A DNA stretch of 64,000 nt from Prevotella sp. E9-3 (GTDB lineage Bacteria > Bacteroidota > Bacteroidia > Bacteroidales > Bacteroidaceae): assembly GCF_022024015.1 (NCBI RefSeq), contig NZ_CP091786.1:2728001-2792000 (forward strand). The letters run 5' to 3'. This document shows positions 1 through 64,000 of the stretch, in pieces. How positions within the stretch are numbered: the stretch's first letter is position 1; each line of letters begins with the position of its first letter. The position numbers and the translations under genes are program-made. Below the pieces are notes generated by a model. The model worked only from the letters and a program-made list of their open reading frames with translations, was not told where the DNA came from and ran no database searches.

Positions 1-961
1 TGACCAACATAGCCGGCACTATAGAATCGTAGGCTATTTTTCCATTGACCACTACCGGATCGTACAGACGACCGAACCCGCCAAGGAAATAACAGCCACC
101 TGCCACGATGAAAGCAAACACGGTAGAGATGATGGTGCCGCGTTTAATGGCACTCTCATCTGTAATAGAATAGAACTTTCCCACCATCTGTGGCAGTCCC
201 ATCGTTCCAAGCGATGTGAGCACTACTACGCCAAGCAATCCCCACGGATCGGGGCCAAACCAAGTGGCAAACATACCGCTACCGGGTTCGACAGAACCGT
301 CGGATGGCAGTTCTGCCAATTTAGAAACGGCAACTGTGAGTCCGCCCTGTGCTGCTATCACAGCCATAATCACCGCCACGATACCAAAGAGCATGATGAT
401 GCCTTGAATAAAATCGTTCATGGCGGTTGCCTTATAACCTCCCAGAATTACATAGACAGCCGTGAGCAGTGCCATCAGCACTACGCAGTATTCATAGGGA
501 ATGCCAAAGCCCATTTCAAACAATGTTGAGATGCCTTTATAGACACCTGCTGTATAGGGAATCAGAAACACGAAAGCAATCACCGAAGCCACCACGCGCA
601 GCCCTTGGTCATCGAAACGTGTTCCAAAGAAGTCGGGCATAGTGCGCGACTCAATATGCTGGGTCATCAGTTTGGTGCGTCTGCCCAACAACAACCAGGC
701 TAATAACGAGCCTATCACGGCATTGCCAATGCCAATCCATGCACTCGACAAGCCATAGCGCCAACCAAACTGGCCGGCATAGCCTACGAAAACGACGGCC
801 GAGAAATAACTTGTACCGAAAGCAAATGCTGTGAGCCACGGACCTACGGAACGTCCACCAAGAACAAATCCGTCCACACTATTGGCTTGTTTGCAGGTAT
901 AGACACCCACACCGATCATAACAATCAGAAAAACAATCGTCAGTAATACCTTAATAACCAT
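1..961 (-). CDS. Sodium:solute symporter family (SSS) protein, C-terminus cut off by window edge
   Basis: I translated this frame directly. It is open from an ATG at 961 to the window edge, so about 320 N-terminal residues are visible. The protein is strongly hydrophobic with many membrane segments. Near the N-terminus it has the SSS-type stretch TSYFSAVVFVGYAGQFG, and later GGYKATAMNDFIQG and TSLGTMGLPQMVGKFYSI, both typical of SSS (SLC5-like) sodium-coupled importers. The family imports sugars, amino acids, organic acids or vitamins using the sodium gradient; the substrate cannot be read from this part. It lies 50 bp downstream of the porin gene on the same strand, so the two may form one transcript, giving outer- and inner-membrane steps of an uptake route. 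The family is clear; the substrate is unknown. Confidence 0.85.
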   Translation of the reverse strand, partial: MVIKVLLTIVFLIVMIGVGVYTCKQANSVDGFVLGGRSVGPWLTAFAFGTSYFSAVVFVGYAGQFGWRYGLSSAWIGIGNAVIGSLLAWLLLGRRTKLMTQHIESRTMPDFFGTRFDDQGLRVVASVIAFVFLIPYTAGVYKGISTLFEMGFGIPYEYCVVLMALLTAVYVILGGYKATAMNDFIQGIIMLFGIVAVIMAVIAAQGGLTVAVSKLAELPSDGSVEPGSGMFATWFGPDPWGLLGVVVLTSLGTMGLPQMVGKFYSITDESAIKRGTIISTVFAFIVAGGCYFLGGFGRLYDPVVVNGKIAYDSIVPAMLV

Positions 962-1011
962 ATTCAGAACTATGAATTATGCATTATGAATTATGAATTA
1001 TGAACTATGAA
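962..1011. repeat. Short AT-rich direct repeats (GAACTATG / GAATTATG words) between two genes
   Basis: This stretch is a run of near-identical 8-9 base words (GAACTATGAATTATGCAT, then ATTATGAATTATGAACTATG) filling the whole gap between the porin and symporter genes. The same words, including GAACTATG twice, occur inside the rsmF-type coding region at 6928-7003. This suggests a small dispersed repeat family in this genome. Confidence 0.6.
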
Positions 1012-2097
1012 CTAAAACGCCACCTGCACTTGTGCCTGCAGCCAGTTATAATCCTTGTTACTAATGTTCTCGCCACAAAGACAACGGGTGTACTGCAACT
1101 GTAACCGGCATTTTTTGTAGAACCAGTATTGTACTCCCAAAGTCAGATTGGTCTGATCCCATCCCTCTATCTTTGTGTTGCGGTCATAGGTCTCGCCACT
1201 GGCCACCACATCGAGGGCATCGACCACTGGCACACAAACCGTTACATATCCGCCTCGGCTCTTCACATCGCCATCTTCACCTCCCAACCATTCGGCACGC
1301 AGACTGGCAGGACGGGCATCCTTGTACTGAGCTGCTGAATAAGCGTGTGTTTTGTATTCCACACCGGCACTATAGCGGTTGCGCTTATAGTTATCGCCCG
1401 TCTTCACACCGGGGTTCCATGCTGCTTCGCCCACAGCATTGCCTGTTCCCAGATAGCCCGAACCGACAATACGGAAACCGTCAAAGGGGCGCACTTCCAG
1501 TTTTGCGATAAAGTCTTTCTGATTGTTGGCATCTTTTCTGTTAATACCCTGTCCACTCATCAGCGCCAGCTCATAATGCAGGAAGTTTTTAAACAAGTCG
1601 CCATAAACCATGAGGCCTTGGTCACGACCATAGTTCACGCCATTCAGGGGATCTGGCCCCTCGCCAGCCAGATAGAGCACAGCCTGTGAATAGACATCAA
1701 TGAGTTCCAACTGTGTGGGCGACAGAGGATTTTCCATCGTATAGGAATGCTTGAACTGTCCGAAGCGCACGGTTAATGCCTTATCATTCGTAACACGATA
1801 GTCGGTATAGAACTCCTGAACAACGCTATTGAAATCGTGCATGAACAGAAAAGACCAACGGTCGGTGATTCTGGCCTTGGCCCAAAGAAGGGTACGCTTC
1901 AAGTTATATGAATTCACTTTCTGACTATTCACATCCTGATAGGACCAGCCTGCCTGCGCATAGCCATTGAAAGTGACACGACTGCTAAAGTCCTTCATCC
2001 AGTCAATTTCCTGCGACGATTGCTGAGCCATACATTCACTGATGCCAGCGAGTGCCATCATCATAGCCAACGAAGTATTCCTAAAGAGTTTATTCAT
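1012..2097 (-). CDS. Outer-membrane porin, phosphate-selective porin O/P-like
   Basis: The product is 361 residues with a signal peptide (roughly residues 1-24, ending MAQQ). The mature part has alternating hydrophobic and polar strands as in a beta-barrel and ends in AQVQVAF, with a terminal phenylalanine as usual for outer-membrane barrels. The stretch VTFNGYAQAGWSYQD and the recurring 'RFGQFK' and 'GVQYWF' patterns match the porin_O_P family of Bacteroidota. Such proteins form diffusion channels, and specificity for phosphate cannot be assumed. It lies just upstream of the symporter on the same strand, with a -7 box at 2144-2151. Family assignment is by pattern only. Confidence 0.72.
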   Translation of the reverse strand: MNKLFRNTSLAMMMALAGISECMAQQSSQEIDWMKDFSSRVTFNGYAQAGWSYQDVNSQKVNSYNLKRTLLWAKARITDRWSFLFMHDFNSVVQEFYTDYRVTNDKALTVRFGQFKHSYTMENPLSPTQLELIDVYSQAVLYLAGEGPDPLNGVNYGRDQGLMVYGDLFKNFLHYELALMSGQGINRKDANNQKDFIAKLEVRPFDGFRIVGSGYLGTGNAVGEAAWNPGVKTGDNYKRNRYSAGVEYKTHAYSAAQYKDARPASLRAEWLGGEDGDVKSRGGYVTVCVPVVDALDVVASGETYDRNTKIEGWDQTNLTLGVQYWFYKKCRLQLQYTRCLCGENISNKDYNWLQAQVQVAF

Positions 2098-2143
2098 CCT
2101 AATAGGTTATTAGTTTTGTGCTTAAAGTTTGTGGTAACGCATG

Positions 2144-2151
2144 CAAATATA
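2144..2151 (-). promoter_or_regulatory. Bacteroidota -7 promoter element for the porin gene
   Basis: The - strand reads TATATTTG, a perfect TAnnTTTG box, about 46 bases before the porin start codon. Confidence 0.55.
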
Positions 2152-2254
2152 CAACTTTAAATGTAATAATATGCACTTATCCTTGTTTTTTTATCATTTT
2201 ATTCCAAAAATAGAAAGTTTATGCATATTATTTCCGTGATTCGGAGAAAATGCG

Positions 2255-2262
2255 TACCTTTG
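2255..2262 (+). promoter_or_regulatory. -7 promoter element for topB; decides its start codon
   Basis: TACCTTTG fits TAnnTTTG. It lies inside the longer open frame that begins at 2221, so that upstream ATG would precede the transcript start. The ATG at 2284 is therefore the likely start. Confidence 0.6.
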
Positions 2263-2283
2263 TGGCTCAAAAGCCTTAAAACA

Positions 2284-4377
2284 ATGATTGTTTGCATAGC
2301 AGAGAAACCCAGTGTAGCGAAAGACATAGCACGCATCATCGGAGCCACGGCTTCACACGATGGATATATGGAAGGAAACGGCTATCAGGTGACGTGGACT
2401 TTTGGTCACTTGTGTGAGCTGAAAATGCCGGAAGACTACACCCCGATGTGGAAATCATGGAGCCTGTCGGCTCTTCCCATGATTCCTGCCCGCTTTGGTA
2501 TTCGCTTGAAGGAGGACCAAGGTATTAAGAAACAGTTTGCCACGATTGAAAAACTGATGTCGGAAGCTGAGAGCATCATCAACTGTGGTGACGCCGGCCA
2601 AGAGGGTGAACTGATTCAGCGCTGGGTGATGCAAAAGGCACAGGCTAAGTGTCCGGTAAAGCGTTTGTGGATTTCATCGATGACCGATGAAGCCATTCGT
2701 GAAGGCTTTGCCCAACTGAAAGATCAGGATGAGTATCAGACACTTTATCTGGCCGGACTCTCACGTGCTGTTGGCGACTGGCTGCTGGGTATCAACTGTA
2801 CCCGCCTTTATACTATTAAATATGGTCAGAACCGTCAGGTGCTATCTATCGGACGTGTTCAAACTCCTACCCTTGCACTGATTGTAAACCGTCAGAAAGA
2901 GATAGACAATTTCAAACCCGAACCTTATTGGGTGTTGGCCACCGTCTATCGCGACACTACGTTTACGGCAACATCAGGCAAGTTCACATCGAAGGAAGAG
3001 GGCGAAAAGGCTTTTGCTACGATAGAAGGGAAGCCATTCGAAGTGACGAAGGTTGAAAAGAAGAACGGCAAGGAAAATCCGCCATCCCTCTACGACCTGA
3101 CATCACTTCAGGTGGATTGCAACAAGAAATTCGGTTTCTCGGCAGAGATGACGCTGAACGTGATCCAACAACTCTACGAACAGAAACTGGCCACCTACCC
3201 ACGTGTGGACACCACTTTCCTTCCCGACGACGTTTATCCGAAGTGTCCGCAAATTATGAATGGTCTGTTCCAAGTACGTGTGGCAGGAACTCCGCTATAT
3301 GCCGACTTAGTAAAGACTCTTGGTGGAAAGCCTTTGCAGAAATCGAAGAAGGTGTTCGACTCCTCAAAAGTCACCGACCACCATGCCATCATTCCCACAG
3401 GCGTCGTACCACAGAATCTGCCTGATATTCAGCAGAAAGTGTACGACCTTATTGCACGCCGTTTTATTTCTGTATTCTATCCTGACTGTCAGTTTGCGCA
3501 GACCACCGTATTGGGAAAAGTTGACGAGATTGAATTCAAAGTCACTGGTCGCACCATATTGGATCCGGGATGGCGTGCTGTTTATGCCAAAGACGTTCAG
3601 AACGATGACGATGAAAAGAAGCCTGACGAAGAAGAACGCACCCTGCCCTCGTTCACCAAGGGTGAAAGTGGTCCTCACGTTCCTACGCTGACAGAGAAAA
3701 TGACCACCCCACCACCGTATTTCACCGAGGCTACCCTACTGCGTGCGATGGAGACTGCCGGCAAACTGGTTGACGATGAAGAACTGCGTCGTGCCATGAA
3801 AGAGAATGGCATCGGGCGACCATCTACACGAGCCGCTATCATCGAGACACTCTTCAAGCGTCACTACATCCGTAAGGATCGTAAGCGTTTGGTAGCCACG
3901 CCTACTGGCATAGAGCTCATCGACCTGATTCATGAAGAACTATTGAAAAGTGCAGAGCTAACAGGTATCTGGGAGAAGAAGCTACGCGATATTGAAGCAA
4001 AGAAATATGATGCCCAGGCATTCATAGAGGAACTGAAGCAGCAGGTTTCTGAGATTGTTCGTGAGGTGATTACGGATCCCACCAATCGCCGTATCACGGT
4101 AGTTGAAGAACCGAAAAAAGCAACTTCCAAACCTAGCAGCGATTCTTCTGCCGAGGGCGAGCAGAAAGCAGAGAAGCCCAAGAAGAAACGAGCCACAAAG
4201 AAGAAGGGCGACATCCAGCAAAAGGCTGTTGAGGCTGCCGAGGCAGTACGTGACGAACTCGTAGGAAAGCCCTGTCCCCTCTGCGGAGAAGGTCATATTA
4301 TCAAAGGAAAAACGGCTTACGGATGCTCCCGATGGAAAGAAGGATGCACATGGAGACAACCTTTCGCTGCGGAATAA
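2284..4377 (+). CDS. topB: DNA topoisomerase III (type IA)
   Basis: This is a 697-residue type IA topoisomerase that relaxes or decatenates DNA by passing a strand through a transient single-strand break. It begins MIVCIAEKPSVAKDIA, the TOPRIM start with its catalytic Glu. A TOPRIM acidic motif (GDAGQEGELI) lies near residue 102. The active-site Tyr is in the TYPRVDTTFLP motif near residue 305. A long Lys/Glu-rich linker follows, and the C-terminus is a small zinc-ribbon-like domain with four Cys (CPLCGEGHI, then YGCSRWKEGC). In the TOPRIM motif the second acidic position of the usual DxD is Gly. The start at 2284 is chosen because the -7 box lies just upstream, within the longer frame. Single gene, no operon partner visible. 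Confidence 0.93.
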   Translation: MIVCIAEKPSVAKDIARIIGATASHDGYMEGNGYQVTWTFGHLCELKMPEDYTPMWKSWSLSALPMIPARFGIRLKEDQGIKKQFATIEKLMSEAESIINCGDAGQEGELIQRWVMQKAQAKCPVKRLWISSMTDEAIREGFAQLKDQDEYQTLYLAGLSRAVGDWLLGINCTRLYTIKYGQNRQVLSIGRVQTPTLALIVNRQKEIDNFKPEPYWVLATVYRDTTFTATSGKFTSKEEGEKAFATIEGKPFEVTKVEKKNGKENPPSLYDLTSLQVDCNKKFGFSAEMTLNVIQQLYEQKLATYPRVDTTFLPDDVYPKCPQIMNGLFQVRVAGTPLYADLVKTLGGKPLQKSKKVFDSSKVTDHHAIIPTGVVPQNLPDIQQKVYDLIARRFISVFYPDCQFAQTTVLGKVDEIEFKVTGRTILDPGWRAVYAKDVQNDDDEKKPDEEERTLPSFTKGESGPHVPTLTEKMTTPPPYFTEATLLRAMETAGKLVDDEELRRAMKENGIGRPSTRAAIIETLFKRHYIRKDRKRLVATPTGIELIDLIHEELLKSAELTGIWEKKLRDIEAKKYDAQAFIEELKQQVSEIVREVITDPTNRRITVVEEPKKATSKPSSDSSAEGEQKAEKPKKKRATKKKGDIQQKAVEAAEAVRDELVGKPCPLCGEGHIIKGKTAYGCSRWKEGCTWRQPFAAE

Positions 4378-4463
4378 CAACTCATTAAGAATCTTCCTAA
4401 CAGAATTACCACTTTTCGCTATAAAGACAATAAAAGTCTGCCATACATCGTTATTTAATACGT

Positions 4464-6581
4464 ATGCGCAGACTTTTCACCATATTATATATATGTATCA
4501 TTGCCGTTCTACTAACCGCTTGCGGTGCCGATACGGCAATGAAGAAGGGCGATAAATTCTTTGCCCTTGGCGAATACTATGATGCCGCTGGGCAATATAA
4601 AAAGGCCTATACACAGACACGGGCAAAGGACAAACCACTCCGCGGACAACGGGCATTGAAAATGGCCGACTGCTATCGCCGTATTAACTACACGCAGAAA
4701 GCGATAGCCGCTTACAACAATGCTGTGCGCTACAAACAAGCGGATTCAACAAGCATTTTCTATTTGGGCAAGCTGCAACTGAAGAACGGCAATTACAAAG
4801 ATGCTGAAAAGACTTTCACACTGCTGCTCGACTCGATGCCCAACAACCCTTTAGTGAAGAATGGATTGGAGTCGGCACGCATGGCGCCGAAATGGAAAGC
4901 TGATGCTGCTCTCTCCGGATATGAAATAAAAAAACAAGAATTGTTTAACTCTCGCCGAGCAGAATTCTCACCCATGCTGGCAGGCGAAGACTATGACCAG
5001 TTGTACTTCACCTCTACGCGCAATCAGGCTGTTGGCGATGAACTGAGTGGTATCACAGGTACCAAGCCAAGCGATATCTTTGTGGCCTACAAAGACGAGA
5101 AAGGCAACTGGCAGAAGCCGGAAGTAATGGAGAGTGAACTGAACACGGAACAGGACGAGGGCGTAAGTTGCGTAACACCCGATGGCAAGACGATGTACCT
5201 CACCGTTTGTAAGTCTGACCCAAGCTATCCCCGTTACGCCAAAATAGCGACCAGCACACGCAGTGACGCTTCGTGGGGAAAGGCGCAGGAGTTTGAGATA
5301 ACAAAAGACACGCTCTCGCTCTTTGCCCATCCTGCCGTTTCACCCGATGGCATGTGGCTCTACTTTGTCAGCGATATGCCTGGCGGTTTGGGAGGACTGG
5401 ACATCTGGCGTGCCCAGCTTACTACCTCTGGAATTGGTGCTTTGGAGAATCTTGGCACCCCCATCAACACACCTGGCAATGAGATGTTCCCCACGTTTCG
5501 TCCCAACGGCGATCTCTATTTTTCGTCTGACGGACACCCCGGAATGGGAGGACTGGATATTTATATTGCAAAACCCAACGAAGAACCCTCGCCCAACCCC
5601 TCCGAGGAGGGGAGTTTGGCTACTTCCTATGGAGGGTCTGCTCCCCTCCTCGGAGGGGTCGGGGGAGGGTTATACACTCTTGAGCACCCCGGTTTCCCAT
5701 TGAACTCTCAAGGAGACGACTTTGGCATGACATTCGAAGGACTGCACAACCGTGGCTTTTTCTCATCGAACCGTGGCGATGCGCGCGGATGGGATCACAT
5801 CTACTCGTTTGAGAAACATGAGATAGTGCAAACGGTGAAAGGATGGGTATATGAACAAGACGGCTACGAACTGCCGGAAGCGCTTGTCTATATGGTGGGA
5901 AATGATGGAACGAACCAGAAACTAAGTGTAAAAGGCGATGGCTCGTTCACACAGGAGATTCATCCTGGAGTTGACTATGTTTTCCTGGGTACTTGTAGAG
6001 GATTCCTGAACCACAAAGAGCAGCTGAAGGTAGATACCGTCAAAGAATCTCAAGAGTACGTACTACAGTTTCCCTTGGCTTCGATTACTGCTCCTGTACT
6101 CATCGACAACATCTTCTATGATTTCGATAAGGCCACACTACGCCCAGAATCGACAGAAGCGCTTGACAAACTCATAGCCCTTTTGGAAGAAAACCCGAAT
6201 GTGACCATTGAGCTTTCGGCACATACAGACTATCGTGGTTCGGCTGCCTACAACCAACGACTGTCGCAACGACGTGCTGAAAGTGTAGTCAACTATCTCA
6301 CAGAACATGGCATTGCAGCCGACCGTCTGTCGCCAATGGGCTATGGCAAAGAGAAGCCAAAGACCATCAAGAGGAAACTGACCGAAAAATATCCATGGTT
6401 GGCAGAGGGTGATGTGCTCACTGAAGAGTTCATCACCGCCCTAAAGGATGAAGAGAAGCAGGAAATATGCAACCAGCTCAACCGCCGAACTGAATTCGTA
6501 GTGCTTCGCACCACTTATGGATTGTTCGACAAGCCTGCTGAGGAGACTACTTCTTCTCAGGCATCAGAAGCAAAAGAATAA
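4464..6581 (+). CDS. porE: PorE-like OmpA-family lipoprotein with TPR, beta-propeller and CRD domains (T9SS-associated)
   Basis: The product is 705 residues. A lipoprotein signal ends at LLTACGAD, with the lipidated Cys at residue 20. TPR-like helices follow (about 25-110), then a PD40/WD40-like propeller (about 150-450, with repeated FVSDMPGG- and YFSSDG-type motifs), a carboxypeptidase-regulatory-like domain (about 455-540) and an OmpA-like peptidoglycan-binding domain (about 545-640, VTIELSAHTDYRGSAAYNQR). This exact order is that of Porphyromonas PorE, a periplasmic part of the type IX secretion system that anchors it to the cell wall. The symbol is by architecture, and other OmpA/PD40 proteins look similar. 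An in-frame 84-bp inverted repeat (5586-5669) adds a Pro/Gly/Ser-rich loop to the propeller. The 3' end overlaps the convergent PspC gene by 35 bp. Confidence 0.75.
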   Translation: MRRLFTILYICIIAVLLTACGADTAMKKGDKFFALGEYYDAAGQYKKAYTQTRAKDKPLRGQRALKMADCYRRINYTQKAIAAYNNAVRYKQADSTSIFYLGKLQLKNGNYKDAEKTFTLLLDSMPNNPLVKNGLESARMAPKWKADAALSGYEIKKQELFNSRRAEFSPMLAGEDYDQLYFTSTRNQAVGDELSGITGTKPSDIFVAYKDEKGNWQKPEVMESELNTEQDEGVSCVTPDGKTMYLTVCKSDPSYPRYAKIATSTRSDASWGKAQEFEITKDTLSLFAHPAVSPDGMWLYFVSDMPGGLGGLDIWRAQLTTSGIGALENLGTPINTPGNEMFPTFRPNGDLYFSSDGHPGMGGLDIYIAKPNEEPSPNPSEEGSLATSYGGSAPLLGGVGGGLYTLEHPGFPLNSQGDDFGMTFEGLHNRGFFSSNRGDARGWDHIYSFEKHEIVQTVKGWVYEQDGYELPEALVYMVGNDGTNQKLSVKGDGSFTQEIHPGVDYVFLGTCRGFLNHKEQLKVDTVKESQEYVLQFPLASITAPVLIDNIFYDFDKATLRPESTEALDKLIALLEENPNVTIELSAHTDYRGSAAYNQRLSQRRAESVVNYLTEHGIAADRLSPMGYGKEKPKTIKRKLTEKYPWLAEGDVLTEEFITALKDEEKQEICNQLNRRTEFVVLRTTYGLFDKPAEETTSSQASEAKE
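5586..5669. repeat. GC-rich inverted repeat inserted in frame within the porE-like gene
   Basis: Two 29-base arms (5586-5614 and 5641-5669) are reverse complements with 27 of 29 matches, separated by a 26-base loop. Each arm holds the smaller near-palindrome CCCCTCCGAGGAGGGG. The insert is in frame and encodes roughly residues 375-402 (PSPNPSEEGS ... GGVGGG), between the propeller motif GLDIYIAK and the motif YTLEHPGFPLNS. Its composition is unlike the flanking coding sequence, so it looks like a mobile palindromic element rather than ancestral coding sequence. Confidence 0.8.
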
Positions 6582-6735
6582 CATAGACGATAACACCACT
6601 GAATGCGGTAAAGAAAGTCAGTAGTGCATAAGCAATGCGTACGATGGTGACATCAAGGTCAAAATAATCTGCTAAACCAGCACACACGCCGCCAAGTAAG
6701 CGATCTTTCGAAGAACGGCATAATTTCTTTTCCAT
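6547..6735 (-). CDS. PspC-domain membrane protein
   Basis: This is a 62-residue protein starting MEKKLCRSSKDRLLGGVCAG. It has the PspC signature (a charged start, then GGVCAGLADYFDLDVTIVRI) and one hydrophobic helix (about 32-58), and ends MPEKK. PspC proteins are small inner-membrane proteins linked to envelope stress. A longer frame to 6780 exists, but the -7-like box at 6768-6775 lies within it, so the ATG at 6735 is preferred. The last 35 bp overlap the 3' end of the porE-like gene on the opposite strand. It is transcribed divergently from the rsmF-type gene, with the two -7 boxes only about 12 bp apart. Confidence 0.82.
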   Translation of the reverse strand: MEKKLCRSSKDRLLGGVCAGLADYFDLDVTIVRIAYALLTFFTAFSGVIVYVILLLLMPEKK

Positions 6736-6767
6736 TTTAATATCGTTTATTTGTTGATTATTTGTTG

Positions 6768-6775
6768 CAAAGGTG
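6768..6775 (-). promoter_or_regulatory. -7-like promoter element for the PspC gene
   Basis: The - strand reads CACCTTTG, one base off TAnnTTTG, 33 bases before the start codon. Confidence 0.4.
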
Positions 6776-6787
6776 CACATTTTTTTT

Positions 6788-6795
6788 TAATTTTG
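6788..6795 (+). promoter_or_regulatory. -7 promoter element for the rsmF-type gene; very short leader
   Basis: TAATTTTG fits TAnnTTTG and ends 9 bases before the ATG at 6805. The transcript would have a leader of only a few bases. The longer frame from 6751 would start upstream of this box and is rejected. Confidence 0.5.
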
Positions 6796-6804
6796 CAAAC
6801 GAAT

Positions 6805-8070
6805 ATGCAATTACCTGACAATTTTATTCATCTTATTCGTCCCGTTTTCGGTGAGGAACGCTTCGAGCACTTTCTCAAAGCGCTTGACGAGGAGTGTCCG
6901 GTAAGCATTAGAGTAAACCCGAGATTAGTTCATGGGGCACAGGGCACAGGGCATAGTTCTGAAATGCAGTCCAACTCTGAACTATGCACTGTGAACTATG
7001 AACTTCCCAACGTTCCCTGGTGTCCTAACGGCTGGTACCTCCCCACCCGTCCCAATTTTACTTTCGATCCCTTATTGCATGCAGGCTGCTACTATGTGCA
7101 GGAAGCATCGTCAATGTTTCTTGATGAAGTACTGCGCCAACACCTTCCCAACCGTCCTTTAATGGCTCTTGACCTATGCGCTGCACCAGGAGGAAAATCG
7201 ACACTGATGCGCTCAGCCTTACCAGAAGGCAGTATTCTTTACAGTAACGAGCCTAACAGGAAACGAGCAAGCATCCTCTTAGAGAATGTTGAGAAGTGGG
7301 GGTACGAAAAACATTACGTTACTAATCTCTATCCTAAAGACTATCGGAAGTCGAAAACGAAATTCGACATTATCCTGTGCGATGTGCCTTGCTCTGGCGA
7401 AGGTATGTTCCGCAAAGATCCTGACAGCATCAACGAATGGAGCTTACAGAATGTGGAACACTGTTGGCAACTACAACGGGAGATTGTGAATGACGCCTGG
7501 CAGTGTCTCGACGATGGCGGTCTATTAATATATAGTACCTGTACTTATAATATTAAGGAGGACGAAGAGAACGTACGCTGGATAAAGGATGAACTGGGAG
7601 TAGAGATACTCACTGTAGAGGTGAAGGCTGAATGGGGCATTACGGGTTCACTGCTGAAAGGATTCAACGAGCCGGTTTATCGGTTTATTCCTGGTTTTAC
7701 CCAAGGCGAAGGTCTGTTCATGGCAGTAATGAAGAAGCTCGGTAGTGAGACTACAAAGGTACGGAAGTGCGTGTCGAGTTCTGTTCTTGAAAAGTCTATT
7801 CTCGAGTCTCCATTACCCCACGCCTCTGAATCTTCGAAAGTAGAACTCACCTACCCACAGGCTATTTCCTACCTTCGCGGCGAGGCACTTGTTCTTCCCC
7901 CCGACACACCTCGGGGCATAGTCACCGTTACGTTCATGGGACAGTCGCTCGGACCTGTAAAGAATATTGGAAATCGTGCCAACAATCTCTATCCAAAGGA
8001 ATGGCGCATCAAAAGCACGCACGTGCCAAATGCGTACGAGCCAATTGTCTTACTTCATCATACTGAATAG
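6805..8070 (+). CDS. rsmF: rRNA m5C methyltransferase, RsmF/NOL1-NOP2-Sun family
   Basis: The product is 421 residues. The S-adenosylmethionine-binding motif ALDLCAAPGGKST is near residue 125, the motif IV Cys in DVPCSGEGMF is near 194, and the catalytic motif VI Cys in YSTCTYN is near 245. This is the two-cysteine set of RNA m5C methyltransferases. The C-terminal region (about 330-421) is the PUA-like RNA-binding part seen in RsmF-type enzymes. It probably methylates a cytosine of 16S rRNA; the exact site is not readable. Residues about 42-66 are encoded by a repeat-like insert (6928-7003) placed between the conserved SIRVNP and VPWCPNGWYL motifs. Start chosen from the promoter position. Confidence 0.85.
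   Translation: MQLPDNFIHLIRPVFGEERFEHFLKALDEECPVSIRVNPRLVHGAQGTGHSSEMQSNSELCTVNYELPNVPWCPNGWYLPTRPNFTFDPLLHAGCYYVQEASSMFLDEVLRQHLPNRPLMALDLCAAPGGKSTLMRSALPEGSILYSNEPNRKRASILLENVEKWGYEKHYVTNLYPKDYRKSKTKFDIILCDVPCSGEGMFRKDPDSINEWSLQNVEHCWQLQREIVNDAWQCLDDGGLLIYSTCTYNIKEDEENVRWIKDELGVEILTVEVKAEWGITGSLLKGFNEPVYRFIPGFTQGEGLFMAVMKKLGSETTKVRKCVSSSVLEKSILESPLPHASESSKVELTYPQAISYLRGEALVLPPDTPRGIVTVTFMGQSLGPVKNIGNRANNLYPKEWRIKSTHVPNAYEPIVLLHHTE
6928..7003. repeat. Repeat-derived in-frame insert in the rsmF-type gene
   Basis: The DNA contains the direct repeat GGGCACA GGGCACA GGGCATA, then CATAGTTC facing GAACTATG, with GAACTATG present twice. The same GAACTATG/GAATTATG words make up the intergenic stretch 962-1011. 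It encodes about 25 residues of low conservation character (GAQGTGHSSEMQ and onward) between two conserved blocks of the enzyme. Confidence 0.6.
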
Positions 8071-8144
8071 TAGTAGAACTAGTGAGACTAGAAAAACTAG
8101 CACCCCAACGTCCCTCAAGAAGAAACAACAACAAATAAAAAAAC

Positions 8145-8960
8145 ATGAAACAATATTTAGAGTTACTGGACCGCATATTGCGCGAAGGCGTGGAAAAGGG
8201 CGACCGTACAGGTACAGGCACACTAAGCGTGTTCGGCCATCAGATGCGGTTCAACCTGGAGGAAGGATTTCCTCTACTTACCACCAAGAAACTGCACCTG
8301 AAAAGTATCATCTATGAGCTTTTATGGTTCCTGCAGGGCAACACCAACGTACACTGGCTACAAGAACATGGTGTGAGAATATGGAACGAATGGGCCGATG
8401 AGCAAGGTGAACTCGGTCCTGTCTATGGACACCAATGGCGTTCATGGCCCGACTATGATGGCGGTTCCATCGACCAGATAAAGATTATCCTCGACCAGTT
8501 GAAGAACAATCCGAACTCACGTAGAATGCTGGTATCAGCATGGAATGTAGCAGAAGTAAACAAGATGGCCCTACCTCCCTGCCACACGATGTTTCAGTTC
8601 TACGTAGCCCCACCTCGTGAGGAAGGCGACAAGCCCCGTCTCTCACTACAATTGTATCAACGCAGTGCCGACACTTTCCTCGGTGTTCCTTTCAACATTG
8701 CGTCTTACGCATTGCTGTGCATGATGGTGGCTCAGGTTTGCGATATGAAACCAGGCGACTTTATCCACACTACAGGCGACACTCACTTGTATTTGAACCA
8801 TCTTGAACAAGCCCGTTTGCAGCTGACACGTACCCCACGTCCACTGCCCAAGATGCGCATCAATCCAGATGTGAAAGACTTGTTCTCGTTCAAGTATGAG
8901 GATTTCCAATTAGAGGACTACGATCCTTGGCCACATATCAAGGCCGAGGTAAGCGTGTAA
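8145..8960 (+). CDS. thyA: Thymidylate synthase
   Basis: The product is 271 residues, close to the 264 of E. coli ThyA. The start is [15 protein letters not shown] followed by the folate/dUMP loop [18 protein letters not shown]. The catalytic Cys is residue 146 in [10 protein letters not shown]. The [20 protein letters not shown] signature and the C-terminus with '[10 protein letters not shown]' are also present. It converts dUMP to dTMP with methylenetetrahydrofolate, yielding dihydrofolate that the folA product at 43683-44162 recycles; the two genes are not adjacent here. The 74-bp upstream gap carries repeated ACTAG words and no clear -7 box, so it may be transcribed with the rsmF-type gene. 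A strong terminator follows. Confidence 0.97.
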
Positions 8961-8990
8961 ATAAGAAAACTCGTACCGTTTCTTATAGAA

Positions 8991-9027
8991 AACAAGAGTG
9001 CCATTAGCTTTGGCACTCTTGTTTTTT
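8991..9027 (+). terminator. Rho-independent terminator after thyA
   Basis: A 13-bp perfect stem (AACAAGAGTGCCA at 8991-9003 with its complement at 9011-9023) encloses a 7-base loop and is followed by a T run. Confidence 0.85.
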
Positions 9028-9052
9028 AATCCGAATTTGGAAAGGGAAATGA

Positions 9053-9583
9053 TTATTGAGCCTTGTAGAAAGGACCTTCCTCAGTCCATCCCTGACGACC
9101 ATCCTGAATGTAGTAGCGTTTTAGGAACATACCAATATCACCTTTTTCGGGATACATGATTTCAGCCTCATCAGTACCAAGTTCATCGGCATCCAGATCA
9201 TGTCTTACACCAGAACCGCCATCATACCAAGTCCCCTTAGTCCAGTTCATCACCAGTTTCAAATTAGTTACTGTAAAGGTACCTTCCTTACTTTTCTCTT
9301 CCATCAAGACTCGGTTGTCATCTATATAATCATAAAAGCGTTCATAATACTTACATTGGCCATTGTCCTGGAACACATAGCCAGCAGCATGGTGCCCTTC
9401 ATCAACAGGCTGTCCAGGCTCTCCCCAAATCCAAGTTCCTACAATACGATCATTTATAACAACAGTCGGTTCACCTGATTTGCCATTGTTATCATTAGAA
9501 TCGTCATCATCACCGCAAGCCACAAAAGCCAGCGAACCTAATACTAAGCCTGCCAAGAGGCTGAAAAACTGAATCTTTTTCAT
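9053..9583 (-). CDS. Lipoprotein with lipocalin-like domain, paralogue of 9970-10458
   Basis: The product is 176 residues. The lipoprotein signal ends at SLAFVACGDDDDS; the acidic residues after the Cys are typical of surface-exposed Bacteroidota lipoproteins. The mature part begins DRIVGTWIWGEPG and contains the repeated pattern AGYVFQDNGQCKYYERF and TFTVTNLKLVMNW, as in small lipocalin-like/DUF beta-barrel proteins. It ends QGWTEEGPFYKAQ. The upstream paralogue has the same order of motifs. Function unknown. A -7 box at 9784-9791 gives a long leader of nearly 200 bases. Confidence 0.7.
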   Translation of the reverse strand: MKKIQFFSLLAGLVLGSLAFVACGDDDDSNDNNGKSGEPTVVINDRIVGTWIWGEPGQPVDEGHHAAGYVFQDNGQCKYYERFYDYIDDNRVLMEEKSKEGTFTVTNLKLVMNWTKGTWYDGGSGVRHDLDADELGTDEAEIMYPEKGDIGMFLKRYYIQDGRQGWTEEGPFYKAQ

Positions 9584-9847
9584 TTCTGTTACTATTAGAA
9601 GATTAAACTTTACTGAATAATTACTCTTTGTACAGAGTTTTTAAATAATACGCTTTCTTACCATACGCGAAAATAAGTCATATTAAACGGTGTAAAGTTA
9701 AACCTTTTATTACATGCCATCGATTTCATATTCGCAGAAATATCTTTCATATTCACAGAAAAACGTGTCATTATTCATTATTACAAAGATATTCTCATTA
9801 TTTTCAGCAAATCGGCTAATAAAAGCAACCTAAAACCAATAAAATAC
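9584..9847. other. Gene-free stretch upstream of the lipoprotein, with a - strand promoter
   Basis: It is AT-rich with no credible open frame. It includes a perfect -7 box on the - strand (TATCTTTG, plus-strand positions 9784-9791) for the lipoprotein gene. The short word TTCGCAGAAATATC is partly repeated (ATATTCGCAG, ATATTCACAG). The remainder looks like a long untranslated leader. Confidence 0.5.
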
Positions 9848-9892
9848 CAAAAATAAAAAGGGCGCGCTCGCTGACGACTCAGCTGGCGCGCC
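9848..9892 (-). terminator. Terminator for the 9970-10458 lipoprotein
   Basis: On the - strand a two-part stem (GGCGCGC 9861-9867 with GCGCGCC 9886-9892, and GCTGA 9870-9874 with TCAGC 9879-9883) is followed by CTTTTTATTTTT. Confidence 0.75.
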
Positions 9893-9969
9893 TTCACATA
9901 ATAAGATCAGTAGTCTGTTGAAAAAGGTATTTATATTAAAGGTCAATATTTCGTCAAGAAAGATTTCTA

Positions 9970-10458
9970 TCACTTTTTGTAAAACGGTCCTTCTTCGGAC
10001 CAACCTTGAGGGCCTTCATGCGTTGGGAAATAACGCTTTAAGTACATCCCCCGAGTTTCCTGTTTTGGATACATTATTATAATTTCGTCTATATCATTAA
10101 CATTTTCTTCATATCTTCCACTAACTGCATCATAATAGGACACGTGGTTCCATGTGATAACCAGTTTGATACCATTCACAGTATAAGCACCTGTTTCATT
10201 CAGTTCGTAATCAAGCTTTTGCGTACCTGGCACTAAAAACCGTTCATAATGAACAACTTTTCCATTGGCCTCGAACACATAACCTGCCGCACAATCAGTT
10301 TCTGTTTCTTGTATCTCAGAGCGCTCTCCAATCCAAGTACCAATTATACGATCACTCACATCTATATTATTATCATCGTCGTGACTACAAGCCATTAAAG
10401 CCTGTGAGCCTACAACAAAGCCCATTAAGAGGCTTATCAATTTACCTCTCTTTTTCAT
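9970..10458 (-). CDS. Lipoprotein with lipocalin-like domain, paralogue of 9053-9583
   Basis: The product is 162 residues. The lipoprotein signal has its Cys in SQALMACSHDDD, again followed by acidic residues. The mature part reads DRIIGTWIGERSE, then AGYVFEANGKVVHYERF, YTVNGIKLVITWNH and finally QGWSEEGPFYKK. These blocks align one by one with the neighbouring gene, so the pair arose by tandem duplication. Each gene has its own promoter and this one its own terminator, so they can be expressed independently. Function unknown; possibly ligand-binding at the cell surface, by analogy to lipocalin folds. Confidence 0.7.
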   Translation of the reverse strand: MKKRGKLISLLMGFVVGSQALMACSHDDDNNIDVSDRIIGTWIGERSEIQETETDCAAGYVFEANGKVVHYERFLVPGTQKLDYELNETGAYTVNGIKLVITWNHVSYYDAVSGRYEENVNDIDEIIIMYPKQETRGMYLKRYFPTHEGPQGWSEEGPFYKK

Positions 10459-10491
10459 AGTAGAATAATTTTAGTAATAGTTTGTCGTTTG

Positions 10492-10499
10492 CAAAGATA
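10492..10499 (-). promoter_or_regulatory. -7 promoter element for the 9970-10458 lipoprotein
   Basis: The - strand reads TATCTTTG, a perfect TAnnTTTG box, 33 bases before the start codon. Confidence 0.6.
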
Positions 10500-10638
10500 C
10501 AAATAAAAATGTGAAAACTTGTTTATATTTTCGCATTTTTGTCGTTCAAAATCACAATTTTTTCATTCAAATTCACAATTTAGGCTTTCATAATCGTAAA
10601 ATGGTCATAAAATAGTCAACATTCTCACTAAAATGCCT

Positions 10639-10646
10639 TACATTTG
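10639..10646 (+). promoter_or_regulatory. -7 promoter element for the AraC-type gene; near-leaderless
   Basis: TACATTTG fits TAnnTTTG and ends only 5 bases before the ATG at 10652, which predicts a leaderless or nearly leaderless transcript. Confidence 0.55.
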
Positions 10647-10651
10647 CAAAT

Positions 10652-11797
10652 ATGAAAGCGATTATATTTACAGTAATGCCAATGTTCGTATGCCTGTTTT
10701 GGACAGTCATGCTGACAATCTCTTTACGTGAACGTTTCAACAAGGCTCGCGCCCATCTGCTCGTATTCATGATTGTAGCGAGCATACTTTATTGGGGACA
10801 TTATATATTTTTCAACCATGACAAAGCGTTGGTTCCACTGGCAGACACGCTCTATTCCGTCGCCAACCTGTCGGTTTATCCACTCTACTACCTATATATA
10901 TGTTCACTCACCAAACGTGATTATACCATTCATCTGCAATGGATGTGGCTAACACCAGCCATTTTTAGTGGTATTATAATTGGTTCGTTGTATCTCATGA
11001 TGGATGCCACTCAAACCGAGCGATTTATAGAAAACTATCTTTATCGCAATCATTTTGAAGGTATTTCCAACTTGGAAGAGATACAAGCCATCACCCACTC
11101 ATTGTGTAAATTCATCTTTGCTTTACAGATTATTCCTGTATTTGTATTTGGCTGGCACCACATAAAGAAGTTTAATGAAACAGTAGCAAACACCTATGCC
11201 GATACAGAAAATAAGGTGTTAACTCCGCTCCACTCACTGCTCATTTTCTTTGCTGTAACCTCAATAGCCTCGTTTGTGTGCAACCTCATAGGCCGTTACC
11301 GTTTTGCCGATTCTATCATACTGCTGGCTATTCCATCCATACTATTCTCTATATTACTTTTCGCCCTTGGGTATGTGGGCTACAAGCAAGAATTCTCTAT
11401 CACTGACATTGAAAAAGATGAGGTAGAGGCCGATGAATCAATGGTTGAGCAAGCCAATATGCAGGAATTGCGCCAACGCATTGAACAACTCATGCATGAC
11501 GAACAGTTATTCCGCCAGCACAACATGAAGATTATCGATTTAGTTCATCGCTTAGGCACCAATCGCAATTACATCTATCGTGCCATCAATCTTGACATGG
11601 GTATTTCATTCACAGAATATGTCAACCGCATGCGCATCGACTATGCCATCGAGCTCATCAACCAGCAGCCCACTCGCCTACTCTCTGAAATAGGTGAAGA
11701 AGCCGGTTTCAGTAGTCCCACGTCATTCTATCGCAATTTCAAACTATACAAAGGCATCAGTCCCAAGGAATACCAACAGAACGTTAATCTTCCCTAA
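10652..11797 (+). CDS. Membrane-anchored AraC-family transcriptional regulator
   Basis: The product is 381 residues. The N-terminal half has about seven hydrophobic segments (for example FTVMPMFVCLFWTVMLTIS and SILFSILLFALGYVGY). A charged linker (about 255-280) follows, then a C-terminal AraC/XylS DNA-binding domain with two helix-turn-helix units: IIDLVHRLGTNRNYIYRAIN and then SEIGEEAGFSSPTSFYRNFK. It ends KGISPKEYQQNVN. Such integral-membrane AraC proteins are common in Bacteroidota and presumably sense an envelope signal directly. Its targets are unknown; the divergent lipoprotein pair and the following flippase-like gene are the closest candidates. Confidence 0.87.
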   Translation: MKAIIFTVMPMFVCLFWTVMLTISLRERFNKARAHLLVFMIVASILYWGHYIFFNHDKALVPLADTLYSVANLSVYPLYYLYICSLTKRDYTIHLQWMWLTPAIFSGIIIGSLYLMMDATQTERFIENYLYRNHFEGISNLEEIQAITHSLCKFIFALQIIPVFVFGWHHIKKFNETVANTYADTENKVLTPLHSLLIFFAVTSIASFVCNLIGRYRFADSIILLAIPSILFSILLFALGYVGYKQEFSITDIEKDEVEADESMVEQANMQELRQRIEQLMHDEQLFRQHNMKIIDLVHRLGTNRNYIYRAINLDMGISFTEYVNRMRIDYAIELINQQPTRLLSEIGEEAGFSSPTSFYRNFKLYKGISPKEYQQNVNLP

Positions 11798-11825
11798 CAG
11801 AACATTCAATACCACGTTTTTTTCG

Positions 11826-11833
11826 TAATTTTG
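11826..11833 (+). promoter_or_regulatory. -7 promoter element for the flippase-like gene
   Basis: TAATTTTG fits TAnnTTTG and ends 10 bases before the ATG at 11844. Confidence 0.5.
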
Positions 11834-11843
11834 TGGCACTGTT

Positions 11844-12845
11844 ATGAAGAATACCCAAAACATTTTCAAAATACTATTGCCCATTATTTTGGGAGGAGGC
11901 ATTCTCTATTGGATGTATAGAGGTTTTGACTTCCAGAGCATTCGCCATATACTAACCGACGAGATGGACTGGACATGGATGTTACTATCCTTCCCTTTTG
12001 GCATTTTAGCCCAAGCCTTCCGTGGATGGCGCTGGCATCAAACACTGGAACCGATGGACGAGCATCCAAGAAAAAGTGTTACCCTCAACGCTGTTTTCCT
12101 AAGCTATGCCGCCTCATTGGCCATTCCACGTATAGGCGAATTCACTCGCTGTGGTATTTTGAAACGTTGGGAAGGCATTTCCTTTGCCAAAGCCTTAGGC
12201 ACGGTGGTCACCGAACGCGCTGTTGACACGCTCATGGTGATACTCTACTCGGGACTGATTCTATTGTTCGAGTTGAGCACCTTTGGCACATTTTTCAAAA
12301 AGACAGGCACATCAGTTGACCATATACTGAGTAATTTCTCACTGACAGGATGGCTGGTAACGGGCATTTGCTGCATAGCCGTACTGTTATTACTTCATAT
12401 ACTGCTGGGCCGTCTGTCAATATACAATAAGGTAAGAATGACGCTACACAGTATCTGGGAGGGAGTACTCTCGCTAAAGGGTGTAAAGAACCTTCCTCTA
12501 TACTTACTTTTTTCCATCGGAATCTGGGTGATGTACTTTCTGCATTTCTACCTTACCTTCTTCTGCTTCGACTTTACCAAGACATTAGGCATCGGCTGTG
12601 CATTGGTATGTTTCGTGGTGGGCAACTTCGCCGTCATCGTTCCTACGCCTAATGGAGCTGGCCCTTGGCACTTTGCCGTGAAGACCATGCTCATTCTATA
12701 TGGCGTTGCCGACGAGCAAGCCCTTTACTTCGTACTCATCGTACACACAATCCAAACCCTTCTGGTCGTTGCGCTTGGCATATGGGCATGGATAAGACTG
12801 TCTTTTACCACATACCAGATTCCACATTCAACAGATAATAACTAA
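11844..12845 (+). CDS. Flippase-like integral membrane protein (lysylphosphatidylglycerol synthase TM region / UPF0104 family)
   Basis: The product is 333 residues with about eight membrane helices. The motif AFRGWRWHQTLEP near residue 57, the run SYAASLAIPRIGEFTRC, the TVVTERAVDTLMV segment and the late VPTPNGAGPWHFAVKTM motif are diagnostic of the family related to the membrane part of MprF. Members move lipids or lipid-linked molecules across the inner membrane; the substrate here is unknown. There is no soluble aminoacyl-transferase domain, so it is not a full MprF. Its own promoter lies just upstream, and pepD follows 66 bp later on the same strand. Confidence 0.85.
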   Translation: MKNTQNIFKILLPIILGGGILYWMYRGFDFQSIRHILTDEMDWTWMLLSFPFGILAQAFRGWRWHQTLEPMDEHPRKSVTLNAVFLSYAASLAIPRIGEFTRCGILKRWEGISFAKALGTVVTERAVDTLMVILYSGLILLFELSTFGTFFKKTGTSVDHILSNFSLTGWLVTGICCIAVLLLLHILLGRLSIYNKVRMTLHSIWEGVLSLKGVKNLPLYLLFSIGIWVMYFLHFYLTFFCFDFTKTLGIGCALVCFVVGNFAVIVPTPNGAGPWHFAVKTMLILYGVADEQALYFVLIVHTIQTLLVVALGIWAWIRLSFTTYQIPHSTDNN

Positions 12846-12911
12846 CCGGTATGTCGAGTGTAGTATGACAAACCTCACACCACATTTCTCATTCCACATT
12901 TCACAAATAAT

Positions 12912-14372
12912 ATGAACGAAATTCAGAACCTATCCCCAACGTGCATTTGGAAAAACTTCTACGCACTGACACAAGTTCCACGTCCAAGTGGACATTTAGA
13001 GAAAATTCAGCAGTTCCTGCTCGATTTTGGCAAGCAGGCTGGCGTGTATGCAGTAAAAGATCCTGCCGGCAATATCCACATGCGCAAAGCTGCTACTCCC
13101 GGTATGGAAAATCGTAAGGGTATTATTCTGCAGGCCCACATGGACATGGTTCCACAAAAGACACCTGAGTCTTCTCACAACTTCGAGACCGATCCTATCC
13201 AACCATGGATTGACGGTGAGTGGGTGAAAGCCAAAGGAACCACACTGGGAGCCGACAACGGTCTGGGTGTTGCTGCCATTATGGCCATCATGGAAGACAA
13301 AACCTTGAAGCACGGTCCCATCGATGCACTGATTACTGCCGATGAAGAAACTGGTATGTATGGTGCCAACGACCTGCCTGAGGGCCAGTTGCAGGGTGAT
13401 ATTCTCTTGAATCTCGACTCAGAACACTGGGGAAAATTCGTTATCGGTTCAGCAGGTGGTATTGATGTTACTGCAACCCTCGACTACAAAGAAGTAGAAA
13501 CAGACAGCGAAGATGCTGCCGTTCGAGTCACAGTGAAAGGTCTTCGTGGCGGTCATTCAGGCTTAGAGATTCATGAAGGTCGTGGCAATGCCAACAAGCT
13601 TCTGGTACAGATGGTACGTGAGTTCATTGAGGAATGTGAAGCCCGTCTAGCCTCTTGGCATGGCGGCAACATGCGCAATGCCATTCCTTTTAAGGCTGAA
13701 GCCGTTCTTACCCTGCCTAAGGAGAATGTTGAAGCACTGAAAGAGCTGGCTACTGAATGGCAGAACGATTTCCGCGACCAGTACAAACAAATTGAAACAC
13801 TGGGCATTGAAGTGACAGTAGAGGAAGTTGACACTCCGAAGACAGAAGTGCCTGTTGAGATTCAGGACAACTTGATCAACGCTATCTACGGCTGCCATAA
13901 TGGAGTAATCCGCATGATTCCAAGTTATCCCGACGTAGTAGAGACTTCCAGCAACCTGGCTATCATTGACATTGAAGAAGGTAAAGCCTCCATCAAGATT
14001 CTGGCCCGTTCAAGTCGCGAGGACATGAAAGAATATATCGTCAACACCCTCGAGAGTGTGTTCAACATGGCAGGGATGAAGGTAGAGACCGCTGGTTCAT
14101 ATGGAGGTTGGGACCCCAATCCCGATAGCGAGATTCTTCACCTGCTGCTGAAGGAATACAAAGAACTGTTCGGACAGGATGGCATCATTCAGGTTGATCA
14201 TGCCGGACTGGAGTGTTCTGTCATCTTAGGCAAGTATCCTCACCTCGATGTGGTGAGCCTTGGCCCCACGATGAAGTCACCACACACTACTACCGAGCGC
14301 GCCCTCATCGCCACCGTAGAGCCGTTCTGGCAGTTGTTGAAGAAAACACTTGAGGACGTTCCCGTTCGCTAA
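12912..14372 (+). CDS. pepD: Aminoacyl-histidine dipeptidase (cytosolic Xaa-His dipeptidase)
   Basis: The product is 486 residues, the usual PepD length. Metal-binding motifs of the M20 family are visible: LQAHMDMV (His, Asp), LGADNGLGVAA (bridging Asp), TADEETGMYGA (general-base Glu and ligand Glu), LLNLDSEHWG (Asp) and SPHTTTERA near the C-terminus (His). It hydrolyses dipeptides such as beta-alanyl-His or Xaa-His in the cytoplasm. The gene follows the flippase-like gene by 66 bp and is ended by a clear terminator. No functional link to its neighbours is evident. Confidence 0.95.
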   Translation: MNEIQNLSPTCIWKNFYALTQVPRPSGHLEKIQQFLLDFGKQAGVYAVKDPAGNIHMRKAATPGMENRKGIILQAHMDMVPQKTPESSHNFETDPIQPWIDGEWVKAKGTTLGADNGLGVAAIMAIMEDKTLKHGPIDALITADEETGMYGANDLPEGQLQGDILLNLDSEHWGKFVIGSAGGIDVTATLDYKEVETDSEDAAVRVTVKGLRGGHSGLEIHEGRGNANKLLVQMVREFIEECEARLASWHGGNMRNAIPFKAEAVLTLPKENVEALKELATEWQNDFRDQYKQIETLGIEVTVEEVDTPKTEVPVEIQDNLINAIYGCHNGVIRMIPSYPDVVETSSNLAIIDIEEGKASIKILARSSREDMKEYIVNTLESVFNMAGMKVETAGSYGGWDPNPDSEILHLLLKEYKELFGQDGIIQVDHAGLECSVILGKYPHLDVVSLGPTMKSPHTTTERALIATVEPFWQLLKKTLEDVPVR

Positions 14373-14397
14373 ACGGTTCTCAAAGCAAGAAGACATT

Positions 14398-14437
14398 AAG
14401 GAGTTTAGGTTTCTGTCAAGCCTAAACTCCTTTTATT
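14398..14437 (+). terminator. Rho-independent terminator after pepD
   Basis: AAGGAGTTTAGG (14398-14409) pairs perfectly with CCTAAACTCCTT (14421-14432), with T-rich sequence following. Confidence 0.85.
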
Positions 14438-14442
14438 TACTA

Positions 14443-14509
14443 CGCAAACGTTTTCGTACTGTTTACTATAAGGTAATCAATACTGTATTACTTATAATCT
14501 ATAATTTTG
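14443..14509 (+). promoter_or_regulatory. Operator-like palindrome and promoter of the GH127 gene
   Basis: CGCAAACGTTTTCGTA (14443-14458) is a LacI-family-like near-palindrome centred on CG at 14449-14450. The -7 box TAATTTTG is at 14502-14509. No -33 TTTG is visible, as expected for an activator-dependent promoter. The GH115 gene has the same site at the same spacing (21847-21911). Confidence 0.6.
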
Positions 14510-14553
14510 CAACGAGTAAGTAATAATGATATTATTCAACAGTAAACTATCAC

Positions 14554-17500
14554 ATGAAAAAAAATTATTTATTAACAATTGCATTGGCGCTATCGATGAC
14601 CTGTAAAGGGCAAGAGTATAGCGTATTCCATGATGGACTCATTGGCAATATTTCCCCAAAAGGGTGGTTGTTAGAATTCCTTCAACGACAGAAAAATGGA
14701 CTCACCGGTCACCCTGAAGCGATGGCCTATCCCTACAACTCATGTCTATGGGCAGGAGAGATTCCACGTGTAAACGAGAATCCTGATGCAAAAGACTGGT
14801 GGCGTTATGAGCAAACGGCTTATTACACTGACGGACTATTGCGCTTGGGGTATCTGATCAATGACGACTCCTTCATCCAAAAGGGCGAAGAAGGCATCAG
14901 TTATACCATTGAGCATGCCCAAAGTAATGGCCGACTGGGAAATTCCAAGATTGAGTCGCTTTGGCCAATGGCAGTATTCTTCCGTGCCATGCAAGCCAAC
15001 TATTGGAAAACGGGCGACATAAAAATTGTGGAGGCACTGGAAAAGAACTATCTGAGTCTGAACTCCTCACTGCTCACCAATGGGCGCCGCCACATTGTCA
15101 ATATCGAGGGAATGCTCTGGGTGTATGGCATCACTGGCAACCAAACATTGCTGAACCTAGCAGAAACAGCTTATAACGCTGGTGGATTCGAACTTGATGC
15201 CTCTGTAGCCGGTTCGCCATATCTCATCGACATGCATGGCGTTACCTATGCTGAGATGCTGAAAATTCCCCTTTTGCTCTATGCCTATACTGGCAAACAG
15301 AACTATCTGGACTTAGCCATGAATGCTGAACGCAAATTGGAACGAGACCATTTGCTGCCCGACGGACTCTATACCAGTGCCGAATACACATTGGGACTCG
15401 ATGTTGACGTGGCTCACGAAACTTGCGACATCACCGACTACACCTGGTCATTGGGCTACTTCCTGCAAGTAACAGGCGATGCCGAATGGGCCGACCGTTT
15501 GGAACGTGCCGTATTTAATGCTGGTTTGGGAGCTATCAGCAAAGACTTCAAGGCACTTCAGTATTTCTCTTCTGTCAACCAGCTCATCTGCACAGGAACA
15601 TCCGACAACAATGCTTTTAAGCGCGGAAGCACATGGATGGCCTATCGTCCTGTACATGAGACAGAGTGCTGTGTAGGCAATGTAAACCGAATGATGCCCA
15701 ATTTTGCTTCCCGTCTGTGGATGCGTGGCAAAGATGGAGATATCGTGGCCACACTCTATTCGCCCAACACCACTGCATTTGACATTAATGGAAAGACTGT
15801 CACCATTAAGGAAGAAACCTCCTACCCTTTTTCAGATATCATCCGATTCACCATCAACAGTGAAGGTTCAACTGATTTTCCCCTCACCCTCCGTATTCCC
15901 GGTTGGTGCAAAGAGGCCAGCCTCAGCATAAACGGACAGGCAGCAAACATAGAACTGACTCCTTCCACCTTCGTCACACTGAACCGTTCATTCAACAACG
16001 GTGATATAATTGAGCTGCGCCTGCCTATGGAAGTACGCCTACAACAGGCTGCTGAAGGTCAGGGATGGTATGTAGAGCGTGGTCCATTACTGTACAGTTA
16101 TGCCATTCCACAGAAGAAAGTTGAGGATACCAAGACCTATTCCAACATGAATGGCAAACATTCTGAGAATCCCGACTTCAAATGCTGGAGCATCACTCCC
16201 GACGGTCCTTACAACTATGGTTTTGATCCCTCACTGCTCAACGGAAACAAAATCATCGTTTCTACAAAGACATTGAACGAAGGCTCCTACCCCTACGACT
16301 TGGCCAATGCACCTGTAAGCATCACGATTCCTGTTCGCAAGATTCAGTGGAGCGTACAGAATGGACGTAACACGCCTCTGCCTGGCGCTGGAAATGTGAT
16401 AGCTACAGAAGACACCGAGAACATTACTTTGGTTCCCTATGGCTGCACCGAACTGCGTTTGACTGTTTTCCCTGAAGCTACGGTCAGTGACATTCCCGAA
16501 GAGACACTGATTGTAAATCCAGACTTTGAAAAGCTCGATGCCAACACTTACAATGCCGGTGGTGTGGAACACAAAACATGGGTGCCTTATGGATGGAGTG
16601 TGCAAGGCCAAATCAATGGTGTGTCATACGGTATCAACAACGATGCCCTTAATCATCATGGCGACAATGTATGCTGGTTTCGCCTACTCCCTTTTTCAGA
16701 AAACTTTGAGCTTTATCAGGTAGTCCCTGCCGAAAAACTCGGTGCAGGAACCTATCGAGTTTCTTGTCTTCTGTGGAATAATGTCAATCAGAAAGGCAAT
16801 TGCCGTCTGTTTGCCAACCAGTCTGTACAGTATTTTGGAAGTCCTCATGAATATATAAACAATCGTGTGAGCGGCGAAAAAGCCACCTACGCCGGTTATC
16901 CAGGAACCCCCGATGGTACATTTGAGTTGAAGAATATGCAAGTCCTCGTCACCCTCGCCGAAGGTGAAGACCTACGTTTAGGTATCCGTTCCGACGGCAG
17001 AAGGAGTGATGGTACCAGAGTCAGCGATGGTACTGGATGGTTCAAGGTTGACTATTTCAAAATAGAAAAGGTTGCCGATGAAGAGAAGCCAGTAGAGAAC
17101 ACAGGTGCGGCGCCAGTGTTCATTGTCTGCGGACAGTCAAACAGCGATGGTCGCATACCAGCTTCTGACTTTCCCTCCTATCTAAAGACCGACCTCTGCA
17201 ACTATTGCTACGACGACGGTTCACACTTCCAGAATGGCGTATTCTCACCTTATACCCCTCATACCTACGAGAATGGCCGTACCGATCGCTTTGCCTACGA
17301 TGCCTTCGTTTATCACTATCTGCAGAAATCACTGCAAGAACCTTTCTATGTAGTCAAGCTCACCTTGGGTGGCACTGCTATTGACCCATCGTGTCCTAAT
17401 TCCAATAGTGGGCATTACTGGTCGTGCAACCCTTCTTGGTACAACAACCAGACAGCTACTTCTCAAGGAGGCCATTCGCTGATGAAGTCTTTTGAACGCG

Positions 17501-18693
17501 CATTTGAAGCCTGCAAACAAGAAACTCTCCAAAGCTTGAAGAAAGGCTATGCAGTAAAAGCCATCCTATGGCATCAGGGCGAAGGCGACCGCCAGGCGCA
17601 AGGGCCGGCCAACTACTACAACAATCTGAAAACCCTTATTGCCCACATGCGTCAGTTCCTTTTTGAGCAGACGGGCGACCAGCAGTGCCAGTCACTCCCA
17701 TTCATACTTGGCACCGTTCCTCCTCATAGCACACAATACAATGCCGACGTAGAATCTGCACAAAAGCGCATTGCCGAAGAAGACAGCAACGTATATCTCA
17801 TCGATTTAAGCAAGCAACCTTTGCTGGGCGACGATCTGCACTTTGGTGTAGAGGCCGGTGAATATTTTGGCAAGAAAGTTTTCCAGCAACTTGCCGCCCT
17901 TGACATCTGCGAACTGGTAGAAGAAGAAAAAGCGCTTCCTGAAATCACCAATGAGGTTATGAATAACCCCAATTTTGAATTGGCTACCGACGGTAAAGAG
18001 AATCCCCGTGGCAACACCAACCGCGGTATTCCTTACGGATGGCAGTCAGAAGGTACACTCACGGGCAATTCTTTCGGTGTGAACAAAGATGCCTATAATT
18101 TCAATGGCAACAATGTATGCTGGATAAACGCCACCCCCATGCCTAATGACTTCACACTCTATCAGACTATTCCTGCCAGCAAACTGGGAAAAGGCACCTA
18201 TACCCTGACGTGTAAGCTATGGGTTGAGGTAAACAAGAAGACCAACTGCCGACTGTTTGCCAAAGGTTCGAAGAGTGATAAAACACTGGTACAATACTAT
18301 GGAACAGAGAGCGACTACACCAACCTGTTGACAGAGGGTGAAGAGGCCACTTATGCTGGATTTGCCGGAGGCGAAACAGGTCAGATCATTCTTCGTCCGC
18401 TGAGCATTACGCTGAATCTTGACGAAGATGAAGATCTCACCATTGGCATCAAAACTGGCAACATGCGCAACAACCGCCAACGTGCTACCGACAATGCCGG
18501 ATGGTTTAAAGTTGACTATTTCCGCCTGTTCAAAGAAAACGAAACAGAGCCTACCCACATTGAAAACACCTGTATTCGCACTAAGCATAGCACTTCAACG
18601 CTCTACGATCTCATGGGGCGCCCAATAGCAAAAGGCCAGCATCTTACTGCAGGAATCTACATCAATGAAGGACGCAAAATCGTTATCAAATAA
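14554..18693 (+). CDS. Secreted multidomain enzyme: GH127/GH146 (DUF1680) arabinofuranosidase, accessory module, SGNH carbohydrate esterase, accessory module, T9SS signal
   Basis: The product is 1379 residues with a signal peptide (1-20). Residues about 20-640 form a DUF1680 domain of the beta-L-arabinofuranosidase families GH127/GH146. The metal/nucleophile residues are visible as HETCDITDYTW (near 288) and the double Cys of ETECCVGNVNRM (near 370). A ~190-residue beta-sandwich-like module (about 650-845) follows. Next is a sialate O-acetylesterase/CE6-like domain (about 850-1115) with FIVCGQSNSDGR, LWHQGEGDRQ and DDLHFGVEAG as catalytic blocks. A second copy of the module (about 1130-1325) comes next, and the T9SS C-terminal domain ends GIYINEGRKIVIK. 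It likely removes arabinose and acetyl groups from plant polysaccharides at the cell surface or outside. The fusion of the two activities is unusual. Confidence 0.85.
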   Translation: MKKNYLLTIALALSMTCKGQEYSVFHDGLIGNISPKGWLLEFLQRQKNGLTGHPEAMAYPYNSCLWAGEIPRVNENPDAKDWWRYEQTAYYTDGLLRLGYLINDDSFIQKGEEGISYTIEHAQSNGRLGNSKIESLWPMAVFFRAMQANYWKTGDIKIVEALEKNYLSLNSSLLTNGRRHIVNIEGMLWVYGITGNQTLLNLAETAYNAGGFELDASVAGSPYLIDMHGVTYAEMLKIPLLLYAYTGKQNYLDLAMNAERKLERDHLLPDGLYTSAEYTLGLDVDVAHETCDITDYTWSLGYFLQVTGDAEWADRLERAVFNAGLGAISKDFKALQYFSSVNQLICTGTSDNNAFKRGSTWMAYRPVHETECCVGNVNRMMPNFASRLWMRGKDGDIVATLYSPNTTAFDINGKTVTIKEETSYPFSDIIRFTINSEGSTDFPLTLRIPGWCKEASLSINGQAANIELTPSTFVTLNRSFNNGDIIELRLPMEVRLQQAAEGQGWYVERGPLLYSYAIPQKKVEDTKTYSNMNGKHSENPDFKCWSITPDGPYNYGFDPSLLNGNKIIVSTKTLNEGSYPYDLANAPVSITIPVRKIQWSVQNGRNTPLPGAGNVIATEDTENITLVPYGCTELRLTVFPEATVSDIPEETLIVNPDFEKLDANTYNAGGVEHKTWVPYGWSVQGQINGVSYGINNDALNHHGDNVCWFRLLPFSENFELYQVVPAEKLGAGTYRVSCLLWNNVNQKGNCRLFANQSVQYFGSPHEYINNRVSGEKATYAGYPGTPDGTFELKNMQVLVTLAEGEDLRLGIRSDGRRSDGTRVSDGTGWFKVDYFKIEKVADEEKPVENTGAAPVFIVCGQSNSDGRIPASDFPSYLKTDLCNYCYDDGSHFQNGVFSPYTPHTYENGRTDRFAYDAFVYHYLQKSLQEPFYVVKLTLGGTAIDPSCPNSNSGHYWSCNPSWYNNQTATSQGGHSLMKSFERAFEACKQETLQSLKKGYAVKAILWHQGEGDRQAQGPANYYNNLKTLIAHMRQFLFEQTGDQQCQSLPFILGTVPPHSTQYNADVESAQKRIAEEDSNVYLIDLSKQPLLGDDLHFGVEAGEYFGKKVFQQLAALDICELVEEEKALPEITNEVMNNPNFELATDGKENPRGNTNRGIPYGWQSEGTLTGNSFGVNKDAYNFNGNNVCWINATPMPNDFTLYQTIPASKLGKGTYTLTCKLWVEVNKKTNCRLFAKGSKSDKTLVQYYGTESDYTNLLTEGEEATYAGFAGGETGQIILRPLSITLNLDEDEDLTIGIKTGNMRNNRQRATDNAGWFKVDYFRLFKENETEPTHIENTCIRTKHSTSTLYDLMGRPIAKGQHLTAGIYINEGRKIVIK

Positions 18694-18711
18694 TTGAAAG
18701 AAACAAGAACA

Positions 18712-18750
18712 AAAAAGTGGGCCGCCTCATTCAGAAGCGGCCCACTTTTT
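18712..18750. terminator. Bidirectional terminator between the GH127 gene and the small acidic ORF
   Basis: AAAAAGTGGGCCGC (18712-18725) pairs perfectly with 18737-18750. A and T runs on the two sides let it work for both convergent genes. Confidence 0.85.
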
Positions 18751-18797
18751 GTTTAGAAAATATCTTTTTGCACTGATATTATTGAATTTCGATGAAT

Positions 18798-18977
18798 TCA
18801 ATAATTGTTTTCATCTTCATCATCCCATATATCCTGCCTACGAGACTTAGAAGAAGTATCAACATTCTCATCGGTGGTAATAGACACTGTTGGATGTAAA
18901 GGATCAGATGCTGCTATACAGTCTTCAACATCTACAGTAAAGCAACAAATATTGGGCTGATTATAACTCTTTTTCAT
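18798..18977 (-). CDS. Small acidic protein downstream of the GLUG-type gene, function unknown
   Basis: A 59-residue frame read from the sequence: MKKSYNQPNICCFTVDVEDC, then a Ser/Thr-rich middle, ending RRQDIWDDEDENNY. It begins 17 bases after the stop of the GLUG-type gene on the same strand, so the two are probably co-transcribed. The other GLUG-type gene (34496-38008) has a 67-residue ORF in the same place and at the same spacing. The two small proteins share a Tyr-x-x-Pro start, a middle with Glu/Asp-x-x-Ile-x-Ala-x-Ser character and a Trp followed by acidic residues at the end. Similar short ORFs occur widely in Bacteroidales, without known function as far as I know. No signal peptide is visible. 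Confidence 0.6.
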   Translation of the reverse strand: MKKSYNQPNICCFTVDVEDCIAASDPLHPTVSITTDENVDTSSKSRRQDIWDDEDENNY

Positions 18978-18994
18978 TGCTATTGCCTCCTTGA

Positions 18995-21724
18995 TTATTT
19001 CAATACGACCTTCTTTACTTTACCGTCAGACATCTTAACGATGTTCAAGCCTTTAACCAGTTGGTTTTGACGGCCCAGCAAGTCATAGCTTTCAACCATC
19101 TTACCACCAGCAGAATACTCCTTGATGCAAGTAGGATCATTTTCATCCCATACGATTGACAGTTCGTGAGCTTCACTTACTGCGTCCAGATATGCGCGGA
19201 AAGTATTAATCATACCTTCAGCGGTAGTAATACCAAAAGCAGTACCCGCATCATTCAGTTTGTATTTACCTTCTCCGATTTTGTCTGAAGTAAATGAACC
19301 TTTCAGCGTACCTTCATTCAGAGGAGCCGATGCCAACTCTGTGTTGGTATTTACCGTCAAATCCCATGAGCCAGTATAATTGCTGGGGAAGCGAACCAGA
19401 CAAGGCTCACCAGCCTGAACACTCTCAGCAGTCTTCAACGAAACAGAGGTTGCATTAATTGCATCGAGAACAAAGAGATTGGCTCCTTCAGGCAACTGGC
19501 TGGCAGCAAAAGCGAAAGGCAGACAAACAGTATTGAAACCGGCCACGTCGCTACGGCTGTAGTTAATCTCCTGGATGTTGACAGTTACGTTGGTAGGTGT
19601 ATAGAAGTTCTCCCAGTTGTCATCAATCTTAAGTTCGTTCAGTGCGATAGTGGCACTGTTGTCAGCAACGATGGTAGCGGCAGTGCCGTCCCAGGCATGT
19701 CCATATACCTGTGCGCTGGTGTTGAAGGGCAATGGATAAGCGTCAGTGCCGATGGTCTGGAAGAAAGCATCCTCATTCTGATTGTCGTTAGAATTCAGGA
19801 AGAAAGCCAAGTTTCCGTTAGCCACATCTGCTGCTGTCAGTCCATCCACAACACCTTGATTTATATTCTCAGTAGCACTCAAGTCAACAACGTTCTTCCA
19901 AGCATTCTCATTACCGAAACGGCCGATATTACCACCGTTATGACCAGTAATAGTACCCAAGTTAACAAAGTTCTCTACCGTTCCACGCTCCTGATAGCAG
20001 AACAATGCACCCGCATAGGGGAACTCGTGGGTAGAAGTGATGTTACCAAGATTGATCACGTTTTTGATTTCATAAGTAGCCTTATTTCCAGACTCACCAC
20101 CTACGATACCTGCAGCATCCTGTCCAGATACAGTTACGCTAGCTCCATTTATCACATTCTGAATAATAATCTTGCTACCTTCGTTCTGAGATGCGCCTGC
20201 CAGACCGCCGCATTTATTACTACCAATCACAGAGCAAGAAGAATCGATAATCAGGTTTTTGATAGTCACAGGTGAGTTGCCCTGCAGCCATCCGAAGAAG
20301 CCCTGAGCCTCTTTGTCTGGACGATTGATTATCATATTCTTGATTTTATGACCTTGTCCATCGAACTCACCCTTGAACTTACAACCGGTTGAAGGACCGA
20401 TGGGTGAGTGCAGGTTCTCAATATTCTCAAAATCGATGTCGGCCGTCAGCTTAGCCTTAGCCACATAGCTGCCCAATGTACCGCCATTGCCTGTAGCAAC
20501 AATATTCGAGAACCACTCTACATTACCGGCATTGGCCAGAAGTGTCCATCCCTCACCATCTTCCTCAGCTGGCTGGAAAGGTTTGGTGCAACCATCGTTC
20601 TGACAAAGTCCGTTGGTACTGTAATTGTGGGGAGGAATAACGCCTTCACCAGGAGTATTATCATAAATGGTGCCAGGGAGAAGCACGCCATCGCAACGAT
20701 AGGTGCCGTGAGCATACACCTGACCGCTGGTGCTGAAAGGTACGGGAGCGGCATCGGCAGTTTCGCCCAGGTTCTGATAGAAAATCTGTTTGCCGGCAAT
20801 CTGATTGATATGGAAAGCCAACTCACCGCTTGCTACAGGATCATCAGAAGTCCAGGAATAGCTGACGTTCTGACTGTTGTTAGCAGCATTCGAACCAAAG
20901 TCGTACGAATTGGTTACACTGAAGCCCTCTGCTCGGATAAAACCTCTTTTATTACCATCAACGCTCACTGTACCAGTATTATAGCTATTCTCAACTATAT
21001 GGCCACTACCATTTGCCCAACCGACAAAAGCACCGGCTTCATTCTTATCGCACAGAATATTACCATGATTGGCACAACCAAAGATAATAGCCTGTGGAGT
21101 ATCCTGATTGTCCGGGTTACGGCATCCGATGAAACCGCCCGTAGCGCCGGTATGCCCCTGAACATTTGCCTCATTGATACAGTTCTCAATGCGAACCGCA
21201 CCACCACCAGCTACCTGAGTAACGCCGACAAAAGCAGCCACACGCACTCTTCCTTCGAAATAGCAGCTCTTATCCATAATCATGTTCTTAATTGTAGAAC
21301 CGCCACGCACCCAGGCAAAGAATCCAATGGCAGTCGGAGTATCCGGAGTATCGTCACTACCATAGTTGAGAACAAGATTTGTGATACGATGACCCTGGCC
21401 ATCCCAAATGCCATTGAACTTTCTGGCAGCGTTACGACCAATCATCGTATGAGAGACCCCCGTAAAGTCGATGTCGCTCACCATCTTTACATTGGGATTA
21501 ATGGACTCATTCTGCACATAGTCACCAATCCACTCCACGTTGCCGGCGTTGGCCACCTCATACCAACCATCTACAAGAGCAGGCGCCTGGTACTTGTCGG
21601 TACACCCTTCAATGGTACAGATGCCGTTCACGTAACTGTGGTCTCCGTCATGAGCCCATGATTGAACACTCGTTGTCAATGCTCCCAGCACGACAACACA
21701 TCTAAATAGTCGCTTAGTTTTCAT
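18995..21724 (-). CDS. Large secreted GLUG-repeat protein with T9SS C-terminal domain
   Basis: The product is 909 residues from the ATG at 21724 (MKTKRLFRCVVVLGAL, signal peptide to about residue 25). A longer frame to 21745 adds only seven residues. Two homologous halves each start with a Cys-containing motif (NGICTIEGCTDKYQ and NGLCQNDGCTKPFQ). Each continues with 'ANAGNVEW' and then GLUG-type units (FNGIWDGQGHRITNLVLNY; FKGEFDGQGHKIKNMIINR), which normally form a right-handed beta-helix as in adhesins. The C-terminus (YDLLGRQNQLVKGLNIVKMS) is a T9SS sorting domain. Probable surface adhesin or carbohydrate-associated protein; the substrate is not visible. It lies between the two hemicellulase genes on the opposite strand, with a small acidic ORF just downstream. 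Confidence 0.75.
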   Translation of the reverse strand: MKTKRLFRCVVVLGALTTSVQSWAHDGDHSYVNGICTIEGCTDKYQAPALVDGWYEVANAGNVEWIGDYVQNESINPNVKMVSDIDFTGVSHTMIGRNAARKFNGIWDGQGHRITNLVLNYGSDDTPDTPTAIGFFAWVRGGSTIKNMIMDKSCYFEGRVRVAAFVGVTQVAGGGAVRIENCINEANVQGHTGATGGFIGCRNPDNQDTPQAIIFGCANHGNILCDKNEAGAFVGWANGSGHIVENSYNTGTVSVDGNKRGFIRAEGFSVTNSYDFGSNAANNSQNVSYSWTSDDPVASGELAFHINQIAGKQIFYQNLGETADAAPVPFSTSGQVYAHGTYRCDGVLLPGTIYDNTPGEGVIPPHNYSTNGLCQNDGCTKPFQPAEEDGEGWTLLANAGNVEWFSNIVATGNGGTLGSYVAKAKLTADIDFENIENLHSPIGPSTGCKFKGEFDGQGHKIKNMIINRPDKEAQGFFGWLQGNSPVTIKNLIIDSSCSVIGSNKCGGLAGASQNEGSKIIIQNVINGASVTVSGQDAAGIVGGESGNKATYEIKNVINLGNITSTHEFPYAGALFCYQERGTVENFVNLGTITGHNGGNIGRFGNENAWKNVVDLSATENINQGVVDGLTAADVANGNLAFFLNSNDNQNEDAFFQTIGTDAYPLPFNTSAQVYGHAWDGTAATIVADNSATIALNELKIDDNWENFYTPTNVTVNIQEINYSRSDVAGFNTVCLPFAFAASQLPEGANLFVLDAINATSVSLKTAESVQAGEPCLVRFPSNYTGSWDLTVNTNTELASAPLNEGTLKGSFTSDKIGEGKYKLNDAGTAFGITTAEGMINTFRAYLDAVSEAHELSIVWDENDPTCIKEYSAGGKMVESYDLLGRQNQLVKGLNIVKMSDGKVKKVVLK

Positions 21725-21792
21725 TGTTTTTAGTTTAAAAATCATTATTACTAAAAAAAAACAGGTTTAGGCTAAAATTATGTTTTCGAGGG

Positions 21793-21800
21793 CAAAAGTA
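21793..21800 (-). promoter_or_regulatory. -7 promoter element for the GLUG-type gene
   Basis: The - strand reads TACTTTTG (TAnnTTTG), about 69 bases before the start at 21724. Confidence 0.5.
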
Positions 21801-21846
21801 AGAAAAAACGCCAATACACTTTTTCAGAAAATCCAACAGAATACAC

Positions 21847-21911
21847 GTAAACGTTTTCGTAAAATTTTCGTAAACACAGATTCTCAATATGGCATACAAT
21901 AATTAATTTTG
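21847..21911 (+). promoter_or_regulatory. Operator-like palindrome and promoter of the GH115 gene
   Basis: GTAAACGTTTTCGTAA (21847-21862, centred on CG at 21852-21853) is followed by a half-site TTTTCGTAAAC. The -7 box TAATTTTG is at 21904-21911. Operator centre to box is about 51 bases, as at the GH127 gene (about 52). The untranslated leaders also share AGTAAGTAA. Confidence 0.6.
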
Positions 21912-21967
21912 CAGAGGAAATAACCCTATTAGCATGTCTAATAATAGTAAGTAAATAACTAAAAACA

Positions 21968-24900
21968 ATGTTCGTAAAAAGATTATCATTCCTAATGTTG
22001 GGCACTCTATTGGCTTTAGCAGCCATGGCCCAGACAGAGATTGCTATCAGCACCAAGCCGTCGGCCGACAGTTTTGTACTGGTAAGCAACACTCAAAAGG
22101 CTTCCATCGTAGTGAGCGACAACGATGCTGAAGTAGTGAAAACCGTTGCCCAGTGTCTGGCCGACGACGTTAAAGCCGTGACCGGTCAGCAACTGAGTGT
22201 CACCACAGGAACGGCCGATGAGTCGGCTATGACAGTGATAGCCGGCACCATCGGCTCTTCAACACTCATTGACGCACTTATCGCCAATGGGAAAATTGAT
22301 GTTAGCGCCATCAACGGCAAGTGGGAGACCTACCTGCTGCAACGCACTGGCAACTGGTTGGTAGTGGCTGGTTCAACTCCACGCGGAACCGCTTACGGTC
22401 TTTTCGAAATCTCTCGTCAAATGGGAGTATCACCTTACATTTGGTGGGCCGATGTAGCTCCTGCAAAGAAAGAACAACTCTTTGTGACCGGTGAGAAGAC
22501 CGTTTCTAAAGAGCCCTCAGTGAAATATCGCGGTATCTTTATCAACGACGAAGACTTTGCTTTGTTCCCCTGGGCAGCAAAGGGTATAGACAAAAAGTAC
22601 AACAACATTGGCCCCAACACCTATGCCAAGGTGATGGAACTGCTGCTTAGACTGCGCGCCAACACACTCTGGCCTGCCATGCACTTATGCTCAGAGGCTT
22701 TCTGGGCCAACAAAGACAATCTTCCTGTAGCCAAGAAATACGACATCATGCTGGGTTCAAGCCACTGCGAACAGATGTTGCGCGACAATGAATGGGAATG
22801 GCGTCATGCTCCTTGGAACGGTAACAACGATAACTGGAACTATGTGACGAACAAAGCACAGATACAGCAATACTGGGAAGAGCGTGTAGCCGAGAGCGTT
22901 GGCTACGACGGCATGTACACCATGGGTATGCGAGGCGTTCACGATTGGGGAATCTCTGGTTATCCTTCAACTCAAGACAAGGTAAGAGGACTGACCGAGA
23001 TTATCGGTTTCCAGCGCGAGCTGCTGGGCAAGTACTTTGACGATGTGACTAAGGTTCCGCAGTTGTTCATCCCCTATAAGGAAGTGCTCGATGCCTACAA
23101 CGCCGGTTTGCAGGTGCCCGAGGATGTAACACTCTGCTGGGTTGACGACAATCACGGTTACATCCGCCAGTTGCCACTTCCCAGCGAACAGGCTCGCAGC
23201 GGTGGTAACGGTATCTACTATCACCTCAGCTACTGGGGCTCTCCCCACGACTATCTGTGGATAGCCTCTCACTCTCCCTCACTTATCAGCTATGAATTGT
23301 CACGTGCCTACGACCAGGGCATCCAGACACTTTGGGTTATCAATGTAGGCGACATCAAGCCTGCAGAGTCTGAATTGGAATTCTGCATGGACTTGGCATG
23401 GGACATCAATGCCTGGACTCCTGAAAAAGCAATCGAATACAACCGCTACTGGGCAAAGGAAACCTTTGGTGAAGAACTGGCCGACCGCATTGCTGACATC
23501 AAGAAAGAATACTACCGACTGGCTGCCGGCGGTAAGCCCGAACACGTATTCGACATCAAATTCACAAATGCCGAGAAAGATCAGCGCATAGCAGACTACA
23601 AGGCTCTTGTAGAGAAGGTCAACGAGGTGAAGGGAAGTGTACCAGCCGAACTGCTGGATGCCTACTTCCAACTGATTGAATATCCTGTGAAAGGTGCTTG
23701 CAACATGAACATCAAGACCTTCCGTGCCGCACAGAGCATGGAGTTGGCTAAGGCTGGCGAACGCGACAAGGCATTGGCCTATGCTGCAGAAGCTCGTGAA
23801 GCCTTCCGCACTATCAAGGATCTCACCACCTATTATAATAAATCACTTGCTGGTGGAAAATGGGATGGCATGATGAGCTACAAGCCTCGTGACCTGGCTC
23901 AGTTTGGAATGCCCGAAACTGCTACGCTCTCAAACATCAACAGTGTGAAGGTGACTGCCAAGCCAGAGCCCAATATCACCGTGATTCCTGCCACACAGTT
24001 TGTCAACAGCAAGGGCAACTTCACTACACTTGAGGGTATTGGTGTGAGCGATAAGGGCGTTACCATCTGGCCACTCGACATGACCAAATACAGTACAGCA
24101 CAGGCCCCCTACCTGGAATATGAGGTTCCTGTAAAAGCAGGAAAGAACACCATCTCGGCCCGTGTACTCCCCACCTTCCCCATCAATACCACCTACGATA
24201 TGCGCGTGGCTATTAGTATTGACGGCGGAACAGCTCAAACTATTTCCCTGAAAACTACCGCCATGGCAGGCAAGTGGAACCTGACTGTACTGCAGGGCTA
24301 TAACGACGCCACAGTAGAATATACTGCCGACAAGGACAAGACCATCAAAGTAAAGGTTATGATGCTTGATCCAGGCATCGTACTCAGCGATATTTACGTA
24401 TCGCTGCCCATCGAGGAAGATAATACACTTACTGAACAGCTAATAAATAACTACGATTTCGAATTGAACCATGATTGCCAGCCCAATGAGGCTGGCAACA
24501 TTGGTCGTGGGATTCCCTGTGGATGGACTTCAGTAGGCGAACTGAAGAAAGGTGCCAACGGTTTAGACTCTTACGGAGTGAATCAGGATGCAACAAATTT
24601 TCACGGCTCCAATGTATGTTGGATCAACTCTGTGCCCATGCCCAATTACTTCGAACTGTCACAGACAATTCCTGCTGAGAAACTTGAGCCAGGCGTATAT
24701 CGTGTCACCTGCATGCTATGGGTAGAAAACTCCAAAAAGACCAACTGCCGTCTGTTTGCCAACAAGAATGTGCAATATTATGGCTATGAGAGCGACTACA
24801 CCAACCTGCTTGATCCCGCAGAGATCAACACCTATGCTGGCTATGCCGGAGGTACTACGGAAAATATCGTGCTGCGCGATATGGAAGTATATGTAACAGT

Positions 24901-25798
24901 GGCCGAGGGTGAAGACCTGACCATTGGTATTAAGAGCAGCAACCGAAAGAATGACGGAACAAAAGCCAGCGACAACTCAGGCTGGTTCAAGGTAGATTAC
25001 TTTCACATTGAGCGCGTGAGTGAGGCTCCCAAACCTGTAGCCGAAGACCTTGCACTCACCGAAGAACTCATCACAAACTACGATTTTGAATTATATAGCG
25101 ACCAGGGCACTGTGAAAGAAAATACCTCTGGCGAAACACGCCGCTACACTCCCTACGGATGGAACATCGCTGGCACCTTTCCCGGTCAGAGCTATGGCAT
25201 CAACAAAGACGCCGCCAATCCCCACAAAACAAACATAGCATGGTGCCTGCCACAAGGCGGGCATTTTCCTGAAGGTTTCGAACTCTATCAGGAGATTCCT
25301 GCCGAGAAGCTGAAGGCCGGCCGCTACCTCGTAGAGTGCAAACTTTGGGTAGAAGACAACTATCTGGCCACCACCCGACTGTTTGCCAACAACGATGTGC
25401 AGTACTATGGCATGCCCATCGACTACGAGAACAATCTGACCGACGGTGAGACAAACACCTTTGCCGGTTATGTGGGCGGTGTAATCAACAACTTCATTCT
25501 GCAGGACATGTACGTCTATACAGATATAGCCGAGGGACAGTCGTTGCGCTTAGGCATCCGTGCTGATGGCCGTCAGAGCGACGGAACCATGCACCCTGAG
25601 CAGAAGAACGGATGGTTCAAAGTGGACTATTTCCGCATTCACAAGGTAGATAATGATGGTTCTGTTGATGAGGTGAAACTTCCCAAGGCCAACATCAAAG
25701 AGTCCAACCGATGGTACACATTGGGAGGTCTGGCTGTGGAGAATCCCCACAACGGCATCTATGTTCAGCAAGGTGGACGCAAAGTTATCGCAAAGTGA
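21968..25798 (+). CDS. Secreted GH115 alpha-glucuronidase with two accessory modules and T9SS signal
   Basis: The product is 1276 residues with a signal peptide (1-21, ending AAMAQ). Residues about 22-815 form a GH115 domain, which removes 4-O-methyl-glucuronic acid from xylan. Recognisable blocks are KYRGIFINDEDFALFPWA, LRLRANTLWPAMHLCSEAF, GSSHCEQMLRDNEWEW, TLCWVDDNHGYIRQLP and YHLSYWGSPHDYLW, together with a C-terminal helical and beta part. Two copies of the ~190-residue module found in the GH127 protein follow (about 820-1020 and 1030-1225), each ending GWFKVDYF. A T9SS C-terminal domain ends 'GIYVQQGGRKVIAK'. The shared operator and modules suggest joint action with the GH127-esterase protein on decorated xylan. 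Confidence 0.92.
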   Translation: MFVKRLSFLMLGTLLALAAMAQTEIAISTKPSADSFVLVSNTQKASIVVSDNDAEVVKTVAQCLADDVKAVTGQQLSVTTGTADESAMTVIAGTIGSSTLIDALIANGKIDVSAINGKWETYLLQRTGNWLVVAGSTPRGTAYGLFEISRQMGVSPYIWWADVAPAKKEQLFVTGEKTVSKEPSVKYRGIFINDEDFALFPWAAKGIDKKYNNIGPNTYAKVMELLLRLRANTLWPAMHLCSEAFWANKDNLPVAKKYDIMLGSSHCEQMLRDNEWEWRHAPWNGNNDNWNYVTNKAQIQQYWEERVAESVGYDGMYTMGMRGVHDWGISGYPSTQDKVRGLTEIIGFQRELLGKYFDDVTKVPQLFIPYKEVLDAYNAGLQVPEDVTLCWVDDNHGYIRQLPLPSEQARSGGNGIYYHLSYWGSPHDYLWIASHSPSLISYELSRAYDQGIQTLWVINVGDIKPAESELEFCMDLAWDINAWTPEKAIEYNRYWAKETFGEELADRIADIKKEYYRLAAGGKPEHVFDIKFTNAEKDQRIADYKALVEKVNEVKGSVPAELLDAYFQLIEYPVKGACNMNIKTFRAAQSMELAKAGERDKALAYAAEAREAFRTIKDLTTYYNKSLAGGKWDGMMSYKPRDLAQFGMPETATLSNINSVKVTAKPEPNITVIPATQFVNSKGNFTTLEGIGVSDKGVTIWPLDMTKYSTAQAPYLEYEVPVKAGKNTISARVLPTFPINTTYDMRVAISIDGGTAQTISLKTTAMAGKWNLTVLQGYNDATVEYTADKDKTIKVKVMMLDPGIVLSDIYVSLPIEEDNTLTEQLINNYDFELNHDCQPNEAGNIGRGIPCGWTSVGELKKGANGLDSYGVNQDATNFHGSNVCWINSVPMPNYFELSQTIPAEKLEPGVYRVTCMLWVENSKKTNCRLFANKNVQYYGYESDYTNLLDPAEINTYAGYAGGTTENIVLRDMEVYVTVAEGEDLTIGIKSSNRKNDGTKASDNSGWFKVDYFHIERVSEAPKPVAEDLALTEELITNYDFELYSDQGTVKENTSGETRRYTPYGWNIAGTFPGQSYGINKDAANPHKTNIAWCLPQGGHFPEGFELYQEIPAEKLKAGRYLVECKLWVEDNYLATTRLFANNDVQYYGMPIDYENNLTDGETNTFAGYVGGVINNFILQDMYVYTDIAEGQSLRLGIRADGRQSDGTMHPEQKNGWFKVDYFRIHKVDNDGSVDEVKLPKANIKESNRWYTLGGLAVENPHNGIYVQQGGRKVIAK

Positions 25799-25836
25799 TA
25801 GAGAATTAAAACTTCTTTAATCAACTATTCTATTAA

Positions 25837-25870
25837 AGGGCTTAGCACTTCCAACGTGCTAAGCTCTATT
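25837..25870 (+). terminator. Terminator after the GH115 gene
   Basis: GCTTAGCAC (25840-25848) pairs perfectly with GTGCTAAGC (25856-25864). The following tract is only moderately T-rich. Confidence 0.65.
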
Positions 25871-25887
25871 CTTTAGGGGGGCTCAAT

Positions 25888-25934
25888 TTGCGCAGTTCAG
25901 AAAAACATATTATCTTTGCACTAGCATATACACC
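25888..25934 (+). repeat. Degenerate first CRISPR repeat that keeps its promoter half
   Basis: Bases 25911-25934 are identical to repeat positions 24-47 (TATCTTTG onward), while the first 23 positions have diverged. As the most upstream copy it only needs to supply a promoter for spacer 1, since the repeat part of that crRNA comes from the next copy. Confidence 0.75.
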
Positions 25935-28158
25935 AGAAGCAGCACTGCTGCTCGGTCTTGTTGTGTTGTGATTTGCTGAAAAATTAGTATCTTTGCACTA
26001 GCATATACACCGATGTTGTCGAAGGCTATGCAATCTGTAAGGTTGTGATTTGCTGAAAAATTAGTATCTTTGCACTAGCATATACACCATAATTGCACAA
26101 CATCATTATTGTGTGCGAGTTGTGATTTGCTGAAAAATTAGTATCTTTGCACTAGCATATACACCACTTTTCTACGCCATTCCTTGTTTTCAATCGTTGT
26201 GATTTGCTGAAAAATTAGTATCTTTGCACTAGCATATACACCTTGAATTGTTTGTGTTCATTAACACGTTTGGTTGTGATTTGCTGAAAAATTAGTATCT
26301 TTGCACTAGCATATACACCGAAAGCAGATGTTAATATGTTCTTTAATTGTTGTGATTTGCTGAAAAATTAGTATCTTTGCACTAGCATATACACCATCTT
26401 GCCAACGTATTCTTGAGGATGTAGAGTTGTGATTTGCTGAAAAATTAGTATCTTTGCACTAGCATATACACCTTATCTTACTGAGGTCAACGTTCACGAT
26501 GTGTTGTGATTTGCTGAAAAATTAGTATCTTTGCACTAGCATATACACCCACGCCTTTTTATCTGTGAAGTCGTAAGCGGTTGTGATTTGCTGAAAAATT
26601 AGTATCTTTGCACTAGCATATACACCATACATGCGAATGGTAGAATCTGCAAGTTAGTTGTGATTTGCTGAAAAATTAGTATCTTTGCACTAGCATATAC
26701 ACCGGCCATTGCGTATGAGCAGTTGGCGAAAGAGTTGTGATTTGCTGAAAAATTAGTATCTTTGCACTAGCATATACACCCCAGCCTTCCGCGTGAACAA
26801 CATCATTATCGTTGTGATTTGCTGAAAAATTAGTATCTTTGCACTAGCATATACACCTTATCTTACTGAGGTCAACGTTCACGATGTGTTGTGATTTGCT
26901 GAAAAATTAGTATCTTTGCACTAGCATATACACCGTATCAGACTACTGGAAATCCCCTACACCGTTGTGATTTGCTGAAAAATTAGTATCTTTGCACTAG
27001 CATATACACCTATCGCCTGCAAAGATATGTTGCGTTCTTTGTTGTGATTTGCTGAAAAATTAGTATCTTTGCACTAGCATATACACCACATCAGCGGCAA
27101 AACCTAATGTCCGCCTGTTGTGATTTGCTGAAAAATTAGTATCTTTGCACTAGCATATACACCCATATTCAAAGGAAGGTGAATCATGCTTATGTTGTGA
27201 TTTGCTGAAAAATTAGTATCTTTGCACTAGCATATACACCCGAATTAAGAGCGGGAGCCACATCGGTTCTGTTGTGATTTGCTGAAAAATTAGTATCTTT
27301 GCACTAGCATATACACCTATGACAACATTCACTCTCAACGGAAAACTGTTGTGATTTGCTGAAAAATTAGTATCTTTGCACTAGCATATACACCTTACGT
27401 CGTGGTATGCGTATTCTTTGTGATGTTGTGATTTGCTGAAAAATTAGTATCTTTGCACTAGCATATACACCAGAACCCAAGACAGCATTCATGTTAAACT
27501 GTTGTGATTTGCTGAAAAATTAGTATCTTTGCACTAGCATATACACCAAATCGTGATCGGAGAAGACACACGATTGTGTTGTGATTTGCTGAAAAATTAG
27601 TATCTTTGCACTAGCATATACACCTCTTAGCATTGAGCTTATCAATCTCATCCTGTTGTGATTTGCTGAAAAATTAGTATCTTTGCACTAGCATATACAC
27701 CCGCACTGACCTTAAAGAGGCCGAGAGGGTGTTGTGATTTGCTGAAAAATTAGTATCTTTGCACTAGCATATACACCATTTTGTTCAGGGTAATGGTGCT
27801 TTTGGTGTTGTGATTTGCTGAAAAATTAGTATCTTTGCACTAGCATATACACCGCCGCCCGAATACGTCTGCTAAGTCTTGGTGTTGTGATTTGCTGAAA
27901 AATTAGTATCTTTGCACTAGCATATACACCATTATTTAATTTAGTTTTATTAATTATTAGTTGTGATTTGCTGAAAAATTAGTATCTTTGCACTAGCATA
28001 TACACCTGTTAGTTATTTTAATCTTTATATTTTAAGTTGTGATTTGCTGAAAAATTAGTATCTTTGCACTAGCATATACACCCTTAGCTTTATCTGTTTT
28101 ACTTTCATTTTGTTGTGATTTGCTGAAAAATTAGTATCTTTGCACTAGCATATACACC
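25888..28158 (+). CRISPR. Type II-C CRISPR array: 30 repeats of 47 bp, 29 spacers of 29-30 bp
   Basis: I counted 30 repeats and 29 spacers (20 of 30 bp and 9 of 29 bp), which sums exactly to the span. The repeat starts GTTGTGATTTGCTGAAAAAT and ends CACTAGCATATACACC. The first copy (25888-25934) is degenerate in its 5' half but intact in the last 24 bases. All others appear identical. Each repeat holds TATCTTTG at positions 24-31, with GTTG at positions 1-4 separated by 19 bases: a Bacteroidota promoter directed into the next spacer. The 5' half of the repeat pairs with the tracrRNA anti-repeat, which also sets the + strand as the crRNA strand. Spacers 8 (26473-26502) and 13 (26858-26887) are identical. 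The last three spacers, next to cas2, are very AT-rich. Confidence 0.98.
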
Positions 28159-28226
28159 ACAAATGGTGAAAAAAGCTGGAAACCAGAAGGTTGCAAAGGA
28201 AATTAGAAAAGAAAAAATGTATATGC

Positions 28227-28270
28227 AAAAAAGAGGAGTCTTGCAGAAAAAGCGAGATTCCTCTTTTTAA
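28227..28270. terminator. Bidirectional terminator between the CRISPR array and cas2
   Basis: AAAAAGAGGA (28228-28237) pairs with TCCTCTTTTT (28259-28268), with A and T runs on either side. It can end array transcripts on + and cas transcripts on -. The rest of 28159-28305 shows no typical leader or -7 box. Confidence 0.65.
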
Positions 28271-28305
28271 TTGCACCCCCCACGCGCGTACATACTTAGT
28301 TCTTG

Positions 28306-29576
<1,271 letters not shown>

Positions 29577-29590
29577 AGGCTAAATAGTAA

Positions 29591-32500
29591 CTAATATTCA
29601 CCGATTGAAACTATTTGTCCGATATGGTCTATGCGGACCTTCACTATATGTTCTGTGAATGCTAGAGTTTTAAATTGTTGGTATGTCACCCCACGTAGCT
29701 TTGATGATACCGTTGTCTCTAAATGATGCCTAAAGATATAATCTCTCACTGCGGAATTTCCATACATAACCTTAGACATCGATTGCACCCTAAATAAATT
29801 CGGACTAATCACAGCATAGTTCTCCGGATTGCGATACCAGTCTTCGTCATAATCCAATGGGTTAAATATCATCTTTCCATTGTCGTCATATCTTGGGAAT
29901 ACAAAATACTCATTCTGTTTCATGGTAAAGAGGAACTGCCATCCATCTTCTTTTTTGTATTCTTTGTCAATTATCGGATATCTAAAACCTGCGCGTGATG
30001 TCGCCTCAAAGAATGAAACAACCTTTTCGTCTAATTCGTATAATGGTTCTCCATCTTCTCCAAACATCTGTTTATCATTTCTATCTACTTTGGGCTTACG
30101 ATAAATGGCCACATGGTGATTGTTTCCAGTGCTGACATAATCTGTGGGCAGTTTCTTTCCATCTTTATCAAGAATAAGATTTCCATCTTTATCCCTTTTG
30201 TCATGTAGTGCGATGGCATTGCTTATACCAGTTATGGTCACTCGCTTAATGGAAATCCCTTTCTCTTTATTAAGCCATATTGGGTTCTTATCAAGATCTG
30301 AGAATGCCTTTTTGCTATCACCTTTATATTGGGCAAGTCGTTCCAGAAGTATTTCCTTTATTCTGCTATCAATAACTTTTTCTATTTTCAGATCTGGCGT
30401 TATTTCTTTTCTAATGGTAAAGATCTCTTCATAGGCGATTGTCTTTACTATTTCAGGGACTTTTTCCGGGTGTTCACTATTTGTCCAAACTGGATTCTTT
30501 TCTAAACTATTTTTTCCAGTAAATGCTTTCTTAGGATCATCTCCAAACTGATGTAGTCTCTTGATAAGAGCTTCGCGATATGCCTTCTTACAGACAGAGA
30601 GAATTTTACTCATGTCGAAAGAAGCGTTTATCTTTTCCTCTCTGAAGACAGGAAGCTGGCTCTTTCCATAAACGGTTTCAAGATGCAGCTGGCCACGAGG
30701 TGTTAGTTGAGTGGCACTCTTCGCCCCATTCTTATTCTTCGTAATATTGGTATTACGTGTGGTAACCTTGTTTTTAGCTTTGTTCGAAACAAGGATATGC
30801 TCCAGATGCCACCTTGCTTCTGTTCTGAACTCATCAATAGGCATGGGAGCAATAAAACGTAGTCTGCCGTGTCTGTCACGCTGTAGCTCTTTCTTTTCAA
30901 TAGCATACATTACTTCCGAGCGTTGCTCCTTATCTAGTGTAGCAAGATTAATCTTGTCTAAATCGATATAATCTTCAACGCCCTTTTGCACTCTTGCATT
31001 CAGATTGTTCAGATACTGGATATAACTATGTTTCGTGAATGCAATTGTCAAGGCATCCATTGCATGATGGCGATGGTCATTTCGTTTCGTCCAGTCTTTG
31101 ATGCGAGTAATGCGCTGACCGTCACGACCGATTTTGGTTTCAGTCATTCCGAGTTTATTATACTTATCCCAGTTCAGTTCTTGCATGATGTTTACAAGTT
31201 GCCAGTCTTCACGCAAGCGGTCGGTTACACTTCCTGTTGTTGGTACAACGACAGCTACGTATTCTTCGAGAATCTCTCTAGCTTTTTTGGCAATATACTG
31301 AGAGTCACGAAGATCACGGTTAATGAATCCACTGGGAATATCAGCTTCCTTCATTAGTAGTTTTTCTCTCTTAGTCTTGCTAATTGCGCCGTTGTTGAAT
31401 AGGTCTTCTATCTTACTAGAATAATTCGCAGCATACTCTTTACCATAATTACTTTCAATAAAGTCGTAGGCTGTCATATCTCTTTTGTCCAGATTGACTT
31501 GACGAGCTTCAAGCGTCTTATTGGAGAGAGAGTCATCAAATAGTTTGGCTTTGGGTATAATATGTTCAATCTCAAATTCTTTTGTAAACAGTTTCTCCTT
31601 GGCTATATAAGTATCCGAATACAATGTCTTATAACCATTTTTCTCCAGTTCCAGGTATAACTTATATCGAATAATGTCGTTGCGACTAACGTGTGTAAGG
31701 AAGAACGGAGCTTCCTTTAGTATCTTGATGTACTCTTCGTGTAACTTTGTTGTTGCGTTGATTGACTTTGTCATCTCTTCTCGTTCGCGGGCTGACTTTT
31801 TGAGTTCACGAGCAAGTTCGACGCGAATTTCATCCGGCTTCCCATATGTAGCAGAAACACTATTGACCACGTTAATCATTTGGTTTAGGATTTTCTCGAC
31901 GACAGGATTACGCAAACTATTACGTGGCAGAAGGTCTAATTTGTCCTTTAAGACCTTATTGTCTATTTCTTCTTTTGTGAGCGATCTTGCAGAATGACGG
32001 TAACCTGCATATTCACAAGCAACACTGTAGTCATTACCATCCCTCATATAGGGAAGAATCTTACGTATAGCTTTAGCACTTAAATTGGCATAGTCAGTCT
32101 TAAACACAACATTAGATAAAACCGTAGCACATTCCTTATCTAAACCAAACTGATCAGACAACGTCTTTATCAACTGCTCATTTCCCATAACAGAATCATC
32201 TCCCTCAAACGAATAAAGTAGATGCCACAAACGGTATAATGCCTGTTGCTCAATAGCATGCCCGCCTATAGACGAATCAAATGTGAGGATATCAGTATTA
32301 AATCCAAGAGCAGAGAAGATTTCCTTAACCATATTGACAACATCGCTCGAGGGCATCTTCGCAAAGTCATATGTGCCGTGTCCCGTCAACTCTATAATAG
32401 TTTGATAGGCCTTAAAGAGTTCTGACAGGGTCGTGTTTCCATCCAATGATTTAAAGTTCATATCATACTCATTTGGCTTATCAAATAGTATTCTTAGAAC

Positions 32501-33919
32501 ATCTGTTTTTGATAACTTTTCCTTGTAATTTAGCTCTTCAAATAGCCTTTCCTTTTCTTCTTGATATAATGGACGCTTGCCATTTGTGTATGATACCTCT
32601 GTGTTAAATAAGTCATGTTGCGCCACAGGCACAACCTTTCCTGATACGATAACATCATTAAGTCTTTGCCAGATCTTAAACTCCTGAAAGAGAGGTGAGG
32701 ACTTCGGGCATCCCCTTAGTCCAATAGTCTTTTTCTTGGATTTTCCTTTGATGTTAATTGTAATTTGTTTGCTTTCAAATTCACAGAACGAAATAAGTCC
32801 CTTTTGTGATTTTAGCGGTCTTTGATAGAAGATGACAACATCTCTGATTTCTTTCCTTAATTCGTCTGTCAACTCTTTGTGATACTGAGCCTGTGTCTCC
32901 CAAATCGTTTCAAATTCATTGAGATAGTCTTGCCTATAGAATACCTTGTTTTTCAGACTGAAATTTGAATTCTTTTGTAATTCTGACATCAGGTATTGAC
33001 CGACAGTCTGCTTGTTGAAGTAAAGGATTTTACTACGGTCGCTAATACCTCCAAGATATCCACTGGCACTGTTGATTTGTCCGTTGATTTCCTGTAGTAC
33101 AATAGCAAGCTCCTCCAAGTTCATTCTCTGTGAGAGAGCGGATACACGCCACTGGTATGTTTCTATCTTCTGTTCAAACCCTTTGGTCTGCCGCTTGACA
33201 CCTACAATCATGAATGGCTTTGCACAAATTGCCCATGTCTGGCTTTTGTTCTTTCCATTTAATTCATCTTTCAGCTGATCTGTCAGAATCTCTGGGTAGA
33301 ATTGTTGCTGTTTATTCCATACCTTATTGAACTCGTCAACAAGGTCTGAGCGATAATACTCAGGAAGATACTTCTTTCCGTTCTGGAGTAGGTGCAAAGA
33401 TAGCTGTCCGGGTGTTATGTCCTCGTTGTGAAGCTTCATGGCAATCTCCATTCCGTCAATAAGTTGCCCTTCTTCTGTTGATTTGGCTTTGCGGCTGCTT
33501 TTAAAGCCGCGTTTCTTGTTTATCTGCAGTAAGATGCGACTAAACTCAGACAAGCTAACTTCTTCAGTTGCAGCCTTTGCCCTTAGCCGATAGGTCTCAA
33601 AAGTTGTGCCGTTGCCATGTTCTGACAGAATGGTCTCATCGTTGATAAAACCATGTTGCTTCAAAATGGATATCAAATGGTCACGACGTAACTTGTATCT
33701 CTGCAGGTTTCTGCGCATGCTACGCTTTAAGGTCCTATTGGCATTTGTAGTAATGCTCTTACCCTTTTCGAAGTTCATGCTCTCATCTATGGTCAGGGGA
33801 TTAACTCTGACGCCTAATCGTATGATGGATGACTTTTCTTTGTCATTCTTCTCTTTTTCCTTAACCACTGCCCATCCTATACTATTTGTACCCAAATCGA
33901 GGCCAAGAATCTTTTTCAT
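29591..33919 (-). CDS. cas9: CRISPR effector nuclease Cas9, subtype II-C
   Basis: The product is 1442 residues, a large form typical of Bacteroidota II-C Cas9. RuvC-I is MKKILGLDLGTNSIGWAVVK with catalytic Asp8. An Arg-rich bridge helix follows (TLKRSMRRNLQRYKLRRDHL, about residues 60-80). RuvC-II is DEIRVELARELKK with its Glu near 699, and the HNH nuclease has its His near 787 (FEIEHIIPKAKLFDDSLSNK). RuvC-III is NDHRHHAMDALTIAF, near 953. The C-terminal part (about 1100-1442) should bind the PAM, which cannot be predicted from sequence. All catalytic residues are present, so it should be active. A longer frame reaches 33997, but the -7 box at 33947-33954 and homology to Cas9 proteins place the start at 33919. 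Divergent to the tracrRNA. Confidence 0.98.
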   Translation of the reverse strand: MKKILGLDLGTNSIGWAVVKEKEKNDKEKSSIIRLGVRVNPLTIDESMNFEKGKSITTNANRTLKRSMRRNLQRYKLRRDHLISILKQHGFINDETILSEHGNGTTFETYRLRAKAATEEVSLSEFSRILLQINKKRGFKSSRKAKSTEEGQLIDGMEIAMKLHNEDITPGQLSLHLLQNGKKYLPEYYRSDLVDEFNKVWNKQQQFYPEILTDQLKDELNGKNKSQTWAICAKPFMIVGVKRQTKGFEQKIETYQWRVSALSQRMNLEELAIVLQEINGQINSASGYLGGISDRSKILYFNKQTVGQYLMSELQKNSNFSLKNKVFYRQDYLNEFETIWETQAQYHKELTDELRKEIRDVVIFYQRPLKSQKGLISFCEFESKQITINIKGKSKKKTIGLRGCPKSSPLFQEFKIWQRLNDVIVSGKVVPVAQHDLFNTEVSYTNGKRPLYQEEKERLFEELNYKEKLSKTDVLRILFDKPNEYDMNFKSLDGNTTLSELFKAYQTIIELTGHGTYDFAKMPSSDVVNMVKEIFSALGFNTDILTFDSSIGGHAIEQQALYRLWHLLYSFEGDDSVMGNEQLIKTLSDQFGLDKECATVLSNVVFKTDYANLSAKAIRKILPYMRDGNDYSVACEYAGYRHSARSLTKEEIDNKVLKDKLDLLPRNSLRNPVVEKILNQMINVVNSVSATYGKPDEIRVELARELKKSAREREEMTKSINATTKLHEEYIKILKEAPFFLTHVSRNDIIRYKLYLELEKNGYKTLYSDTYIAKEKLFTKEFEIEHIIPKAKLFDDSLSNKTLEARQVNLDKRDMTAYDFIESNYGKEYAANYSSKIEDLFNNGAISKTKREKLLMKEADIPSGFINRDLRDSQYIAKKAREILEEYVAVVVPTTGSVTDRLREDWQLVNIMQELNWDKYNKLGMTETKIGRDGQRITRIKDWTKRNDHRHHAMDALTIAFTKHSYIQYLNNLNARVQKGVEDYIDLDKINLATLDKEQRSEVMYAIEKKELQRDRHGRLRFIAPMPIDEFRTEARWHLEHILVSNKAKNKVTTRNTNITKNKNGAKSATQLTPRGQLHLETVYGKSQLPVFREEKINASFDMSKILSVCKKAYREALIKRLHQFGDDPKKAFTGKNSLEKNPVWTNSEHPEKVPEIVKTIAYEEIFTIRKEITPDLKIEKVIDSRIKEILLERLAQYKGDSKKAFSDLDKNPIWLNKEKGISIKRVTITGISNAIALHDKRDKDGNLILDKDGKKLPTDYVSTGNNHHVAIYRKPKVDRNDKQMFGEDGEPLYELDEKVVSFFEATSRAGFRYPIIDKEYKKEDGWQFLFTMKQNEYFVFPRYDDNGKMIFNPLDYDEDWYRNPENYAVISPNLFRVQSMSKVMYGNSAVRDYIFRHHLETTVSSKLRGVTYQQFKTLAFTEHIVKVRIDHIGQIVSIGEY

Positions 33920-33946
33920 ATTTATAGTTTTTTGGTTATTCTGCCA

Positions 33947-33954
33947 CAAAAATA
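33947..33954 (-). promoter_or_regulatory. -7 promoter element of cas9
   Basis: The - strand reads TATTTTTG (TAnnTTTG), 27 bases before the cas9 ATG at 33919. The corresponding box in copy B (39869-39876) reads TACTTTTG. Confidence 0.65.
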
Positions 33955-33972
33955 CGATTTTATTTCGAATTA

Positions 33973-34004
33973 TTTGGAAGAACAGAAGAAAAACCATATC
34001 TTTG
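33973..34004 (+). promoter_or_regulatory. Promoter of tracrRNA A
   Basis: TTTG (33973-33976), 20 bases, then TATCTTTG (33997-34004): a full Bacteroidota-type promoter. The core TATCTTTGCA is identical to that within each CRISPR repeat. Confidence 0.8.
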
Positions 34005-34006
34005 CA

Positions 34007-34096
34007 TCACTAATTTTTAGCAAATCACAATAAGGATTATTCCGTTGTGAAAACATTAGGTCCCGGTCCATCGTCCTCAACGGTGGACTTTTTTTT
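34007..34096 (+). ncRNA. tracrRNA A
   Basis: The anti-repeat ACTAATTTTTAGCAAATCAC (34009-34028) is complementary to the 5' half of the CRISPR repeat with one bulged base. A nexus-like hairpin AAGGATTATTCCGTT follows (34032-34046), as in other type II tracrRNAs. It ends in an 8-bp terminator stem (34066-34073 with 34081-34088) and a T8 run. It sits directly upstream of cas9 on the opposite strand and guides crRNA loading and processing. The transcription start is inferred from the promoter; the 3' end follows the terminator. Confidence 0.93.
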
Positions 34097-34202
34097 CTTT
34101 ATCGACTGCCATTTGTTTTAATGCTAATTGAGCAACAGTTCTCATATTTATAACATTGCCTACACAGTACCTTTTGGGCATTGTAAGATTTAATAAGAGA
34201 TT

Positions 34203-34248
34203 TAAAAAAATTCGGGGACGAAGCATACGAAAGTGCTTCGTCCCCGAA
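34203..34248 (-). terminator. Terminator of the second GLUG-type gene and its small partner
   Basis: A 15-bp perfect stem (34211-34225 with 34234-34248), followed on the - strand by a T-run (A-run on + at 34204-34210). Confidence 0.88.
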
Positions 34249-34273
34249 TGATGATTAACTATGATACAAATAG

Positions 34274-34477
34274 TTACCAAGCTTCTTCCCAAACATTGCC
34301 ACTTTTAGGCTCTTCGTCCTCGGGAAGAATCAGGTCGTCGTCAAGGCCAGAGGTCGTCAAGTTCGTAACAGACTCGGCCAGAATCTGTTGCTCAATGTCA
34401 GCCTCTATGACCTCCATCACGGGCTTCTGATATTCTTGCTTAGGCAAGCGATTAAAATCGATTACTTTCTTTGTCAT
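34274..34477 (-). CDS. Small acidic protein downstream of the second GLUG-type gene, function unknown
   Basis: The product is 67 residues: MTKKVIDFNRLPKQEYQKPV, then 'EVIEADIEQQILAESVTNLT', an acidic stretch and the end GNVWEEAW. It starts 18 bases after the stop of the large gene upstream and lies before the shared terminator, so the two form an operon. It has no signal peptide or membrane segment. It shares gene position, size, a Tyr-x-x-Pro motif and a Trp plus acidic C-terminus with the ORF at 18798-18977. A role tied to synthesis or secretion of the large partner is an inference from position only. Confidence 0.65.
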   Translation of the reverse strand: MTKKVIDFNRLPKQEYQKPVMEVIEADIEQQILAESVTNLTTSGLDDDLILPEDEEPKSGNVWEEAW

Positions 34478-34495
34478 ATCTGAGTTCTCCTTTCT

Positions 34496-37400
34496 TTACT
34501 TCTTGCTCTGGCAAACGTCTCCTTGCGTCGCCGAGCGGATGATTACCTTTTTACCATTCTGAATATAGACACCCTTCTGTGTGGCCTTGCTGATGCGGCG
34601 GCCGTCCAGTGTGTAGGTGGCATTGTCGGTGCTGGCTGCTCTGTCAGTGCCAATGGCAATGATGCCCGTGGTCTCGCCGTCGCCAAAGTCTATGCTGAAG
34701 GCGCGGGCAAGACTGGCTGTCTCGCCCTTCAGCTGGAAGTAGGCGCGGAAGCCCTTGATATTGGCGGGCAGTGCCGAGGGGTTCAGCAGCGTGTTGCCTG
34801 CTGCCAGGAAGAGCACGGCCTTCGTGTTGCCGTCGGGAATGGTCGTTGCGCCCAACGTGGGGATGAAATCGACATCGGTCGAGGTGAAGGGCTGTGCATC
34901 CTTGCTCACGATGGCTCCCGTGAAGGGTGCTGTGGAGAGGTCAGTGTTGGCAGCGACCTTCACCAGATAGGGCTTGCCGGCCTCGATGCTGGCAGCATTG
35001 GCGAAGTTTAGGGTCAGCGTTCCGTCTGCGAACGTTGCGCTGGTGAGTTCCTTCACGGTCCAGCCCTCGGGGATGGCGGTGCTGAACGGAGCAGCAAACG
35101 TATTCCACGAACCTGCCTGCAGTGTGCGCGTCAGGGTGATTTCATATACCTGGCCGTCGTTCTCCGTGAGCCATGCCTGGTTGTCTGTGGCTGTCTCTGC
35201 CAATATCTTCGTGTTCTTCGTCCACGTAGCACTGATGGTAACATCGGCATCAGGCATCGTAAGCGTCGTACCGCTCAGTGTTCCGGCCGACGCGGTGTAC
35301 TGGTCGAAGGAATAGCCCGTAGCAGCGTCGCCGTGGCTCAGTGTGAGGCTCACGTTGTCGGCGCTGCCGGCATAGTACACATCATTATACTTGAGGCCCG
35401 TGGCGTAGGCAGTGATAGCACTGACGTCGTACTCTGTGCCGTCACCACTGATGACGAGGCTGGTCACGTCGGTGCCGGCGGTGATGCAGCGCATCTGCTT
35501 GGCTTCCTTGATCAGTCTTGATGCTGCGGCCACATCGTTGTAATAGCAGTTTGTGAGGGTTCCAAGTACCTTGCCGCCGACAAACATTTTGTGTCCGCTG
35601 TAATTCTGGATGCTGATGGCAGAGGGTGCAAACACGCAGTTGTTCAACGTGGCGGAAGAGCCCGCTTGGGTATAGCCGACCATTCCGCCACCCTCGTAGC
35701 CTTTGGCATTGCTGTAGGTGATGCTGCCGGTGAAGAGGCAACCATTGAGGGTGAGTGATTTGTTCTCGTTGACTCTACCTACGAAGGCGCCACCATCAAT
35801 GTCACTGCCATTGCTTGAACTGATGGCAACCTCACTCCAGCAGTTGGTGATGGTGCTGTTCTCGCAGAAGCTTGCAATGCTTGCAGGACGCAGGCCTGTG
35901 GTGCTGATACTACCTGTAATATGCAGGTTCTTGATGGTTGCACCTTGAATACAACCAAACGGGGCTGTGCACTGACCGGAACCGTTTAAGGTCACGTCGA
36001 GGGTCTTTCCGTTGCCATCATAGATTCCGCCGAAAGGTTTGTAACTGTTATTTGTGGTACTTGGACCCAAAGTTGTGGTCACGCTGATGTCTTTGGTCTG
36101 ACTGAAGTACACCCCGCTGTACGTATTGCCATTGTCGACATTTGCTGACAGCGTGTTCCAGTCGGCTGTTGACGTGATCAGATATGGGTCGGCCTCTGTG
36201 CCGGCACACTCGCGGTATGTAGCACCAATGGTCACATCGGCATCGGGCATAGTCAGTGTCGGACCGTTGGAGGTAGTATTGGCGAGGGTGCCGCCCGATG
36301 CAGTATAGGAGGTGAATACGCAGCCTGTCTTGCTAAAATTCAGGTCAAGCGTCACCGACTCACTATTGCCGGCACAGAATGTGTCGCCATACTTGAGGCC
36401 TTTGCCGTAGACGGCGATGCCGCTGACGTCGTAGGTGGTCGTGGCAGCACCGAGGCCGTTGATGATCACGCCGTCGCCGGCAATGATGTTACGAGCCTGC
36501 TTACCCTGAACGGTCAGGCTTGATGCTGCGGCCACTTCGTTGTAATAGCAGTTTGTGAGGGTTCCGCTTGCATTGCCGATAAACATGTTGTGACTCTGAT
36601 ATTTTGTGATGGTAATGGCAGAAGGTGCAAACACGCAGCCGTTCAGCTTTACAGTACCTTTTGCCCAGCCGACCATGCCGCCACCCTCGTAGCCATTGGC
36701 ATTGCTGTAGGTGATGCTGCCGGTGAACAGGCAACCGTTTAGGGTGACTGTAGAGCCAGACTCCGTACGGGCGACGAATGCACCGCAGTCTATGTCTTTG
36801 GCACGACTTGACGACAGCGCCACCTCGCTCCAGCAGTTCGTGATGGTGCTGCTCTTGGCGAAACCGGCGATGCTGGCAATGCGCATGCCTGCCGTGGTCT
36901 CAGTGCCGGTGATGTGCAGGTTTTTGACGGTTGCATTTTCGATATATCCGAACGGGGCCGACGTGGCATCAGAAGTTGTCACGCTGATGTTGAGGTTCAT
37001 AGTGTGACCCTGCCCGTCGAAGGTGCCGCAGAAGGGATTCTTCAAGTCATTGCTCGTCCTTGTGGTGATGCCGCTGATGTCGGCAGTCAGCTTCACCGTC
37101 TGGCCGCTGTAGGTGCTGCCGTTGTTGATATCGGAACAGAACTTCTCCCAATCGGCTTTCGAGGCAATAATGAAATCGCCCGTTGCATCAGTGGACAGAC
37201 TGTACTCCTTCACCAAGCGTACTGAGAAACCGAAGGCTCGACTGTTAGTATCACTTAGATCCAGGCCTCCGGCAAAGAACATGCGTTTCGCGTCGGTCGT
37301 AGTAGCCGGCGTACTGGACCAATAGAAACCACGGTCGTTTATATTATCGATTGTCGTTCCGTTACGCCAGCCTGCCGCAGGCAGAAATACACAACCGGCG

Positions 37401-38008
37401 GCCTCAAACGAAGCCCAGTTGCTGCCGGAATATACCGCTCCTGTGTAGTTGTCGGGATAAATAACCATACCCTTCTTTCCATTCACACTCTGATTTAGTG
37501 TGTAACTCTTGCCAGCACCTTTGCCGCCATTAACCGTGCGGGTAGTGAGGAGATACGTCCACTCGGCCATGGACAGTGTGCGCCAGCCTAAGCCGATGAG
37601 TGCGCCCCAGTCAGACTTCAACGACTCAGAAGCAACTTTGCCGTAGCCGTTGGTGTTATTGGTGGCACTTGAAGAGGTAATGCCATACTTGTTTACCGCA
37701 GTCCAGGTGCTGGAGGCTCCCACCCAGCCAAAGAGGTCAACGGTGGCATTCTCGCTGATGTAAGGAGAAGATGCTGTCACCTTGGTGTTGCCTGCGGCGT
37801 TGCCGATGTAGTCCCACTGATGCTCGGCAAAGGCCCAACTCCAGTTACTGCCGTTGTAAGTTGCCTGCAGGTTGCCCTGTGCGAAGCTGACCTTCTTAGT
37901 GGCGCTGACGCTGAACACACCGTCCAGCAAGTTTTTCTGCGCCCATGTTCCCTGCGTCACTGCCGTAAGAAGCAGGGCGAGAAGCGAAAGAAGTTTTGTT
38001 TTTCTCAT
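34496..38008 (-). CDS. Large secreted FISUMP/GLUG-repeat protein with T9SS C-terminal domain
   Basis: The product is 1170 residues with a signal peptide (1-23, ending TQGTWAQ). Residues about 30-265 resemble the Bacteroidota 'major paralogous'/FISUMP surface domain (VSFAQGNLQATYN, WTYLLTTR, GFYWSSTPATTTD, GFSVRLVKE). Two long homologous repeats (about 275-600 and 600-890) follow, each with GLUG-type units (CGTFDGQGHTMNLNI; GGIYDGNGKTLDVTL) and the motif TNCYYNEVAAASSL or a close variant. The C-terminus has the T9SS sorting pattern TYTLDGRRISKATQKGVYIQ but extends about 13 residues past the usual KKVII end. Probable surface adhesin with an unknown ligand. Located between the two tracrRNA copies, so possibly acquired with the accessory segment. 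Confidence 0.72.
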   Translation of the reverse strand: MRKTKLLSLLALLLTAVTQGTWAQKNLLDGVFSVSATKKVSFAQGNLQATYNGSNWSWAFAEHQWDYIGNAAGNTKVTASSPYISENATVDLFGWVGASSTWTAVNKYGITSSSATNNTNGYGKVASESLKSDWGALIGLGWRTLSMAEWTYLLTTRTVNGGKGAGKSYTLNQSVNGKKGMVIYPDNYTGAVYSGSNWASFEAAGCVFLPAAGWRNGTTIDNINDRGFYWSSTPATTTDAKRMFFAGGLDLSDTNSRAFGFSVRLVKEYSLSTDATGDFIIASKADWEKFCSDINNGSTYSGQTVKLTADISGITTRTSNDLKNPFCGTFDGQGHTMNLNISVTTSDATSAPFGYIENATVKNLHITGTETTAGMRIASIAGFAKSSTITNCWSEVALSSSRAKDIDCGAFVARTESGSTVTLNGCLFTGSITYSNANGYEGGGMVGWAKGTVKLNGCVFAPSAITITKYQSHNMFIGNASGTLTNCYYNEVAAASSLTVQGKQARNIIAGDGVIINGLGAATTTYDVSGIAVYGKGLKYGDTFCAGNSESVTLDLNFSKTGCVFTSYTASGGTLANTTSNGPTLTMPDADVTIGATYRECAGTEADPYLITSTADWNTLSANVDNGNTYSGVYFSQTKDISVTTTLGPSTTNNSYKPFGGIYDGNGKTLDVTLNGSGQCTAPFGCIQGATIKNLHITGSISTTGLRPASIASFCENSTITNCWSEVAISSSNGSDIDGGAFVGRVNENKSLTLNGCLFTGSITYSNAKGYEGGGMVGYTQAGSSATLNNCVFAPSAISIQNYSGHKMFVGGKVLGTLTNCYYNDVAAASRLIKEAKQMRCITAGTDVTSLVISGDGTEYDVSAITAYATGLKYNDVYYAGSADNVSLTLSHGDAATGYSFDQYTASAGTLSGTTLTMPDADVTISATWTKNTKILAETATDNQAWLTENDGQVYEITLTRTLQAGSWNTFAAPFSTAIPEGWTVKELTSATFADGTLTLNFANAASIEAGKPYLVKVAANTDLSTAPFTGAIVSKDAQPFTSTDVDFIPTLGATTIPDGNTKAVLFLAAGNTLLNPSALPANIKGFRAYFQLKGETASLARAFSIDFGDGETTGIIAIGTDRAASTDNATYTLDGRRISKATQKGVYIQNGKKVIIRSATQGDVCQSKK

Positions 38009-38111
38009 TGTTTTGTTTTTAAATGATTAAACTTATTTGTTAATGATAAATGTTTGTTTCCTAATGCCTGTCGCCGAATCACAAGGGACAGTCCCCTATC
38101 AAAGCTGATGT

Positions 38112-38327
38112 TTATAAACTGTCGATTGGGATGAGCTGGTACTCCTTCTCCACGTCCACGTCGTCGAGGGCATTCCCACATGCAGGCGCGGAAAAAGGGC
38201 GCCTGTAGCCGATTTTAAGGGGGGGGGGGGGGGTAACTATGCCGCTCACCACCAAGCAGTTACGGCCGCTCAGAGTCAGTGTCCGGGCGGTGTCGGGAGT
38301 GTGGGGTATGTGGAGGTAGCGGGGCAT
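38112..38327 (-). CDS. Hypothetical 71-residue ORF containing a C15 homopolymer
   Basis: The frame reads MPRYLHIPHTPDTARTLTL, continues through four prolines encoded by the homopolymer, and ends 'VDVEKEYQLIPIDSL'. I do not recognise it. The start half and end half are joined in frame only at the present tract length. A change by one base would cut the protein, so either it is phase-variable or it is not a real gene. The acidic C-terminal part lends weak support to coding. Confidence 0.3.
   Translation of the reverse strand: MPRYLHIPHTPDTARTLTLSGRNCLVVSGIVTPPPPLKIGYRRPFSAPACGNALDDVDVEKEYQLIPIDSL
38219..38233. repeat. G15 homopolymer
   Basis: Fifteen consecutive G on the + strand, far longer than any other homopolymer in the window. 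It is a candidate slipped-strand site, but also a classic place for sequencing error. Confidence 0.85.
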
Positions 38328-38405
38328 GAGTGATTTGTTATTCGATTTGTGGGGTTAGATTGTTTGTTTTGAGAGGTAAAGAGAGGGGACTGGGGGCGTG
38401 AGAGG

Positions 38406-38505
38406 TCAGAATAGGTCTGAGTGGGTGCCGGTCTGCAGGAAGAGAAGCGTCAGCTGCGTGTCGCTCTGTTCCCATGTGATACCGTATATGCCATCGCTAT
38501 AAGCC
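38406..38505 (-). pseudogene. C-terminal fragment of a RelE/YafQ-type toxin
   Basis: The - strand encodes AYSDGIYGITWEQSDTQLTL, then LFLQTGTHSDLF and a stop at 38406-38408. The ending TGTHSDLF, with a preceding strand pattern, is that of RelE/YafQ-family mRNA-cleaving toxins, which are about 90 residues long. Only about 32 residues remain, with no start codon, directly after the antitoxin gene. The catalytic core is therefore missing and no toxin can be made. Confidence 0.6.
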
Positions 38506-38727
38506 CATTTCCTTATAAAAGTCCTTTAGCGAGTCGTAATGTGTCACTCTTCCGTGCTTCACGTCGTCCATCGCCTCGCGGTAGCCCGCGGTCTTGGTGA
38601 CGTCGTACTCCTTGGGCTTGGCATCCTTCTGTACCTTGACAGAGGTGACGCCCATAAGCATCTTGCAGGCCTGCTTCACCTTCGAAACGAGGCTCTCGTC
38701 GGGGACTTGTAATACTAACGTTGCCAT
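38497..38727 (-). CDS. Antitoxin-like protein (orphan)
   Basis: The product is 76 residues, MATLVLQVPDESLVSKVKQA at the start and DSLKDFYKEMGL at the end. Size, the N-terminal strand-helix pattern and position directly before a RelE/YafQ-type C-terminal fragment support a type II antitoxin. The start is supported by ATAATCTATATTG immediately upstream (+ strand view) and a strong -7 box at 38868-38875. The toxin partner is broken, so this may be a retained antitoxin that still binds its own promoter or protects against a related toxin elsewhere. Confidence 0.65.
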   Translation of the reverse strand: MATLVLQVPDESLVSKVKQACKMLMGVTSVKVQKDAKPKEYDVTKTAGYREAMDDVKHGRVTHYDSLKDFYKEMGL

Positions 38728-38875
38728 AATCTATATTGTCTTTTGAATTGTCTTTTATTGTCTGTCTGTAGTTTCGCAGCCTTTCGGCTGACAAAACTGC
38801 GGTTGAGCGAGAGCAATGATGCTTGCATCAATTGCCGAGCGTGAGCAGTTTCGCGGCTTTCACGCCGCAAAGGTA
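38728..38875 (-). promoter_or_regulatory. Promoter and structured 5' leader of the antitoxin gene
   Basis: The - strand -7 box TACCTTTG lies at 38868-38875. The roughly 130-base leader can fold into several hairpins: GCGGCGTGAAAGCCGC, a larger one at about 38808-38841 (GCAATTGATG against CATCATTGC) and GCCGAAAGGC. The 91-residue open frame crossing this region (38715-38990) would start upstream of the promoter and is not credible. Confidence 0.55.
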
Positions 38876-38974
38876 CAAAAAAATTATACAAAAAACCGCA
38901 TTTGGGGAGGATATTAACACGATTTCTGTGCAGAATACTATTCAATTTGTCAAGATAAGTTGTATCGCCCACGT

Positions 38975-39049
38975 TTAGTTTCTTCGGCATTTACCACTGC
39001 CCCACCCTATACTGTGTGTGCCAAAACCCATGCCAGGAATCTTGATTTT
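38975..39049 (-). pseudogene. Decayed fragment of a second cas9 (RuvC-I start)
   Basis: The - strand encodes KIKIPGMGFGTHSIGWGSGK, which aligns with the Cas9 start KKILGLDLGTNSIGWAVVK. About 34 of 45 bases match the cas9 5' coding DNA (33872-33916). The catalytic Asp8 has become Gly, a base is inserted near the 3' side and a stop follows five codons later. It lies just after the four-helix-bundle gene, which itself is driven by a copy of the cas9 promoter. This is what remains of a duplicated cas9. Confidence 0.75.
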
Positions 39050-39054
39050 GGGTG

Positions 39055-39843
39055 TTATCGCTTTAGAGAGTTCTGAGAGTTCTGAGGATTCTGAATATTC
39101 TGAGGATCCTGAGGATTCTGAGGATTCTGAATATTCTGAGGATCCTGAGGATTCTGATTTTTCAGATTATTCCGATAGTTTAGCCGACTTTGGAACATTC
39201 TTTCTTTGATACCTCCTTCGGTGACAAAGCGATTTTGCATGGTGATAAGGAGCTTGTGGAGCATGAAAGAGGCCTGATGGATGAGGGTGATACACAGATT
39301 GGCAATCTCTTCGTCGTTCATGCGACGGATGGTCTGGCCATAATCCTTGATAATCTGTTGGCTTCTGGCATATTGCCTCATCTTGTCGTATCGGGGATGG
39401 AGATTACTCCATTGCTGCATGTCGCGAACTCTAAGGTAGTCTTCATAGTCGTCGAGCAGTTCTTCCAAACTGGCTTTCGCCACGTTGGTTAGCTTAATCT
39501 CTGTTTCACTGGACGTAGCTGCCGCCTGGTTTCCTTCTGCGATATTTTGCTTGCCACTGCGTGCTGCTTGTACCATTTGGTCAACAGTCCGATCGCCTTT
39601 TTGCAGATAGTGTTGTGTGAAGTAATAGGTGATATCGTAGATAATCTCGGTCACTTTATAGACTCTTAAATGACGATAGTGCCCATGTTGGGGAAGAAAG
39701 GTCAAGGGGGAAGAGGACTGAGAGGACTGATTGCTCTGAGTATTCGGAGTGTTCGGAGTATTCTGAATATTCTGATTATTCGGAGTATTCGGAGAATTCT
39801 GAGAATTCTGAGAATTCTGAAAATTTTGAGTGTTAGGGTTCAT
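39055..39843 (-). CDS. Four-helix-bundle protein with Asn/Gln/Pro-rich termini, under a cas9-like promoter
   Basis: The product is 262 residues from the ATG at 39843; the frame to 39918 runs through the promoter. Residues about 1-50 are low-complexity repeats of QN, NTP and QNS. Residues about 60-215 form a helical domain (YRHLRVYKVTEIIYDITYYF, ARSGKQNIAEGNQAAATSSE, ASLEELLDDYEDYLRVR) of the four-helix-bundle/'S23' family related to 23S rRNA intervening-sequence proteins and to the Avd accessory proteins of retroelements. The C-terminus is another repeat tract (NPQDPQNIQNPQN). The family's role is unclear; some members bind nucleic acid. Its promoter and untranslated leader are homologous to those of cas9 right up to the start codon, so it is likely co-regulated with cas9. 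A cas9 fragment follows directly. Confidence 0.75.
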   Translation of the reverse strand: MNPNTQNFQNSQNSQNSPNTPNNQNIQNTPNTPNTQSNQSSQSSSPLTFLPQHGHYRHLRVYKVTEIIYDITYYFTQHYLQKGDRTVDQMVQAARSGKQNIAEGNQAAATSSETEIKLTNVAKASLEELLDDYEDYLRVRDMQQWSNLHPRYDKMRQYARSQQIIKDYGQTIRRMNDEEIANLCITLIHQASFMLHKLLITMQNRFVTEGGIKERMFQSRLNYRNNLKNQNPQDPQNIQNPQNPQDPQNIQNPQNSQNSLKR

Positions 39844-39868
39844 TTTGTGGCTTATAGTTTTTCTGCTA

Positions 39869-39876
39869 CAAAAGTA
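39869..39876 (-). promoter_or_regulatory. -7 promoter element of the four-helix-bundle gene (cas9 promoter copy)
   Basis: The - strand reads TACTTTTG, 26 bases before the ATG at 39843, equivalent in position to the cas9 box. Confidence 0.65.
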
Positions 39877-39893
39877 CAATATTATTTCGAGAT

Positions 39894-39925
39894 ATTGGAA
39901 GAACAGAAGAAAAACCATATCTTTG
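39894..39925 (+). promoter_or_regulatory. Promoter of tracrRNA B
   Basis: ATTG (39894-39897), 20 bases, TATCTTTG (39918-39925). The -7 box and downstream sequence are identical to tracrRNA A; the -33 element is one base weaker. Confidence 0.75.
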
Positions 39926-39927
39926 CA

Positions 39928-40012
39928 TCACTAATTTTTAGCAAATCACAATAAGGATTATTCCGTTGTGAAAACATTCAAGGAGGGGTAGGCAACTACC
40001 TCGCCTTTTTTA
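39928..40012 (+). ncRNA. tracrRNA B: second tracrRNA-like RNA with a different 3' end
   Basis: It has the same anti-repeat (39930-39949) and nexus (39953-39967) as tracrRNA A, base for base. After AAAACATT the tail differs: a new stem pairs AAGG.GGGGTAG (39980-39991) with CTACCTC.CCTT (39996-40007) around GCAA, followed by a T run to 40011. All parts needed to pair with crRNA and bind Cas9 are present, so it could be functional. It has no cas9 of its own beside it. It could act as a backup tracrRNA, or as a variant with altered stability or Cas9 affinity. Whether it is expressed is unknown. Confidence 0.8.
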
Positions 40013-40167
40013 TTAATCCTGGGTACATTATTTTTTCAGTAACCATGGAATGGATTTCAAAAAGCAGTCCACATGGTTAGCTGCTGACTGTCATTCAATT
40101 CTTTTTTAATGCAAATTGAGCAACAGTTCTTATCATTTTGGATGATAAGTGGAGGAGCACTGAAACA

Positions 40168-40225
40168 AATTATAGCTATAATTGCGAAAATTATAGCTAA
40201 AATTCAAATAATTATAGCTATAATT
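40168..40225. repeat. Three 16-bp palindromes with 21-bp phasing (AATTATAGCTATAATT)
   Basis: Copies begin at 40168, 40189 and 40210, exactly 21 bp apart (two helical turns). The middle copy has one substitution. They look like operator sites for a cooperatively binding protein. Confidence 0.75.
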
Positions 40226-40285
40226 TATTTTATTTGTTCATTTATCTCATTGCAATACAATTGAGGTTATTTCCCAATAGAATGA

Positions 40286-40360
40286 ATTTTGGCCATTATT
40301 TTCCGAATTTTGGCCAAAATTAAAAAAATAATGGCCAAAATTTAAAATGAATGCCATTAT
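40286..40360. repeat. Three to four phased GGCC-centred palindromes upstream of corA
   Basis: TTTTGGCCA-type palindromes have GGCC centres at 40291, 40312 and 40333, exactly 21 bp apart. A half-site TGCCATT sits at the next 21-bp position. The array ends just upstream of the corA promoter region (40365-40395), so it probably serves as regulator-binding DNA for corA. Confidence 0.75.
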
Positions 40361-40387
40361 AATGTTCTTTAATTGAAAAAGAATCGC

Positions 40388-40395
40388 TACCTTTG
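40388..40395 (+). promoter_or_regulatory. -7 promoter element for corA
   Basis: TACCTTTG (TAnnTTTG) lies about 210 bases before the corA start, giving a long leader. Confidence 0.6.
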
Positions 40396-40429
40396 CACTC
40401 GAATAATGTATAACTAAACAACAACAATT

Positions 40430-40465
40430 ATGGACGATTACCCGGCGGATACATGTAAACGTTAG
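40430..40465 (+). CDS. Possible 11-residue leader peptide before corA
   Basis: ATG GAC GAT TAC CCG GCG GAT ACA TGT AAA CGT TAG encodes MDDYPADTCKR. It lies early in the corA leader. Asp/Pro-rich nascent starts are known, from work on other bacteria, to destabilise ribosomes when magnesium is low, and mgtL-type leaders exploit this. Use of such a mechanism here is my inference; the ORF could be chance. Confidence 0.35.
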   Translation: MDDYPADTCKR

Positions 40466-40606
40466 CCAGGGGGACCGGTGGCAAGGCTGCTAATCCCCTT
40501 GCCAATATTCAATTAAGAGAGTATATAGTTAACAGTTAATAGTGGAACATACTATTCACTTTTTGCTATTCACTAGTCACTATTCATCATTAAAGGATTA
40601 GCAACA
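40466..40606 (+). promoter_or_regulatory. Structured corA leader with alternative hairpins
   Basis: GGCAAGG (40480-40486) pairs with CCTTGCC (40497-40503). Alternatively GGGG (40469-40472) can pair with CCCC (40495-40498), which would break the first stem. No U-run follows, so it is not a simple terminator. 40526-40590 contains short repeats of ACTATTCACT. It could be a regulatory RNA; no known riboswitch class is recognised. Confidence 0.4.
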
Positions 40607-41533
40607 ATGAAGACTTATTGGAACACCCAGAATGGGCTGAACCAGCTGAGCGAGTGGCAGGAGAACTGCTGGATTCAACTGACATGCCCAACAGAAGACG
40701 AGCAACACGAACTGGAAAAGCAGTTTGGCATTCCCGATTATTTCATTTCAGATATTAGCGATACCGACGAACGGGCCCGTTATGAATACGACGATGGCTG
40801 GATGCTCATTATTCTGCGCATTCCCTATGTCAAGGAAATAAGAAGCCGCACGCCATACACCACCGTGCCATTGGGTATCATTCACAAGCGGAACGTTACC
40901 ATCACGGTGTGCTACTACGAAACAAATATGATGATTGATTTCGTGAGCTATCAGCAGAAACGTGCAGTGGGCTTTACCGACCATGTGGATATGATTTTCC
41001 GCCTGTTCTACTCGTCGGCAGTGTGGTATCTGAAGCGACTCAAGCAGATCAATTCGCTCATAGACAAGGCCAAACGGAATCTGGACCGGGACGTGAACAA
41101 TGAGAGCCTGATTGGACTTTCACGTCTGCAGGACTCACTCACCTATTTCCAGACATCTATTCGTGGCAATGAGACCCTGTTGTCGAAACTGAAGTTCAAA
41201 CTGCAGATTGACGAACTTGATGCCGACCTTATTGAAGACGTAAGCATCGAGATGACGCAGGCCCGAGAAACAACCAGTATATACTCAGACATTTTGGAAT
41301 CGACGATGGACACCTACTCTTCCATCATCAACAACAACATGAACACCGTGATGAGAACGCTGACCTCGGTATCGATTCTGATGATGTTTCCAACGCTGAT
41401 TGCCTCATTGTTCGGAATGAACCTGATCAACGGAATGGAGAACCACCCCTTGGGATTCCCATTCGCCTTGGTTCTCTCAGTAGGAGTGTCGGCCTTCGCA
41501 TGGTGGCTGCTGCACAGAAAGGGACTCGTATAG
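40607..41533 (+). CDS. corA: CorA-family magnesium/divalent cation transporter
   Basis: The product is 308 residues. A long soluble N-terminal domain (1-245) is followed by two C-terminal membrane helices, with the CorA signature GMN in SLFGMNLINGMEN at the pore mouth. The second helix and a short basic tail (WWLLHRKGLV) end the protein. It forms a pentameric channel in the inner membrane that admits Mg2+ or related ions. It is transcribed alone from the promoter at 40388-40395 with a long structured leader and phased palindromes upstream, so it is likely regulated at more than one level. Confidence 0.93.
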   Translation: MKTYWNTQNGLNQLSEWQENCWIQLTCPTEDEQHELEKQFGIPDYFISDISDTDERARYEYDDGWMLIILRIPYVKEIRSRTPYTTVPLGIIHKRNVTITVCYYETNMMIDFVSYQQKRAVGFTDHVDMIFRLFYSSAVWYLKRLKQINSLIDKAKRNLDRDVNNESLIGLSRLQDSLTYFQTSIRGNETLLSKLKFKLQIDELDADLIEDVSIEMTQARETTSIYSDILESTMDTYSSIINNNMNTVMRTLTSVSILMMFPTLIASLFGMNLINGMENHPLGFPFALVLSVGVSAFAWWLLHRKGLV

Positions 41534-41650
41534 TGTAGGATTACACCTGTATGATGCCTTATACGGAGAATATAGAACGTAAAATGGTTAAATAATGCAA
41601 AATGGCTTTGTTTTTATCTTTATACCTTTTAGCAATTAACCTTTTTTACG

Positions 41651-41658
41651 TAACTTTG
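41651..41658 (+). promoter_or_regulatory. -7 promoter element for the DUF349 gene
   Basis: TAACTTTG (TAnnTTTG) ends 48 bases before the start codon. Confidence 0.55.
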
Positions 41659-41706
41659 ACCGCAATTTATGATTGAACAAAACCATTTCAGTAACTAAAA
41701 AGTTAA

Positions 41707-43590
41707 ATGATGGACTCTCAAGAGAATGCCCTGATTAAGGGAGAACAGCAAGAGGAGAAAGTTGAAGCAACTCAGCAGAAAGAAACTGTAGCCGTTGCCG
41801 AGACACCTCAAGTGGAAGAAACAGAAGAAAATGCAGCCGCAATGCAGATTGAAGGCGATGCAGCAGTCGGAGAACGCAAGATTTATCAGACCAAGAAAGA
41901 GGTCTTGGAGCGCGTGAAAGAGATTGCTCATGCCGACGAAATCCCCCAGAAAGACGAGGTGGACTATCTGAAGACAGCATTCTACAAACTGCACATTGCC
42001 GAACGCGAAGCCCAGCAAAAAGCCTATCTGGAGGCTGGCGGCGATCCTGAAACCTATCAGGTGGTTCGCGATGAGGACGAGGAAGCGTTCAAGGCCGAAA
42101 TGGGCATCATCAAAGAACGCCGTCAGCAGCAGTTCCGTGAGCAAGAGGCTGAGAAAGAGAATAATCTCAAGAAGAAATTAGATATCATTGAGAAACTGAA
42201 GGCTATGGTTACCTCGCCCGAGGAAGCTTCCAAGACCTATCAGGAATTCAAGACCCTCCAGCAGGAATGGCGCGAGATAAAGTCTGTTCCGGCTGAGCGT
42301 GCCAACGAACTGTGGCGCAACTACCAGCTCTATGTAGAGCAGTTCTACGACCTTCTGAAGCTGAACAGCGAGGCTCGCGAACTGGACTTCAAGAAGAACC
42401 TGGAGGCAAAGACCCACCTGTGTGAGGCTGCCGAGAAACTGGCTGAAGAGGAAGACGTGATCAGTGCTTTTCACCAGTTGCAGAAGCTGCACCAGGAATA
42501 TCGCGAGATTGGCCCTGTAGCCAAAGAACTGCGCGAAGAGATCTGGCTGCGCTTCAAGAATGCCTCAACAGTCATCAACAAGCGCCATCAGCAGCACTTT
42601 GAAGATTTGCGTGCACGCGAAGAGGAAAACCTCAAAAAGAAGACCGCACTCTGCGAAAAGGTTGAAGCCATCTGTGCAGAAGAGAGCAAGACCAGTGCTG
42701 ACTGGGAGCGCCAAACCAAGGAAATTATTGACATACAAACAGAGTGGAAGACCATCGGTTTTGCTCCACAGAAGATGAACGTCAAGATTTTTGAACGTTT
42801 CCGTGCTGCTTGCGATTCTTTCTTCGCTGCAAAAGCCGAGCATTTCAAGAACATGAAGGACACCTTCAAGGAGAATGTTGAGAAGAAACGTGCCCTCATT
42901 GAGAAAGCCAAGGCATTGCAAGACTCTACCGAATGGCGCTCTACCAGCGACAAGCTGATTGCCCTGCAGAAAGAGTGGAAGACCATTGGCATGGTGCCCA
43001 GAAAACTGGGCGACCAGTTGTGGGAGGAATTCCTTGGTGCCTGCAACAAATTCTTCGAGGCCCGCAACGCACAGGGTGCCGACCAGCGCACTGAAGAGCG
43101 CCTGAACCTGGAGAAGAAACAGAACGTTATTGAGCGTTTGAAGAAAGCTGCCGAAGAGGGCGGTGACGAACTCCAGGCTCGCGTTCAGCAACTCGTTGAG
43201 GAATACAACTCAATTGGCCATGTGCCCTTCAAGGAGAAAGACAAACTTTACCAGAGCTACCACGAAGTGCTCGACAAGTTGTATAAGGAACTGAACGTGA
43301 ATGTGGCCAAGCGCCGTCTGAGCAAGTTCAAGGACAACCTGAAGCAGGTGGCCGAGCGTGGCGAACAGGCTCTCGACAACGAGCGCACCCGCTTGATGCG
43401 CCAGTACGATGCCATCAAGCAGGAAGTGCAGACCTACGAGAACAACCTGGGATTCCTCAGTGCTTCGTCAAAGAAAGGCAATTCGCTGATTGACGAGATG
43501 AACCGCAAGGTACAGAAGCTGAAAGACGACCTGCAGCTGGTAAAGGAAAAAATCAAGGCCATCGATGCCGAGAACACTGCACAGGAATAG
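41707..43590 (+). CDS. DUF349-repeat coiled-coil protein
   Basis: The product is 627 residues. After an acidic Gln/Glu-rich start (1-60) come four to five DUF349 units, each with the pattern LQ.EWR.IG.VP (FKTLQQEWREIKSVPAE, LHQEYREIGPVAKELREE, IQTEWKTIGFAPQKM, LQKEWKTIGMVPRKLGD, EEYNSIGHVPFKEKDKLY). A C-terminal coiled coil (about 560-620) follows. The protein is cytoplasmic and highly charged. Function in Bacteroidota is not established; DUF349 proteins in other bacteria have been linked to stress or RNA-related roles, which I cannot confirm here. Single gene with its own promoter and terminator. Confidence 0.85.
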   Translation: MMDSQENALIKGEQQEEKVEATQQKETVAVAETPQVEETEENAAAMQIEGDAAVGERKIYQTKKEVLERVKEIAHADEIPQKDEVDYLKTAFYKLHIAEREAQQKAYLEAGGDPETYQVVRDEDEEAFKAEMGIIKERRQQQFREQEAEKENNLKKKLDIIEKLKAMVTSPEEASKTYQEFKTLQQEWREIKSVPAERANELWRNYQLYVEQFYDLLKLNSEARELDFKKNLEAKTHLCEAAEKLAEEEDVISAFHQLQKLHQEYREIGPVAKELREEIWLRFKNASTVINKRHQQHFEDLRAREEENLKKKTALCEKVEAICAEESKTSADWERQTKEIIDIQTEWKTIGFAPQKMNVKIFERFRAACDSFFAAKAEHFKNMKDTFKENVEKKRALIEKAKALQDSTEWRSTSDKLIALQKEWKTIGMVPRKLGDQLWEEFLGACNKFFEARNAQGADQRTEERLNLEKKQNVIERLKKAAEEGGDELQARVQQLVEEYNSIGHVPFKEKDKLYQSYHEVLDKLYKELNVNVAKRRLSKFKDNLKQVAERGEQALDNERTRLMRQYDAIKQEVQTYENNLGFLSASSKKGNSLIDEMNRKVQKLKDDLQLVKEKIKAIDAENTAQE

Positions 43591-43611
43591 TTTTTTAAAA
43601 GACGATAAAAC

Positions 43612-43652
43612 AAAAAGACTTCCATCGCGAAATGCAATGGAAGTCTTTTTTT
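43612..43652. terminator. Bidirectional terminator between the DUF349 gene and folA
   Basis: AAAAAGACTTCCAT (43612-43625) pairs perfectly with 43637-43650, with A/T runs on both sides, between two convergent genes. Confidence 0.88.
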
Positions 43653-43682
43653 GTCTCACGCTATGAGCGCTGCAATTACTGC

Positions 43683-44162
43683 CTACCGCTCATAGTCAAC
43701 GAAGGAATAAGGATAGTCGTGACGCTCGTCTGTCTGGTGGTCTTCACGCCACACTTCTTTCCAATCACTATAGTCGGGGAAAAAGGTGTCGGCCTCTTTG
43801 GGAGTATCGGCAATCTCTGTAAGGCACAGGCGGTCGGCCTTGTCCAGCAATGAGCTGTAAAGACTTGCACCACCTATTATATATATATGCTCATCGGCCT
43901 TGCATGTTGCGACGAAATCTTCCCACGAAGCGAAACACTCACAGCCAGGCAACTCGCCAACACTCTTGGTCAACACACAGTTGCGGCGATTGGGCAGTGC
44001 ACCTTTCGGCAGACTCTCAAACGTGCGGCGCCCCATCACTATCGTATGACCGGTAGTGAGTTGCTTGAAACGCTTCAGGTCGTTGGGCAGCCAGTAAATC
44101 AACTTGTTATTAAAGCCAATGGCCCTGTTACGGGCCACTGCTGCTATGATAGAAATTGTCAT
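43683..44162 (-). CDS. folA: Dihydrofolate reductase
   Basis: The product is 159 residues. It starts MTISIIAAVARNRAIGFNNK, with the substrate-loop pattern IYWLPNDLKRFKQLT (the catalytic acid is the Asp of PND), then the NADPH-binding TIVMGRRTFESLPKGALPNR and IYIIGGASLYSSLL. It reduces dihydrofolate made by ThyA (8145-8960) to tetrahydrofolate. It lies downstream of the DASS transporter gene on the same strand with a 36-bp gap, so the two may be co-transcribed. Confidence 0.96.
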   Translation of the reverse strand: MTISIIAAVARNRAIGFNNKLIYWLPNDLKRFKQLTTGHTIVMGRRTFESLPKGALPNRRNCVLTKSVGELPGCECFASWEDFVATCKADEHIYIIGGASLYSSLLDKADRLCLTEIADTPKEADTFFPDYSDWKEVWREDHQTDERHDYPYSFVDYER

Positions 44163-44198
44163 AAACTACTATCTTAATAAAAAAATCTACTGTTCCTT

Positions 44199-45704
44199 TT
44201 AAATCATCTGAAGTGATCCCATCAGATAGAGCAGTCCATATCCCAATATCATAGAGATAATACCTATGATGATACCGGTTTTGGCCATATCATTCTGATG
44301 AACAAGGTTGGTAGAGAATGCCAAAGCATTGGGAGGAGTTGACACAGGAAGAATCATGGCACTCGATGCAGCGATGGCAACACCAATCAGAACGGTAGGA
44401 GTACCGCCAATAGGAGCCAGCTTGTCGCCCATAGCCGTGCAGACCACTGCAAGGATTGGCATGAGCAGGGCTGCTGTTGCAGAGTTTGAAATGAAGTTAC
44501 TCAACAGATAGCATACTACACCTGAGATGAGCAGGATGATCAGTGGGGAGAAGTCGCCGAAAGGAATACTCTTTACAGCCAATTCGGCCAAACCAGAAGC
44601 ATTCAAGCCATATCCAAGGGCGAAACCGCCGGCAACCATCCAGATAACAGACCAGTTGATTTCTTCCAGATCATATTTTGTAATAATACCGGTCAAAGCA
44701 AAGACCACGAAAGGTACCAAGGCAACAGTATAAGAGTTGATACCAGTCCATTTTTCACAAATCCAGAGCAGTACAGTGATGATGAATGTTATAATCACGA
44801 TGTAAGTCTGGGTATTTTTCTTCATCTCACCCTCGATTTCCAGTTCTACAGTTTTCTGTGAGAAGGGGAACATGATTCTCAGCAGCCACCAGCCAATAAA
44901 AATCAGCACAGCTACCAAAGGCACCATAAACATCATCCACTCACCGAAGCCCAAACCGAGGTTCAAGCCTTCTGGATCGTTCAGATATTTCAGAGCAATA
45001 GCATTAGGAGGTGTACCAATAGGAGTACCCATACCACCCAAGTTTGCTGCTATAGGAATGCTCAATGCCATGGCAATACGGCCTTTACCCTCGGGAGGCA
45101 ACTGCTTGAACACAGGAGTAAGGAAGGTGAGCATCATGGCTGCCGTAGCAGTATTACTAACAAACATTGAGAACAATGCGGTGATCAAAAGGAAACCCAA
45201 AAGCACATTCTCACTTTTGGTTCCGAAAGGCTTCAGAAGTACTTTTGCCAACTGGGCATCAAGACCGGTCTTGGTGGCTGCAATAGCCAAGACAAATCCA
45301 CCGATAAAGAGCATAATCACGGGGTCGGCAAAGCACGACATGATGCCCTTATAGCTAAGCAATGGGCCAACCACCTCTTCATCACACATGAAATTGACAC
45401 CACTATTTGAAGTAAACAGGAGCATCAACACAATAATGGCAACCGATGTGGCCCACGAAGAAACCACTTCCATCACCCACATCAGTGTGGCAAAAGCAAA
45501 AATAGCGATAATACGTTGTTGAACAATGTTAAGTCCATCAATACCAAATGCCGAAGTAGGAAGATTCCACAACAGAAGTGTAACAAAGAGGACAATGAAT
45601 GCTTGGAAAGACTTCTTGAATACTTTCCCGGGTTGGTATTTCTCCTCCTGACGCAACTTATGATAGGTCTCTACGAGGTGAAATCCTGTAAAACTCTTGA
45701 ACAT
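44199..45704 (-). CDS. DASS/SLC13-family sodium:dicarboxylate (or sulfate) symporter
   Basis: The product is 501 residues with about 11-12 membrane helices. The two family-defining Ser-Asn-Thr/Ser motifs that bind sodium and substrate are present: MFVSNTATAAMMLTFLTPV and NFISNSATAALLMPILAV. MALSIPIAANLGGMGTPIGT follows the first. Typical substrates are C4-dicarboxylates; others are possible. It has its own -7 box at 45767-45774. Confidence 0.92.
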   Translation of the reverse strand: MFKSFTGFHLVETYHKLRQEEKYQPGKVFKKSFQAFIVLFVTLLLWNLPTSAFGIDGLNIVQQRIIAIFAFATLMWVMEVVSSWATSVAIIVLMLLFTSNSGVNFMCDEEVVGPLLSYKGIMSCFADPVIMLFIGGFVLAIAATKTGLDAQLAKVLLKPFGTKSENVLLGFLLITALFSMFVSNTATAAMMLTFLTPVFKQLPPEGKGRIAMALSIPIAANLGGMGTPIGTPPNAIALKYLNDPEGLNLGLGFGEWMMFMVPLVAVLIFIGWWLLRIMFPFSQKTVELEIEGEMKKNTQTYIVIITFIITVLLWICEKWTGINSYTVALVPFVVFALTGIITKYDLEEINWSVIWMVAGGFALGYGLNASGLAELAVKSIPFGDFSPLIILLISGVVCYLLSNFISNSATAALLMPILAVVCTAMGDKLAPIGGTPTVLIGVAIAASSAMILPVSTPPNALAFSTNLVHQNDMAKTGIIIGIISMILGYGLLYLMGSLQMI

Positions 45705-45766
45705 AGAAAAATTACAAAAAAATTTAGAATTTATTAGGTCGGTAATAATTTACCTTTAACGGAGTG

Positions 45767-45774
45767 CAAAGGTA
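45767..45774 (-). promoter_or_regulatory. -7 promoter element for the DASS transporter
   Basis: The - strand reads TACCTTTG (TAnnTTTG), 62 bases before the start codon. Confidence 0.6.
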
Positions 45775-45944
45775 CAACTTTTTTTGTTTCTACAAGTTTT
45801 ATTCCGCACTTTTCATACTTATTCTTCTGGATTTTTATTCAAAAAGCGCGAGAATCGTCACAAACGGTCTTGACACAACACATAAAATAAGGTAAAAAGA
45901 ACAAAAAGTGCATTCCATTTGATGTTATTCTATCTGTTTTTTTG

Positions 45945-45952
45945 TAACTTTG
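45945..45952 (+). promoter_or_regulatory. -7 promoter element for the purH-rod operon
   Basis: TAACTTTG (TAnnTTTG), 50 bases before the ATG at 46003. No other -7 box is obvious before mreB. Confidence 0.6.
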
Positions 45953-46002
45953 CAGCCCTAAAGTTCGACACATTATTATAACGTTATAAAAATACAAAAA
46001 AA

Positions 46003-46599
46003 ATGGCAGACGCAAAGAAAATCAAGACTGCACTCATTTCAGTATTCCACAAGGACGGATTGGACGACTTACTCAAGAAATTGAACGAAGAGGGTGTTAA
46101 ATTCTTATCTACTGGCGGTACTCAGACCTTCATCGAATCTCTGGGCTACGAATGTCAGAAAGTTGAAGACGTTACCACCTACCCTTCTATCCTTGGTGGC
46201 CGTGTAAAGACTCTTCACCCCAAAGTATTCGGAGGAATCTTGGGCCGTCGCGACAATGAAGGCGACCGTGAACAGATGGCCAAGTATGAGATTCCTGAAA
46301 TTGATCTTGTCATCGTTGACCTCTATCCTTTCGAGCAGACCGTTGCCAGCGGTGCATCTGAAGCCGACATCATCGAGAAGATTGACATCGGCGGTATTTC
46401 ATTGATCCGTGCAGGAGCAAAGAACTTCAAAGATGTAGTGATTGTACCCTCTAAAGCTGAATATAGCGTATTGCTTGACATCCTGAACAAGAAAGGTGCC
46501 CAGACCGATATCGAAGACCGTCGCATGTTTGCAACACGCGCCTTCGGTGTAAGTTCGCACTATGATACTGCAATTCACACTTGGTTTGCTAATAAATAA
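46003..46599 (+). CDS. purH: Stand-alone IMP cyclohydrolase (N-terminal domain of PurH)
   Basis: The product is 198 residues. It matches the IMP cyclohydrolase (MGS-like) half of PurH: IKTALISVFHKDGLDDLL, FLSTGGTQTFIESLG, SILGGRVKTLHPKVFGGIL, VIVDLYPFEQTVASGASE and IEKIDIGGISLIRAGAKN. Usual PurH is about 500-530 residues and also carries AICAR formyltransferase; here the frame ends after AIHTWFANK, which is near where the domains normally join. The formyltransferase must be encoded elsewhere. It would close the purine ring, giving IMP. It is the first gene before mreB, with a gap of 5 bp, so both are probably on one transcript. Confidence 0.9.
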   Translation: MADAKKIKTALISVFHKDGLDDLLKKLNEEGVKFLSTGGTQTFIESLGYECQKVEDVTTYPSILGGRVKTLHPKVFGGILGRRDNEGDREQMAKYEIPEIDLVIVDLYPFEQTVASGASEADIIEKIDIGGISLIRAGAKNFKDVVIVPSKAEYSVLLDILNKKGAQTDIEDRRMFATRAFGVSSHYDTAIHTWFANK

Positions 46600-46604
46600 T
46601 CAGA

Positions 46605-47627
46605 ATGGGATTTTTCAGTTTCCGACAAGAGCTGGCCATGGACCTTGGCACAGCAAACACTATTATCATCTGCGACGATAAGATTGTGGTTGACGAGCCA
46701 TCTGTCGTTGCTCTGGACCGTCGTACCGACAAGATGATTGCCGTAGGCGAGAAGGCCAAGATGATGTATGAGAAAACTCACGACAATATCCGCACCATCC
46801 GTCCTTTGCGCGACGGTGTGATTGCCGACTTCTCTGCCTGTGAGCAGATGATGCGTGGTCTGATTAAGATGGTTCACACCGGACGTCATTTCTTTTCACC
46901 ATCATTGCGTATGGTAATCGGTGTACCCAGCGGTTCTACTGAAGTGGAGTTGCGTGCTGTACGCGACTCAGCCGAGCATGCCGATGGCCGCGATGTTTAC
47001 CTGATTTTCGAGCCAATGGCAGCTGCTATTGGTATAGGTATTGACGTAGAAGCTCCTGAAGGCAACATGATTGTTGACATTGGTGGTGGTTCTACCGAGA
47101 TTGCAGTTATCTCGCTGGGTGGCATCGTATCGAACAACTCTATTCGTACTGCAGGTGACGATTTGACTGCCGATATTCAGGAATACATGAGCCGTCAGCA
47201 CAATGTAAAGGTGTCTGAGCGCATGGCCGAGCGTATTAAGATTCACGTAGGCTCTGCACTTACTGACCTTGGCGATGATGCTCCTGAAGATTATATCGTA
47301 CATGGTCCTAACCGTATCACCGCACTGCCCATGGAAGTGCCTGTCTGCTATCAGGAAATAGCCCACTGTCTGGACAAGACCGTTGCCAAGATTGAGAATG
47401 CTGTGCTCTCAGCACTTGAGAATACACCACCCGAACTGTATGCCGACATTGTAAAGAACGGTATCTACCTCAGTGGTGGCGGCGCTTTGCTGCGCGGATT
47501 AGACAAGCGTCTGGAAGACAAAATCAACATTCAGTTCCACGTGCCCGAAGATCCCTTGCACTCAGTGGCAAAGGGTGCTGGCATTGCATTGAAGAATGTG
47601 GATCGCTTCTCATTCCTGATGCGATAA
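46605..47627 (+). CDS. mreB: Rod-shape-determining actin homologue MreB
   Basis: The product is 340 residues. Phosphate 1 motif MDLGTANTIII, phosphate 2 motif IVDIGGGSTEIAVISLGGIV and adenosine motif GIYLSGGGALLRGLDKRL are those of MreB. It polymerises beneath the inner membrane and directs cell-wall synthesis by the MreC, MreD, PBP2 and RodA proteins encoded next. A start MGFFSFRQELAMDLGT fits Bacteroidota MreB. Confidence 0.97.
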   Translation: MGFFSFRQELAMDLGTANTIIICDDKIVVDEPSVVALDRRTDKMIAVGEKAKMMYEKTHDNIRTIRPLRDGVIADFSACEQMMRGLIKMVHTGRHFFSPSLRMVIGVPSGSTEVELRAVRDSAEHADGRDVYLIFEPMAAAIGIGIDVEAPEGNMIVDIGGGSTEIAVISLGGIVSNNSIRTAGDDLTADIQEYMSRQHNVKVSERMAERIKIHVGSALTDLGDDAPEDYIVHGPNRITALPMEVPVCYQEIAHCLDKTVAKIENAVLSALENTPPELYADIVKNGIYLSGGGALLRGLDKRLEDKINIQFHVPEDPLHSVAKGAGIALKNVDRFSFLMR

Positions 47628-47653
47628 AACTCTGAGTTCTGAATTTGTTATTC

Positions 47654-48532
47654 ATGGACAATCTCTGGTCGTTTATCGAAAATCATTTCCACTGGCTGCT
47701 CTTCATCATTTTGGAGGCAGTCAGTGTTGTCATGATATTCAGTTACAACAGTTATCAGGGAAGCGTATGGGTTTCTTCGGCCAACGCTTTCGCAGGCAAA
47801 GTCTATGAATGGCAATCAGGCGTAGAGCATTTCTTTTCGCTCACAGACCAGAATGCGATACTCACCCAAAGAAACATCGCACTGGAACATGAGTTGGACT
47901 ATTTGCGCCAACAACTGACCGACAAAGAGGTTGCCGACAATGGTACAAAAAGCTACACTCCTGGTATGGACAGCGTAATGAGAGAACTTCACCTGATTCC
48001 TGCTAAGGTGATAGCAAACTCAGTGACGAACTCGGAGAATCTGATCACTATCGACAAAGGCAGTTCCAACGGTATAAGACCTGACATGGGCGTGATTTGC
48101 GGTTCAGGTGTTGTGGGTGTCGTTTACCTGACAAGTTCCCACTACTCAGTAGTAATTCCAGCCTTGAACAAGCGTTCGCGCATCAGTTGTTCCATCCGCG
48201 GAAGAGACTATTTCGGCTATCTCACATGGACAGGTGGCGATCCTACGAAAGCCTATGTTGAAGATATGCCCCGCCATGCCAAGTTCAAACGTGGCGACTG
48301 GGTTGAGACAAGTGGTTATTCCAGCATCTTTCCCCATGGTGTTGCTGTAGGTAAGATAGAGAAAATCTTCAATTCAAAAGACGGACTCTCCTACAGACTG
48401 CAGATAGGATTGTCAACCGACTTTGCCCGATTACGCGATGTATGCGTTATCAATGACAGCACCATGGTAGAACGCATGCGCCTCAATGAGGCCACCAACG
48501 ATTCGCTGATGCTGATGCCTATAAAAGAATAA
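47654..48532 (+). CDS. mreC: Rod-shape-determining protein MreC
   Basis: The product is 292 residues from the ATG at 47654; a TTG nine bases earlier is less likely. One N-terminal membrane helix (about 12-32) is followed by a coiled coil (about 70-100) and the beta-barrel MreC domain (LIPAKVIANSVTNSENLITI, DKGSSNGIRPDMGVICGSGV). It is anchored in the inner membrane with the bulk in the periplasm, linking MreB filaments to PBP2. Located 26 bp after mreB. Confidence 0.95.
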   Translation: MDNLWSFIENHFHWLLFIILEAVSVVMIFSYNSYQGSVWVSSANAFAGKVYEWQSGVEHFFSLTDQNAILTQRNIALEHELDYLRQQLTDKEVADNGTKSYTPGMDSVMRELHLIPAKVIANSVTNSENLITIDKGSSNGIRPDMGVICGSGVVGVVYLTSSHYSVVIPALNKRSRISCSIRGRDYFGYLTWTGGDPTKAYVEDMPRHAKFKRGDWVETSGYSSIFPHGVAVGKIEKIFNSKDGLSYRLQIGLSTDFARLRDVCVINDSTMVERMRLNEATNDSLMLMPIKE

Positions 48533-48546
48533 GGAACGAAAAGTCT

Positions 48547-49044
48547 ATGAACATCGACACACTGAAACGACTACTGCTCTTCTTCCTGCTCGGACTGACA
48601 CAGGCACTGGTATTCAACCGCATACTACTCTTTGGTTGCGGAATGCCTTTCTTGTATATTTATTTTGTGCTGATGTTTCCTCGCAGCTACCCGAAATGGG
48701 GCATGTTGCTGTGGAGTTTCTGTATGGGCTTGGTGGTCGATATGTTCTCTAACACGCCAGGTCTGGCCTGTGCATCGCTCACCCTGATAGCAGCACTGCA
48801 ACCCTACCTGCTGGAACTTTTCCTGCCACGTGATGCCGATGACAACATCATACCTTCCGCCCACACACTTGGATGGGATAAGTTTGCATCATTCACTTCT
48901 ATTCTCACTGTCATATTCTGTGTCACCTTCTTCACACTTGAGGCCTTTACCTTTTTTAACTGGCTTCAGTGGCTTCAGTGTGTAACGGGTAGCGCCATTC
49001 TCACTATTCTGCTGATTCTCACACTCGAAAATATCCGAAAGTGA
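48547..49044 (+). CDS. mreD: Rod-shape-determining protein MreD
   Basis: The product is 165 residues and highly hydrophobic, with about five to six membrane helices (LLLFFLLGLTQALVFNRILL and WGMLLWSFCMGLVVDMFSNT). Position between mreC and the PBP2 gene and size identify it as MreD even though sequence conservation in this family is low. The 3' end overlaps the PBP2 start. Confidence 0.93.
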   Translation: MNIDTLKRLLLFFLLGLTQALVFNRILLFGCGMPFLYIYFVLMFPRSYPKWGMLLWSFCMGLVVDMFSNTPGLACASLTLIAALQPYLLELFLPRDADDNIIPSAHTLGWDKFASFTSILTVIFCVTFFTLEAFTFFNWLQWLQCVTGSAILTILLILTLENIRK

Positions 49045-50888
49045 AAGACTACTCACTGGAAAACCGTAAATACGTGATTGGTGGTGTGGCCGTACTCATT
49101 GTTGCGGTCTATATCATCCGACTGTTTGTTCTCCAGCTGATGAGTGACGACTATAAGAAGAATGCCGACTCAAATGCTTTCCTAAAGAAAGTCGAATACC
49201 CCTCTCGAGGTGTTATCCGTGACCGTAACGACCAGTTGCTGGTGTACAATCAGCCCGCTTACGACGTGATGGTAGTGATGAACGAAGCCAAGGACCATCT
49301 GGACACGCTTGAATTCTGTGAGGCTCTTGGTATCACACGCATGGAGTTCGACAGCCGTATGGAAACCATTAAGGACCGTTCGCGCAATCCCGGCTATTCC
49401 CGTTTCACAGAACAGATGTTCATGAGTCAGCTCAGCGACAAGGACTTCTCCGTGTTTCAGGAAAAGATGTATCGTTTTCCCGGTTTCTACATCCAACGCC
49501 GTAGCATCCGCCAGTATCAATATCCCTATGGCGCTCATGTATTGGGCGATGTGGCTGAAGTGTCGCCAGACGATATTGAGGCAGACGATTATTACCAGCC
49601 TGGCGACTATATCGGAAAGCTGGGTGTTGAACGCAGTTATGAGAAACAGCTACGTGGCGAGAAAGGTGTACAGATTTTGCTTCGCGATGCCCACGGCCGT
49701 ATCAAGGGAAGTTATAAGAATGGTGAACTCGACCGTCGTCCTATACCTGGCAAAGATTTAACGCTGGGTATCGACTATAAACTTCAGGCACTTGGTGAAC
49801 GACTCATGGAAGGCAAGATAGGAAGTATTGTTGCTATTGAGCCAAAGACGGGTGAGGTGCTCTGTATGATCAGTTCTCCTTCCTACGATCCGAGAATGAT
49901 GGTGGGCCGCAAACGTTCGAAGAGTCATCGCGAGCTAAGTCGCGACACATGGAAACCGCTGCTGAACAGAAGTATCATGGGCCAATATCCACCGGGCTCT
50001 ACCTTCAAGACCTCGCAAGGACTGACTTTCCTGAGTGAAGGCATCATTACCCCACAGACGTCCTACCCTTGCTATCACGGCTTTGTATTCAAAGGTCTGC
50101 GCGTGGGTTGTCACGGTCACGGATCGCCTCTGCCTTTGGTTCCCGCTCTGAGTACATCGTGCAACGGTTTCTTTTGCTGGGGACTCTACTACATGATAAG
50201 CAATAAGAAATACGGTTCAGTACAAAATGCAATGAACGTATGGCGCGACTATATGGTATCCATGGGATTTGGCTACCGTCTGGGTATCGACCTTCCCGGC
50301 GAGAAGCGCGGTCTTATTCCCAATGCGCAGTTCTACGACAAAGCCTATAAAGGATCGTGGAATGCATTGACCATTATCTCCATCTCTATCGGACAGGGCG
50401 AGGTAAACCTCACACCGCTCCAGATAGCCAACCTCGGTGCTACGATTGCCAACCGAGGCTATTACATCACTCCTCACGTGGTGAAGAAAGTGCAGGGCGA
50501 GCCCCTCGACACCCTCTACACCAAGCGACACTATACAATGGCCAAGCGTGAAGCCTACGACTATGTGGTTCAAGGAATGCGCGCTTCAGCACTTGGCGGC
50601 ACTTGCAGTGCACTGGCCCATTACGATTTCGAGGCATGCGGCAAGACAGGAACAGCTCAGAACCGCGGTCATGACCACTCGGTGTTTATGGGCTTTGCTC
50701 CGATGAACGACCCGAAGATAGCGATTGCCGTATATGTAGAGAATGGTGGTTGGGGCGCCACCTACGGTGTGCCTATCGGCGGTTTGCTCATGGAACAATA
50801 TCTGCATGGCAAACTGTCGGAAGCTTCAGAAGCCAAGGCACAGTCTATTCAGGAAAAACGAATTAACTATGGCACGGACAGTAGGTAG
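49041..50888 (+). CDS. mrdA: Penicillin-binding protein 2 (rod-complex transpeptidase)
   Basis: The product is 615 residues starting at GTG 49041, overlapping the mreD stop by 4 bp. One N-terminal membrane helix (about 12-32) is followed by the pedestal/dimerisation domain (SRGVIRDRNDQLLVYNQPAY) and the transpeptidase domain: active-site serine in YPPGSTFKTSQGL (near 320), SxN in STSCNGFF, and KTGTAQN near 535. It cross-links peptidoglycan during elongation together with RodA. Confidence 0.97.
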   Translation: MKDYSLENRKYVIGGVAVLIVAVYIIRLFVLQLMSDDYKKNADSNAFLKKVEYPSRGVIRDRNDQLLVYNQPAYDVMVVMNEAKDHLDTLEFCEALGITRMEFDSRMETIKDRSRNPGYSRFTEQMFMSQLSDKDFSVFQEKMYRFPGFYIQRRSIRQYQYPYGAHVLGDVAEVSPDDIEADDYYQPGDYIGKLGVERSYEKQLRGEKGVQILLRDAHGRIKGSYKNGELDRRPIPGKDLTLGIDYKLQALGERLMEGKIGSIVAIEPKTGEVLCMISSPSYDPRMMVGRKRSKSHRELSRDTWKPLLNRSIMGQYPPGSTFKTSQGLTFLSEGIITPQTSYPCYHGFVFKGLRVGCHGHGSPLPLVPALSTSCNGFFCWGLYYMISNKKYGSVQNAMNVWRDYMVSMGFGYRLGIDLPGEKRGLIPNAQFYDKAYKGSWNALTIISISIGQGEVNLTPLQIANLGATIANRGYYITPHVVKKVQGEPLDTLYTKRHYTMAKREAYDYVVQGMRASALGGTCSALAHYDFEACGKTGTAQNRGHDHSVFMGFAPMNDPKIAIAVYVENGGWGATYGVPIGGLLMEQYLHGKLSEASEAKAQSIQEKRINYGTDSR

Positions 50889-52347
50889 TAGTAATAAAGA
50901 ACGCGGCGTACTTCGCTCACTTGACTGGTGGACGATTTTCATCTACGTGGCCCTGCTCGTCTTCGGATGGCTCAGTGTGTGCGGAGCCAGTTACACCTAT
51001 GGCGATACCGACCTCTTTTCTTTGTCAACCCGTTCTGGCATGCAGATTGTATGGATAGGCACCTCACTGATGCTGGCACTTACGCTGCTACTGCTTGACG
51101 ACAGCTACTACGACACCTTTGCCTATGTCATTTTCGCCATATTGCTCTTGTTGCTCTTTGCTACTATTTTCAATCCCCACTCCATCAAAGGCTCCAGGTC
51201 GTGGCTGGTATTAGGCCCGCTCCGACTCCAACCGGCAGAGTTTGCCAAGTTTGCCACTGCACTGGCATTGGCAAAATTCATGAGTAAATACAATTACAAT
51301 ATAAAGAACTGGAAGCACTTCGTCCAGACCATTGCCATCATCCTCACCCCTATGCTCTTCATCGTGATGCAGCGCGAAACAGGTTCGGCACTGGTCTATC
51401 TAAGTTTCTTCCTCATGCTTTACCGTGAAGGCATGACGGGAAGTATCCTATTCACCGGAGTAGCGATGGTCATCTATTTTGTGGTAGGTCTGCGATTTGA
51501 TGAAGTAATGTTGTTTGAGACGCCTACCTCTGTAGGTTCGTTCATTGTATTACTGCTCATACAGATTTTCTCAATATCCATGGTATGGATTTTCTGCCAT
51601 CAGGAAGAAAAGGCGCTGAACCTGTTAGGCTATAGCATGGGACTGACATTTCTTTGTCTACTTCTTTCTGTCTATGTAATCCCGTTCAACATGTTCTGGA
51701 TACAGACAGGCATCACAGTAGTGCTGGCAGTTTACCTACTATGGGAAGCATTCAACTCACGTATCCAGAACTACACATGGATAGCCTTGTTTGCACTGGG
51801 TTCGGTTCTGTTCTATAACATGACCGACTATGCCATGGACAATATTCTGGAAGCCCATCAGCGCACCCGTATCAACGTTCTTTTAGGACTGGAAGAAGAC
51901 TTAAGAGGAGCTGGATATAACGTGCACCAAAGTGAAATAGCGATTGGCTCTGGCGGACTGGAAGGCAAAGGATTTCTGAACGGCACACAGACGAAACTGA
52001 AATATGTTCCCGAACAAGATACAGACTTCATTTTCTGTACCGTAGGCGAAGAAGAGGGATTTCTGGGGGCTGCATCGGTATTGCTACTTTTCCTCGCATT
52101 GATATTAAGGCTCATTCATTTGGCTGAACGACAGATAGGAACGTTCGGACGTGTTTACGGCTATTGCGTGCTGTCCATCTTCCTGTTCCACGTATTCATC
52201 AATGTAGGTATGGTATTGGGGCTTACGCCAGTAATCGGTATTCCCCTTCCGTTCTTCTCGTATGGCGGTTCATCATTATGGGGCTTTACCTTCTTGCTAT
52301 TCATCTTCCTACGAATTGACGCAGGCAGGAACATGAATAGGTTCTAA
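50869..52347 (+). CDS. rodA: Rod-complex glycosyltransferase RodA (SEDS family)
   Basis: The product is 492 residues with 10 or more membrane helices. SEDS motifs are visible: IKGSRSWLVLGPLRLQPAEF, FIVMQRETGSALVYLSFFL, IAIGSGGLEGKGFLNGTQTK, YVPEQDTDFIFCTVGEEEGF and IPLPFFSYGGSSLWGF. It polymerises glycan strands with PBP2. The open frame extends upstream to 50743, but the ATG at 50869 starts the recognisable protein; this still overlaps the PBP2 gene by 20 bp, so the two are coupled. Confidence 0.96.
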   Translation: MARTVGSSNKERGVLRSLDWWTIFIYVALLVFGWLSVCGASYTYGDTDLFSLSTRSGMQIVWIGTSLMLALTLLLLDDSYYDTFAYVIFAILLLLLFATIFNPHSIKGSRSWLVLGPLRLQPAEFAKFATALALAKFMSKYNYNIKNWKHFVQTIAIILTPMLFIVMQRETGSALVYLSFFLMLYREGMTGSILFTGVAMVIYFVVGLRFDEVMLFETPTSVGSFIVLLLIQIFSISMVWIFCHQEEKALNLLGYSMGLTFLCLLLSVYVIPFNMFWIQTGITVVLAVYLLWEAFNSRIQNYTWIALFALGSVLFYNMTDYAMDNILEAHQRTRINVLLGLEEDLRGAGYNVHQSEIAIGSGGLEGKGFLNGTQTKLKYVPEQDTDFIFCTVGEEEGFLGAASVLLLFLALILRLIHLAERQIGTFGRVYGYCVLSIFLFHVFINVGMVLGLTPVIGIPLPFFSYGGSSLWGFTFLLFIFLRIDAGRNMNRF

Positions 52348-52358
52348 AAAAAGCTTTC

Positions 52359-52841
52359 TTATTTCCGCTGAAGCGTAAGACCTACATCGGCAATTCCCGT
52401 TACATTCTTTCGGCGCATAATATGACAAACAGCCACATGAAGGGAATCGCCTTTGTGTAGTATCAAGTCTGACAACGGCATTGAGTAATGATAGTGATAT
52501 ACACCCTGACCTTGATAGAATCCATTGTCGTCGGTAATTCGGAAAGTCACGGTATCGCATAGTTGGCGGCCTTCCGGAAGCACTTCCTGTAGAATAATCA
52601 GTGCCAGTTCCTGAAAAGGATAGGAAGTGTTACAACGCAGCCCGATCTCTTCGCTATATGCACCATCCTGCGCCAATGAAGGAATGTCAAAGTAGAGCGT
52701 GTCTATCTGTTCCCATCCCCACCCGTCAACTGGAGTGTGCTCATAATGGCTATAGATAGTCTTACGGTTACAACTGCCAAAAATCAGTGCAACCGTAAGA
52801 CTCATGAATAGTAAGAAAAGACTATGCTTCTTTCGGCTCAT
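52359..52841 (-). CDS. gldH: Gliding motility/T9SS-associated lipoprotein GldH
   Basis: The product is 160 residues. The lipoprotein signal is MSRKKHSLFLLFMSL through ALIFGSCNRKT, with the Cys about residue 24. The mature part has the GldH patterns YSHYEHTPVDGWGWEQIDTL, LRCNTSYPFQELALIIL and YHYHYSMPLSDLIL. GldH is one of the lipoproteins needed for gliding in Flavobacterium and is widely kept in T9SS-containing Bacteroidota, including non-gliders. It starts within the end of ricT (20-bp overlap), so it is the last gene of the metF-holB-ricT-gldH operon. The longer open frame to 53135 lies in ricT and is rejected. Confidence 0.88.
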   Translation of the reverse strand: MSRKKHSLFLLFMSLTVALIFGSCNRKTIYSHYEHTPVDGWGWEQIDTLYFDIPSLAQDGAYSEEIGLRCNTSYPFQELALIILQEVLPEGRQLCDTVTFRITDDNGFYQGQGVYHYHYSMPLSDLILHKGDSLHVAVCHIMRRKNVTGIADVGLTLQRK

Positions 52842-54108
52842 CTTTTCTTGGTTCCTGAGGTTTATTTCTTTTCTTTCGAGGCTGGCCCTTCGGACCATCT
52901 TGATTTCTTGGTGCTTCGTGCCCCTTATGACCATCCTGTCCCTGAGCACCTTCCTGACTCTTGGATGCGTCTTGATTGTTCTGTGGCCGCTGAGCATTTT
53001 GTCCGCCCTGAGGTTTCTTCTTCTTTTTCTTCTTTGCCTTATCGAAACGAGTAATGCTGTCGCCTGCCAACAAATCGACAGGACCTTCTTGCTGCTTGGG
53101 ACGATCCTCGCTATGGAGTGATTCCGGCTTTTCACCCTTACGGTTCATCTCGATGATCTCCTTAGCACGCTCAGCAGTTATTGTTTCCAGATTGGCAGCC
53201 AAACGCTTGTCGGTACTATAAGTAATGACTCCAGCCAAGATATCCTTCTTGAACATATAGTAATCGGAATCCAGCGTCTGCAACACAATCTCGTGAGAGG
53301 GGAAACGCTTTCCGGCTTCTATATAGTCATCAACCTCATAATTCAGACAGCACTTCAGCTTGGCACACATACCAGCAAGTTTCTGTGGATTGAGCGAAAT
53401 ATCCTGATATCGGGCAGCACCAGTAGAAACAGAAACGAAATTCTTCATCCATGTGGCACAACACAACTCGCGTCCGCAAGGTCCCGTACCGCCAATACGT
53501 CCTGCCTCCTGACGTGCACCAATCTGTTTCATTTCAATGCGCACATGGAAAGCTGCTGCCAAGTCTTTAATCAGTTGGCGGAAATCTACTCGCTCATCGG
53601 CAATATAGTAGAAGATAGCCTTCTGACCGTCGCCCTGATACTCTACATCGCCAATTTTCATTTGCAGCCCCAGACGTTTGGCAATCTCGCGGCTCTCAAT
53701 CATTGTTTCATGCTCGCGTGCCTTTGCCTCACGATATTTATCCATATCCACCTGACGAGCAAGTCGATAAATACGCTTGATATCATCGGCCGACTTCAGA
53801 TTAGCTTTCTTAATCTGCAGTTTCACTAACCTACCAGTCAGTGTCACCACGCCGATATCATGTCCGGGAGAAGCCTCAACGGCCACAACATCGCCTTTCT
53901 TCAGTGGCAGACCGTTCACATTATGGTAGTAGCCCTTACGCGTATGCTTGAACTGTACCTCAACCAAATCAGTTGATTCTGCATTGCCAGGCACATCGGC
54001 CAACCAATCGTAAGTATTCAACTGACGATCCTGACGACCAATAGCTGCGCAACACAGTCCGCGGTCGCAACCTGTACGTATCTCGTATGTCTTCTGTTTG
54101 TCTTCCAT
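52822..54108 (-). CDS. ricT: RicT/YaaT-like protein (PSP1 domain)
   Basis: The product is 428 residues. The PSP1 domain contains VEVQFKHTRKGYYHN, VAVEASPGHDIGVV and IFYYIADERVDFRQLIKDLA. The Cys clusters GPCGRELCCATW and GMCAKLKCCLNYEVDD are the metal/iron-sulfur ligands of RicT in the Ric complex known from Bacillus. The last 90 residues are low complexity, with a run of nine Lys and many Gln, Asn, Gly and Pro, which looks like a disordered RNA-binding tail special to Bacteroidota. Function here is not established. Next to holB as in other bacteria (46-bp gap). Confidence 0.9.
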   Translation of the reverse strand: MEDKQKTYEIRTGCDRGLCCAAIGRQDRQLNTYDWLADVPGNAESTDLVEVQFKHTRKGYYHNVNGLPLKKGDVVAVEASPGHDIGVVTLTGRLVKLQIKKANLKSADDIKRIYRLARQVDMDKYREAKAREHETMIESREIAKRLGLQMKIGDVEYQGDGQKAIFYYIADERVDFRQLIKDLAAAFHVRIEMKQIGARQEAGRIGGTGPCGRELCCATWMKNFVSVSTGAARYQDISLNPQKLAGMCAKLKCCLNYEVDDYIEAGKRFPSHEIVLQTLDSDYYMFKKDILAGVITYSTDKRLAANLETITAERAKEIIEMNRKGEKPESLHSEDRPKQQEGPVDLLAGDSITRFDKAKKKKKKKPQGGQNAQRPQNNQDASKSQEGAQGQDGHKGHEAPRNQDGPKGQPRKKRNKPQEPRKDEPKEA

Positions 54109-54154
54109 CTTCTATATATATATTATAATATGTATAGTATATTGTTCAAATAGT

Positions 54155-55273
54155 TTATTTCTGAATCAGCAATACGATCATCTGCAAAGCAAAGTCAAAG
54201 AATACCACCTTACCATTGGCATTTTGACCAATGTCGCGAATTGCCTTGTTGGTCAAGTCATAGATAGGCAACACATTGGCTTCGTTGATGAATCGTGCGA
54301 AATTACGGGCAAAATTCTCTTCCTGCTGTGTCATATAGCGCAATTCAGGATTTTGAAAATTGTACATAAAATTCTCTCTGATCATGCGTAGGAAATACAC
54401 GAGGAAGCGTTTCTGTTTTTCTCGTCCGTACGCAGCCACCACCTCGCTCCACTTGCGCAGGTCTTTCACCTTACGCTGATAGGCCAGTCGCATCAGCTGG
54501 ATAAACAAATCCAGGAACGTTTCGTTTTCCGAGCCTACCTGCAACTCCTCTATTGCTTTCTGCCAACTGCCGTTAGCCAATCGGGCTATACGCTGTGCAG
54601 CATCCTCACTGATACCGCGGTACTCCACCAATGCCTTTCTTATAGCTTCATTGTCTATACGCTTCACATCGATGCGCTGTACACGGCTGCGAATGGTTTC
54701 CAACAACTTGTCGGGTTCTTCACACACCATGATGAACACCGTCTGTGTGGGTGGTTCCTCAATCAGTTTCAGTAATTTGTTGGCACAGGCTATGTTCATA
54801 CGCTCAGGCAACCATACTACCGACACCTTATAGCCGCCCTGACTTGATTTGAGTGAGAGTTTTCTTACCAGTTCATCACTTTCGCCTGCCGTAATAATAG
54901 CCTGCTGATTGGCGGCTCCGATAGCCGTCATCCATTCATCCATCGAGAAATAAGGACTCTTCAACATCAGTTCGCGCCATTCGCTGATGAAATCGTCGCT
55001 CACCGGCATGTGCTCACTACCCATGGAAGGTAGTTTGATAGTGGGGAAAGTGAAATGAAGATCGGGATGTTCCAGCTTTTGGAGCATAGGAGATTCTGCG
55101 CCACTTTGGGATGAATTACCCAAGAGACAGCAAGCGAAAGCTGTGGCAAGTGCCTTTTTGCCTACGCCCTGCGGTCCGCACAGCATAATGGCATGAGGCA
55201 GACGGTCTTCACTCACCATCTGCATTAGGCGCTGCTTCACCTCTTCTTGTCCTATAACCTCATTAAATGTCAT
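54155..55273 (-). CDS. holB: DNA polymerase III delta' subunit (clamp loader)
   Basis: The product is 372 residues. The AAA+ fold starts MTFNEVIGQEEVKQRLMQMV with the P-loop-like LCGPQGVGKKALATAFACCL (near residue 33). The clamp-loader motif LKLIEEPPTQTVFIMVCEEP follows, and then the SRVQRIDVKRI arginine-finger region. The Cys residues of the zinc module usual in delta' are mostly missing. It loads the sliding clamp with the other clamp-loader subunits. The start overlaps the metF stop by 4 bp. Confidence 0.9.
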   Translation of the reverse strand: MTFNEVIGQEEVKQRLMQMVSEDRLPHAIMLCGPQGVGKKALATAFACCLLGNSSQSGAESPMLQKLEHPDLHFTFPTIKLPSMGSEHMPVSDDFISEWRELMLKSPYFSMDEWMTAIGAANQQAIITAGESDELVRKLSLKSSQGGYKVSVVWLPERMNIACANKLLKLIEEPPTQTVFIMVCEEPDKLLETIRSRVQRIDVKRIDNEAIRKALVEYRGISEDAAQRIARLANGSWQKAIEELQVGSENETFLDLFIQLMRLAYQRKVKDLRKWSEVVAAYGREKQKRFLVYFLRMIRENFMYNFQNPELRYMTQQEENFARNFARFINEANVLPIYDLTNKAIRDIGQNANGKVVFFDFALQMIVLLIQK

Positions 55274-56232
55274 TGTACTCTCAATTCTCTCACGATTTCC
55301 ACCACTGAATCAACTGCTCCGATGGTATAGAAATGAATATCGTTGATACCGTGTTCATAAAGTTCGCGGCACTGCTGAACAGTCCACTTAATGCCTAACC
55401 GTTTAGCATCTTCATCTGTTTTGCACTTCACTATCTCACGCGCTAACGACTCGGGGATATCACAATGGAATGTCTTTGGCACCACCGTCAACTGACTCAG
55501 TTTGGCCAGCGGTTTAATTCCAGGAATAATGGGAATGGTGATGCCCATCTGACGTGCCTTATCGACAAAGTCAAAATATTTCTGATTGTCGTAGAACAAC
55601 TGGGTCACTGCATACTGTGCGCCCAATTCCTGTTTCTGACGCAGATATTCCATGTCGCGCTCCAGATTAGGAGCCTCTTCATGCTTTTCAGGATAACAAG
55701 CCACGCCTATATCGAACTTTGCGCCAGGACATTTGATAGGTGTACCATCGGCAAAGAAGCCCTCGTTGAAGCGCTGAACCTGACGAATCAGATCGGTAGT
55801 ATGAGTATGTCCGCCAGGTGTTGGCTTGAACACCGAGTCTTCTTTCGCCTTGTCGCCTCGCAGCAATAGCAGGTCGGTAATACCCAGGAACTGCAGGTCG
55901 AGCAATTCATACTCAATATCCTCGATGGTGGCACCACTACAAATAACGTGTGGCTGAACCGGCACTCCAAAGCGCTGTTGAATAGCTGCCGCAACGGCAA
56001 TAGTGCCTGGGCGACGACGAACGCGCTGACGCTCAAAGCGTCCCTCGCCTACATCTTTATATACATACTCAGAATGGTGGGTGGTGATATTGATAAAAGC
56101 AGGATTCAGCGCGCACAATTTTTCTATGTCAGAAAAAAGTTTCTCGGTGCCCATTCCTTTCAAAGGCGGCAATACTTCAAACGAGAACTGACGCAGTTTC
56201 TTATCTTGGTTGACTATATTTGCAACGGCCAT
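55270..56232 (-). CDS. metF: Methylenetetrahydrofolate reductase
   Basis: The product is 320 residues from the ATG at 56232 (MAVANIVNQDKKLRQFSFEV). Conserved blocks are FSFEVLPPLKGMG, FINITTHHSEYVY, VQPHVICSGATIEDIEYEL, DLLLLRGDKAKED, VACYPEKHEEAPN and AQYAVTQLFYDNQKYFDFVD. It makes 5-methyltetrahydrofolate for methionine synthesis using FAD. The longer frame to 56262 starts at a TTG within the -7 box and is rejected. It is the first gene of the metF-holB-ricT-gldH operon. Confidence 0.96.
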   Translation of the reverse strand: MAVANIVNQDKKLRQFSFEVLPPLKGMGTEKLFSDIEKLCALNPAFINITTHHSEYVYKDVGEGRFERQRVRRRPGTIAVAAAIQQRFGVPVQPHVICSGATIEDIEYELLDLQFLGITDLLLLRGDKAKEDSVFKPTPGGHTHTTDLIRQVQRFNEGFFADGTPIKCPGAKFDIGVACYPEKHEEAPNLERDMEYLRQKQELGAQYAVTQLFYDNQKYFDFVDKARQMGITIPIIPGIKPLAKLSQLTVVPKTFHCDIPESLAREIVKCKTDEDAKRLGIKWTVQQCRELYEHGINDIHFYTIGAVDSVVEIVRELRVQ

Positions 56233-56259
56233 TGTTATTCTATTTAGCACAATTTGTTG

Positions 56260-56267
56260 CAAAAGTA
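56260..56267 (-). promoter_or_regulatory. -7 promoter element of the metF operon
   Basis: The - strand reads TACTTTTG (TAnnTTTG), 27 bases before the ATG at 56232. Confidence 0.6.
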
Positions 56268-56313
56268 CGAAAAAAAAACATCATTCACGCAAGAATGCCC
56301 ACTTTTTGTTACT

Positions 56314-57237
56314 TCAACGGTTACAAAAGTCTTTGATTTTCTGAAGGTAATCGTCTTTATACAATTTATAAGACAACGCATGCTCTGCCCCTTCTGTGAT
56401 CCACAATTCTTTGTTGGAAGGCTTAGCAGCATACAGTCGATGCACCATTTCAGTGGGTACAAAGGTGTCGCTACTGCCATGAATAAAAAGCATGGGATAT
56501 GGGCACTTTTTCACCTGATTCAAAGCAGATGCCTCACCAAAGCTCCACCCATAGCGCAATTTGCACAGCATACTGGTAGTGTACATCAGCGGGAAGGCTG
56601 GCAAGCCAAACTGATTTCTCAGTTCACCTGCGAACTCATCCCAAACGCTTGTGTATCCGCAATCATCTACAAAACGAATATCCTTGACAGCTTTTGGCAT
56701 TGCTTCTGCCGACAGCATCATCGTTGTAGCACCACCCATTGACACGCCATGCACTACCATCGTATCAGCGCTGAAGATAGAAAGCCATCTTAGCATATCC
56801 TTTCTGTCAAGCCATCCCATCTGAATGGCATCGCCATCACTCAAGCCGTGAGCATGGATGTCGGGAACCACAACATTGTAGCCCAACTCTTTTTCATAAA
56901 GACGTGCCAGGAACAAGAAGTCGATGCTGCAATTCCGCCAACCATGCAAGATGAGCGCAGTTCTGTTGCTTCCCCTATTAACGAAAAATGCATGATGCCG
57001 CTCACCCGTTGGCATTGTCACGAATGTATCCTTTAGAGCCTCAACTTGTCGCAGACTGTCCACCCAAGGTCGAGTTTCCGGATATTGCTCGAACAATCTA
57101 TGGAAACGAGCTGTGGTATCTGTTCGATTCTGAGTAGGTGAAAGAGAATAATCCAACATATAGACCCCACCACCGATGGTAGCCACTATTATAACCATCA
57201 ACAGTCCGAACAAACTCCAAACGATAATCTTCTTCAT
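56314..57237 (-). CDS. Alpha/beta-hydrolase with N-terminal membrane anchor
   Basis: The product is 307 residues. One N-terminal membrane helix (about 5-28) is followed by an alpha/beta-hydrolase: oxyanion region LILHGWRNCSIDFLFLARLY, nucleophile elbow VVHGVSMGGATTMM (catalytic Ser), the acid in FIHGSSDTFVPTEM and the His in TEGAEHALSY. It resembles the YqkD/FrsA-like group of periplasmic or membrane-facing hydrolases. Substrate unknown. It has its own -7 box at 57261-57268. Confidence 0.87.
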   Translation of the reverse strand: MKKIIVWSLFGLLMVIIVATIGGGVYMLDYSLSPTQNRTDTTARFHRLFEQYPETRPWVDSLRQVEALKDTFVTMPTGERHHAFFVNRGSNRTALILHGWRNCSIDFLFLARLYEKELGYNVVVPDIHAHGLSDGDAIQMGWLDRKDMLRWLSIFSADTMVVHGVSMGGATTMMLSAEAMPKAVKDIRFVDDCGYTSVWDEFAGELRNQFGLPAFPLMYTTSMLCKLRYGWSFGEASALNQVKKCPYPMLFIHGSSDTFVPTEMVHRLYAAKPSNKELWITEGAEHALSYKLYKDDYLQKIKDFCNR

Positions 57238-57260
57238 AATACTTTATTATTAATTAGGTG

Positions 57261-57268
57261 CAAATATA
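57261..57268 (-). promoter_or_regulatory. -7 promoter element for the alpha/beta-hydrolase
   Basis: The - strand reads TATATTTG (TAnnTTTG), 23 bases before the start codon. Confidence 0.6.
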
Positions 57269-57363
57269 CAAATATTATTTATATTCTCTGCAAAAGGAGG
57301 AATGATTAACGCCATTGCCTCGATGAGACAATGGCGTCATAGCATGGTAAAATATATGGACAA

Positions 57364-59403
57364 TTACTTTTTTACCTTATACAGACGGAACGACATGGCA
57401 GGAAGATTATCGTTCAGCACAGTCTGCTTTTTCTTGCCAGTTGTAGTACAATTGACGGTGCTGCTCACAGGTACAATCTTATTGGGATTGCTAAGAGTAT
57501 TCTCATCGTCCATCGATCCGCTATGCTGCAAGGTCAATGTCTCGGCAGTACGCTCACCTGTCATATCCAGCAGGTTGATGCTCACGGGCTGAGCCTCTTT
57601 GGAAGTGTTCACCACTTTAATAATCACCTCGCCAGTAGTCTTATCATACACAGACGATGCGAATAGACCGTTCAGTCCATCTTGTCCGGCAACAGGGATA
57701 GCTTTCTTTCCTTTGGGATCTGCAGGATCCTTAGTGGTAAGTTTCAGTACGTTAGTACCCTTGTTCATGGCATACATCTGCTGAACATAGTAACTTACCG
57801 ACTTGAACATACGAGTGTTGTCATACCAGATCATATCAGGACGCCACTGCCAGCCTTCAACATGAGCAAAGAGGGGTGCATAGGTAGCCATCTCAACGAT
57901 ATCAGCATTGCGCTCAATACCGGTCATAAAGGCTGCCTCATAGAGCGAAGTTTCATAGTGGTTCCACTTTTTACCAGCGCCGTGACAGGCATATTCACCG
58001 GCAAAAACTTTCGGTCCTTTGCGGTCGTAGCTGTCATAGCGAAGAGCACCACAATTTGGCCATTTCTTACGATCGCCAGTACCCAAGAACCAAGCTTCAG
58101 GACGATAGAAATGTTCATCTACCAAGTCGGCCTTCTGTTCTTTCATGGCTACCCAGCCTTTGTCAAACATCTTTCCTTCAGAATCGGGACCGCTGGTGCC
58201 CACAATCTTGATATTGGGATATTTTGCACGAACAGCAGCCACAAAAGGCTTCAAACGCTCAAAATAGGGAGCATCCCACTGCTCGTTGCCAATACCGATA
58301 TATTTCATATTGAAGGGCTCCGGATGGCCCATATCGGCACGCAGTTTGCCCCATTTAGAGTCAACTGGACCGTTAGCAAACTCAATAAGGTCGAGACAGT
58401 CGTCAATAAATGGTTTCAGTTCGTCCATAGCAGCATGGTCGCTCTCCTTACGATTCTGGAACTGACAAGCCAGGCCTACGCTAAGCACGGGCAGAGGTTC
58501 GGCCTTGATATCTTCACACAGTTGGAAAAATTCGAAAAAGCCCAAGCCATAGGTCTGGAAATAGTCAGGGAAATAGCGATGGGTAAAGGTGTAGTGCCAA
58601 CGGTTCTCATTGAGAGGACGGTTTTCTACAGGTCCCACAGTATTTTTCCATTGATAGCGAGTTGCAAGGTCAGTACCTTCTACGATACAGCCGCCAGGGA
58701 AGCGGAACACTCCAGGATGCACATCTTCCAATGCCTGTGCAAGGTCTTGACGAAGTCCGTTCTCACGGCCTTTATAGGTTTTCACAGGGAAAAGGCTCAC
58801 GTGTTCAATATCGGTAGTAGCCTTGTTGCTGCCCCATACGCGCAAATGAGCTTTAGCAAATGATTTCTTCGCCTTGATGACGGTGGTATATTTCTTCCAC
58901 TCCTTACCGCTCACGTCAACACTGCCACTACCTATTTTCTGATCGTCGCTCATGGTTGCATTGTCAACGAGATCGATATACAGTTTTGCGCTACCGCCTT
59001 CAACCACACGGGCCCATACCGAGAAACGATATTCTTCACCAGCTTTCACGCCGATACCGAAAAATCCATGATTCTCAATCATGGTGTGCTTGTCACTATG
59101 ACCAGAGGGAGCCAAACGAACATAATGGGGATTCTTGTCAAAAGGACCATCGTTCATCACAGTCACCTTGCCAGAGATATCCCATCCAGTGAGACGATTC
59201 GGGAACTCGAACGAGCGGTTCTTCACTAATTCTGCATACAGACCGCCATCGGCAGCATAGTTGATATCTTCGAAAAACAGTCCATACATAGTAGGCGAAA
59301 CGGAAGCACCCATCTTTTTTGTATTCACATCCATCACTTGCTGGGCATGAACAGAAAGCAGAGCCGATAAGGCAAGCGAGCACGAAATAAGTCTAAATTT
59401 CAT
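57364..59403 (-). CDS. GH51 alpha-L-arabinofuranosidase, secreted
   Basis: The product is 679 residues with a signal peptide (1-20, ending VHAQQ). The start of the mature enzyme, SPTMYGLFFEDINYAADGGL, is typical of GH51. An inserted CBM-like beta-sandwich (about 75-200, with ENHGFFGIGVKAGEEYRFSV) is followed by the TIM barrel with FRFPGGCIVEG. The acid/base Glu is in IGIGNEQWD near residue 370, and the nucleophile Glu is in VFAGEYACHG near 469. It removes arabinofuranose side chains from arabinoxylan or arabinan. No T9SS C-terminal domain is present, unlike the other two hemicellulases, so it is probably periplasmic. Confidence 0.95.
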   Translation of the reverse strand: MKFRLISCSLALSALLSVHAQQVMDVNTKKMGASVSPTMYGLFFEDINYAADGGLYAELVKNRSFEFPNRLTGWDISGKVTVMNDGPFDKNPHYVRLAPSGHSDKHTMIENHGFFGIGVKAGEEYRFSVWARVVEGGSAKLYIDLVDNATMSDDQKIGSGSVDVSGKEWKKYTTVIKAKKSFAKAHLRVWGSNKATTDIEHVSLFPVKTYKGRENGLRQDLAQALEDVHPGVFRFPGGCIVEGTDLATRYQWKNTVGPVENRPLNENRWHYTFTHRYFPDYFQTYGLGFFEFFQLCEDIKAEPLPVLSVGLACQFQNRKESDHAAMDELKPFIDDCLDLIEFANGPVDSKWGKLRADMGHPEPFNMKYIGIGNEQWDAPYFERLKPFVAAVRAKYPNIKIVGTSGPDSEGKMFDKGWVAMKEQKADLVDEHFYRPEAWFLGTGDRKKWPNCGALRYDSYDRKGPKVFAGEYACHGAGKKWNHYETSLYEAAFMTGIERNADIVEMATYAPLFAHVEGWQWRPDMIWYDNTRMFKSVSYYVQQMYAMNKGTNVLKLTTKDPADPKGKKAIPVAGQDGLNGLFASSVYDKTTGEVIIKVVNTSKEAQPVSINLLDMTGERTAETLTLQHSGSMDDENTLSNPNKIVPVSSTVNCTTTGKKKQTVLNDNLPAMSFRLYKVKK

Positions 59404-59458
59404 TGTTTTGTTAGCAATTTTGGTTTGATAAGTTTTATTTTTTGTAAGTCATCTCGTG

Positions 59459-59466
59459 CAAAATTA
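59459..59466 (-). promoter_or_regulatory. -7 promoter element for the GH51 gene
   Basis: The - strand reads TAATTTTG (TAnnTTTG), 55 bases before the start codon. The AAACGTTT operator of the other two hemicellulase genes is not present here. Confidence 0.55.
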
Positions 59467-59510
59467 GTTAAAAAGTATAATCAAAACAAATGATTTTAGA
59501 AGAAAAGGTG

Positions 59511-59518
59511 TACTTTTG
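59511..59518 (+). promoter_or_regulatory. -7 promoter element for the response regulator gene
   Basis: TACTTTTG (TAnnTTTG), 41 bases before the ATG at 59560. Confidence 0.55.
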
Positions 59519-59559
59519 TAACTAATTAACGAATAGAATATCATAAATATACTTTGACA

Positions 59560-59916
59560 ATGAAGACAATCCTTGTAGCAGAAGACAATGACAGCAACTA
59601 CATCCTGATGACTTATATCCTCAAACGCGATTATGAATTCAAACGTGCAAAGAACGGTCAGGAGGCTGTGGACATGGTGAACGAAGGTGGATTTGACCTA
59701 GTACTGATGGATATTAAGATGCCCGTCATGGATGGTTTGACCGCTACTCAGCAGATCAAAGATGCTCATCCAGAATTGCCTGTTATTGCATTGACAGCCA
59801 ACGCTTTCGACAGTGACCGTCAGTTGGCATTAAAAGCCGGTTGCAATGATTTCCTGGCAAAACCTGTGAACAGAGAGAAATGTCTGGCATTGATTAACAA
59901 GTTTATCGGTAAATAA
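59560..59916 (+). CDS. Single-domain response regulator (receiver only)
   Basis: The product is 118 residues from the ATG at 59560; a TTG six bases upstream is also in frame. It is a CheY-like receiver: acidic pocket in MKTILVAEDND, phosphoacceptor Asp in FDLVLMDIKMPVMDGLTATQ, the signalling Thr in VIALTANAFDSD and the Lys in DFLAKPVNREK. There is no output domain, so it acts by protein contacts, probably as part of a phosphorelay with a hybrid kinase encoded elsewhere. Divergent from the GH51 gene, which may be chance. Confidence 0.92.
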   Translation: MKTILVAEDNDSNYILMTYILKRDYEFKRAKNGQEAVDMVNEGGFDLVLMDIKMPVMDGLTATQQIKDAHPELPVIALTANAFDSDRQLALKAGCNDFLAKPVNREKCLALINKFIGK

Positions 59917-59938
59917 TCATTACCATACATAAGGATAT

Positions 59939-59975
59939 AAAGAAAGTGGCGGTCATTTGACCGCCACTTTCTTTG
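59939..59975. terminator. Bidirectional terminator after the response regulator
   Basis: AAAGAAAGTGGCGGTC (59939-59954) pairs with GACCGCCACTTTCTTT (59959-59974) around a 4-base loop, between two convergent genes. Confidence 0.88.
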
Positions 59976-60038
59976 TTGTATCACCCTGACGAACCAGATA
60001 GATTCCTGGGTGGGATATTTTAAACAGTGTAGTATCGA

Positions 60039-62117
60039 TTAGCGAACGATGAACTTCTTGCCGTTATGGATGTACAGACCCTTCTGAGTGGGCTGTGCAA
60101 TGCGTACGCCATTCAGGTTGTACCATGCATTGTCATCGTTCTTAACAGTCTTAATGTCGCTAATGGCAGAAGGAGCGTCACCAATTGTCATACCTGCTGC
60201 GTAGTAAGCGGTATAATTACTGCTGCTCTTAAAGCGAGTCAGGATTACAGGAGTAACAGCTGTATAATAGTTATCTTCAGCGTTATACAGGAAATAAACG
60301 TCAGTAACTTTGCCGTCAGTTCCTTCGCCATTTGACATATAGCCGGTAAGATATGCACTCAGACCGTTTGACAGGTCACCAACATACTGGTTCATGGGGA
60401 ATACAACATACTGCTTATTCTCGATGGTGGTGAAAGTACCTTTCAGCCAGCTTCCTGGAATTTCTGTAGCGAACAAATTCTGAATATACAAATCATCACC
60501 GTCGCGACCAACCTTAACAGTTCCTGTTACTTCTGTTGGCTCTTGAGCATTCTGTGTACCATAGTTACCCTTGAAAGGCATGTCGGTAGTAACAAGGTTC
60601 TCAGGAGCAGTTGTTGGAGATGGCTTTGTTCCGAGGAACAGTCCATTGTAGTAATATGCATACTGAGTGGTCTCAGAACCCTTATAGATCATGATAGTTG
60701 CAGAGTAGGAATAAGTGTCAGCATCTGCATCATAGTCAAGAGTAAGCTCTTTAGGACCATCTTCGCCACCATAGCCTGCAAAGAAGTGCGGAGTGCCTTC
60801 ATAAGCGCCTGTATAGGTTACAGGAACGGTGATAGTACCCTTTTCTGCATCGTATGTACCCTTTACCCATGCTTCTGGAATTTGAATGTCAAGTCCTTGG
60901 AAATAAAAATCATTCTCCAATTTTGCGATTTTTGCCTTAGAAGTCATGTCCTGACGCTCGTTTCCTACATAGATAGAGAAACTGAATGGATATTCAACAG
61001 GTGTGAGTCCCTCTGGCAATGTTACGAGTTCGCCAGTCTCTGCCTCAGGAATGGCAAATTCTGAACCGTCAGTGAGCTCGATTGTAAAGATGTCTTCGGG
61101 GAAGGTCCATCCTCCAACGCCTGACAGATAGATTGCCATGCCAATTTCGGCTTTCAGCTGAGTACCTTCCACTTTTCCATACAAATCATCAAGATACTGA
61201 CCGTCAAAGCCCCACAATGTGAAATATCCGTAATTGCTATTGTAGTACACAGTCTGCTTACCACCAGCAATAGAGAAAGTCTTGTCTGCCTCAATTGCAA
61301 TATCTACGACCTCACCAAGATCAAAGTTATGGAAATTCCATACGGTAACAGACTTGGCATCTTCGCTCTGTGAGATAAAACAGTTTTGAGTTACCTCGTT
61401 ACGGTTACCGGTTGGTTCCCCAGTTTCCGCGTCAACTTCAGCAGTCGTATAGCTCATAGAGCCATTTACAGGAGCAAGGAATGTACCATTCATAGCACCA
61501 TTGATACCAAAATTATCCCCTGTGCCATAGGCTTCAGCCCAAAGCTGGTCGATACTTATAGTACCGTCTTCGTTAGCGGTGCCCGTAAACGCATCAGTAC
61601 CTGTTTCACTTTCCATATTAAACATAGTAAAGTCACCATAGGTTTCGTGGCTCCATAATGTCTGGCCTGCGGCTATCGTAATGGCTCCCGTTTCAAGGTC
61701 AACAGTTGCTGAAATGGGTAAGTCTGTATAATAAGCATTGCTGTTAATGCCATAAATATTGATGGTGTTATTACCAGTTGCTTCAATACGTGCAGGAATA
61801 CCCTTACGACTAATAGTTGCAGGTACTAACTGGGATTCTTCAGTTTCTTCATCTTGTTCCATATAGTACTGATATGAGCATGCAATATACTCACCTTCCA
61901 ATTCGCTGGCGGAAGCTAATGCGCGACGAGGGGTAGATTTTTTGAACACCTGCGGCTTGTTTTGAATCTTACCAGTGTACTTCATGGGAGTAACTGTACG
62001 CTCCAATTGCGGTTTTGCAAACTGCTGTAATGAAGAAACCTGCATGCGCTCCTTCAGCTGTGCAAATGATGTAACTGCTACCATCACAGCTACAAGCATA
62101 AGTAAAAACTTTTTCAT
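60039..62117 (-). CDS. Secreted beta-rich protein with T9SS C-terminal domain, function unknown
   Basis: The product is 692 residues from the ATG at 62117 (MKKFLLMLVAVMVAVTSFAQ, signal peptide). The body contains repeated ~170-residue units: motifs FYFQGLDIQIPEAWVKGTYD and LYIQNLFATEIPGSWLKGTF are clearly related, as are YYNGLFLG and related turns, suggesting beta-propeller- or beta-sandwich-like repeats. The C-terminus (WYNLNGVRIAQPTQKGLYIH, then NGKKFIVR) is a T9SS sorting domain. I do not recognise the family. It lies downstream of the lipoprotein gene at 62154-63263 and is separated by 36 bp, so the three genes at the right end of the window may be one operon of surface proteins. Confidence 0.7.
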   Translation of the reverse strand: MKKFLLMLVAVMVAVTSFAQLKERMQVSSLQQFAKPQLERTVTPMKYTGKIQNKPQVFKKSTPRRALASASELEGEYIACSYQYYMEQDEETEESQLVPATISRKGIPARIEATGNNTINIYGINSNAYYTDLPISATVDLETGAITIAAGQTLWSHETYGDFTMFNMESETGTDAFTGTANEDGTISIDQLWAEAYGTGDNFGINGAMNGTFLAPVNGSMSYTTAEVDAETGEPTGNRNEVTQNCFISQSEDAKSVTVWNFHNFDLGEVVDIAIEADKTFSIAGGKQTVYYNSNYGYFTLWGFDGQYLDDLYGKVEGTQLKAEIGMAIYLSGVGGWTFPEDIFTIELTDGSEFAIPEAETGELVTLPEGLTPVEYPFSFSIYVGNERQDMTSKAKIAKLENDFYFQGLDIQIPEAWVKGTYDAEKGTITVPVTYTGAYEGTPHFFAGYGGEDGPKELTLDYDADADTYSYSATIMIYKGSETTQYAYYYNGLFLGTKPSPTTAPENLVTTDMPFKGNYGTQNAQEPTEVTGTVKVGRDGDDLYIQNLFATEIPGSWLKGTFTTIENKQYVVFPMNQYVGDLSNGLSAYLTGYMSNGEGTDGKVTDVYFLYNAEDNYYTAVTPVILTRFKSSSNYTAYYAAGMTIGDAPSAISDIKTVKNDDNAWYNLNGVRIAQPTQKGLYIHNGKKFIVR

Positions 62118-62153
62118 AAGCATTCTTTTTAAAAAGTTAATGACCTTAGTTAA

Positions 62154-63263
62154 TTAATATGTAAATTTTAGATTCAAGAATTCATAAGCAATTCCTTTTC
62201 TGGCACCTTGTGATGCACCTGTAGGACTACTGAACTTGCAGACAATAATGCCATCTGTACTATAGGTAGCCGCTAATGCGTTGTTGCGTACATAGTTTAA
62301 TATAGGCATTGCGTTCTCATCGACCTGCCACTCAAATGCCATACGGTAGGCATTCGTGGCCTGAGTAGTAACGGCAGTGGGGTAGTGGCGGTTGCCTGTA
62401 TTGACGTTATATGCGCTCATCAGACAACGCAGCGTGTATGTCGTTTCGTCTTCTGTCAAATTACCAGGTGAGTATCCTGCCGGAACATAGTACTCCACCA
62501 TATTCTTGGTACTTGCGTTATAAGTAATCGAAAGGTCCCCTTCGGCCATTAGCCCTTTAATAAGATAGGTGTTCTCTTTCGCGTTATCTGCAACCACAGT
62601 GATGTCTTTCTGATACTTGTTACCAGCCTCATCTTCATAGGTTGCCTTGGTGAGAGAGGTGAAAGGCAAATTGGCACCCCATTGGGCGATATTAATGGTC
62701 TTTTTGAATTGAGCCGCTTCAAACGACAGCTTGATGCTACCATGACGGTAGTTGCCACTCTCATTGGGATCTACACTAACGGAGTAGCCCTCATCCACTT
62801 TTTCTATGTGAATCCAATCATCAGAGACTTCAAAATTGAAGATAATGTTACTCTTGTCAGGAATAATTGCAGATTCATTCATTGACATATCGAAGAGATA
62901 TGCATCTTTAGCATTGAGAGCAAGTAGCAGTCCATGCTGAGTTGCTGTAACGTTAGCTGTTTTACCATCGTCAGCAGTAAGAACAATCTTGGCTGAGCGT
63001 GCTTCCATTGAGGCATTCGGTTGTGCCTTTACGGTTACGGTAGATCCATCGGCTGACAGAGTAATCCATTTGGCATCAGTCGCCGCTTTTACCGTTGAGG
63101 TGCTGGCAATAATGCTGCCCTCACCACCGTCTGCGCCGAACAAAACGTCGGCCTTGGTGATGGTCAGTGCTTCAATGCCGTCGTATGTTGCGTCATCTTC
63201 GCCACAGGACATTATCGAAGTAATACCTGCCAGCAATACGAGAAAACAGAATATCTTTTTCAT
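62154..63263 (-). CDS. BACON-domain surface lipoprotein
   Basis: The product is 369 residues. The lipoprotein signal ends at SIMSCGEDDATY, with the Cys about residue 20 and acidic residues following. Residues about 30-115 form a BACON-like Ig domain (WITLSADGSTVTVKAQPNAS, KIVLTADDGKTANVTATQHG), and a second, weaker one (about 130-210) ends KKTINIAQWG. The C-terminal part (about 215-369) carries blocks such as TLRCLMSAYNVNTGNRHYPT. BACON domains are found in Bacteroidota glycan-binding and mucin- or plant-polysaccharide-related lipoproteins. Function unknown. Confidence 0.72.
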   Translation of the reverse strand: MKKIFCFLVLLAGITSIMSCGEDDATYDGIEALTITKADVLFGADGGEGSIIASTSTVKAATDAKWITLSADGSTVTVKAQPNASMEARSAKIVLTADDGKTANVTATQHGLLLALNAKDAYLFDMSMNESAIIPDKSNIIFNFEVSDDWIHIEKVDEGYSVSVDPNESGNYRHGSIKLSFEAAQFKKTINIAQWGANLPFTSLTKATYEDEAGNKYQKDITVVADNAKENTYLIKGLMAEGDLSITYNASTKNMVEYYVPAGYSPGNLTEDETTYTLRCLMSAYNVNTGNRHYPTAVTTQATNAYRMAFEWQVDENAMPILNYVRNNALAATYSTDGIIVCKFSSPTGASQGARKGIAYEFLNLKFTY

Positions 63264-63293
63264 ATGTGATAGTGTTTCTTAGGGTTATACCAT

Positions 63294-64000
63294 TTATTCT
63301 ACTCTAACAAGGGTGAACGGTGACTCAAACTGTGTTAAGTATCCGGCACGTCCGTCACCTGTTGGGGGATTGTCAGTAAAGGCATAGGTCCACAACTCAT
63401 TGTATTCACCACCAGCGAAGGTGATGGTCAGTGGGGTGGTGGCACTGTTCTTACCCTTGAACTGAATGTTTGGGTCCCACGCCATGGCATTGTCGCCAAC
63501 AGCGATGAGCCAAACGTAGTAGGTGTTGTTAAACATTCCCATGGACTGTGGAGAAATGACAAACGAACCCTTGGTGTACTTATAGTAAGCCGTTACTGTG
63601 CCCTCTACGGCGTCGTCGAGATTCTTGATGGTATAACTTGAACCGTCGCCGTTAGCTGTAATGGTACAGATATGGGCGTTTTCAGCTGTGCCCACATAGT
63701 ACTTGCCTGCCAGGTCTTCATACGAACGCCATCCGTCGGGCAGTTTGCCCACCAATACGCTTGCCTCACTGTCATCGGTAGTGTACGTGTTTTTGCTGGC
63801 ATCATAGGTAAAGCTGTCGAAAGTGCGCTGACCAATGGTGATAGTCTTATAGAGTTTCAGACCTTTGTTGGTCAGTACATAGGCTGTTGACTTGGTCTCT
63901 TCACCGATAGTAATGGAGGCCTGCTGAGTCTCTAAGTCGAGTTCCATGGTCACGTCATCCTTGACAAAAGTCTCATAGAGTTGACCGTCTATAACCTTTT
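63294..64000 (-). CDS. Probable surface lipoprotein, N-terminus beyond the window
   Basis: The frame is open to the window edge; about 235 C-terminal residues are visible. It begins KVIDGQLYETFVKDDVTMEL in the window. The GTG at 63953 is internal and not a real start. The sequence is beta-rich (YVLTNKGLKLYKTITIGQRT, YYVGTAENAHICTITANGDG) and ends FTLVRVE. It resembles the DUF4302-type lipoproteins of Bacteroidota, but this is a weak impression. It precedes the BACON-domain gene by 30 bp on the same strand, so the genes are probably co-transcribed. Confidence 0.6.
   Translation of the reverse strand, partial: KVIDGQLYETFVKDDVTMELDLETQQASITIGEETKSTAYVLTNKGLKLYKTITIGQRTFDSFTYDASKNTYTTDDSEASVLVGKLPDGWRSYEDLAGKYYVGTAENAHICTITANGDGSSYTIKNLDDAVEGTVTAYYKYTKGSFVISPQSMGMFNNTYYVWLIAVGDNAMAWDPNIQFKGKNSATTPLTITFAGGEYNELWTYAFTDNPPTGDGRAGYLTQFESPFTLVRVE

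Follow-up and report, generated by a model that had tools for sequence, protein, structure and literature searches.

The 64,000-nucleotide stretch of Prevotella sp. E9-3 DNA analyzed here (the window) contains a CRISPR-Cas locus in which an array is followed by cas2, cas1, and cas9, all on the minus strand, and then by a tracrRNA gene, tracrRNA A, that is divergent from cas9 (Table 1). The locus is of type II-C: cas9, cas1, and cas2 fill the space between the array and tracrRNA A on the minus strand, other ORFs there overlap these three, and neither csn2 nor cas4 is found there. In the whole genome there is one match to the Cas9 domain RuvC_III. A second tracrRNA gene, tracrRNA B, lies 5.9 kb from the first. 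The two share an exact direct repeat of 84 nt, at a spacing of 5921, that covers the promoter region, anti-repeat, and nexus, after which A and B carry different terminator hairpins. The only full-length matches to these 84 nt in the 3.73-Mb genome are A and B themselves (E = 5.5e-38 each), and at E ≤ 0.001 a single additional match appears, inside the CRISPR array. A sequence-only reading of this DNA had described B as a complete-looking second tracrRNA identical to the first over about 80 bases of promoter, anti-repeat, and nexus. Our analysis bears out both points, and B is also present in a close relative, RUI513.

Table 1. Features of the CRISPR-Cas9 locus and of the region around tracrRNA B (window coordinates)
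Feature	Position	Strand	Evidence
CRISPR array, 28 spacers among 29 exact repeats of 47 nt	25965..28158	.	
cas2	28306..28644	-	Profile match
cas1	28641..29576	-	Profile match
cas9, 1442 aa	29591..33919	-	TIGR01865 cas_Csn1, 494 bits; RuvC_III, HNH_4
tracrRNA A promoter, anti-repeat, nexus	33974..34057	+	Exact copy of 39895-39978
tracrRNA A terminator, type T1	34065..34098	+	Fold, terminator scan; orthologous in RUI513
4.8-kb segment between A and cas9 stub, absent from RUI513; holds ORF 34496-38008	34196..38952	.	
cas9 5'-end stub, one-base frameshift, closest to another lineage	38978..39043	-	DNA alignment; 66 nt
Four-helix-bundle protein gene, between ex-cas9 5' UTR and cas9 stub	39055..39843	-	TIGR04258 67 bits, TIGR02436 29 bits on ORF 39055-39918
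cas9 5' UTR homologue, box TACTTTTG (39869-39876 on +), in front of four-helix-bundle gene	39844..39894	-	Aligns to cas9 5' UTR at A; promoter role inferred
tracrRNA B promoter region, -7 type box TATCTTTG at 39918-39925	39895..39925	+	Identical to A; promoter predicted
tracrRNA B anti-repeat	39930..39951	+	Pairing to array repeat at -26.8 kcal/mol, bulge of one nt
tracrRNA B nexus hairpin and linker	39952..39978	+	Fold as A; many genomes in the genus and order have similar sequence
tracrRNA B terminator, type T2, with T run and stem (39980-40007)	39979..40012	+	Fold -15.9 kcal/mol; terminator scan; L042/L192-like

Up to the end of the nexus, tracrRNA B has the elements of A. The consensus for the -7 box of Bacteroidetes is TAnnTTTG, and the putative promoter box of B, identical in A, ends 4 nt before the anti-repeat. 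Predicted pairing with the array repeat is equal for both copies (-26.8 kcal/mol each), and the nexus hairpins are the same in sequence and fold. Given this equal pairing energy, B looks functional; it is probably a redundant spare. The terminator of B is a predicted Rho-independent hairpin that folds at -15.9 kcal/mol, compared to -14.2 for that of A, with a T run closing both. Because the terminator scan also finds chance sites (6 found compared to 6.7 expected), better evidence for terminator B is its likeness to other tracrRNA terminators: a nearly identical hairpin follows the tracrRNA of locus L042, and a similar one follows that of L192. The sequence-only reading had called this hairpin unrelated but still a good terminator, and the likeness corrects the first point, as the hairpin is not unrelated to known ones. 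An Rfam search gave nothing at the gathering score and, at E ≤ 10, only weak matches far below it.

Homology between the two copies extends beyond the 84 nt, in that the region upstream of B aligns, with divergence, to the cas9 5' UTR upstream of A. At B, this stretch precedes a four-helix-bundle protein gene with Asn/Gln-rich repeats at both ends, for which we chose the start at 39843. The old cas9 promoter may now drive this gene. Beyond the gene lies the short cas9 stub, which was detected solely through direct DNA alignment against a null drawn from the window. Aligned with 132 distinct cas9 5' ends, it scores highest, at 77, with L190/L141-type cas9 (L141 is the RUI513 locus), compared to 63 for the resident cas9, while 300 random window stretches gave a mean of 32.5 (sd 4.6, maximum 56). 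Its translation departs from Cas9 at several usual residues, and it is absent at E ≤ 1 from the results of a tblastn search of 34100-41000 with the complete Cas9. Since the stub scores above the null and best with the L190/L141 types, its DNA indicates that B once had a cas9 next to it, whose lineage was probably not that of the resident gene. These findings bear on the idea that B is a simple segmental tandem duplicate of A whose terminator mutated later. Such an event would account for the 84 identical nucleotides and has a precedent in G475 (L217), where promoter and terminator were copied too, but terminator B resembles endings found in other genomes and the stub is nearer another cas9 lineage than the resident cas9; we consider this origin very unlikely.

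Other sequences were noted in the same region. A repeat pair (34116-34145 and 40104-40133) was considered as evidence of orthology and rejected as a dispersed repeat; a query containing it matched two places outside the window with E below 1e-4. Two imperfect AT-rich inverted repeats, with arms 79% and 90% complementary, lie at 40163-40342 upstream of a CorA-like gene. A small ORF of 76 aa at 38499-38727 on the minus strand appears by eye to be of antitoxin type and had no NCBIfam match.

The close relative RUI513 is a metagenome-assembled genome of rumen origin, as inferred from its isolate name, and its locus is known from a single 15-kb contig, one among at least 119 stretches from a contig scan. 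It is 97.3% identical to the window over 3392 nt (window 38953-42335), a stretch that includes the stub, the four-helix-bundle gene, tracrRNA B, and CorA and runs into the gene after it. TracrRNA A is present in RUI513 as well, again ending in T1, and its core and terminator are nearly identical to those in the window. The 4.8 kb between A and the stub are missing. To the left of A, cas1 and cas2 are 88% and 94% identical, compared to only 27% for cas9 over 1030 aligned residues (32% over 195 at the N-terminus); the array repeats differ, and none of the spacers compared (28 and 38) are shared. Similarity between the two genomes changes at the promoter/core border of tracrRNA A, with orthology on the right side. 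Close cas1, distant cas9, and the same right flank, the combination by which we recognize module exchange, are thus found together in this pair. As cas9, repeats, and spacers are unlike to the left of A and orthologous sequence lies to its right, the alignments indicate that these near relatives hold different CRISPR modules at one site and that the module was swapped in situ, tracrRNA A forming a border. By the same comparison, which covers the locus itself in two genomes (the window and RUI513), both tracrRNAs are indicated to be older than the split between them. Absence of B from close relatives and decay of its anti-repeat, the pattern that the sequence-only reading had named as evidence against a second tracrRNA, is not what we find, as RUI513 carries B.

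The same pair of genomes provides a measure of constraint. Between the window and RUI513, B differs over its 118 nt by 2 indels and 3 substitutions, a substitution rate of 2.5%, compared to 0.6-4.6% for neighboring stretches; excess conservation of B over its flanks is not seen in this comparison. The 53-nt core of B has no substitutions and 1 indel, where chance would give about 0.5-2 substitutions. Within the 34 nt of the terminator there are 2 substitutions and 1 indel; one of the two substitutions lies in the stem, where pairing is kept as G-U. In RUI513 terminator B folds more weakly (-12.1 compared to -15.9 in the window), and the anti-repeat of B is one T shorter, with a pairing energy of -24.9. 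In the window, A and B match at every position of a 27-nt piece within the promoter half, yet over this piece the A copies of the window and RUI513 differ at 12 positions (the B copies at 1), and G176, the nearest cas9 relative compared, differs from the window at 10 of 27. Because of the latter difference, identity between A and B in this piece requires either recent homogenization or a common origin. The sequence-only reading had attributed the preserved pairing parts to selection or recent duplication. Our comparison favors recent duplication, as this piece is identical between A and B yet differs from copy A of RUI513 and from G176. Between the two genomes B evolves no more slowly than its surroundings.

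To compare tracrRNA endings, we sorted them into types T1 and T2 by crude text patterns, which over 176 places gave 48 T1, 44 T2, and 84 unclassified, with at least L163, L209, and L210 looking misassigned to T1. T1 follows tracrRNA A in the window and the tracrRNA of the nearest compared cas9 (G176), while T2 follows that of the next nearest (G325). On a tree of 68 cas9 N-termini the type label needs 10 changes, at least 9 of them forced by starred branches, compared to a mean of 23 when labels are shuffled. The count of 10 is rough because the patterns are crude, 84 of the 176 places are unclassified, and the distal copy of L188 stands as its own row in a tree that warns of long branches. 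Since the changes are fewer than in shuffles and the label differs between the window or G176 and G325, terminator type appears mostly to go with cas9, yet to switch. Judged by its place after tracrRNAs beside other cas9 genes, T2 is an ordinary tracrRNA ending. This bears on the proposal of the sequence-only reading that two isoforms tune Cas9 loading, stability, or self-regulation in the manner of Streptococcus. One core does occur with two tails in both the window and RUI513, as would be expected if B were a regulatory isoform whose other tail alters stability, loading, or feedback. Against this, T2 is an ending in common use, A and B are the same upstream of the anti-repeat, selection on B is not seen between the window and RUI513, and tail type switches between close cas9 relatives. 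In addition, B differs from A at the 3' side, whereas the long tracrRNA of Streptococcus is extended at its 5' end. The defining trait of that long form is a longer transcript whose additional sequence directs Cas9 to the cas promoter. We regard a regulatory role of this kind as highly improbable.

Second tracrRNAs occur elsewhere. A match spanning the nexus was found in 164 of the 171 loci searched, excluding those of the window, and two matches were found in 5 loci: among the matches listed, the two-core loci are L072, L188 (G179), L217 (G475), and L141 and L204, the last two from one genome, RUI513. Tandem tracrRNAs are thus present in at least five genomes, the window and RUI513 included. 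In a sample of 398 genomes of the genus, 100 have some match to the 84 nt and 103 have a RuvC_III match. We kept the 85 strongest matches (80 genomes, E up to 1.4e-7), which mostly cover the nexus, and dropped 27 weaker ones, most of them limited to the promoter half or anti-repeat, with one (G344) spanning the nexus. Of these best 85, 69 lie within 12 kb of a RuvC_III match and 16 lie farther away or have none. Two cores near one cas9 were found only in G000 and G179, which makes the tandem state rare in the genus (2 of 398). In G179 the tracrRNA proximal to cas9 has a T2 ending, and the distal copy has T1 and no promoter box; the distal copy of L072 has a change in the nexus and likewise lacks the box. 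Some second copies therefore decay.

Among the 16 unaccompanied matches, two (G171 and G043:C86) are on short contigs with the 5' part of cas9 and one (G179:C40) is at a contig end, and the other 13 include relics such as G037, where a cas9 stub remains and RuvC_III is unmatched, and G050:C22, with no recognizable terminator. These cases are relevant to the possibility that B, although of the origin proposed below, is a remnant of a replaced module, silent or decaying, with its sequence kept intact by recency or by conversion with A. Undetectable constraint, the weaker terminator and shorter anti-repeat of RUI513, the distal copies of L072 and G179 without a promoter box, and the orphan G050:C22 all fit a relic. 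On the other hand, B has its promoter box, anti-repeat, nexus, and strong hairpin intact in the window, all of them are present in RUI513, and the adjoining cas9 has been reduced to 66 nt, and we therefore think a relic unlikely.

In G337, also among the 13, a gene for Cas12a (TIGR04330, 1401 bits; L178:5014-8984) directly adjoins an intact II-C tracrRNA. By eye, a II-C-like relic repeat (near 3035-3090) and an array of Cas12a type (near 4180-4380) can also be made out in L178, and the locus looks like an in-place replacement of type II by type V. Two further observations concern orphan or exact cores. L186 has an orphan tracrRNA nexus near 8983-9014, with a lone CRISPR-repeat-like sequence just upstream as judged by eye, in a genome (G244) for which no RuvC_III match was listed. 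L070 and L137 have exact tracrRNA cores and are two stretches of one 23-kb Ignavibacteria contig (CALMST010000014.1).

In four species (G053, G065, G078, and G332; loci L044, L045, L046, and L181), the sole tracrRNA match precedes a gene that resembles a U32 peptidase (its NCBIfam matches are below the cut-off, and identity to the G065 gene is 87-90%), and cas9, cas1, cas2, and the array are on another contig, with cas9 of G065 cut by the contig end. A search for the tracrRNA core in the cas9 stretches of these four genomes matched only 12-nt pieces of repeat. The unlinked tracrRNAs retain promoter box, nexus, and terminator, and their anti-repeats fit the array repeat of their own genome at -24.6 to -24.8 kcal/mol. 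They appear to work in trans, and retention of a tracrRNA far from cas9 appears possible, so the 5.9-kb distance of B should be no obstacle. A note of caution follows for annotation: an anti-repeat near a cas9 may belong to another cas9, and the true tracrRNA is possibly elsewhere in the genome.

We consider it likely that B is the intact second tracrRNA gene of an earlier Cas9 occupant, left behind by in-place module exchange and retained as a redundant spare. The stub, the T2 terminator, the presence of A and B in RUI513, the unlike cas9 genes, arrays, and repeats to the left of A, and the orthology to its right all point to module exchange. The tandem tracrRNAs of other genomes, the four unlinked ones, and the intact tracrRNA beside Cas12a are in keeping with it. 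Under this proposal, a II-C module (array, cas2, cas1, and cas9) would be swapped in place by recombination with a tracrRNA as one border. A swap that left the old tracrRNA beyond the new one would give the order cas9, tracrRNA A, old cas9 stub, tracrRNA B, and B would have arrived with the cas9 whose stub remains. B would be transcribed from its own promoter, pair with the same pre-crRNA, and be loaded by the resident Cas9. The 84-nt identity would stem from recent homogenization or from a promoter shared since duplication. The lack of excess conservation and the state of B in RUI513, with its weaker terminator and one T fewer in the anti-repeat, speak against the part of the proposal that makes B a working spare. 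The persistence of B suggests that tracrRNAs are able to outlast the Cas9 proteins they serve.

A bolder and more tentative reading, which we hold as possible without favoring it, makes the tracrRNA, and not Cas9, the resident part of such loci. Its core would act as a recombination hinge at which Cas9 or even Cas12a modules are swapped, one tracrRNA would serve Cas9s that are about 27-32% identical, and B would be both a maintained spare and a homology arm that enables swaps. The locus gives a concrete view of effector change in type II-C systems, in which one border would lie at the tracrRNA and old tracrRNAs can persist. Because the window and RUI513 combine a nearly identical tracrRNA A with very unlike Cas9s, they form a natural pair in which the limits of compatibility between Cas9 and guide RNA are testable.

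Parts of this picture are already in print, as far as the available excerpts of the sources indicate: Cas9 is reported to be shuffled in place, and a Prevotella locus is described as having two anti-repeats. In situ Cas9 shuffling was reported in II-C loci of Flavobacteriales (PMC12669027), which share with the window the phylum and the combination of close cas1 and distant cas9 at one site. The present case differs in that tracrRNA A marks the border and a cas9 stub remains together with an older tracrRNA, neither a tracrRNA border nor leftover tracrRNAs being mentioned in the excerpted text of that report. Searching the open-licence literature, we did not find any case of a swap bordered by a tracrRNA, of a complete second tracrRNA retained in more than one genome, or of an unlinked tracrRNA that fits a distant array. 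According to PMC8730458 (in the excerpt available), tracrRNAs lie within CRISPR loci, and the long-form tracrRNA of Streptococcus II-A systems, a longer form in which 9 nt match the cas promoter, is regulatory. Two tracrRNA forms for one Cas9 are common to that system and the window, with the difference that B is a separate gene and departs from A in its 3' tail. In CRISPR-I of Prevotella intermedia, two anti-DR loci lie upstream of a type II cas9, as the two anti-repeats do in the window, and the repeats are likewise 47 bp long (PMC5608340, as excerpted). These loci bear on the statement of the sequence-only reading that no II-C locus with a second tracrRNA placed before another gene is known to have been described; a complete second II-C tracrRNA gene was not otherwise found in the open-licence literature searched. 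According to the same excerpt, a terminator was predicted for one P. intermedia locus only and a strong promoter for neither, whereas both genes in the window look complete and are identical over 84 nt. With the usual tracrRNA of Bacteroidota II-C loci, B has in common an anti-repeat, nexus, terminator, and putative promoter box of its own and an orientation divergent from cas9; unlike in those loci, a single cas9 here is accompanied by two complete-looking tracrRNA genes with terminators of different types.
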